From IMG/VR virus record IMGVR_UViG_3300031963_000665, positions 1 through 30,185 of that record: a stretch of DNA of 30,185 nucleotides, one strand, 5' to 3'. The stretch comes from a virus. The number at the start of each line of letters is the position of its first letter. Position 1 is the stretch's first letter. Made by a program: the position numbers and the translations under genes. The notes under the pieces were generated by a model. It was not told the DNA's origin. It saw only the letters and a program-made list of their open reading frames with translations, and searched no databases. This document shows positions 1 through 30,185 of this stretch, piece after piece.

Positions 1-78
1 CAGCGTTTAGAAGTGTTGCGATTGAGTACACAGATGGCGGGTGATTCGGACGTAGACGATTTCGACGATGACGCCTGA
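1..78 (+). CDS. C-terminal fragment of a small phage protein, cut by the window edge
   Basis: The first 25 codons read in frame to a TGA at 76-78 and end in an acidic tail (DSDVDDFDDDA). The sequence is identical to the 3' end of the gene at 1629-1961, so this is the end of a second copy of that gene, or of a gene carrying the same 3' end. The 5' part lies outside the window. It could also be an assembly artefact in which the contig begins inside a repeat. Confidence 0.6.
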   Translation, partial: QRLEVLRLSTQMAGDSDVDDFDDDA

Positions 79-89
79 GTCCGACGAAC
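1..89 (+). repeat. 89-bp exact direct repeat, copy 1
   Basis: Positions 1-89 match 1884-1972 base for base; the copies diverge at 90 versus 1973. The left limit is unknown because the window starts inside the repeat. It covers the last 25 codons and 11 bases beyond the stop of the small gene. The second copy ends 88 bp before the integrase start, so an attachment-like or duplication origin is possible. Confidence 0.95.
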
Positions 90-230
90 GATTGTATTAT
101 CCGAGCCGCCCCCAAGCGACTCGGACCAAACCAAGCGACGTTGCGGGCGGCTTCGGATCAATACTTTGTTCCCCGTTCTGACGCTCCGAAAGATTTTCCA
201 AATTATTTCCCGAAAGTGTGTGTAGAGTTC

Positions 231-259
231 TTGCCATAGTCGATAAGTGTGTGTATAGT
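231..259 (+). promoter_or_regulatory. sigma70-like promoter of the early small-gene operon
   Basis: TTGCCA (231-236) and TATAGT (254-259) are separated by exactly 17 bases, a textbook housekeeping promoter. It lies about 45 bp upstream of the first gene at 303, which also has a GGAG ribosome-binding site. A similar AAGTGTGTGTA string occurs twice (about 214-224 and 245-255), the second copy running into the -10 box, and could be an operator. This promoter is unlike the GGGACAC elements found before the late genes. Confidence 0.65.
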
Positions 260-302
260 AATTACATCACGGCAACGATAACCACAAAACGGAGACAAGA
301 AA

Positions 303-590
303 ATGCAAATGCGACACACAGGAACAAAAGCAGGTAAGTTCGACATCGTTACAAGTATCGCCTACAAAGGTCAGTATGTAGTCGAAGGTTTTTATCCAGA
401 ACTACACGCGGAACGCGGCGGAATGTATCAGATGGTTTGCCTGAAAGACGGATCAACAGCACTGAAGTTTGCAAGCGAGTTCGCAATCGTGACACGCCAC
501 CCAAACAATAGCGAACTAGATCGAGAGTACAGCGATCTAGCGAAAGCCAAAAACCATGCGTTTAATCAGATGAGATTGGAATTAGTGTGA
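303..590 (+). CDS. hypothetical early phage protein (95 aa)
   Basis: This 95-residue protein is the first gene behind the 231-259 promoter. ATG 303 is preceded by GGAGA with good spacing, which fixes the start. It is rich in aromatic and charged residues (AYKGQYVVEGFYPE near residues 20-33), with no membrane segment or recognised motif. The stop overlaps the GTG of the next gene, so the two are probably translationally coupled. It is likely one of the small variable proteins of the early region; no function can be assigned. Confidence 0.6.
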   Translation: MQMRHTGTKAGKFDIVTSIAYKGQYVVEGFYPELHAERGGMYQMVCLKDGSTALKFASEFAIVTRHPNNSELDREYSDLAKAKNHAFNQMRLELV

Positions 591-829
591 TTGGTAAAGC
601 AGAAAAGATTGTCGCATCGCTCGAAGAACACCGAAAGCGATGCGACAAAAACGGGTTTAGTAAATGGTACGTGACGATTGACGGAAAGCGTCGTCGTGTG
701 GATTTGCAAGAGTACAAAGGCAGGCTGTACTTGGTTGGTTGTCTGTTCTCTGGTCTGTCGAAGGTGCTAGAGTTCGAAGAATCGCTAGACAGCATTACGA
801 AGAAGTTCGGAAGGGTCGTAGCAAAATGA
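587..829 (+). CDS. hypothetical early phage protein (80 aa)
   Basis: The gene starts at GTG 587, overlapping the preceding TGA (GTGA), and ends with an ATGA overlap into the next gene, a clear operon arrangement. The 80-residue product is basic, with RRR near residue 35 and lysine/arginine-rich ends, and has a hydrophobic GRLYLVGCLFSGLSKVLEF stretch near residues 45-63. No family is recognised. Small basic early proteins can bind nucleic acid, but nothing here demonstrates that. Confidence 0.55.
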   Translation: MIGKAEKIVASLEEHRKRCDKNGFSKWYVTIDGKRRRVDLQEYKGRLYLVGCLFSGLSKVLEFEESLDSITKKFGRVVAK

Positions 830-1173
830 ACGCAGGCAACCAAATGGAGGACGCATTAAAACTTTGCGTCGTGGTGATCGAGAAAGGAATGCAAGTCAGA
901 TTAGGCGATCAATGGCCAGCACTGAGAACATTGATTCCAGAAGCATTAGACGCAGCAAAAACAGCACTCAACAGGAATGACATGACCAACGAACGCAAAA
1001 ACATTACCCAGCCAAGCGATTGGTGGGCAGCATTTGAAGAACAAGCGAAAGCCGAAGGCTTGACGCTAGCGGCTTGGCTAGGCGAAGCCGCCAAGAAGCA
1101 ATTGCCTCCGAAGGTGGCGAAGAAGCTGACGGAGCGACCGCCAGCGAACCGGCCACCGAAGGCGAAAGACTAG
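826..1173 (+). CDS. hypothetical early phage protein (115 aa), possibly with an internal start
   Basis: ATG 826 overlaps the upstream TGA (ATGA) and is the coupled start; a longer reading from 739 would run through the previous gene and is unlikely. The protein is mostly helical, with a C-terminal half (WWAAFEEQAKAEGLTLAAWL, about residues 67-86) and a basic Pro/Lys tail. An in-frame ATG at 982 has AGGA five bases upstream, so a shorter 63-residue product from residue 53 is possible. The AEGLTLAAWLGEAAKKQ segment recalls small ribbon-helix-helix helices, but this is weak. Confidence 0.55.
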   Translation: MNAGNQMEDALKLCVVVIEKGMQVRLGDQWPALRTLIPEALDAAKTALNRNDMTNERKNITQPSDWWAAFEEQAKAEGLTLAAWLGEAAKKQLPPKVAKKLTERPPANRPPKAKD

Positions 1174-1215
1174 ATACGGGGAACGTTACGAATCAGCGAG
1201 TCCGAGAGGAAGACA

Positions 1216-1452
1216 ATGACCAAACCAAAAGACGCCGCCGAGGACTTCGATGCATTCGATTGTTCGTCGGCTCTTTCGATGTGTAGCCGCACCGGAATAA
1301 CGAAGCCATGCGAAGAATGCGGGAATCTAACGCCAGTAAGGATGGAACAGGGGAACCGCTGTTGGATTCGTTGCTTCATGTGCCAACATGACGGACCAAA
1401 GGCAAGAACGATGTTAGCCGCAATTGAATTATGGGAGCATGAGAATGAATAG
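1216..1452 (+). CDS. Lar-like small zinc-ribbon protein
   Basis: The product is 78 residues with two cysteine pairs, CEEC (32-35) and CFMC (53-56), followed by GPKARTMLAAIELWEHE. The pattern CxxCG-n-W(I)RCxxCxxxGP...AIxxW is characteristic of the phage Lar (restriction-alleviation) zinc-ribbon family, where the second pair precedes a GP turn and a helix ending in W. AGGAAG sits just before ATG 1216. Lar proteins of lambdoid phages modulate type I restriction, but many family members are only small zinc proteins. The fold call is fairly safe; the anti-restriction role is inference. Confidence 0.6.
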   Translation: MTKPKDAAEDFDAFDCSSALSMCSRTGITKPCEECGNLTPVRMEQGNRCWIRCFMCQHDGPKARTMLAAIELWEHENE

Positions 1453-1645
1453 TGACGAGCAGAAAATCGTGATCGACGTTTTGAAAGAAGTCAGGTCGAA
1501 GATTCGCGGTTTGAGCAATCGCGGTTTGCGTAATTTTACGAATTACGGAGAGGACGAAATGCGGTCGCGATGCTCTGAAGTGGTGAGCGACATGATTAAG
1601 TCTTTGGAAAAAAGCAATGAGGAAACACATGCGAAGCGGAATTGA
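1445..1645 (+). CDS. hypothetical early phage protein (66 aa)
   Basis: GGGAG at 1433-1437 lies seven bases before ATG 1445, which is better placed than the in-frame ATGs at 1424 and 1439. The reading frame overlaps the end of the preceding gene and the start of the following one. The product is a short, charged, probably all-helical protein (IVIDVLKEVRSKIRGLSNRG near the N terminus) with no recognised domain. Confidence 0.5.
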   Translation: MNSDEQKIVIDVLKEVRSKIRGLSNRGLRNFTNYGEDEMRSRCSEVVSDMIKSLEKSNEETHAKRN

Positions 1646-1961
1646 TTTGATTGAGGCAGAACGACGGAGGCAGGTGAAATCCGAAGGATGGTCGGCAGAG
1701 CACGACGACACCCACCGCGAAGGTGAATTGGCGATTGAAGCCGCTCTGTGGGCGACAGAGCAAACAGCAAGGAAGTCTTTCCGTGATGGGATGTGCGGCC
1801 CGGAAAGCCACCGCCAGTCCAAGTCGCGTATCAGGCAGTTAGTCATCGCAGGAGCGTTGATCGCTGCCGAGATTGACCGCTTGCAGCGTTTAGAAGTGTT
1901 GCGATTGAGTACACAGATGGCGGGTGATTCGGACGTAGACGATTTCGACGATGACGCCTGA
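1629..1961 (+). CDS. conserved phage protein with ERRRQ...GW..EHDD motif (110 aa)
   Basis: The product contains GIDLIEAERRRQVKSEGW, AEHDDTHREGELA and VIAGALIAAEIDRLQR. This combination recurs in small proteins of unknown function in many tailed phages, here about residues 4-40 and 72-91. AGGA at 1620-1623 is five bases before ATG 1629; ATG 1617 is possible but lacks a site. The tail is strongly acidic (DSDVDDFDDDA). The last 75 coding bases are part of the 89-bp direct repeat seen at the window start. Function is unknown. Confidence 0.65.
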   Translation: MRSGIDLIEAERRRQVKSEGWSAEHDDTHREGELAIEAALWATEQTARKSFRDGMCGPESHRQSKSRIRQLVIAGALIAAEIDRLQRLEVLRLSTQMAGDSDVDDFDDDA

Positions 1962-1972
1962 GTCCGACGAAC
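1884..1972 (+). repeat. 89-bp exact direct repeat, copy 2
   Basis: This copy is identical to positions 1-89. It spans the 3' end of the gene at 1629-1961 and 11 bases beyond its stop, and it ends 88 bp before the integrase ATG. Repeats that rebuild a gene's 3' end next to a tyrosine recombinase are typical of attachment sites. However, 89 bp of perfect identity also fits a recent duplication or a misassembly. Confidence 0.95.
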
Positions 1973-2060
1973 AATTTATTGAACGATCTACGCGCGGGAT
2001 TATGACGATGCCGCGCAGGTTATCACGCCACGGACGGTCTCAACAACAATCGAGACTGCG

Positions 2061-3140
2061 ATGAAACTAAAAGAACAGATGGAACGGCGAATCAAAGCCG
2101 AAGGGAAATCACCCAAGACGTTCGAGACCTATTGGCACTACTGCGAAAACTTCCTAGTTTGGCTCCGTGACGAGAACCACGGTCAGTGGGTACATCCAAA
2201 AGATGTCGGCCGCGATGAACTCCAAGAGTGGCTGTCGGCGATGGCGAACGATCGCAATTGCTCCAAGAACTCACAGAACACTGCACTTCAATCAGTTCTG
2301 TACCTCTACCGAATGCTCGGCGTCACCATTGAAAACGTGTCAGCAATTCGAGCCAAACGAGCTACACACACTCGCGAGGTTATGAGCGTGGAGGATGTAC
2401 GAAATCTATTCGACCATCTGTCGGGTGTCTCACTTCTCGCGGCTCAATTGATGTACGGCGCGGGGCTCCGAATCGGCGACGTCGTGTCCATTCGTCTGAA
2501 AGATCTAAACTTCGAGCGTGCACAGCTATCGATCAAAGCAGGCAAGGGCGATAAATGGCGGTTTACTGCGTTTCCCGCAGTGCTTCACGACGCAGTTCGA
2601 CGCCAAATCGAATACGTCAAAGTCGTCTGGAGACACGATACCCAAGACAACCCGAACGGCGTTTCACTCCCAGATTCCTACAGAAAGAAAGCGCCACGAG
2701 CGGCGAACGAGCTTCGATGGTATTGGTTGTTTCCTGGAGAGAACCTCAGCAAAGGCCACGAGGGGCTATTATGTCGGCACCATCGACACGAGGACCACAT
2801 CTCGCGGCAAATTAAAGAGGCTGCGGACAGAGCTGGGATTTTGACGCGTGTCACGTCTCATGTGCTCAGGCACTCATACGCAACACACGCACACGAACAG
2901 GGTGTTCCTGTTCGCACTCTCATGCAGCTATTGGGACACGAATCGATTGAGACGACTGAGATCTATCTGCACGCGGATAAAAACGGGGCCACGGCTGCAC
3001 ACTCTCCGTTGACGCAATTGCTGGCAGCTCCACAGATGCGAGCAGAGGATCAGAAACCGGAGCGGGAAGGAGTGACACAGATGGATCGCGGAGCGATCCA
3101 CTACAATGGGTTGCGTGTGTATCGCGGCGAGGTCGGCTAA
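2061..3140 (+). CDS. tyrosine recombinase of integron-integrase (IntI) type
   Basis: The product is 359 residues. An N-terminal SAM-like domain (about 1-100) is followed by the catalytic domain: R137 (AGLRIGD), K162 (GKGDKWR), HxxR at 267-270 (HVLRHSYATH), H293 (LLGHESIETT) and the nucleophile Y302 (IYLHA). The LPDSYRKKAPRAANELRWYW segment (203-222), the FPGENLS and RHH (239-241) signatures and the SPL after the tyrosine are typical of integron integrases, whose extra helix lies between catalytic boxes. No attC sites or cassette array are present, so here it probably mediates phage integration. The last 20 residues are encoded partly by a REP repeat (MDRGAIHYN, 341-349). The stop TAA overlaps the stop of the convergent frameshift product. 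Confidence 0.88.
   Translation: MKLKEQMERRIKAEGKSPKTFETYWHYCENFLVWLRDENHGQWVHPKDVGRDELQEWLSAMANDRNCSKNSQNTALQSVLYLYRMLGVTIENVSAIRAKRATHTREVMSVEDVRNLFDHLSGVSLLAAQLMYGAGLRIGDVVSIRLKDLNFERAQLSIKAGKGDKWRFTAFPAVLHDAVRRQIEYVKVVWRHDTQDNPNGVSLPDSYRKKAPRAANELRWYWLFPGENLSKGHEGLLCRHHRHEDHISRQIKEAADRAGILTRVTSHVLRHSYATHAHEQGVPVRTLMQLLGHESIETTEIYLHADKNGATAAHSPLTQLLAAPQMRAEDQKPEREGVTQMDRGAIHYNGLRVYRGEVG
3083..3104 (-). repeat. REP hairpin inside the integrase 3' end
   Basis: A GGATCGC-GGA-GCGATCC hairpin is followed by ACTAC, so the GTAG head is on the minus strand. It is translated in frame as part of the integrase C terminus, downstream of the catalytic tyrosine. It belongs to the same family as the copies at 4291, 8225, 8267, 8306, 13059, 13094, 15613, 15659, 16210, 18023 and 18109. 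Confidence 0.9.
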
Positions 3141-3266
3141 CGGAGGCCGGATAGATAGGCTTCGATGTCGGCGAAGCTAGGACGGTATGGGCTGCGGGTT
3201 CCGTTATCGATGCAACGTGTCCACGCTAGGTACTGGAACCATCGGAGGCCAATGCCCTTTTTTTTT
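3137..3266 (-). other. putative -1 ribosomal frameshift: A9 slippery run and 40-codon extension
   Basis: Nine T residues at 3258-3266 read as A9 on the minus strand, spanning CAA AAA AAA AGG. Slipping back one base opens AAG GGC ATT..., which encodes a protein-like extension containing GIGLRWFQYLAWTRCIDNG and ending YRPSFADIEAYLSGLR. The stop TAG at 3139-3137 overlaps the convergent integrase stop at 3138-3140. Frame 0 would leave an unexplained 85-bp gap. Either programmed slippage or a one-base homopolymer sequencing error explains the split frame; both imply that the extension is real coding sequence. Confidence 0.65.
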
Positions 3267-3927
3267 GACGCCACAACTCGAGCGTTGGATAATCGAGAAT
3301 CGCGTGAATGATCTTCGTTCGCACGTCCAGCGTGTAGGCTTCCTCAAAGAAGGATAGTTCGATCGAACTTACTCGGTAGTTCGTCGACAATCCCATGATC
3401 GCGAGCTCGTCGACCGATTCATAGAAGAACGACGTCTTACCCTCCAGTTGCGACCGCGTTTGAGCGTCAACGAATCCGATGGCCAGTTCCAGGAATTTGC
3501 GATAGCGTTTGATCACCGGCCCAGCGATCCAACGTCCAGTCGTTCGATCCAATTCCAACGCACGCGGCAACGGAGTCGAAAACGATTCCCTTTCAATGTC
3601 GAATCCATGCGCGACAGCCACAAGCCATTTCGAACCGTCACCCAGTGTTACCCAATGGCCAGGGATCTGCGTCTGTCGTTTCAATGCGTCGGCGGTTGGT
3701 TTCCAATGCTTAGGCACTCCGATCGCGTACGGCGTGTTTGGAATCGATGTCCAATCTTGGTTAGCCACGTCCAGACGAACCGATTCGCCGGCACCGAATA
3801 GAGTTCCGGCTGGCATCCCTAGTGGACCGATAGCAGTGGAAACACGCGTCCACGTCGGCCCGTCGAAAGCGTATTCTAGTTCTGCAGGTACTCGCGTGAC
3901 GTTACCGGGAGCGAAGTACAAAAACAT
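3226..3927 (-). CDS. tail-region protein, probable frameshift gene (233 aa in frame 0)
   Basis: This is the last gene of the minus-strand tail operon, after the probable tail tube and a 76-aa gene. The 233-residue product has an N-terminal segment MFLYFAPGNVTRVPAELEYA and no membrane segment or recognised domain. Near the 3' end the codons run CAA AAA AAA AGG, a perfect slippery site. Frame 0 ends after a low-complexity SDGSST tail, whereas the -1 frame continues for 40 codons. Its place between tail tube and tape measure is where many siphoviruses encode frameshifted tail-assembly chaperones. That makes chaperone an attractive but unproven role; a baseplate or tail-completion protein is the alternative. 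Confidence 0.7.
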   Translation of the reverse strand: MFLYFAPGNVTRVPAELEYAFDGPTWTRVSTAIGPLGMPAGTLFGAGESVRLDVANQDWTSIPNTPYAIGVPKHWKPTADALKRQTQIPGHWVTLGDGSKWLVAVAHGFDIERESFSTPLPRALELDRTTGRWIAGPVIKRYRKFLELAIGFVDAQTRSQLEGKTSFFYESVDELAIMGLSTNYRVSSIELSFFEEAYTLDVRTKIIHAILDYPTLELWRQKKRALASDGSST

Positions 3928-3934
3928 TGTTGAA

Positions 3935-4001
3935 AACCGTTCTGGGTTCGTCGTTCTTGGTTCTTGGTTTTTTGAGCCGATGGGCGCTAGCCCCGGTTTT
4001 C
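3935..4001 (-). repeat. composite repeat: GTTCTTN heptamers plus GGGGCTAGCGCCC element
   Basis: On the minus strand an AACCGGGGCTAGCGCCCATC element (3974-4000) is followed by tandem AACCAAG/AACGACG-type heptamers and the terminal AACGGTTTT. It fills the whole gap between the 76-aa gene and the next minus-strand start. The same two modules in the same order occur at 16502-16560, in frame inside the capsid gene. The GGGGCTAGCGCCC part can form a hairpin. Confidence 0.8.
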
Positions 4002-4232
4002 TTAGGCTTTGTTGGATGGCTCTAGCAGTTGCAGAATCTCAGGAATCTTATCCTCTGCCAACAACGCTTCGATTGCTGCGTCGTCGTTGTGGGTGGATAG
4101 CCGTTCGGCGATGAGACCGGCACCGAGGCCGGTGCGAGCGGCTAGACGTTTCGCGAGCGATTGCGGTGGTGTCGCTGGCGTTGGAACTGGGGTTGGTTCC
4201 GAGTCGGTTTGAGTTTCTTTTTTCTTGGCCAT
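4002..4232 (-). CDS. small tail-operon protein (76 aa)
   Basis: The product is 76 residues: a disordered Lys/Pro/Thr-rich N terminus (MAKKKETQTDSEPTPVPTP), then a helical segment of about residues 24-72 (LAKRLAARTGLGAGLIAERL ... IPEILQLLEP). It lies between the probable tail tube and the frameshift gene. No ribosome-binding site is visible before the ATG, and both flanking gaps are filled with repeats. Size and position suit a tail-assembly accessory protein, but no family is recognised. Confidence 0.6.
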   Translation of the reverse strand: MAKKKETQTDSEPTPVPTPATPPQSLAKRLAARTGLGAGLIAERLSTHNDDAAIEALLAEDKIPEILQLLEPSNKA

Positions 4233-4243
4233 TGGCAGGAGGT

Positions 4244-4313
4244 TGGGTTAAGGGAAATCCCTCGCTTACGCTTCGGGTTGAGATGCGGGAGGATCGGCGG
4301 AGCGATCCACGAC
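4244..4313 (-). repeat. GCGTAAGCGAGGGA element and REP hairpin between minus-strand tail genes
   Basis: Two repeat modules fill this 82-bp gap. At 4291-4313 a REP copy (GGATCGGCGGAGCGATCC then ACGAC) carries a GTCG instead of GTAG head. At 4244-4281 the minus strand reads AACCCGAAGCGTAAGCGAGG followed by GATTTCCCTTAACC, a third small repeat family of planctomycete type, with a short GGGA-TT-TCCC hairpin. No promoter-like element is seen, so the operon probably reads through. Confidence 0.7.
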
Positions 4314-4314
4314 A

Positions 4315-5232
4315 TTACGTTAGTGCTGCAGTGGTATCGATCACGAGTGGAACGTTGGTTCCGTCGAATCGTGCTGTGATCTCGATGACTGCCGTTCCGT
4401 CGTCGTTGTTCGACGATTGGAACATTGTCGTTGGGACAGCGGTTCCATCGACAGTGATCAAGATGTGTTCTTCCGTCGCGGATGCTACGAACGATGCGAC
4501 TTTCGGCGTTCGTTTTCGGAACCGGAAGTTGCTGTTCGCGTGTGTTCCAGCTTTTCCGGTGTTCGGAATCTGCGACCCACCGTTGCCAATTAGGTCGGCT
4601 TTTAGAGTCGTGACATTGATCTTGGGAACGATCGAACTGATTTCAATGCGGGAATCAAAGATGTCAGAGGTGCAGTTTTTCGATTCGATCGTGATACCGA
4701 AATCGATGTCCACGTTTTCCAAGCAACCTAGACCGATCGTTGCAAACGTTCCGGAATGCAGCGTATGGCGAGCGTCGTCCAAAGCGGCAGGCAAAGCGAC
4801 CGATTCGGTGATGGCAAGCGGGTTCGTGGCGCCGTCGGACGAAATGCCCATGATCATGATTTCTAGCGAAGCGTCTTCACCGTTTCGACAAGTGAGACGA
4901 CGCGGGACCGCGCGGCCTTGGGCGAATACCATTTTCCGGTGAGAGCTACCGGCAGCGATTTGGCCGGCGTCGGTCCATTGGATTTCGTAGAGTTCCGCCG
5001 CGTTGCTGTTGAGGTCGGCACCGAGTGCACCGAGGGCGGTGAGTGCTGCAGCGACGTTGAATGTTTGGAAGGAAAACGAATCCTTGATCGAGTTGATATT
5101 GAGTTGCAGCGGGTAGGCAGAGCCGGCAACGGGGGTCGACTGGACGTTTGCTTCGTTCGTGGCGGTTTGTTGGGAGATACCACCGATCCAAGTGGAACCG
5201 ATTTTCAGTGCGGCGGCTTTGAAGACTGGCAT
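4315..5232 (-). CDS. probable tail tube (major tail) protein
   Basis: The product is 305 residues, first in the minus-strand operon and directly behind the minus-oriented GGGACAC promoter. It is beta-rich and starts MPVFKAAALKIGSTWIGGIS, with repeated DxTxxxxS-type strands such as ENVDIDFGITIESKN and STIVPK-like turns. The C terminus (VIEITARFDGTNVPLVIDTT) is typical of phage tube or structural beta-sandwich proteins. There are no transmembrane segments or catalytic motifs. Tail tube is inferred from size, strand pattern, high-expression position and adjacency to the tape-measure gene. A capsid-decoration or other beta-sandwich virion protein cannot be excluded. Confidence 0.55.
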   Translation of the reverse strand: MPVFKAAALKIGSTWIGGISQQTATNEANVQSTPVAGSAYPLQLNINSIKDSFSFQTFNVAAALTALGALGADLNSNAAELYEIQWTDAGQIAAGSSHRKMVFAQGRAVPRRLTCRNGEDASLEIMIMGISSDGATNPLAITESVALPAALDDARHTLHSGTFATIGLGCLENVDIDFGITIESKNCTSDIFDSRIEISSIVPKINVTTLKADLIGNGGSQIPNTGKAGTHANSNFRFRKRTPKVASFVASATEEHILITVDGTAVPTTMFQSSNNDDGTAVIEITARFDGTNVPLVIDTTAALT

Positions 5233-5279
5233 AATAGATCCGTTTACGGTTGTCGGTTGGCAGTTTGCGGAAAACCCAC

Positions 5280-5317
5280 GTTATAGCAATGCGTTGGGTT
5301 GTGTCCCGATTTTGCAA
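5280..5317 (-). promoter_or_regulatory. GGGACAC-type promoter, minus strand, for the tail operon
   Basis: Read on the minus strand: TTGCAAAATC, then GGGACAC (5307-5301), 15 bases, then TATAAC (5285-5280). The predicted start near 5273 gives a leader of about 40 nt before the ATG at 5232. Element and spacer are identical in layout to the copies at 5312, 13744, 16237 and 23043. It shares its TTTTGCAAAA centre with the plus-strand copy. Confidence 0.72.
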
Positions 5318-5350
5318 AAAACGGGACACCGATTGTTGAATCGTTAGGAT
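5312..5350 (+). promoter_or_regulatory. GGGACAC-type promoter, plus strand, for tape measure and tail genes
   Basis: TTGCAAAAAAC (5312-5322), GGGACAC (5323-5329), 15 bases and TAGGAT (5345-5350). The predicted start near 5357 gives a leader of about 115 nt before ATG 5473. This leader holds a purine-rich tract (5368-5382) and a 10-bp stem (5384-5393 with 5410-5419, one G-U pair). It faces away from the minus-strand copy. Confidence 0.72.
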
Positions 5351-5472
5351 GTTTCATTCTCCTAGGCAGGAGAGGGGAGAGAAGCCGGCCAAGTTCTTTG
5401 GCAACGAAGCTTGGTCGGCGTTCTTTCCACTAACCGACGACCGATAACTGCCAACCGCCAACGGTTCCCCCC

Positions 5473-7761
5473 ATGTCCAACACAGTCGTAACGCTCTCCG
5501 GCGACGATGCAAACCTATTTAAAGCCTACCAACGCATCATTGCGCAACAGGCCAAGATGGACGCAGGTTTGAAGGGGATCGGCGACCAAGCGAAAAAGAC
5601 GAAAACCGGACTCGATGCCCTCGCGTCGACTGATTTCGACGATCTCAACGACTCGATGGAGGACTTAGGCGACACGTCGGCAATCGCCGAGGGAATCACT
5701 ACTAGTACGTTTTTCAAGATGGCGTCGGCGGTCAACCTGTCACAGTTGGCAGTCGATGGACTGATTTCCAGCGTCCAGAGTTCTATCGATCACTTCAAAG
5801 AGTTGCAAAGGATCGGCGAGCAAAGCCTTGAACGAACCGAACGCACCGCAGCCGGACAGCAAGAGGCCGCGAAGAACCTAGTCAGCCTGACACCAGATGA
5901 GTTTCGCGACGTCCAAGAGCGAGTCGTACCACAAATCCAACGCGATACCGGTTTCACCGACCGCGGACTACTCAGCCGAGCATACGGGGAAGTTCGATCA
6001 ATCCTCCCGCAAAATCAAACCGAAGAACTGCTAGCAACGTCGGCACGTCTCAACCGATTGACACCCGACAACCTAGTAGAGACAGCTACATCTATCGCCG
6101 ACATCGTGCGAAATCTGAAGGTAACCATTCCGGAAGCGGTCGGCATGTTGGCCAGTGCTCAGACGGTATTCCGTGCACCGGAACAACGCATGGTCGCTCG
6201 CGGTATCGCTGACGTTTCGTCGATGGCGATCAACACCTCCACGGCAAAGGTTCCCATAACGGAGATTGCCGACCAAGCGACCGCACTTCTTAGCGTACTG
6301 GGTAAAGACGATGCGGAGGGACGTTCTAGCGTCACGGGTACGCTAAGTTTCATGGGTCAATTGCGTGATCCGTTCACTGAGAAAGCACGAACGGAGAGAG
6401 ATAAACGTTTTGAGCAGTTGACCCGCGACCGGGATCTCGAAATTGAGAACCAACGCAAATTGGAGTTGGACATCGCAAAAGCCGACGTAACAGCCAAACA
6501 GTTTTCACCGACCGACACGACACCACAGGCAGCGATCGCACGCAATGCCGCTGCCAAGGCGCGACGCGACCTAGAACGCAGTCGAGCCGATCTGAAGAAA
6601 AACGAGGATGAACTGGCTAGAATCTCGCGTCTGCAAGCGGTCCAAATGACCGACCCAGGAACGCCGTTAGGTCGGTTAGACGCGATTACAGCCAACCCAG
6701 ATTTGCGAAAAGAGGTAACAACGAATCTACAGGGTGAACTAGCGTATCGCGACGAGATGGAAGCGTTGCTGACACCGAATTCGGAGCTTCGGAAGATGCT
6801 CGAGTCGAATAGGGAAGCGATCAGCACCGACCCGAAGCAGGCAGAACGGTTGATGGGATTGCTCAGCGCGACACCGCAACAACAGCAAGCGAGTTTAGTG
6901 CAGACGGGCCAACTACAAACAGCCGCTTTCGACGATGCCAATCCTGGCCTCGCGGCATCGGCACGGATGCGACAGTTGCGGGATGAGGCTATCAGCCGAC
7001 GCAATGTCACGATGACACCCGATTACTATATCGAAAGCTTCTTCAACGGTTTGACGGGCGGTACTCTTGGATCGATGCTCGAAGCTAACGCAGTCGGAAC
7101 CGATCCGGTGGCAACAGCAGATTCAACGATAATGCAACTGAAAGACGTTCGAAATCGAATCGCATCGACAACTGACCCCAAGGCAATCGAGTATTCGAAA
7201 TTTCTAGATCAACAGATTGCAGCCATCAATCAGCAGTTAGATCTCTATCAGGAGACAATCAAAACTTCCGCGACGGTTCCGACAGCGAAACCGCTAGCAC
7301 CGGTTCCGCAGCCAGTGGCAGGTCAACCAGTCGACACCATGCCCACACCGCAACCGGCAACGACTGATCCGGTCCGACCGACGGAGATACAACAACCGGC
7401 AATCGATACCAACGTCGTCACCATGCCGCCACCCGTGCCGGTCAGTTCTCTGACTCAGCCGACGACGAGTTTGACTGAGACGCCGGTAATCGATACCAAT
7501 ATCGTGCCGACAATGCCACCGACGGCACCGGTGGTCAATGAACGCCCACAACTAAACCAATCCGAGGCATCATCTCAACAAACACAGGTGAGGGAAAACG
7601 CGGACAGCCAAACACAAATCGAACTTCTGCGGAAGCAGAACGAGTTGATGGAAGAGAACAACCGATTGTTGAAAGAGTCGGCAAAGCCTCAACAGCCGGC
7701 TCCAATTCCTCCACCGAATCCTGCGTCGATCAATTTACAGCAAACGCTTAGGAGTCAATAA
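5473..7761 (+). CDS. tail tape measure protein
   Basis: The 762-residue protein is the first gene of the rightward tail operon. It has a globular/helical N terminus (MSNTVVTLSGDDANLFKAYQ, then an AQQAKMD...GLKGIGDQAKK helix) and extended alpha-helical stretches (about 300-400, rich in ERDKRFEQLTRDRDLEIENQ-type repeats). These are followed by a proline/threonine/glutamine-rich low-complexity stretch (about 590-690) and a C-terminal coiled coil (IELLRKQNELMEENNRLLKE). This is the usual architecture of short tape measures, which set tail length during assembly and may be ejected with the DNA. The length predicts a tail of roughly 110 nm. No lysozyme or peptidase domain is visible, and no clear Shine-Dalgarno precedes the ATG. 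Confidence 0.75.
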   Translation: MSNTVVTLSGDDANLFKAYQRIIAQQAKMDAGLKGIGDQAKKTKTGLDALASTDFDDLNDSMEDLGDTSAIAEGITTSTFFKMASAVNLSQLAVDGLISSVQSSIDHFKELQRIGEQSLERTERTAAGQQEAAKNLVSLTPDEFRDVQERVVPQIQRDTGFTDRGLLSRAYGEVRSILPQNQTEELLATSARLNRLTPDNLVETATSIADIVRNLKVTIPEAVGMLASAQTVFRAPEQRMVARGIADVSSMAINTSTAKVPITEIADQATALLSVLGKDDAEGRSSVTGTLSFMGQLRDPFTEKARTERDKRFEQLTRDRDLEIENQRKLELDIAKADVTAKQFSPTDTTPQAAIARNAAAKARRDLERSRADLKKNEDELARISRLQAVQMTDPGTPLGRLDAITANPDLRKEVTTNLQGELAYRDEMEALLTPNSELRKMLESNREAISTDPKQAERLMGLLSATPQQQQASLVQTGQLQTAAFDDANPGLAASARMRQLRDEAISRRNVTMTPDYYIESFFNGLTGGTLGSMLEANAVGTDPVATADSTIMQLKDVRNRIASTTDPKAIEYSKFLDQQIAAINQQLDLYQETIKTSATVPTAKPLAPVPQPVAGQPVDTMPTPQPATTDPVRPTEIQQPAIDTNVVTMPPPVPVSSLTQPTTSLTETPVIDTNIVPTMPPTAPVVNERPQLNQSEASSQQTQVRENADSQTQIELLRKQNELMEENNRLLKESAKPQQPAPIPPPNPASINLQQTLRSQ

Positions 7762-7763
7762 CC

Positions 7764-8228
7764 GTGTCGATCTACTCCATCGGTGCACGAGCGTTTGACG
7801 ACCTACGCGGGGCGATCTGGCTACCGACACCGAACCACGAAACCGAACACCGACCAGGCCAGGATGGGCTTAGCGTTCATTCCACCGGTCGACGCGGCCG
7901 AGAGTTCGAACTGGTCAGTTCCGTCTACGCTTCGAGCTGGGCAGACGCGGCGGCATTGGGGATCGTCTACCATGCCGATCCGTCGTTAGCACCGCTGAAC
8001 ATCGTACGTGGGACAGAAACCTATGCCGCGACTTCGATCCGGTTTGTTTGCCTTGGGGTGACGTTGGAACCAGTTCGCGAGATAGTTTCATGGTCTGGTT
8101 TGCGAGTGATTTCCAGTGTGTTGACGAGGGTCACCGTGTCGCCTGCGTTTTTAGTGACCGCGCGTTGGCAACTGGTTGCGATCGATACATCGCTCGCGAT
8201 CGGTTACACGCCGGCACCGCCACCGTAG
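7764..8228 (+). CDS. small tail protein downstream of the tape measure (154 aa)
   Basis: The gene starts at GTG 7764, two bases after the tape-measure stop, with AGGAG about 8-10 bases upstream. The product begins MSIYSIGARAFDDLRGAIWL and contains GRRGREFELVSSVYASSWAD. It is compact and beta-rich, with a hydrophobic C-terminal half. Its place between tape measure and hub corresponds to small distal-tail proteins of siphoviruses. The stop codon TAG is supplied by the GTAGTGG head of a REP repeat, so the present C terminus (PAPPP) may have been set by repeat insertion. The specific role is not recognised. Confidence 0.6.
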   Translation: MSIYSIGARAFDDLRGAIWLPTPNHETEHRPGQDGLSVHSTGRRGREFELVSSVYASSWADAAALGIVYHADPSLAPLNIVRGTETYAATSIRFVCLGVTLEPVREIVSWSGLRVISSVLTRVTVSPAFLVTARWQLVAIDTSLAIGYTPAPPP

Positions 8229-8327
8229 TGGATCGCTCCGCGGTCCTCTTTGCAGGTTTAGAAAAAGGATTGCGGAGCAATCCACTACATTACCAACACG
8301 AAAAAGGATTGCGGAGCAATCCACTAC
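8225..8327. repeat. REP cluster: one forward and two inverted copies
   Basis: A forward GTAGTGGATCGCTCC copy lies at 8225-8246. Inverted copies with the GGATTGC-GGA-GCAATCC stem lie at 8267-8288 and 8306-8327, the last two being a 39-bp tandem duplication. They fill the gap between two tail genes, supply the stop of the first and end seven bases before the ATG of the second. Forward plus inverted pairs form a REPIN-like long hairpin. Confidence 0.92.
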
Positions 8328-8333
8328 TTTACC

Positions 8334-10661
8334 ATGCCAGTTCCAACACCTGTCGACAATATCGCTTCCTTTGGCTCGACGCTCGCATTCGATGCCAATG
8401 CGATCGTATCAATCAAGCAATCGTGGTGGGATAATTGGACGCTCCGCGAGGATCTGACCTGCACGGCGGTAGCCTGGCAAGTGGCTCCGAACGTCGGCTA
8501 TTGCCAAGTTCATCGACGCTACGGACCGACGACCGAGCGCGACGGGTCGTTTGTAAACAGAACCAGACTCAACCTGGATGGATGGTACGTGCGAATCGAA
8601 GTCTTCTGTCCCGACGGTTCACGATTGTGGCACGGATTTATTGACGACACCGGAGAGGATGAATCTGGATTCGTTGCCATGAATGAGTTGGACGTCGATC
8701 TAGAACCAATCGTTGTCCAACGACCGACAGGAAAGCAAACGTTTACCGGCGTCGGAATGCTTGCGGCGCTCGACAGATCGCCGATCCTCGCGACGATGTT
8801 CCGAACGACAGAAGCGAATCAAGGTGTCGTTTTTTTCGACGGTCCTGATCTCGAGGAAATGCGATGGGCCGAAAGTGCTCCGCATTTCAATCCAACCGTA
8901 CAAGCGGACGAAACGAAGCGGAACGTACGACAGATCGAGACGCGAACGAATGCAGAGTACGCTGTTCCCGATCAGACTTCACCGACTGCTGACGCCGCAT
9001 CGTATCGCGAAACAAACATCTTTGGTTGGGTCGGCCTCTATTCAATCACCGACGATTTAACCACGTTGAGCCTATGGAATCCGCGTCAGATCGTTCAATA
9101 CCTGCTCGCGTATGCATCGCCTCGCAATCGCGATTTCCAAGAGGTGATGCCGATTTTCCTCGACAGCGAAACGCAGATTCCTGACTTTGGCAATCCTGAA
9201 ATCGATTGCGACGGAATCACGTTGAAGCAAGCACTTGATCGGGTTTTGTCCGAGAATCAAGGTTTGGGGTATTCGTGTTACGTCGACGAGTCGACCAACC
9301 AATTGCGAATCGTACCGTACACGATTCTTCGCGAAGCTATCACGGTCGGTACCGATACGATCGCAGCCAACGCGGTTCAATTCGATCTCTATCTGGTTAC
9401 CGATCCGGTCACGCAATACACGCTTCAACGTTCGATCTCGTCACGGTTCAATCAGGTCGTGATTCGCGGAGCAAAGCGACGCAAGGTTTTTAGTTTTGGT
9501 TTTAATAGGTTCCTTTCTCAAGGCTGGACAGCGGCAGATTACACAGCTTTTGATACGGCTTTCCCAAATCCTCCGATGCCAGATCTGGCCAGTCAGAACG
9601 CACGCCGTGATGGACTCGAGCAAGCGGCCTATCGACACATCTTTCGCAACTTCGTTTTGCGATCAACGTGGGACTTTCGAGTTACCGCCGACAATGTGAA
9701 TTACACCCATATATTTGAGAATTCCAACGTATTCAACATAAACCCCGAAGACGGTCGATACTTTGCGTATCCTGGAAGACTAAAAATAATGGATCTATTA
9801 CCGTTGAAAGACGGTGTTCTTTACAATTCCGGTTCACTTCTGACACGTCACAAAAACGCACGGACACCGTTTCGAAAACTCAACTTGTACAGCCCAGCAC
9901 ACAGCGACACGTTCGGAGCGGGTGGCTTATCGGATGTCATGAACGGCGTCGCAAAATCGTGGGTCGATAGAGCTAAACGGCATACGCTTTACTCAATAAA
10001 CGATCCAGACTATTCAGTCGACGTGAAGCCCTTGAAATCAGAACACTCGATCGGAGTTTCAATCGATGTGATCGGTGGCCCTCAAACAATCATGAGTGGT
10101 ATCCTCGATGAGTTTTATATCCCGCATTTGCCGCCGTTGCTTCATGAATACTTGATTGTTTTGTTGGCAATAGAAGACGACCGCTACTTTGAACGGGTGT
10201 ATCCGGCATCGGACGACGTTGTAGAAGTTGACAACGTATTCCGAAAGGTTCTCGACTTCGGCGAACGATTCCAAGAAGTTGTTTTGATTGAAGATACATT
10301 CGTCGGCACAGAAAACGACATTTTTCAATTGCGAGATGGGACCGCATTTGTCCGAAACGACGCAGCGGAAATGGAGACGCTCGCGCGGCAAGTTTACGAA
10401 TTTTACAATCGCACGCGGCACATCTTGCGAGTCAACACGCGACGCACGACCGCATTGATTTGGCCGGGGCAGTTTATCAAGGACCTCAACCCGATCGAAG
10501 CTCCAAACAATCAGCACGCGGTTGAAGTGAATTGCATTGTTTCCGAGGTTGCGATTACGTTACCAGTCGGTACCGGCGGAGCGGAAACAAAACCGAGTTT
10601 CTCGATCGTCACGAATCGCGGCGACATCGATTTTCTCTACTACGCTCCGAGGACAGTCTAG
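8334..10661 (+). CDS. large distal tail / baseplate hub-like protein (775 aa)
   Basis: The 775-residue, beta-rich protein is in the position of the tail hub, after the tape measure. The N terminus (about 1-180) contains WYVRIEVFCPDGSRLWHGFI, a pattern like the first beta-barrel of gp27/hub-type proteins (geometry-field rewriting of a quantity then 'xxGFIDD'). Central residues 290-400 hold ITLKQALDRVLSENQGLGYS and RSISSRFNQVVIRGAKRRKV, which resemble hub or late-control D domains. No peptidoglycan hydrolase motif is seen. The ATG follows directly after a REP copy without a Shine-Dalgarno. Hub is inferred from order and fold pattern, not from a confirmed match. Confidence 0.55.
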   Translation: MPVPTPVDNIASFGSTLAFDANAIVSIKQSWWDNWTLREDLTCTAVAWQVAPNVGYCQVHRRYGPTTERDGSFVNRTRLNLDGWYVRIEVFCPDGSRLWHGFIDDTGEDESGFVAMNELDVDLEPIVVQRPTGKQTFTGVGMLAALDRSPILATMFRTTEANQGVVFFDGPDLEEMRWAESAPHFNPTVQADETKRNVRQIETRTNAEYAVPDQTSPTADAASYRETNIFGWVGLYSITDDLTTLSLWNPRQIVQYLLAYASPRNRDFQEVMPIFLDSETQIPDFGNPEIDCDGITLKQALDRVLSENQGLGYSCYVDESTNQLRIVPYTILREAITVGTDTIAANAVQFDLYLVTDPVTQYTLQRSISSRFNQVVIRGAKRRKVFSFGFNRFLSQGWTAADYTAFDTAFPNPPMPDLASQNARRDGLEQAAYRHIFRNFVLRSTWDFRVTADNVNYTHIFENSNVFNINPEDGRYFAYPGRLKIMDLLPLKDGVLYNSGSLLTRHKNARTPFRKLNLYSPAHSDTFGAGGLSDVMNGVAKSWVDRAKRHTLYSINDPDYSVDVKPLKSEHSIGVSIDVIGGPQTIMSGILDEFYIPHLPPLLHEYLIVLLAIEDDRYFERVYPASDDVVEVDNVFRKVLDFGERFQEVVLIEDTFVGTENDIFQLRDGTAFVRNDAAEMETLARQVYEFYNRTRHILRVNTRRTTALIWPGQFIKDLNPIEAPNNQHAVEVNCIVSEVAITLPVGTGGAETKPSFSIVTNRGDIDFLYYAPRTV

Positions 10662-10662
10662 C

Positions 10663-11634
10663 ATGACATTCGGGGCACCAATTGCGTTCAAGTCGAAACA
10701 GGTCAAATACGTTTGGAATCCAACGACGAGCGAGTTCGATAAGATCGTTACGACGCTCGGCGATCAGATGCTGGCCGGAATCCAATTCGAAGGGACCGAC
10801 GCAGCTCCGACGTTTCGGAATCTGACTCCACGCGTCGGCAAGTTTCTTGCAATCCTCCAAGTATCGACGCGGCACGAACACGTTATCAAAATCGAGTGCG
10901 ATGGCAAACAAGGGTACTGGCCTCGCGACACTTGGACGCAACCGACTGACATCACGTTCAACACCCCTGGGGGGGCATCTTCGCTGTCGATGCCGATCTC
11001 GATCGATATTGTCACGAGCGTCGACAGAGTTCACCAAGCACTCAGCCACGTTTCTTTCGTCGACGTGTGCGAGTTGGACGAAGACGAGGTTCGTGAGTTT
11101 GCAATAACAACCGACGATCTGGAATTTGACTATGAATTCATTGTCTTTCGGATGCTGCCAGACGGATTGAACGTCGATTCGAGAATAGCCAACCGGGTTG
11201 ATATTCCTTACGTCGGATCTGGATCTGGTTGGTCGATCGTGATCGTCGACGATCCGATAGAGTGGTTTAACTTTCGACAGCGTTGGAGGAGGTTTACTTC
11301 AACGAGTGGCTCTCCACTGGTCGCGACTGTTAATCCGACTTCGTGGAGTTCGTTGGTTCGAAGTCAGTTCAGTCACTCGATGACCTTGCGTTTTCGGCGA
11401 TCAGGTGCGATACCGTTGCCGACTTCATCGTACACTATCACCGTCGAGGTCCGATCCTCGAGCGGAGCGATAATCTACGAGACGTTTTCCGTCGACGTCC
11501 TATCGACGGGAGAGATCGAAACGCAAACAATAAATTTGCCGCTGAATCAAAGTGATTTGCAGATTCGATTCAGCGTTCCGGCGAATGCTCGATTCGAATA
11601 CCAGATCTATACGGAGCGAACCTATGCACCATAG
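10663..11634 (+). CDS. minor tail protein (323 aa)
   Basis: ATG 10663 follows the hub stop by one base, with GAGGAC upstream; an earlier in-frame ATG at 10537 lies inside the hub gene and is rejected. The product (MTFGAPIAFKSKQVKYVWNP...) is beta-rich and acidic in the middle. It ends with a domain of about residues 230-320 (LRFRRSGAIPLPTSSYTITV...ETFSVDV) resembling an Ig-like or receptor-binding beta sandwich. It is presumably part of the tail tip. No catalytic motif or known family is recognised. Confidence 0.55.
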   Translation: MTFGAPIAFKSKQVKYVWNPTTSEFDKIVTTLGDQMLAGIQFEGTDAAPTFRNLTPRVGKFLAILQVSTRHEHVIKIECDGKQGYWPRDTWTQPTDITFNTPGGASSLSMPISIDIVTSVDRVHQALSHVSFVDVCELDEDEVREFAITTDDLEFDYEFIVFRMLPDGLNVDSRIANRVDIPYVGSGSGWSIVIVDDPIEWFNFRQRWRRFTSTSGSPLVATVNPTSWSSLVRSQFSHSMTLRFRRSGAIPLPTSSYTITVEVRSSSGAIIYETFSVDVLSTGEIETQTINLPLNQSDLQIRFSVPANARFEYQIYTERTYAP

Positions 11635-12112
11635 AAAAGGACGCGATTACCAAGCGGCAAACGTCGGCTGGCTATGGAAACAGCAACACGTTTACACTGG
11701 CGGCGAGAACGATTCGAACTTCACCGGCACGCGACAGATAAACAAATACGGTGATTCGCAAGCGGTCGGATTGGTGACAGATCGCTACCGATTCGCTTGG
11801 GTTTCAATGCCGCGATTTAGGTTGCCCGCGGCTCGATGGGTGCTGTGGAGACGACGAGCGACAGCAAACCGACTTGGGACTAACACAGCTTTAGCAACGC
11901 CAGCAATTACTTTTACTGCACATACTTCGTTGTTGTTGACGACGAGCGTTAGAAACGGTGGTTTTGGTTGGGGATCGACAGTAACCAACCAAACTAGCCA
12001 AGTGAGTGACACGTTTACTGTCGATTTTCCGACAGCTCAAACAGTTGCCCTTGGTTCAACGGTTCTGACACTTACAAACCTTGGGACTGAAGTCGCAATG
12101 GTGAAATTGTGA
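11624..12112 (+). CDS. small tail-tip protein (162 aa)
   Basis: ATG 11624 overlaps the end of the previous gene and is preceded by CGGAG. The start at 11552 would lie deep inside that gene and is not supported. The N terminus is basic (MHHRKGRDYQAANVGWLWKQ); the C-terminal half is Thr/Val-rich (TVDFPTAQTVALGSTVLTLT), typical of exposed virion beta structure. The stop overlaps the GTG of the next gene. It is likely a tail-tip or adsorption component; no family is recognised. Confidence 0.5.
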   Translation: MHHRKGRDYQAANVGWLWKQQHVYTGGENDSNFTGTRQINKYGDSQAVGLVTDRYRFAWVSMPRFRLPAARWVLWRRRATANRLGTNTALATPAITFTAHTSLLLTTSVRNGGFGWGSTVTNQTSQVSDTFTVDFPTAQTVALGSTVLTLTNLGTEVAMVKL

Positions 12113-13062
12113 TTGGTGAACTTTCTCGCACTGTCGCGAGCCAAATTATCGCATTCACGGCATCGCCTTCGATAGTTGAATATCGAGACGAATCGATAGT
12201 GATGGCAGTCGCTCGATTGGTTCGATCTGTCGGCAATAGATCAGCGACGTTGTTTTTCGAAACGATCAACACAGACGATGAGGTCGTCGATCAAAAGCTG
12301 TTCGCCGTTCGCGTGGCTCATGAGTGGAACGGCGAATTTATCTACCTCGCCGATCGATACACGCAGTCAAGCATGAGCGGTGCATCCGTGTTCTCAAACG
12401 TTTGCGAAACAGTGCAGTTGTCTGCCGGCTTCATGGATGGATTCAACTCGATAAGCGATTCCTACCCAATCCATTTCTTTGAGAGGACTGGGTTCTATCA
12501 CTACAGAGGAATAGAAGCCAAGTGCCGAATATCACCTTGGCCAACGAGTTTCGTGAATGGAGTTCATACGATTCGATCTCCAAAAGTATCGATCTTTCGA
12601 CTCGTTGCAACGCACACGAAAAGATACTTCGTTCGAAGACGCGCGAACTACGTTCCGAACGATGCAGCCAACCCGTTTCTTTTGGCTCCGAGTGGTGACA
12701 ACACCGTCACGGCCGGCGAGGCCACAGGTGAATTTACCGAGGGAATGGTCTACACTGGTGACGAACACCCAGAAATATCGCTTACCGGCGCACGTCGGCC
12801 ATCGATCAGAACGCACGCAGAACGAACGGACATCGAACCGTTTTACTATCTGGCCGACTTGCGAGGTGGTAAAAGGATGCGAGTCACGTATCGCGAATTA
12901 GACGAAGGAACTGGCGATCCTGTCATGTCCAACGAATACCCTGAAGACGGTACAGCCAGGTCGGATCAAACGATTATCAACAGCGGAGCAATTGGGCCTG
13001 GCGGCAGCCTGAACGGTGCAACGTTCGGCGGCTCGCAATGCACGTTCATTCCGCTAATGTAG
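12109..13062 (+). CDS. tail-tip/structural protein (317 aa)
   Basis: The GTG start at 12109 overlaps the preceding stop (GTGA). The product is a beta-rich 317-residue protein ending in a glycine-rich GAIGPGGSLNGATFGGSQCT stretch followed by FIPLM. The TAG stop is provided by a REP repeat head (GTAGTGG at 13059), suggesting that the reading frame once extended further or that the repeat landed at the gene end. It is the last gene of the 5473-13062 tail block. Role inferred from position only. Confidence 0.5.
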   Translation: MIGELSRTVASQIIAFTASPSIVEYRDESIVMAVARLVRSVGNRSATLFFETINTDDEVVDQKLFAVRVAHEWNGEFIYLADRYTQSSMSGASVFSNVCETVQLSAGFMDGFNSISDSYPIHFFERTGFYHYRGIEAKCRISPWPTSFVNGVHTIRSPKVSIFRLVATHTKRYFVRRRANYVPNDAANPFLLAPSGDNTVTAGEATGEFTEGMVYTGDEHPEISLTGARRPSIRTHAERTDIEPFYYLADLRGGKRMRVTYRELDEGTGDPVMSNEYPEDGTARSDQTIINSGAIGPGGSLNGATFGGSQCTFIPLM

Positions 13063-13115
13063 TGGATCGCTCCGCGGGCCAAACACTAAGAAAGGATTGC
13101 CGAGCAATCCACTAC
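13059..13115. repeat. REPIN-like pair after the tail block
   Basis: A forward copy (13059-13080, GTAGTGGATCGCTCC head) and an inverted copy (13094-13115, GGATTGC-CGA-GCAATCC then ACTAC) are separated by 13 bases and can fold into one long hairpin. The pair supplies the upstream stop codon and ends two bases before the ATG of a 39-residue membrane peptide. It may act as a transcription or RNA-stability boundary. Confidence 0.9.
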
Positions 13116-13116
13116 G

Positions 13117-13236
13117 ATGCCACCAGAAACTTTTTGGAAAATCACCTTCGTCTCGCTACTCCTCAACCTCGTCGCATTGGTCGTCGTCGGCGTCGGCTGG
13201 GCTGTCTCTTCACTATGGCAGTGGTTGTTCCTATAA
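13117..13236 (+). CDS. 39-aa single-span membrane peptide
   Basis: A short open frame from ATG 13117 to TAA 13236 encodes 39 residues: MPPETFWKIT, then a strongly hydrophobic segment (FVSLLLNLVALVVVGVGWAV, residues 11-30), then a Trp-rich end (WQWLF). This is one clean transmembrane helix with no stop or charge interruption, in an otherwise unexplained gap between tail genes and the HTH gene. It could be a tiny holin, pinholin-like or host-interaction peptide. Its length gives limited statistical support, but the membrane composition is unlikely by chance. Confidence 0.5.
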   Translation: MPPETFWKITFVSLLLNLVALVVVGVGWAVSSLWQWLFL

Positions 13237-13277
13237 TCCGAAGGTATCCATAGAAAAGGCCCATACTCAGCGATGCA

Positions 13278-13673
13278 ATGGACCCAACTACAACAACCGA
13301 CGGACTGGTGGAACAGATTCGACACAGATACCAATCTGGGGAATCGATAAAACGGATTCAACGGGAGACCGGCGTCGACCCGTCTAGAATCTATCGCTCT
13401 ATCCTGACCGAACACGACCGTCGGCGATACGGTCGGCTAACCGAGTCGGCGAAACAGTACATCGACAATCACCCGATGGAACCTATCCGCGCCGTGGCTC
13501 GCGTCGTAGGCATCTCGAAAACATCGGTTCAGCGATACCGCAACCAATCGGAAGCGATCTACGACGAGCCGATCGAAGTACATTTCGCAAACGTATCGCA
13601 TCGCTGCCCCGTTCACGGCCGCGTCGACGTAATGCCATGCGTTGCGTGCGCAGCGATGAAAAACCGTTCTTAG
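13278..13673 (+). CDS. DNA-binding protein with two helix-turn-helix segments and a zinc motif
   Basis: The 131-residue product has a first HTH-like segment at 23-42 (SIKRIQRETGVDPSRIYRSI) and a second at 69-89 (PIRAVARVVGISKTSVQRYR). These are followed by CPVHG (110-114) and CVAC (121-124), a CxxH/CxxC zinc-binding arrangement. It sits between the tail block and the gpW/portal operon, immediately before a GGGACAC promoter, so a transcription regulator of late genes is plausible. A small-terminase-like DNA-recognition role is the alternative. The terminal NRS and the stop come from the left arm of a heptamer-hairpin repeat. Confidence 0.65.
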   Translation: MDPTTTTDGLVEQIRHRYQSGESIKRIQRETGVDPSRIYRSILTEHDRRRYGRLTESAKQYIDNHPMEPIRAVARVVGISKTSVQRYRNQSEAIYDEPIEVHFANVSHRCPVHGRVDVMPCVACAAMKNRS

Positions 13674-13741
13674 TGCTTGGTTCTTAGTTCTTCGTTCGTG
13701 GTTCTTGGTTCAACGAAGCACCAAGAACCAAGAACGGTTTT
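13659..13741. repeat. GTTCTTN heptamer hairpin, likely terminator, after the HTH gene
   Basis: AAACCGTTCTT at the left and AAGAACGGTTT at the right enclose tandem heptamers GTTCTTA, GTTCTTC, GTTCGTG, GTTCTTG and their complements, forming one long imperfect stem. The left arm overlaps the last codons and stop of the HTH gene. A GGGACAC promoter starts 3 bp after the right arm, so terminator and promoter form a unit like that at 22964-23080. Confidence 0.85.
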
Positions 13742-13743
13742 AC

Positions 13744-13781
13744 TTGCAAATTCGGGACACTCCGACCGCGTGCGGTATCTT
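13744..13781 (+). promoter_or_regulatory. GGGACAC-type promoter for the gpW/portal/capsid operon
   Basis: TTGCAAATTC (13744-13753), GGGACAC (13754-13760), 15 bases, TATCTT (13776-13781). The predicted start about seven bases downstream falls on the ATG at 13789, implying a leaderless or near-leaderless message. It lies directly after the heptamer hairpin. Confidence 0.72.
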
Positions 13782-13788
13782 CTCAAGA

Positions 13789-14061
13789 ATGGCCACAATC
13801 GCAGACTTACAATCACGAATCAGCTCCGCAATCGCTGCGTTAGACAGTGGAAACTACGCTTCCGCCGTGTCTCTCTGCGAGGGAGCTCTACTCCTGCTCG
13901 CGGTGATTCCCGATACCCAGTTCGATATGAACGACCGTATCGAATTCGACCGAGCCGGGGCGACCGCCGCTATCAACTCCGTCATTCGTCGAGCGAAATC
14001 AGCCGCCGCCGCGCAAGTGTCCGGCGGACGTGATCAACTCGTGAGGTACACCCGTGGATAA
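13789..14061 (+). CDS. gpW-like head-tail joining protein (90 aa)
   Basis: The 90-residue protein lies directly upstream of, and overlaps, a lambda-B-type portal gene, where lambda places gpW. The sequence has an alanine-rich helical N terminus, a central MNDRIEFDRAGATAAINSVI (67 aa downstream of ATG 13789 the helix RRAKSAAAAQ begins) and a short basic end (VRYTRG). The helix-hairpin-helix layout with 'xRIEFDxA' resembles gpW's 'GRRVEFTATS', but identity is low. gpW closes the portal and creates the tail-binding site. Start 13789 fits the promoter; the longer in-frame start at 13705 lies in the repeat hairpin. Confidence 0.5.
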   Translation: MATIADLQSRISSAIAALDSGNYASAVSLCEGALLLLAVIPDTQFDMNDRIEFDRAGATAAINSVIRRAKSAAAAQVSGGRDQLVRYTRG

Positions 14062-15601
14062 GATGCCAGCCTATTTCGGGACTATCGATGTCGGTACCGC
14101 TTGGGGTGCCGTAGAGGTAGACTACCCACAGCAACACGTCGCACGACGTTGGGAAGCGGCAGAAACCAACCGGCTCAACGAAGCACACTGGCAACCAGTC
14201 TCCGACGAGATCAACGACGCACTCACCGCCGACATCAAGTTACTTCAGCAACGTTGCCGGCACGAAGCGAACAACAATTCTGTGATCGATGGCGGTATCG
14301 AAACGCACGTCACCAACGTTGTCGGCTCGACCGGCCCGACGTTGCAAGTGCTCACGGATGACGATCGATTCAATAGCGAAATCGAACAACTTCTAAAGTA
14401 TTGGTCGGCGAACTGCGAGTTTCAAGACGATTTGAGTTTGGTCGATCTTCTCGAGGGCTGGACCGCTCAATACTTGTTCAACGGCGAAATGTTGGTTCAA
14501 GAGATCGTCGGCAAAGGAATCGCGGATTATCGGTTGCACGATCTCGGGGCCGAAGCGTTCGATATGACGATTCAAAACCCCAACATCTACGGCGGGATTG
14601 AACTGGATGAAAACCAGAAAGTGAAGTTGTATCACGTCTGCGACCCAGGCAACCCAGGGGATAAAGCAAAACTCCCGAAAGAATTCACGCTCCATTGTTA
14701 TCGTCGACGGTTTGCGATGCAACGGCGCGGATTGCCACCGATGGCGTCATCGTTGCCGACCGCTGCCGATATGCGTGACTATGACGACCAAGTGCAAGAC
14801 GCAGCTCGGGCCGCTGCCGATTACTCAGTGATCATGTATTCCGATCACCCCGACGCGGACTTTTCCAAGCCACTCAACGAAAACGTTGCGGTACGTCGGC
14901 GAACGCGTTCGTATGCTCCGCCTGGTTGGAAACCGTTCGAACTGAAAGCTAGTCAACCAGGTATCACGTACGACAGCTACCGGGAACAGCGTCACACCGA
15001 TTTGGCTGGGACGCTTGGCGAAATGCCGTTGATGATTTTTCGACGGTCGGCCAGAAACCACAACATGAGTTCCGCACGATTCGACGGCGCACGGTACGGA
15101 AAAGCAATCGACCGATTCCAACGCCGGCTAGAACGTCGCATGCTCAATCCCGTTCTACGTCGATTGGTTCGAATTGCTCAGATGTTGAAGCTATTGCGAC
15201 CAACGCCCATGAATCGGATTTCACGCAAATTGCAATACGACTTTCCGCATTGTGTGTTGCCTATCGCATGGACTTGGCCAAAGCCTCCACCGGTCGACGC
15301 ATTGAAGGATTCGATGGCACAACGCATCCAGTTGGAAAACGGAACCAAGTCGTTTACGCAGGTTTGCGCAGAGAACGGCGATCGATCCGACGAAGTGATT
15401 CGACTTCGAAAGAAAGATAACACGGAACTTGCTGCGAACGATCTACCGCCGATCATCGGAGCGTTACCGGTGACGGATGTCGAATTGATCAAGTCAATCT
15501 ATTCGTTGGATGACGAAGAACCAGACGCAACGCAAGAAGAATCAACGGAAGAACCGAACGCAAATCAGACGGACGAAAGCACACCCACGGAGCCGCAATA
15601 A
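14054..15601 (+). CDS. portal protein, lambda gpB type
   Basis: The 515-residue protein contains the landmarks of lambda-type portals (Phage_portal_2): VSDEINDALTADIKLLQQRC with R-rich helices near the N terminus, NNNSVIDGGIETHVTNVVGS, GEMLVQEI, HVCDPGNPGDKAK, MRDYDDQVQDAARAAADYSV, and a C-terminal PHCVLPIAWTWPKPPPVD followed by an acidic Gln/Asn/Glu tail. It forms the dodecameric DNA-entry ring of the capsid. GTG 14054 overlaps the preceding gene, with GTGAGG seven bases upstream; ATG 14063 is possible. The stop TAA overlaps the ATG of the protease-capsid gene (TAATG). Confidence 0.85.
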   Translation: MDKMPAYFGTIDVGTAWGAVEVDYPQQHVARRWEAAETNRLNEAHWQPVSDEINDALTADIKLLQQRCRHEANNNSVIDGGIETHVTNVVGSTGPTLQVLTDDDRFNSEIEQLLKYWSANCEFQDDLSLVDLLEGWTAQYLFNGEMLVQEIVGKGIADYRLHDLGAEAFDMTIQNPNIYGGIELDENQKVKLYHVCDPGNPGDKAKLPKEFTLHCYRRRFAMQRRGLPPMASSLPTAADMRDYDDQVQDAARAAADYSVIMYSDHPDADFSKPLNENVAVRRRTRSYAPPGWKPFELKASQPGITYDSYREQRHTDLAGTLGEMPLMIFRRSARNHNMSSARFDGARYGKAIDRFQRRLERRMLNPVLRRLVRIAQMLKLLRPTPMNRISRKLQYDFPHCVLPIAWTWPKPPPVDALKDSMAQRIQLENGTKSFTQVCAENGDRSDEVIRLRKKDNTELAANDLPPIIGALPVTDVELIKSIYSLDDEEPDATQEESTEEPNANQTDESTPTEPQ

Positions 15602-18021
15602 TGCCAGCCAATGTAGTGGATCGCTCCGCCGATCCTGTCACTGCAAGAACAAAAAAGAGATCGTCGGAGCGATCTACGACAATTTGCCGAGCCGCAACCG
15701 TCGTCGATCCGTCACCGACAACGCTCGACCGCGAGAAACGCACGGTTCGTGCAGTCATAGCCACCGATTCACCAGTCACCGTCTACGATTGGGAAAACGA
15801 TGTAGAGTACGACGAGGTTCTCGTCCCGTCCGGCATGGTCGAACCAACACGCATGAAATTGCGAGTCGATCACAACACGTATCGATCGCTTGACGTGATC
15901 GGTTCCGTGTTCGATTTCACGATCACCAAACGAGCAGTCGAGGCAACGCTCCGATTCTCGCGAGCGTCCGACGTGGAGCCAATCTTTACACGCGTTGCCG
16001 AACGGGATCTAGATTCCGTTTCCATCGGTGCACGCTACTTGTTACGCAACACGAAATGGTTGGAGCCTGGACAATCACACGAAGTCGACGGGGTGAAGTA
16101 CACAGCACGGAAGATCCCGATGCGTGTTGTGCTGAAATGGGAACCGAGGGAAACGTCTATTGTGGATGAGCCTGCGGATTCCAGGGCGTTGATTCGTGGT
16201 GCTAAGAATGGATCGCGGAGCGATCCACTACGATCATGCAAAAACGGGACACGCAAACAACGTGGTGTAAATTCTTCTCGCAATCGTGCGACGAGCACCA
16301 ACGACCAATCTTTAGGGAACGAGACCATGCCAGCGACAACTCGCAAAGCTAAGACCAACCGAGGAACGAAGACCACGCGGCGAGTTCGCCCAGCGGATAC
16401 AACCGCAACCACACAACGCAAGCAATACACGGAAGACGTCGAGGATGAAGTCGACGCAGAAGATGTAGACGACGCTGACGTTGAATCGGTCGACACGGAA
16501 GAAACCGGGGCTAGCGCCCGTCGGCTCAACGAAGAACAAAGCACAAAGAACAAAGAACCTGCGTTTGACGCAGCCGCCGAACGAAAGGCCGAACGGTCGC
16601 GAATCTCTCGCATCATGGAAATGGCTTCCGGTGGCGAAAACGAAGTTCCACAGAAGCTCGTAGAACGAGCAATCAACGAAGGTTGGTCACCCGCGAAAGC
16701 CGGTCAACAATTCTTCCTCAACCTTCAAAACCGATCTAGCAAACCAACGAAACAAACCGGTGACGGAGTGAATCGAGCACCTGCCATCCACTCAGTCGAA
16801 GGAGCCAGCATCGAGGCCCTTCAGTGCGCAGTTCTACTCCGCGCCGGTTATAAACTTGACAATCCAATATTCGGCACCGACGCGGCACAAATTTCGTTTG
16901 CTCGGTCAAAAATGGATTGGTTACACCGATTCAATGACGATCTCAAGTCGAAAGGCAACTCCGATGTTGAACGCATCGTAGACGCTGGTCGAAAGATGCG
17001 ACACGATTCGGCAGTGAAGACAGCCGAACGCGTTTTGCGACTTCGCGGAAAACGAGTTTCCGAAGATCCTGAAGAAATGGTTCAACGTGCGTTCTCGGAT
17101 TCCTATCTGCCACGCGTTTTCACTGCGTTGCTCAACGTCGGTGTGATCGTTGGTTATGCAGAGTACGAAGATTCAACTATCGGCTGGGTTGATTCAGTCG
17201 ATTGGAACGACTTCCGAATGAATCAGCCTATCGGATTGGATTCCACAAGCGGTATGAAAAAGCATACACGCGGAACCAAGGCGAAACTGGTCAAGATGGC
17301 GGACTTCGGCGAACCGTACGCAATCGCACGGTACACCGGCGATCTCGTGTTCGATGATATGGATTTCATCGACGGACGGATCGACGTAAAGTCACGAATC
17401 CCGCAAGAAATGGGCCGCATGGCTGCACGTCTCCGACCGGATTTGGTGTACGCATTGCTGCACAACAACCCAACGCTAAGTGATTCGGTCACACTGTTCC
17501 ACGCTGATCGCGGAAATATCGTTACCGGTGCACCGCTCGACGTTGCTGGTTTGAGCAAGGCAGAAACAGCGATTGGTTTAGCAAAGGTTACGCAGGCCAA
17601 CGGCAACCCGCGAGCACTCAACCAAATGATGGGGCATGTGATCGTTCCGCGAACACACCGAGCCGCTGCCAAGGTTGCGACAGCTTCCACAAAGGTTATC
17701 ACCGGTTCGGCGGTAATGGTCGGCGATCTCAACCCGCACGACGGCGAGTACATGCTTCACAGTGACGCACGTCTCGACTTGGGCGTTGAGAATCCAGACA
17801 GCGGAATTTTTGTTGCTGGTGATCCAACGCGGTGGTACGGTGCCGAACGCAGCGGAACCAACACATTGCAAGCTGGTTACCGACAAGGGACCGGGCGAGC
17901 TCCGTCCATCCGCTCCTATGTTCTCACTCAAGGAACTTGGGGAATGGGTTGGGACGTTCTGCACGACATCGGTGTTGGTATCGTCCAGGCTCGCGGCCTA
18001 GTTCGATGCGACGTCGACTAA
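15601..18021 (+). CDS. prohead serine protease fused in frame to scaffold and major capsid protein (806 aa)
   Basis: The ATG overlaps the portal stop. Residues 1-35 are encoded by a REPIN. Residues about 45-200 form a prohead protease with candidate catalytic H91 (RVDHNTYRSL) and S141 (LDSVSIGARY). Residues 200-240 come from a REP repeat and the internal promoter. After M243 follow a basic then acidic scaffold-like linker (TEDVEDEVDAEDVDDADVES), a translated composite repeat (TGASARRLNEEQSTKNKE) and a capsid domain (about 400-806) of Mu gpT-like character (LPRVFTALLNVGVIVGYAEY, GRMAARLRPDLVYALLHNNP). The protease processes the prohead in assembly. No stop separates the two halves, so a full fusion and a nested capsid product may both be made. 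Confidence 0.78.
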   Translation: MPANVVDRSADPVTARTKKRSSERSTTICRAATVVDPSPTTLDREKRTVRAVIATDSPVTVYDWENDVEYDEVLVPSGMVEPTRMKLRVDHNTYRSLDVIGSVFDFTITKRAVEATLRFSRASDVEPIFTRVAERDLDSVSIGARYLLRNTKWLEPGQSHEVDGVKYTARKIPMRVVLKWEPRETSIVDEPADSRALIRGAKNGSRSDPLRSCKNGTRKQRGVNSSRNRATSTNDQSLGNETMPATTRKAKTNRGTKTTRRVRPADTTATTQRKQYTEDVEDEVDAEDVDDADVESVDTEETGASARRLNEEQSTKNKEPAFDAAAERKAERSRISRIMEMASGGENEVPQKLVERAINEGWSPAKAGQQFFLNLQNRSSKPTKQTGDGVNRAPAIHSVEGASIEALQCAVLLRAGYKLDNPIFGTDAAQISFARSKMDWLHRFNDDLKSKGNSDVERIVDAGRKMRHDSAVKTAERVLRLRGKRVSEDPEEMVQRAFSDSYLPRVFTALLNVGVIVGYAEYEDSTIGWVDSVDWNDFRMNQPIGLDSTSGMKKHTRGTKAKLVKMADFGEPYAIARYTGDLVFDDMDFIDGRIDVKSRIPQEMGRMAARLRPDLVYALLHNNPTLSDSVTLFHADRGNIVTGAPLDVAGLSKAETAIGLAKVTQANGNPRALNQMMGHVIVPRTHRAAAKVATASTKVITGSAVMVGDLNPHDGEYMLHSDARLDLGVENPDSGIFVAGDPTRWYGAERSGTNTLQAGYRQGTGRAPSIRSYVLTQGTWGMGWDVLHDIGVGIVQARGLVRCDVD
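15613..15680. repeat. REPIN-like pair translated at the protease N terminus
   Basis: A forward copy (15613-15635, GTAGTGGATCGCTCCGCC) and an inverted copy (15659-15680, ATCGTCGGAGCGATC then TACGAC) share compensating stem changes. The pair begins 12 bases after the protease start codon and is open in the coding frame (VVDRSADP ... SSERSTT). It adds about 25 residues that have no counterpart in ordinary prohead proteases. Confidence 0.88.
16210..16231 (-). repeat. REP hairpin between protease and capsid domains
   Basis: GGATCGC-GGA-GCGATCC then ACTAC, in the coding frame as GSRSDPLRS. It lies right before the internal GGGACAC promoter, at the natural end of the protease domain, which is where a former intergenic region would be expected. 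Confidence 0.9.
16237..16273 (+). promoter_or_regulatory. GGGACAC-type promoter inside the protease-capsid ORF
   Basis: TGCAAAAAC (16237-16245), GGGACAC (16246-16252), 15 bases, TAAATT (16268-16273). The predicted start near 16280 precedes an AGGGA ribosome-binding site (16314-16318) and ATG 16327. It would express the capsid part alone, at a higher level than the protease. Confidence 0.7.
16327..18021 (+). CDS. major capsid protein, nested start (564 aa)
   Basis: ATG 16327 is in frame with the protease ORF but has its own promoter (16237-16273) and AGGGA eight bases upstream. This start gives a 564-residue product MPATTRKAKTNRGTKTTRRV with a basic N terminus, an acidic scaffold-like linker and the capsid domain (ending VRCDVD). 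The arrangement parallels nested scaffold/protease genes of lambda-like phages and would meet the need for many capsid copies per protease. The linker contains a translated GGGGCTAGCGCCC/heptamer composite repeat (16502-16560). Mu gpT-type capsid family is my best match. Confidence 0.65.
   Translation: MPATTRKAKTNRGTKTTRRVRPADTTATTQRKQYTEDVEDEVDAEDVDDADVESVDTEETGASARRLNEEQSTKNKEPAFDAAAERKAERSRISRIMEMASGGENEVPQKLVERAINEGWSPAKAGQQFFLNLQNRSSKPTKQTGDGVNRAPAIHSVEGASIEALQCAVLLRAGYKLDNPIFGTDAAQISFARSKMDWLHRFNDDLKSKGNSDVERIVDAGRKMRHDSAVKTAERVLRLRGKRVSEDPEEMVQRAFSDSYLPRVFTALLNVGVIVGYAEYEDSTIGWVDSVDWNDFRMNQPIGLDSTSGMKKHTRGTKAKLVKMADFGEPYAIARYTGDLVFDDMDFIDGRIDVKSRIPQEMGRMAARLRPDLVYALLHNNPTLSDSVTLFHADRGNIVTGAPLDVAGLSKAETAIGLAKVTQANGNPRALNQMMGHVIVPRTHRAAAKVATASTKVITGSAVMVGDLNPHDGEYMLHSDARLDLGVENPDSGIFVAGDPTRWYGAERSGTNTLQAGYRQGTGRAPSIRSYVLTQGTWGMGWDVLHDIGVGIVQARGLVRCDVD
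16502..16560 (+). repeat. composite repeat translated inside the capsid gene
   Basis: AAACCGGGGCTAGCGCCCGT (16502-) continues TCGGCTC and then GAAGAAC/AAAGCAC/AAAGAAC heptamers. Module order matches the minus-strand intergenic copy at 3935-4001. It encodes GASARRLNEEQSTKNKE within the linker upstream of the capsid fold, without disrupting the frame. Confidence 0.82.
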
Positions 18022-18022
18022 C

Positions 18023-18130
18023 GTAGTGGATCGCTCCGCGATCCATTCTTAAAAAACACATTATCAAAAACATCCTGAACCGCTTCGGCGGTTTAGTTCG
18101 GGGAATCAGGATTGCGGAGCAATCCGCTAC
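18023..18130. repeat. REPIN with nested TTCG hairpin after the capsid gene
   Basis: A forward REP copy (18023-18044) and an inverted copy (18109-18130, GGATTGC-GGA-GCAATCC then GCTAC) flank a 64-base loop. Inside it, AACCGC-TTCG-GCGGTT (18078-18093) is a perfect tetraloop hairpin within an outer CCTGA/TCAGG pairing. This is a good candidate terminator or processing site between capsid and decoration genes. Confidence 0.9.
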
Positions 18131-18150
18131 TTTCATAGGGTTAAAAAATC

Positions 18151-18513
18151 ATGTCGTTGTTGATCAAAGATTTGGGCGGAGTCGACGGACGCGAAGAATA
18201 CGTTTGTCTAGCGGAAACACTTCCGGGGGCAATCGTCCAGACAACTGACGGATTGCTCGGCTACGTCATGGGCTCGCGAGCCTATGCGACTGGTGAGAAA
18301 GCGCCAATCATTACCGACGGACTTGTATCGCTAGACTCCGCGTCCGGTACGACGTTCTCCGTCGGGGCATCAGTTTATTACAACATGACCACAAAGCTAG
18401 CCGTCGCATCCGGTGCACATCCGCAAGCCGGGGGAGCGATCAAGGCGAAGACTAGCGGCCAGTTGTTTGTCGACGTGCGATTGAATCAGCTCAAACTAGC
18501 AGCCGGTAGCTAA
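18151..18513 (+). CDS. capsid decoration/cement protein, DUF2190-like (120 aa)
   Basis: The 120-residue protein contains the DUF2190 pattern: an N-terminal LPGAIVQTTDGLLGYVMGSR strand pair, then GEKAPIITDGLVSLDSASGT, GASVYYNMTTKLAVASG and a closing AGGAIKAKTSGQLFVDVRL. Members of this family stabilise phage capsid shells. Position straight after the major capsid gene fits. A weak AGGG precedes ATG 18151. The upstream gap holds a REPIN that may limit read-through from the capsid transcript. Confidence 0.7.
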   Translation: MSLLIKDLGGVDGREEYVCLAETLPGAIVQTTDGLLGYVMGSRAYATGEKAPIITDGLVSLDSASGTTFSVGASVYYNMTTKLAVASGAHPQAGGAIKAKTSGQLFVDVRLNQLKLAAGS

Positions 18514-18559
18514 AGTCGTTTAGCCGGTTGGTAGGTCTCCTGTTTTGCTTGAAAGATCC

Positions 18560-19072
18560 ATGAAAAAAATTTACTCCATTATTGCCAACGGGCAAGTATC
18601 GCTTGAGGGTCAAGTGATCGAGGCGGGTGACTGCATCGGGACACTGACCACAGAGCAACCCATTGGCAACGTTCAATCCTTGATCCGTTTCGGAAACTGT
18701 TCCTTGCAACCCGTTGCCAGCGAACCGGCGATGGTGAAACGCAAAGCAGAATCGAAGGCGAAACCGCTCGCGACTGAAAAGCCAGAAAGCGAACCGTCTA
18801 TCGATCCTGTCGATCCTGATGCGCTCAACCAACTCTCTGACGATCTACCGACTCCAACGAAGGAACCGGAGAAAGCCAAAGAGCCTGAACCGGAGTTAGA
18901 ACTAGACGAGTCCTTTGCAACGCTCGACAAGAAATGGGCCAAGGCTTTGACGGTTCACGGTCTAGCGAATCGCGAAGCGGTAGCGAAGTTTGTCGCGGAT
19001 GGTAAGGACTTGAAAGAGGTCGACGGGATCGGCAACAAAACGAAGATCGCCATTGAAGCGTGGCTAAAGTAA
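18560..19072 (+). CDS. virion-region protein with C-terminal helix-hairpin-helix domain (170 aa)
   Basis: The ATG 18560 start is chosen over TTG 18545. The product has a small beta-rich N terminus (MKKIYSIIANGQVSLEGQVI), a long Lys/Glu/Pro-rich linker (about 57-115) and a C-terminal segment GLANREAVAKFVADGKDLKE...GIGNKTKIAIEAWL. That segment matches helix-hairpin-helix DNA-binding motifs (GIGxxTxxxI). A DNA-binding tail on a head-region protein is unusual; it may contact packaged DNA or the connector. Its stop is followed directly by a heptamer hairpin. Confidence 0.6.
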   Translation: MKKIYSIIANGQVSLEGQVIEAGDCIGTLTTEQPIGNVQSLIRFGNCSLQPVASEPAMVKRKAESKAKPLATEKPESEPSIDPVDPDALNQLSDDLPTPTKEPEKAKEPEPELELDESFATLDKKWAKALTVHGLANREAVAKFVADGKDLKEVDGIGNKTKIAIEAWLK

Positions 19073-19138
19073 AACCGTTCTTGGTTCTTCGTGCTTGGTT
19101 CTTCGTTGAACCAAGAACCACGAACTAAGAACTAACAA
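19073..19138. repeat. GTTCTTN heptamer hairpin, likely terminator
   Basis: AACCGTTCTTGGTTCTTCGT... is mirrored by ...AAGAACCACGAACTAAGAAC and AAAGAACGGC. The repeat fills the gap between the HhH gene and the gene at 19157, whose ATG follows closely without a Shine-Dalgarno. No GGGACAC promoter accompanies this copy, unlike those at 13659 and 22964. Confidence 0.85.
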
Positions 19139-19156
19139 CAAAGAACGGCTGTTTTC

Positions 19157-19549
19157 ATGTCCCTTCACTCGCAAAACGTAGACGCAGCACTAGCGAATCA
19201 CCGCGTCTACTTAGGCGAGTCATCTACGTCCACATCCAAAGTTGAATACCGCGAAAACGTCAACGTCCCTTGGCGATTGGTCGACATGGCCGTCGTTCAT
19301 GGTGAGTTTCTCCAACGCGTTCAAAAAGGGATGCAGACATCCAAAGAGGTTCGGCGACACGTCTTTTGCGATGCGGCACAGATCACCGATCGATTGAATT
19401 GTCACATTCGCATTGGCGGTGTCGGCGGTCAAGTGTATTCGATCTGTGAGATCACCCGCAAAGGCTCACGCATGCAGCTCCATCTAGTTCGTTTCTCAGC
19501 GATGGAGACAACCCGACCCGATTATCGTCAACCGACAGCGAGGCGATAA
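19157..19549 (+). CDS. head-tail connector-type protein (130 aa)
   Basis: The 130-residue, mixed alpha/beta protein (MSLHSQNVDAALANHRVYLG ... GQVYSICEITRKGSRMQLHL) is encoded after the capsid group and overlaps the next gene (TAATG). Size and place match small neck or adaptor proteins. No specific family is recognised. The ATG follows the AACGGCTGTTTTC end of the heptamer hairpin and has no ribosome-binding site, so the start relies on the reading frame only. Confidence 0.5.
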   Translation: MSLHSQNVDAALANHRVYLGESSTSTSKVEYRENVNVPWRLVDMAVVHGEFLQRVQKGMQTSKEVRRHVFCDAAQITDRLNCHIRIGGVGGQVYSICEITRKGSRMQLHLVRFSAMETTRPDYRQPTARR

Positions 19550-20079
19550 TGGGAGTGATTCTAGACCCACTCGAGCGACTCAAGAAAACGTTCTCCGAAT
19601 GCGTGCACGTCGCAACATGGATGGGCATCGACCCGCCAAACGCCGAACTAGTCGCGGAACGAATCTACCTTGATGGAATCGGAACACCCGATTTCAACGC
19701 TGAGACGTTGACACCACAGCAACAAAAGACGCTTCGCCCGTACATTGTGATCTATCCCAGTTCGCAGATGGGGTATCGATTCCACAAAGACGGATCACCC
19801 AACTGTTGGCGTGGCCAAGGTTCCGCAATCGCTGTTTTGTCAAATCACTACAACACCGACGTGTCGATCGATGAGCACTTTCGACAGTCGGCAACGATCA
19901 TCGAAAAGATTGTCAGTTGCGAAACGTCCGGCCAACCTGGATTGATTGAGATGGCCGCGATTGCCGGGTATCTGAATTGTTCAGCAATCGAAGTGTATTT
20001 TGAGGGTCGAACACCAGCCGATCAGGTGGCAAACTATGGCGACGCGTACGACGTGGCGATCGTCGTGGAGTATCAATAA
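19549..20079 (+). CDS. tail terminator/completion-type protein (176 aa)
   Basis: The ATG overlaps the previous stop. The 176-residue product (MGVILDPLERLKKTFSECVH...) has a middle segment PYIVIYPSSQMGYRFHKDGS and an acidic, helical C terminus ending AYDVAIVVEYQ. The final strand 'DVAIVVEYQ' resembles tail-terminator proteins, which cap the tube and end in a beta strand. Support is positional and pattern-level only. Confidence 0.45.
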   Translation: MGVILDPLERLKKTFSECVHVATWMGIDPPNAELVAERIYLDGIGTPDFNAETLTPQQQKTLRPYIVIYPSSQMGYRFHKDGSPNCWRGQGSAIAVLSNHYNTDVSIDEHFRQSATIIEKIVSCETSGQPGLIEMAAIAGYLNCSAIEVYFEGRTPADQVANYGDAYDVAIVVEYQ

Positions 20080-20082
20080 ACC

Positions 20083-20472
20083 ATGACGCAGCAACTTGAG
20101 GCGGGAGAAGTCGGCAAGCGTGCGGATGAGTACGTTCTGCGACTTGATCAATACAATCACCACACGTTTCCGATCGAACTCACATCAGGCACGAACAACA
20201 CGCCCATTGACGCTACCGGTGCGAGTCTTATTTGGACAATTCGACGGAAAGCCGGTGACGCGTCGCCGTTGAAAACGATAACGATAACCTGGACAGACAG
20301 AGCAACAGGGAAAGCGACCGCGAGTGTCTACATTGATTTGCCGTGTGGACCACGCGAGACAGATTTAGCCAGTCAATACTTTCACGAGATGGTTTACGTC
20401 GACAGCTTGGGCAACATCCTGACGAGCATCAAAGGCCCCTGCATCGTAAACCGAGGAGCATTGCGACCATGA
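20083..20472 (+). CDS. tail-fibre-associated beta-sandwich protein (129 aa)
   Basis: The product holds LDQYNHHTFPIELTSGTNNT, then ATGASLIWTIRRKAGDASPL, and closes with LPCGPRETDLASQYFHEMVY and LGNILTSIKGPCIVNRG. This alternation of a GATxxWxxR strand and a SxYxxE(MV) strand is typical of small Ig-like baseplate or fibre-attachment domains (BppU-type N domains). It overlaps the fibre gene by ATGA, so the two are probably co-translated and act together at the tail tip. Confidence 0.55.
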   Translation: MTQQLEAGEVGKRADEYVLRLDQYNHHTFPIELTSGTNNTPIDATGASLIWTIRRKAGDASPLKTITITWTDRATGKATASVYIDLPCGPRETDLASQYFHEMVYVDSLGNILTSIKGPCIVNRGALRP

Positions 20473-22508
20473 CAATCAACATCAACATCGGCAACCCCCA
20501 AGGGCCAGCCGGGCCAGCGGGTGCAGCGGTACCAATTGCAGCCAATACGATTCTTGCCAACGCTACCAACGCAACCGCGAATCCTTCGGGAATTCCTGCA
20601 TCCACAGCACGAACACTACTGAGCATAAACAACGTTGACAATACTTCCGATGTGGACAAACCGATCAGCACGGCAACACAATCGGCTTTAAATGGCAAGG
20701 CTTCCATCGACGCTCCGTTGATAAAAAATCTCAGCCTAACAACAAAGTCCGCTACATCGGGAGGAACTTGGGGACCGCGTGACGGGGCAATCATCGCATT
20801 CCTTGGCAACAATGCGTTCATGATCGGCGGTTGGGCTGGTGCAAATTACGATACCGATTGGAGCAGCAACGGCGGTGGAACTACAACCAACCAGATTTAC
20901 AGATCGACCAACTACGGAACAACGTGGACGCTAGTCAAGAGCCACGACACAACGCCAGGATCAGACCATTTTCCGCAGTTCCACTATCCCGCATGGTGCA
21001 TGCACACCGTAAGCGGGACAGATTATATCTATCTGCTTACAGGTGATTCGTTCGGGGAGTTTCCTAACGTTGTTCGATCGTCCAACGGAACCACGTGGGA
21101 AGTTGTCAACAGCGGGGCTAAGCCTTTCAATGGTGTATTCCTCTGCGCCGCTGGTTCGATCGACGGAAAAATGTATTTAGTCGGTGGGCATACGACTTTA
21201 GCTGTAGCAACGGCAAGAAACACGGTTTACAAATCGACCAACAACGGTGTTACTTGGACGCAACTATCAAACGCACCTTGGACAGCGCGAGCGACCAACG
21301 ATCGTCTCGTTGCGTGGAAGGGTAAACTATGGATGGTGGGAGGATCGATCTACGACAACGACAATAGCTTGAGAACTGTATTCAATGACGTTTGGACATT
21401 AGACCCAGACACAGACACATGGGAAGAAGTGTTAGCTAACGGTCTAGCTCCTTGGGAAGGCAAGCAGTTCGCAAACGTATTTGTTTACAATGATTGGTTG
21501 TATATCTCTCGCGGCGCAACACTCGCAGGCAACACGACCGACACTTGGAGGACAGCAGACGGCGTAAATTGGAGCCGCGTTGACGCTTTAGAAATGACTG
21601 CATCACATGCTGACGGTTGCGGCGTTCATTCTTCCGGCATTCTTTTCGCTTCGGGTAATGGTTGGCTTACTGGTGGAAGTCCAGAAAATGAAGATTCCCC
21701 GTCTTACTTTGCGTCCATTGCATCAGAAACCGCGCAAGAGTCGATTGCTAAGGCTGCTCACGAAATCGCAGCAACTTACGATCCAGATTATCGTGGAATT
21801 GACAACGATTCCTATACAGAGGGATCGTCACCGCGCGGGCTAACGCCTGGCGCAAATGCAAAGATAAAACAGATTCGTTTTCGAAACAAAGACCAGTACG
21901 AAAACGACATTGCGATGATCGGGGGATACGCATCATCTCCAGACGTTAACTATGTGTTTATCGGAGGCGGGTTGGATGCCGACGCAGAGCCTCCACAAGC
22001 GCTTATTGTATGTCTAGGTGCAGCCGGTTCGAGTAGCGCAAATGCCGACAACTATCTTGAACTTTACATTCACGGGACCAAGTTCAAGAAATCACGATTT
22101 GGTTTAGGTGCATCGATTCCGAATGAAGGCATAAACGCAGCGGTCAGAACAACTCGATTTGGTGCAAACGAAGGCAGCACAACAGAACCTCCCGAAGTTA
22201 CTGCGGGTGTTGCTAAGGTTTGGAAGCATGTCATGCCCAACCACGGCGGTACGGCTGACGTGCAAGTAATCGGGGCCTATGCTTACAGCGCTAACGACCG
22301 AATTGTGTACGTCGGTGGGGGAATAAGTTCTGACCAAGCAGCAACGGTGGTAGAAATCTACACAGGCAGCGGAACTATTGGAACGCTGCGGCTAAGAATC
22401 AACAACTCCGGCATCTGGATAGATGATGGTGGAACGATGAAGCTATTGCAGTTAGGAGCGGCAGATAGCGGCGGAAGTGGATACAAGATGTTGAGGGTGG
22501 TTAACTAA
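20469..22508 (+). CDS. tail fibre with collagen-like stretch and Kelch/sialidase-like propeller (679 aa)
   Basis: ATG 20469 overlaps the previous stop; the 20343 start lies inside that gene. A short GPAGPAGAA collagen-like repeat (about 10-19) is followed by N-terminal shaft sequence. From residue 90 to about 330 come repeated blade-like units with YRSTNYGTTWTLVKS, VRSSNGTTWEVVNS, YKSTNNGVTWTQLS and TADGVNWSRV (Asp-box-like SxxxGxTW) plus MYLVGG/LWMVGG turns, as in Kelch/sialidase propellers. The C terminus (about 430-679) is a Gly/Asn-rich beta region. It likely recognises a surface glycan of the host. The gene ends at TAA 22506-22508. Confidence 0.75.
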   Translation: MTININIGNPQGPAGPAGAAVPIAANTILANATNATANPSGIPASTARTLLSINNVDNTSDVDKPISTATQSALNGKASIDAPLIKNLSLTTKSATSGGTWGPRDGAIIAFLGNNAFMIGGWAGANYDTDWSSNGGGTTTNQIYRSTNYGTTWTLVKSHDTTPGSDHFPQFHYPAWCMHTVSGTDYIYLLTGDSFGEFPNVVRSSNGTTWEVVNSGAKPFNGVFLCAAGSIDGKMYLVGGHTTLAVATARNTVYKSTNNGVTWTQLSNAPWTARATNDRLVAWKGKLWMVGGSIYDNDNSLRTVFNDVWTLDPDTDTWEEVLANGLAPWEGKQFANVFVYNDWLYISRGATLAGNTTDTWRTADGVNWSRVDALEMTASHADGCGVHSSGILFASGNGWLTGGSPENEDSPSYFASIASETAQESIAKAAHEIAATYDPDYRGIDNDSYTEGSSPRGLTPGANAKIKQIRFRNKDQYENDIAMIGGYASSPDVNYVFIGGGLDADAEPPQALIVCLGAAGSSSANADNYLELYIHGTKFKKSRFGLGASIPNEGINAAVRTTRFGANEGSTTEPPEVTAGVAKVWKHVMPNHGGTADVQVIGAYAYSANDRIVYVGGGISSDQAATVVEIYTGSGTIGTLRLRINNSGIWIDDGGTMKLLQLGAADSGGSGYKMLRVVN

Positions 22509-22975
22509 TTCTAAAGATCAGCGTCAAAGAGCGGGGCACAACGCCACGCAAATTCATCAAGCAACACAACGCGGCAAAACGCGTTGGGTTTCGATCAATC
22601 GCTGACTACTACCACGCCAAACTAACGCCAAAACGATTCACCAAAGCGCACGGACTCGCGGCAAACTATCGACCGAGGCAAGGGGAAAACCTCACGTACG
22701 GTAGCAAAGCTTACTGGACGTCATACACCGGCAGAAAACAACGACGCGGGCACCTGATGCCGCTCGTGTGGTCGGGAGAAACACGACGTCGGTCTAGGAT
22801 TGCAAATATCATCGTGACTGGCAAAGAATCGCGGGTCAAGTATCAACTCAACGTGTTGAACTTTCATCCAGATTTGCGGCAGGAGTTTTTACGGATGTTG
22901 CCAGCGGAGTCGGTGAAGTTGGGGAAAGTGTTCGACAAGACGTACGACACGGAGTTTAAAAAACCACGTTCTTAG
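22508..22975 (+). CDS. neck/tail-completion-like protein with ATT start (155 aa)
   Basis: An open frame of 155 codons runs from ATT 22508 to TAG 22973-22975, but contains no ATG, GTG or TTG until 22757. GAGGGTGG (22493-22500) is seven bases upstream of ATT, and ATT overlaps the fibre stop (TAATT). The product (ILKISVKERGTTPRKFIKQH, then YYHAKLTPKRFTKAHGLAAN, GHLMPLVWSGETRRR, near residues 1-90) resembles neck or minor tail proteins with 'RHFT...Y...K...GHxxPLVxSGxxxRR'. The final PRS and stop come from the left arm of a heptamer repeat. A shorter start at ATG 22757 would lose the N-terminal half. Confidence 0.6.
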   Translation: MLKISVKERGTTPRKFIKQHNAAKRVGFRSIADYYHAKLTPKRFTKAHGLAANYRPRQGENLTYGSKAYWTSYTGRKQRRGHLMPLVWSGETRRRSRIANIIVTGKESRVKYQLNVLNFHPDLRQEFLRMLPAESVKLGKVFDKTYDTEFKKPRS

Positions 22976-23035
22976 TTCTTGGTTCCTAGTTCTTAGTTAA
23001 ACGAAGAACGAAGAACAAAGCACCAAGAACGGCTG
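22964..23035. repeat. GTTCTTN heptamer hairpin ending the neck-like gene
   Basis: CACGTTCTTAGTTCTTGGTT... pairs with ...AAGCACCAAGAACGGCTG. The left arm provides the stop TAG of the preceding gene. Eight bases further on begins the next GGGACAC promoter, so the same terminator-promoter order as at 13659-13781 is repeated. Confidence 0.85.
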
Positions 23036-23042
23036 TTCACAT

Positions 23043-23080
23043 TTGCAAATTTGGGACACGTCGTTTGCGTCTGCTAGGAT
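23043..23080 (+). promoter_or_regulatory. GGGACAC-type promoter for the membrane/lysis cassette
   Basis: TTGCAAATTT (23043-23052), GGGACAC (23053-23059), 15 bases, TAGGAT (23075-23080). The predicted start near 23087 is about 38 bases before ATG 23125, with GGAG between them. From here genes overlap or abut continuously to the terminase. Confidence 0.72.
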
Positions 23081-23124
23081 GATTTCGAATCGTCCATCAC
23101 CTGCCGATCGGAGTTCCAAACTGT

Positions 23125-23583
23125 ATGTCCTCAAAACAATTGCCATTGATCGCGATTGCTGTGTTCCTCGTCGTGCTCGTCGCGGCAAATCTCAGCGGTG
23201 TCGGCAATGCCGCTGCCGTAGCAATCAACTACAAGACATCGCACGTCACGCAAGACGGGAACCTACAAAGCTCCATCCCCGAATCAGTCTCAAGCGGATT
23301 GGGTGGACTGGCTAACCTCGCACTCGCTCTACTCGTCACGTTGGCCGCGTGGATCTTTCGCGGACTGCATGCAATTGCGAATTGGATCAATGACGCAGTC
23401 GTGGCCAAGAAACCGACCGACCCCGAAGACTCAAGCGCGGACTCGGAAACGTGGGAGAAATGCGAGTCGCTTCTGGCCGATGCCATCTTTCGCGGCGATC
23501 GACAACTAACGATCATTCTTTGCGAACGAATGCACGGCAAACCCTATCTTCGAGTGAAGACTGAAGGGGTAGAAAATGCCTAA
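23125..23583 (+). CDS. two-span membrane protein, first gene of the lysis-type cassette (152 aa)
   Basis: Residues about 7-24 (PLIAIAVFLVVLVAANLS) form one membrane helix and 60-78 (GGLANLALALLVTLAAWIF) a second, joined by a polar loop and followed by a hydrophilic C-terminal tail of about 70 residues (ERMHGKPYLRVKTEG). GGAG precedes the ATG. The topology and place at the head of the cassette suggest a holin-like or envelope protein, but no family is recognised. Its stop overlaps the next gene. Confidence 0.55.
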   Translation: MSSKQLPLIAIAVFLVVLVAANLSGVGNAAAVAINYKTSHVTQDGNLQSSIPESVSSGLGGLANLALALLVTLAAWIFRGLHAIANWINDAVVAKKPTDPEDSSADSETWEKCESLLADAIFRGDRQLTIILCERMHGKPYLRVKTEGVENA

Positions 23584-24070
23584 GCCGGGAACACGCAAAG
23601 ACTCAGAATCACAACCCGTTTTCGGTTGGATTGTCATCGCTTTTATCGGATTCGTCGCGGCGTGGATGCTGGGTGCATTCGATGGCGAGCAACAACGCAA
23701 ACCGATCGACGATACGGTTATCGATCAGACTATCGTTGACGACAAAAAGGAATCCGACGATCCTAAACCGCAACCGTCTGGAAGCCTCAAGGACTGCGTT
23801 TTGTTAGTTGTTCACGATAAGAAAACGACATCCGAAAGCGTCGAGTACACAACGACGATTCAAGACGACACGTTTTGGGACAATGCCGCAAAGGTCGTCA
23901 AAGATGTCGAGTTCCTTGAGGACGATGACGAACTGGGCAAAAAGTGGCTAGCGACTGCGAAAGCTACCGCGCCAATCGTTCTTCTCGTGAACACGTCAAC
24001 GAAAAAGTTGGAATGGTCGATGCCGCTACCAAAGGGAACAACCGAACCGATTGCCAAGAGGTTGAAATAG
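23576..24070 (+). CDS. single-span membrane protein (164 aa)
   Basis: One N-terminal helix (about 16-34, FGWIVIAFIGFVAAWMLGAF) anchors an acidic, mostly hydrophilic domain with VKDVEFLEDDDELGKKWLAT and IVLLVNTSTKKLEWSMPLP. The ATG overlaps the preceding stop. The soluble domain may face the periplasm. Function is unknown; its place next to a papain-like peptidase gene suggests a partner or regulator. Confidence 0.5.
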   Translation: MPKPGTRKDSESQPVFGWIVIAFIGFVAAWMLGAFDGEQQRKPIDDTVIDQTIVDDKKESDDPKPQPSGSLKDCVLLVVHDKKTTSESVEYTTTIQDDTFWDNAAKVVKDVEFLEDDDELGKKWLATAKATAPIVLLVNTSTKKLEWSMPLPKGTTEPIAKRLK

Positions 24071-24071
24071 G

Positions 24072-24932
24072 ATGGACCAACCAAACTTCAAGGTGGAATT
24101 CAAAGGGCAAACGTTCTCGCTCGGGTTGCAAATTCCCGACAAGATACCGCTATCGTTCGCAGAGTATCCGCTTCAACAGGTGATGCCGTTGGATCAAATC
24201 AAAAAGATCTATTCCAACCCAGGCCGCAAGCACGCGTTGGATCTCTACACGACTCGCAAACAACAGGGCCGGGGGTCTTCATGCTGTCCATACGCGGCGA
24301 CAACGTCAATGGAAGCCAAGCGGAAGTTCGATCGCAAACAGGATGTCGAGTATCAACCGGAATACCTCTACGCCCACATCAACGGCGGACGCGATGCCGG
24401 GGCTATGCTCGACGATGCGATGAAGTTCCTATTGGCCAAGGGTTGTTGTCTCAAACTGCCGAAGCTCTACCAAGATCACACGTTGAACGATTTGACGATG
24501 GAGGAAAAGCGATTCGCGGCACAACAGGCGTTGGATTATCGCCCTCTTGATTGGTATCAAGCGCCGATTCGGAACATTGAAACCGCTTGGGCTGCGATGG
24601 TGTCGGCGATCGCTGCACGCGACCCTGTGTTGATGGCTGTCCATTGCGGGAACAACTTCTTTTCCGCCGGTCCAGACGGCAAATGCAAACCCGACCGAGG
24701 CCCAGGAAACCACGCCGTTTGCGGTTTGGAATTGGAAGGCGTTTTAACAGCTCGCTCGTTGCGAGACATCTCGATTTGGGCAGTGAACAGCCACGGATCG
24801 AGGGCAGGCAAGAACGGTTGCTACCTGCACACCTACGACCATTCAGCCGAGCCGGTGAACTATCACCAACACTGTATGTGCCGATCTATGCGATCGTCAC
24901 CGGATGAACAGATTTCGACTCTTATAGGATAG
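24072..24932 (+). CDS. papain-like (C1-type) cysteine peptidase (286 aa)
   Basis: The sequence carries a full papain-type set in order: Q65 of KQQGRGSSCCPYAATT (the oxyanion glutamine), six residues later C71, H214 in GPGNHAVCGLEL, and N239 in SIWAVNSHGSRAGKNGCY. The spacing Q+6=C and the 'NSHG...G..GCY' after the histidine match C1 peptidases such as papain (QGSCGSC ... NSWG...G..GY). There is no signal peptide. Substrate is unknown; location inside the envelope cassette suggests a role in lysis or host-protein cleavage rather than virion processing. The call on fold and catalytic residues is solid; the role is inference. Confidence 0.8.
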   Translation: MDQPNFKVEFKGQTFSLGLQIPDKIPLSFAEYPLQQVMPLDQIKKIYSNPGRKHALDLYTTRKQQGRGSSCCPYAATTSMEAKRKFDRKQDVEYQPEYLYAHINGGRDAGAMLDDAMKFLLAKGCCLKLPKLYQDHTLNDLTMEEKRFAAQQALDYRPLDWYQAPIRNIETAWAAMVSAIAARDPVLMAVHCGNNFFSAGPDGKCKPDRGPGNHAVCGLELEGVLTARSLRDISIWAVNSHGSRAGKNGCYLHTYDHSAEPVNYHQHCMCRSMRSSPDEQISTLIG

Positions 24933-24937
24933 AAACC

Positions 24938-25747
24938 ATGAAGACGTTTTGCTTTTTACTGCCGTTGTTCCTCATCGCGTTGGTTGGATGCGAACATCAA
25001 ATCGGACGAACACCAAACACAACCGAAAAGATAGTCGACGTACAGCATGAGCTCGCCGAACTGATCGAGCAGATGAACCAAAAAGAACGGTTCGATGAAC
25101 TGTCAACGACGCTGGCATCTATTCAACAGCAACAGGAGGCACTAGATTCGCAACTGTCATCGATCGCGAGTTCGCTACGCAAGAGCGACGCGGCCAAGTT
25201 CGTGACGAAGAATGATCTAGAAGACGCAATCGAAGTGACAAAGGAGGCGATTTCGAACGCGAAAACCGGAGACGCAGATTGCGATTGCATGTCCAAGTTG
25301 GTCGGTTTGGAAAAACGTTTGGAGGCGTTGGAATTGCAGTGCAAAACGCAGGCTTTAGGCTACTCGACCAAGAGCAGTGGATCGACTGGAAGCGTTGCGA
25401 GTTCGACGTACAGCACGCAATCGGTTGCGTATTCGGTGCAGTCGTCCGGAGGTTCGACCGGTTCGCTTAGTTCGACATCGACACCAGTCTACACGGTTCA
25501 GAATACGGCTATCGATTTGCCTGAACAGACACGCACGGTCAAGGTTGTAGAGCCTAGAACACGCAGACAAGTCACGTTTGCCGAAGTGCCAGAGAACGCA
25601 GACTTGGGGCTGTCGGTCCAATCAACGCAGCAATGCTACACCGACGACAACGGCAACCGAGTTTGTCCGCAAGCTCCCGCCGCATCGGTATCGCGTCCGA
25701 CGTTTGGCAGTCGTCTAGGTCTGGGCTCACGTCTCTTCGGGAGGTAA
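24938..25747 (+). CDS. lipoprotein with coiled coil and Ser/Thr-rich tail (269 aa)
   Basis: The signal sequence ends in a lipobox LVGC with the lipidated C18. Residues about 30-120 form long heptad-rich helices (ELAELIEQMNQKERFDELST and AIEVTKEAISNAK). They are followed by a Ser/Thr/Gly tail (GSTGSVASSTYST, GSTGSLSSTSTP) and CYTDDNGNRVCPQ near the C terminus. A lipoprotein in a lysis cassette could be an outer spanin-like component or a superinfection factor. The neighbouring single-span and secreted proteins could be its partners, but no spanin family is recognised. Confidence 0.6.
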   Translation: MKTFCFLLPLFLIALVGCEHQIGRTPNTTEKIVDVQHELAELIEQMNQKERFDELSTTLASIQQQQEALDSQLSSIASSLRKSDAAKFVTKNDLEDAIEVTKEAISNAKTGDADCDCMSKLVGLEKRLEALELQCKTQALGYSTKSSGSTGSVASSTYSTQSVAYSVQSSGGSTGSLSSTSTPVYTVQNTAIDLPEQTRTVKVVEPRTRRQVTFAEVPENADLGLSVQSTQQCYTDDNGNRVCPQAPAASVSRPTFGSRLGLGSRLFGR

Positions 25748-25750
25748 GCC

Positions 25751-26137
25751 GTGAAAACGATTGTCGCTTGTTTGTTGTTGGTCGCGTTCGCATCGATTGC
25801 CAGCGGCCAAGATTTGCCACCGAATCGGCCTGGCTATGTGTGGGTTGAGGTCGGTTCTCAACCGGCATTTACACCGGTTCGTAGCGTAGTTAATTCCGTG
25901 CAGAGTTTTGCGGAGGCGGAGGTAGGCAGACTGGCTCGCGGTGGCGTGGGGTACTATCGCCGCACTGGTGGACATCCGACAGGCAACATGCCGGGGTCGC
26001 GATTCACCGGCACCGGTTACAGTTCCTCGCCGAACAATATACCGACGTGCGAACCACGCACGCGAATGACATTGGTAGCCGATGCTGTTCAACGCGGGGT
26101 CGATGGCAAGTACTATCGCGTCCGCGCGTGGAAATGA
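25751..26137 (+). CDS. secreted small protein with N-terminal signal peptide (128 aa)
   Basis: GTG 25751 has GGGAGG closely upstream. A hydrophobic signal (TIVACLLLVAFASIASG, cleavage likely after residue 19) precedes a mature part with GGVGYYRRTGGHPTGNMPG, GYSSSPNNIPTC and VQRGVDGKYYRVRAW. This Tyr/Gly-rich pattern is of the type found in planctomycete surface or secreted proteins of unknown function, which hints at host origin. It overlaps the next gene by ATGA. Confidence 0.5.
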   Translation: MKTIVACLLLVAFASIASGQDLPPNRPGYVWVEVGSQPAFTPVRSVVNSVQSFAEAEVGRLARGGVGYYRRTGGHPTGNMPGSRFTGTGYSSSPNNIPTCEPRTRMTLVADAVQRGVDGKYYRVRAWK

Positions 26138-26373
26138 TGTTCAAGTACGTTGCGGCCTTTGCAGTTATTTGCTTGTTGCTACTATGCTTGCAACGCGGCT
26201 GTGAACGGATTCGCAATGCACGTTGGGATCGTTGGGACCAGAAGAAAGAAGATCGACGCGAGCATCGTGAAGATCGGAAAGACGACCGGTTTCGTCGTGA
26301 TCAACACCCGAATGACGAGCAACCTGTTGACCCTCACAGACGTTGGATTTGGAGACGACGGGAAGAATCATGA
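26134..26373 (+). CDS. small membrane-anchored, highly charged protein (79 aa)
   Basis: ATG 26134 overlaps the previous stop. One hydrophobic segment (YVAAFAVICLLLLCLQ, about 5-20) precedes an Arg/Asp/Lys-rich tail (RWDRWDQKKEDRREHREDRK) ending RRREES. The structure suggests a single-span envelope protein whose charged tail may act as a spanin-like or i-spanin helix in the cassette. This is inferred, and coiled-coil support is weak. Confidence 0.45.
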   Translation: MMFKYVAAFAVICLLLLCLQRGCERIRNARWDRWDQKKEDRREHREDRKDDRFRRDQHPNDEQPVDPHRRWIWRRREES

Positions 26374-26720
26374 TATTGGATTTTAGTATCTTCATCGTGT
26401 TGGTCGTGGCTGTCGTGTCGGGTGTTTACACGATGGAGCGGCACAAAGATTATTTTGCTACGTTCCGATGTGTGCACCTGATTCGCTGCGAACCAAGAGC
26501 GATGCTTTACGTGATCAACAACACATCGACCGCATGGTGCATGATAGATATTGTGTTGCGAGTCATGACTGTCAGCGAGGCTGGATTTTCGCAATCGCGA
26601 TGGGCTGTGATTTGGCTAGCCTGGCACTTCGGCAGTGCTATGATTGCGATAGCTCTCCACTGTACAACCAACGCATTACTCAACAACAGATCTGGAAGCA
26701 ACAATGGTTGTCGATCGTGA
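26370..26720 (+). CDS. membrane protein with about three spans (116 aa)
   Basis: ATG 26370 overlaps the preceding TGA. Hydrophobic segments lie at about 5-20 (FSIFIVLVVAVVSGVY), 56-68 and 78-96 (WAVIWLAWHFGSAMIAIAL). The product is cysteine-containing and basic between helices. It lies just before a holin-like gene, so it may be a second holin or antiholin. The stop overlaps the next ATG region. Family not recognised. Confidence 0.5.
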   Translation: MILDFSIFIVLVVAVVSGVYTMERHKDYFATFRCVHLIRCEPRAMLYVINNTSTAWCMIDIVLRVMTVSEAGFSQSRWAVIWLAWHFGSAMIAIALHCTTNALLNNRSGSNNGCRS

Positions 26721-27045
26721 GAACTGGGTGCTCATGGGAGTCCTCGGCTTTATGGGGGGAATCGCTTCAAACATCTTGGTACCAGCTCGACGCGGGTTGT
26801 TAGGGTTCTGCGCCGCTGCATTTCTTGGGGTGTTTTGTGGTTCGGTAGCTGGGATCGTCGCGAGCACAACAGATGTGCATGTCGGTTGGCAGTTTTCGTT
26901 GGCCGCGTTTGTCGGTGTCTTCGGTGATCGCATCCTTTCGAACATCATGCGTTACCGTATGGATCACGCGACGCATCAAATACACGTCCACGGTGGACAG
27001 ACGCAAATCAATCAGGGTGAGAACGTAAAGGGAGATCAGTCGTGA
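26704..27045 (+). CDS. holin-like membrane protein (113 aa)
   Basis: Three predicted spans at about 9-25 (VLMGVLGFMGGIASNIL), 32-53 (LLGFCAAAFLGVFCGSVAGIVA) and 62-78 (QFSLAAFVGVFGDRIL) carry a Gly-rich pattern like phage holins of the LydA/HP1 type ('GGxxx...AxxGxxxG...FxGxxG'). The tail HVHGGQTQINQGENVKGDQS is soluble. It shares an INQG-V-QS motif with the next protein. A holin would set lysis timing; evidence is topology and context. Confidence 0.55.
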   Translation: MVVDRENWVLMGVLGFMGGIASNILVPARRGLLGFCAAAFLGVFCGSVAGIVASTTDVHVGWQFSLAAFVGVFGDRILSNIMRYRMDHATHQIHVHGGQTQINQGENVKGDQS

Positions 27046-27476
27046 GTTTCAACTTCACCAACAATGTCACCGGTGGCAACGCTCAAATCAACCAAGGCCA
27101 AACGGTGAACGCCACACAATCGAACTATGCGGGGTCTACAACACCAACGCAAGTCGTCGAACAAGTAGAACAGGAGTTTAAGAAACTCGCAGACGAGCAA
27201 TCGCAACAGGTCGAGCAGGATCCAGACGCAGAGCATCACGAGTACACCGACCCAGCACCGGCCTTTGAAGAGTTGAAGCTATGTGCTGCCGAACCGGAGC
27301 CTGAACCGGAAGTGGTGGAATCCGCCATGCTGAAATTCAAGCGTGTCGTGGCTGAACGTGGACCGCAGCTCGGCAAGGCTCTATGCAATGGCGTCGTCGC
27401 TGGACTTCAAGCGACCGTTTCGACGCATCCCGTCGTTGCTGCCATCACTTCGTTCCTCAAGACATTCAACGACTAA
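27042..27476 (+). CDS. INQG-motif protein partner of the holin-like protein (144 aa)
   Basis: GTG 27042 overlaps the preceding stop. The N terminus reads TNNVTGGNAQINQGQTVNAT, closely matching the C terminus of the upstream holin-like protein (GGQTQINQGENVKGDQS). The middle is acidic and Pro/Glu-rich (AEPEPEPEVVES). The C terminus is amphipathic (KALCNGVVAGLQATVSTHPV then AAITSFLKTF) and could insert in membrane. It may form a lysis or host-interaction pair with the neighbour. No known family is recognised. Confidence 0.5.
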   Translation: MSFNFTNNVTGGNAQINQGQTVNATQSNYAGSTTPTQVVEQVEQEFKKLADEQSQQVEQDPDAEHHEYTDPAPAFEELKLCAAEPEPEPEVVESAMLKFKRVVAERGPQLGKALCNGVVAGLQATVSTHPVVAAITSFLKTFND

Positions 27477-27479
27477 CGT

Positions 27480-28085
27480 GTGGCTAAATCAATTCCTGCC
27501 GTTGATGAAGTCGCCGCCCTCACTGCCAAGCTAAAACTAGCCAAGGGTGAGTCGTTGAACAAAAAGGAAACGACGCTCGTCAACCAATACGACGCACGGA
27601 ACTTTCAAGTAGCAATGGAAGCGTTTTTGACTTCCGTTCCGAAGGGGATCTATTGCGAACTTGCAGGGCGTCAACATAAGGTCGTCGACGATTTCGGTCG
27701 TCGATATGACGTGCCGTGTGATTTGCCAGTGATCAATCTGCACGCGGTTATCTCAACGCTGCACTCTCGAGTTAGCGAACTCGCTGCAGTCGCTCGACCG
27801 CACTTGGACGGTGACGAAGCGGAGTTGGAAAAGGAGAAACTCAAACAGGAAATCGGCAAACTTCAACGCCAATCGGCAATCCTGCAAATCGACATCGAGA
27901 AGCACATGGATCAGCTTGTTGAGAAGACATCTCTCAACAGTGGAATGGAATGGTTGTCAGCGAAGTTGCGAACGTTGGGGACGCGGATTCATTCGGTTTC
28001 AGGTCAAGATGGTGTCGATGCGGTCAATGAGTTCTTAGACGATCTAGCAGTGGAACTAGAAAAAGGAGGGTCGCTCCATTTCTGA
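27480..28085 (+). CDS. terminase small subunit-like protein (201 aa)
   Basis: GTG 27480 is two bases from the preceding gene's stop region. The sequence (AKSIPAVDEVAALTAKLKLA) leads into an N-terminal helical region, a coiled coil (KEKLKQEIGKLQRQSAILQI, about 118-137) and a helical C terminus. It directly precedes a GpA-type terminase, the normal place of the small subunit (lambda Nu1). A helix-turn-helix is not obvious. The call rests on position, size and coiled coil. Confidence 0.5.
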   Translation: MAKSIPAVDEVAALTAKLKLAKGESLNKKETTLVNQYDARNFQVAMEAFLTSVPKGIYCELAGRQHKVVDDFGRRYDVPCDLPVINLHAVISTLHSRVSELAAVARPHLDGDEAELEKEKLKQEIGKLQRQSAILQIDIEKHMDQLVEKTSLNSGMEWLSAKLRTLGTRIHSVSGQDGVDAVNEFLDDLAVELEKGGSLHF

Positions 28086-30087
28086 CATCGTTTCAACGGA
28101 TGAGTTTCTAGGGATTCGCGCGGCACGGTTCGCACCGATGCTTGCGACTGCACTTCGTAACGGTCGCGGTGTCGCTCCACGTCCCTACAAAAAGTGGATC
28201 ACCGAGGAAGTGAACTTGCCTATGGACGGTGGACCGCACCAGGGCAAGCGGTACCAATTCCGATTCCAACCGATCACGGAACTGTGGGCAGACGAAATTG
28301 ATTCGGGTCGATGGAACGAGTTCATTTACTCGGGACCGTCGCAGAGTGGCAAATCATTTTCGGGTTACGTGTGCCCATTCCTCTATCACATCTGCGAGCT
28401 CAACGAGTCTGTTGGCTTCGGTGTCCCGATGGAGGAAATGGCAAGTGACAAATGGGTAGCGGACTTGAAACCGGTGATGGAAGCATCACACCGATTGAAG
28501 AAGCTTTTGCCAAGATCCGGACCGGGTTCCGCGGGTGGAACGATTCGCGATCGCATCGTGTTCGCCAATCGCGCTGTTGCTAAGATCTTGACGGCCGGAG
28601 GCTCCGACCAATCGAAAGCGGGTTATACGCTGCGGGTTATCTTGGCCACTGAAGTCGCAAGGTTCTCGCGGATCTCTAAGACTTCACCGGAAGCCGATCC
28701 ACTAGAACAGTTGCGAGCGCGTCAACGTTCTATCAAGACTCCTGACCGACGAACATATCTTGACGGAACGAAAACCGTCAAGGAAGAACTACCGGCATCC
28801 CTTTGGGACACCTCGAGTCAGAGCCGGATTGTAACAGAGTGTCCGCACTGTGGACGTTGGAACATACCAGGGCGGCAAAATCTGATCGGTTGGGAGAACG
28901 CACGGACGGAAATCGAAGCGGCAGAAAAAACGAACTGGTATTGTCCCGACTGTGGTGAACTGATCACGCAAGCAGAACGACGCGACGCAGTGGCAGCGGC
29001 GAAGATCCTCCACGGCGAACAAGCGATCACGCGTTCGGGCGAGATCGTCGGAGACTTGCCGCGAACGCGGCGGCTGTTCTTCGATTACAACGCTTGGCAC
29101 AATCTTTTCTTGGATGCGTCCGACTTGGCTGTGGACTTGTGGAGCGCAGCACAAATCGAAAAGGGTACGCCTGCGTTCGAATCGGTCGAGCGTAAGTTGT
29201 GCCAGTTCGTTTTCGGTACCGTCTACACTCCACCGGTAGAGGAGATGGGCGACATCCTCAGCGAAACGGATGTCTCTGAACGTCGCGAGTCGTTCCCTCG
29301 CGGGATCGCGCCTGCCGATACTCAACACTTGGTCGCAGGTGTCGACGTTGGTGAAAAGGTTCTGCACTGGGTTTTGCTATGCGTTCGTTCTAGTGGATCT
29401 CTGCACGTCGTCGACTACGGGACAAGCGACGTCGATCGAGCAATGCCGATGCGTGATGCGGTCGCGTTCGCACTCCACGAACTTTTCAAAGCTCTCTCGG
29501 CTGGTGTCGCACTGGAACGCGAGGTCAACGAATCAACGCGAATCGGTTTGCAACTTTGCCATTGCGACTCGGGGCACTTGCCAGAAGTCGTGTTCAAGGC
29601 TTGTAAAGCCTCGCCGCCGAACATTGATTTCATTCCGATACTTGGACGCGGACGGACACAAATGGAAAAGCGACGCTACACGGCTCCGTCGCGAAAAAGC
29701 AATCAGGTTCGCAAGATCGACCCAGACGGACGTTGGCATTTGTCGAACGTTCCTCGAGCCAAGATCCAACAGTTGACACTAGACGCGGACGCGTACAAAC
29801 TGATCGCCGATTCTGGATTTCGCACCGAACCGGGAAAGCCTGGCTCGATCACACTGTTTTCGGGGCCCGGCAACGTACACCGAACGTTTGCAAAACATCA
29901 AATCAACGAGCAGTTTGTCACGGAAGAAATCCCAGGTCAGGCTCCCGTTTCCAAGTGGACCGAGATGGGAGCCAACCACTACAAGGACTCGCTAGCATAC
30001 GCCGTATGTGCCGCCACTCGCCTTGGTTGGAGTCCAGTTTCCGACACCGAGGCAGACTCGAAAGCAACTCCGACAGTCTACGAATAG
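28078..30087 (+). CDS. terminase large subunit, lambda GpA-type, probable ATT start (669 aa)
   Basis: The ATPase Walker A YSGPSQSGKS is at about residues 84-93, and the coupling segment GYTLRVILATEVARFSRIS is near 182-200. A zinc ribbon CPHCG...CPDCG falls near 256-288. C-terminal nuclease elements include AGVDVGEKVLHWVLL, CHCDSGHLPEVVF and ANHYKDSLAYAV. GpA-type large subunits package DNA into the prohead using ATP and cut concatemers. AAGGAGGG (28063-28070) lies seven bases before ATT 28078, which overlaps the previous stop, and no ATG/GTG/TTG lies between the upstream in-frame stop and ATG 28138. ATG 28138 has no ribosome-binding site and would drop 20 residues. Confidence 0.85.
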   Translation: MSDIVSTDEFLGIRAARFAPMLATALRNGRGVAPRPYKKWITEEVNLPMDGGPHQGKRYQFRFQPITELWADEIDSGRWNEFIYSGPSQSGKSFSGYVCPFLYHICELNESVGFGVPMEEMASDKWVADLKPVMEASHRLKKLLPRSGPGSAGGTIRDRIVFANRAVAKILTAGGSDQSKAGYTLRVILATEVARFSRISKTSPEADPLEQLRARQRSIKTPDRRTYLDGTKTVKEELPASLWDTSSQSRIVTECPHCGRWNIPGRQNLIGWENARTEIEAAEKTNWYCPDCGELITQAERRDAVAAAKILHGEQAITRSGEIVGDLPRTRRLFFDYNAWHNLFLDASDLAVDLWSAAQIEKGTPAFESVERKLCQFVFGTVYTPPVEEMGDILSETDVSERRESFPRGIAPADTQHLVAGVDVGEKVLHWVLLCVRSSGSLHVVDYGTSDVDRAMPMRDAVAFALHELFKALSAGVALEREVNESTRIGLQLCHCDSGHLPEVVFKACKASPPNIDFIPILGRGRTQMEKRRYTAPSRKSNQVRKIDPDGRWHLSNVPRAKIQQLTLDADAYKLIADSGFRTEPGKPGSITLFSGPGNVHRTFAKHQINEQFVTEEIPGQAPVSKWTEMGANHYKDSLAYAVCAATRLGWSPVSDTEADSKATPTVYE

Positions 30088-30185
30088 GCCCAAGAAGGCC
30101 CTCAAAACGCAGGAAAACGGCTACTTACTCGACTATTTTGGCAATGGCGTGCGCTAAAAAAGCGTGCGATGATTGGGCTACGCCC
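30088..30185. other. unannotated right edge
   Basis: The 98 bases after the terminase stop hold GGCCC/GGGCC-like stretches, two direct GCGTGCG copies (around 30146 and 30161) separated by TAAAAAA, and a final GGGC-TAC-GCCC hairpin at 30175-30185. No gene start is convincing. It may be the leader of the next gene or a terminator region continuing outside the window. Confidence 0.4.

Follow-up and report, generated by a model that had tools for sequence, protein, structure and literature searches.

The fused head gene of this virus probably directs the synthesis of two in-frame products from one mRNA, a reading to which we assign a probability of roughly 84%. Initiation at ATG 15601 would generate an 806-aa protease-scaffold-capsid fusion, and initiation at an internal SD-ATG at 16327 would generate a 564-aa scaffold-capsid precursor that lacks the protease. 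The 564-aa form would be the dominant product and would supply the majority of shell subunits; a minority of full-length fusions would co-assemble through the shared scaffold-capsid part and thereby carry the protease into the procapsid, where it would then cleave off the protease part as well as the scaffold. The nested start would thus hold the protease dose low despite its fusion to the most abundant virion protein. An earlier note on this DNA had proposed two same-frame products from an internal start, and comparison with relatives strongly supports that proposal: the SD-ATG is kept at the junction, its codons are frozen in two large clades, and split genes start there. We infer from these sequence comparisons that both starts are used in the gene described here.

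The window, by which we mean the whole 30,185-bp stretch of DNA analysed, is a virus record that encodes an integrase, a lambda-type portal, the 806-codon fused ORF, a cement protein and a GpA-type terminase (Table 1). Its REP sequences are also present in Planctomycetaceae and Pirellula genomes, and the host was therefore taken to be, very probably, a freshwater planctomycete.

Table 1. Positions of the fused head gene, its parts and its neighbours in the window.
Feature	Position	Strand	Basis or remark
Portal protein gene (lambda type)	14054..15601	+	Adjoins fused ORF on 5' side; family matches
Fused ORF, prohead protease-scaffold-major capsid protein, 806 aa	15601..18021	+	Single open frame; family matches
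REP pair, REPIN-like (one + copy, one inverted)	15613..15675	+	Codons 5-25 of fused ORF, 5' of protease fold
Prohead protease domain, residues 40-200	15718..16200	+	Family alignments; AlphaFold2 model
Linker, predicted disordered, residues 201-319	16201..16557	+	pLDDT <50
REP unit in linker	16203..16232	-	Read through in frame, no stop; exact 30-bp inverted copy of 18022-18051
GGGACAC, proposed promoter, unsupported	16246..16252	+	
AGGGA, putative SD site of nested start	16314..16318	+	Duplex -5.8 kcal/mol
Putative nested gene, scaffold-capsid precursor, 564 aa, ATG at codon 243	16327..18021	+	Comparison with relatives
Helical scaffold (delta-like) region, residues 324-480	16570..17040	+	Model; predicted role
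HK97-fold major capsid domain, residues 490-806	17068..18018	+	Phage_capsid_4 match, model, Foldseek
REP unit directly after capsid stop codon	18022..18051	+	
Head decoration (cement) protein gene	18151..18513	+	Adjoins fused ORF on 3' side; family matches

The protease-like N-terminal and capsid C-terminal parts that the earlier note had read in the 806-codon ORF were borne out by the single open frame and by matches to head and protease families. The whole protein matched NF045541 at 236.5 bits (E 6e-70), below the curated cut-off of 525 bits, and by this measure it is a distant relative rather than a formal member; its protease, scaffold and capsid parts follow one another within a single frame, which is the NF045541 layout. 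His91 and Ser141 of the protease domain are invariant in two family alignments and are probably the catalytic residues. Phage_capsid_4 (PF25209) matched residues 501-802 at 72.3 bits, above its gathering cut-off of 27 bits, and the best Foldseek matches of the C-terminal domain were HK97-fold phage capsids and encapsulins (probability 1.00). In an AlphaFold2 model of the protein built from 36 sequences, residues 1-39 were disordered and Met243, the first residue of the putative nested product, fell inside the predicted disordered linker. Nothing was returned by a PDB search by sequence with the 806-aa protein alone, an Rfam scan, the P0001 search of genome contigs or a scan with the nine-sequence alignment A3. 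A second record, L003, is identical to the window over 10.4 kb (0 mismatches) except for an 8-bp tandem duplication, AAACTTGA, at about 5252-5268 (window position about 16852), which breaks both the fusion frame and the nested frame and is either a real mutation or an assembly error.

AGGGA sits eight bases 5' of the in-frame ATG 16327, as had been claimed for an internal ribosome-binding site and start, and the arrangement proved common to relatives. Its duplex energy equals that of the first start and lies within the range for other window genes, and the region around it was 70% unpaired in an RNA model, the most accessible among eight starts compared. The canonical anti-SD CACCTCCT is present in one genome of a related planctomycete of the Pirellulaceae family. 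ATG 15601 overlaps the portal stop codon (TAATG), which suggests a coupled, weaker initiation of the fusion. When the six upstream codons were recoded synonymously, only 1% of the recodings yielded an SD as strong as that of the window. A per-gene synonymous-shuffle test gave weak results (median p 0.2 over 34 clusters; p 0.01 for the window), and more weight was therefore placed on synonymous freezing across clades, on codon phase and on the split homologues. Taken alone, the SD-ATG of the window is suggestive; it is the comparison with relatives that decides the case for the putative nested start. The product from ATG 16327 would carry approximately 160-240 scaffold-region residues ahead of the capsid fold and therefore would not be the capsid protein alone, as the earlier note had expected, but a scaffold-capsid protein.

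Phage records and IMG/VR supplied the 190 full-length fusions, forming 38 clusters at 70% identity, in which conservation of the SD-ATG was assessed. An in-frame ATG located 26-62 codons past the protease motif W.P.E.S was found in 189/190 fusions and 37/38 clusters, and an ATG preceded by an SD at or below the threshold of -5 kcal/mol was found there in 184 of the 190 fusions and 34 of the 38 clusters. Such an SD precedes 22% of the in-frame ATGs elsewhere in the fused genes, and the best of the control intervals away from the junction scored 16/38 clusters. The SD core occurred in all three codon phases among the fused relatives (14/10/10), and it is therefore the DNA that is conserved and not a peptide motif. 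In the 71 LPPA33-like fusions the SD codons are frozen (GAG in 71/71 and GAA in 69/69); glutamate codons elsewhere in these genes mostly show synonymous identities of 0.5-0.9, and conserved columns have a mean synonymous identity of 0.62, with 9 of 315 reaching 0.99, four of them near the nested start. The synonymous-constraint figures come from clades other than that of the window protein, whose nearest homologues are about 30-36% identical to it. At the border between protease and scaffold the relatives thus share a conserved internal start that is in frame and has a ribosome-binding site of its own, and on this comparison the nested start is very probably real.

Several further features were noted in the collection. 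A second motif, GGCCGCCGTG, located 27-40 nt 5' of the nested ATG in LPPA33-like sequences L121-L200, is strongly conserved at synonymous sites. The fusion on a prophage-like contig (L111:3004-5078) is frameshifted in the scaffold part, 3' of the nested start. Contigs L251-L257 and L259 match the protease part only; of four representatives examined, at least three (L251, L254 and L255) have an in-frame SD-ATG past the protease, within a long ORF whose C-terminal part is divergent.

Phages with separate genes, which the earlier note had named as a comparison, start their scaffold-capsid gene at the matching place in both groups where they were found. In Firmicutes phages (L226, L231-L249 and L258) the protease gene ends 42-52 codons past the motif, and a strong SD precedes the scaffold-capsid gene that opens there, whether or not it shares the frame of the protease; a single in-frame stop codon separates L226, L242 and L246 from a fusion. 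Two split forms, L369 and L370, in which the scaffold-capsid protein has its own gene, were found among Pirellulaceae genomes. L369 contains an extra gene between its protease and scaffold-capsid genes (reverse strand, 1887-2381) that by eye resembles an adenine methyltransferase. Since split relatives begin their scaffold-capsid gene at the matching place, the putative nested start is the counterpart of an independent gene's own start codon. Comparison documents the arrangement, its conservation, the synonymous constraint in relatives and the homology between nested and independent starts.

Fused forms also occur among the Pirellulaceae genomes. In L342-L344 and L346-L348 the place matching the nested start, or a site close to it, is occupied by an ATG or GTG, and L345 has an AAGGAG-ATG at codon 196. 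The GTG of L342-L344, with its weak SD, counts against our main reading, as do the moderate SD of the window and the distance to its nearest homologues.

That the fusion is the sole product, with all copies assembling with their protease and the capsid protein freed by cleavage, would agree with a frame that is open throughout and with an arrangement flexible enough for fused and split forms to interconvert, and cleavage is needed in any case. We judge it very unlikely, since it leaves unexplained both an SD-ATG that is retained at the same place in nearly all fusions, in every codon phase and synonymously frozen, and the start of a separate gene at that place in split relatives.

A tree of the capsid part requires at least two changes between fused and split forms, and a single split clade was rejected (AU p 4e-87). 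These results indicate that fused and split forms interconvert across the family, and at this level they uphold the general idea in the earlier note that the linker has its counterpart in an intergenic junction. The rows nearest to the window by path are split forms among planctomycete prophages and its weakly supported sister group is fused, so that its lineage may have changed in either direction. The former placement would favor an accidental joining, in which the scaffold-capsid protein from 16327 is functional, the working protease ends in the linker, and read-through of the REP-containing linker is incidental and of little function. The linker is predicted to be disordered, its codon usage is weakly gene-like and the probability that it is open by chance is about 6%, all of which would also suit such a joining; the codon usage counts against our main reading as well, though it concerns the linker and not the start. 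With no stop codon between the parts, however, ribosomes that initiate at 15601 must make the fusion, and seven of the nine planctomycete relatives in the tree besides the window, and all of the proteobacterial relatives collected, are fused. We therefore give accidental joining very little credence.

A REP-type palindrome (16210-16226) within the 30-bp linker unit does lie at the junction, just 5' of the segment in which the earlier note had located it, but it does not show the loss of a stop codon that it was taken to signal. As a sign of a lost stop the REP was not accepted: fused relatives from Proteobacteria, Firmicutes and planctomycetes, the nearest ones included, lack this REP, and REPs also lie in the N-terminal codons of the ORF itself. 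REPs in the phage favor gene ends. The GTAG of a REP provides the stop codon of two other ORFs, 7764-8228 (stop 8226-8228) and 12109-13062 (stop 13060-13062), and gene ends in this phage are therefore set by REP insertion. REPs of the host, too, are found inside mechanical ORFs, and the position of a REP is by itself a poor guide. What the linker REP does show is that the linker tolerates insertions.

The earlier note had also assigned the nested gene a promoter of its own, GGGACAC, which would produce a separate capsid mRNA. The heptamer is over-represented in the window (9 copies versus 1.7-3.5 expected), but the copies lie within genes, on both strands and at irregular distances from starts. 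The promoter was rejected for want of a partner element or a consistent position, and a scan of 15500-16700 confined to sigma-70-like sites found none. Since an internal ribosome-binding site suffices for the nested product, an internal promoter is not needed, and a separately transcribed unit is scarcely credible. Two inverted GGGACAC copies 22 bp apart were observed at 5301-5329, 5' of ORF 5473-7761.

Fusions with an unrelated protease of the ClpP type (mEp460 and relatives) also have an in-frame ATG past the protease. Codons upstream of this ATG are frozen (AAA 69/69, CGT 70/70, GAG 70/70 and GAA 56/56), and codons downstream of it vary. These results suggest that the two fusion types kept, or converged on, the same nested-start design. 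We consider it likely, with some reserve, that the triple-fusion head genes of tailed phages, prohead- and ClpP-type alike, are nested two-product genes in which an internal start conserved at the DNA level yields the scaffold-capsid precursor, that the amount of protease depends on the ratio between two starts on a single mRNA, and that fused and split forms interconvert with the start retained.

Genes with the same three parts in the same order and in a single frame are known for both protease types. The closest to the window gene are those of NF045541/phrog_4523, of the prohead protease type, which likewise lie between portal and decoration genes; the ClpP-type triple fusions (NF045540) share the layout. 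The window gene differs from known triple fusions in having REP sequences in its coding region. Gifsy-2 reportedly has a ClpP-type triple fusion, judging by the title of a 2010 paper by Effantin and colleagues on a 'tripartite capsid gene'. Gp5 of MD8 is also a ClpP-type triple fusion, for which a single gene product, and no internal start, is described (PMC8508860). No description of a nested scaffold-capsid start in fused protease-capsid genes was found in the literature accessible to us, outside which most subscription papers fall. Triple fusions and nested scaffold starts are known; the scaffold-capsid nested product and its extension to both unrelated protease types are undescribed in that literature.

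The C-terminal scaffold part of the lambda gene C product is also made alone, as Nu3, from an internal in-frame start. Both C and Nu3 are listed as genes (PMC10695390). Unlike in the window, the nested product of lambda is scaffold only, the capsid protein E has a separate gene and the protease is ClpP-like (S49). In Mu and Mu-like phages the protease gene contains an in-frame scaffold start that has an SD and keeps a conserved position (PMC4378225); their capsid gene is separate, whereas the nested product of the window would include the capsid protein. HK97 genes 4 and 5, which encode the protease and then a scaffold(delta)-capsid precursor, are two separate genes without fusion and are equivalent to the split relatives described above; the predicted 564-aa product of the window resembles the HK97 delta-domain capsid precursor. 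Current annotations describe each of these genes as encoding a single 'protease/major capsid fusion' protein. Should the nested start be used, many phages and prophages have the wrong N terminus annotated for their most abundant virion protein, and a simple rule would explain how fusion of a protease to the capsid protein avoids the production of hundreds of protease copies. The nested-scaffold strategy of lambda and Mu would thereby be extended to whole scaffold-capsid precursors.
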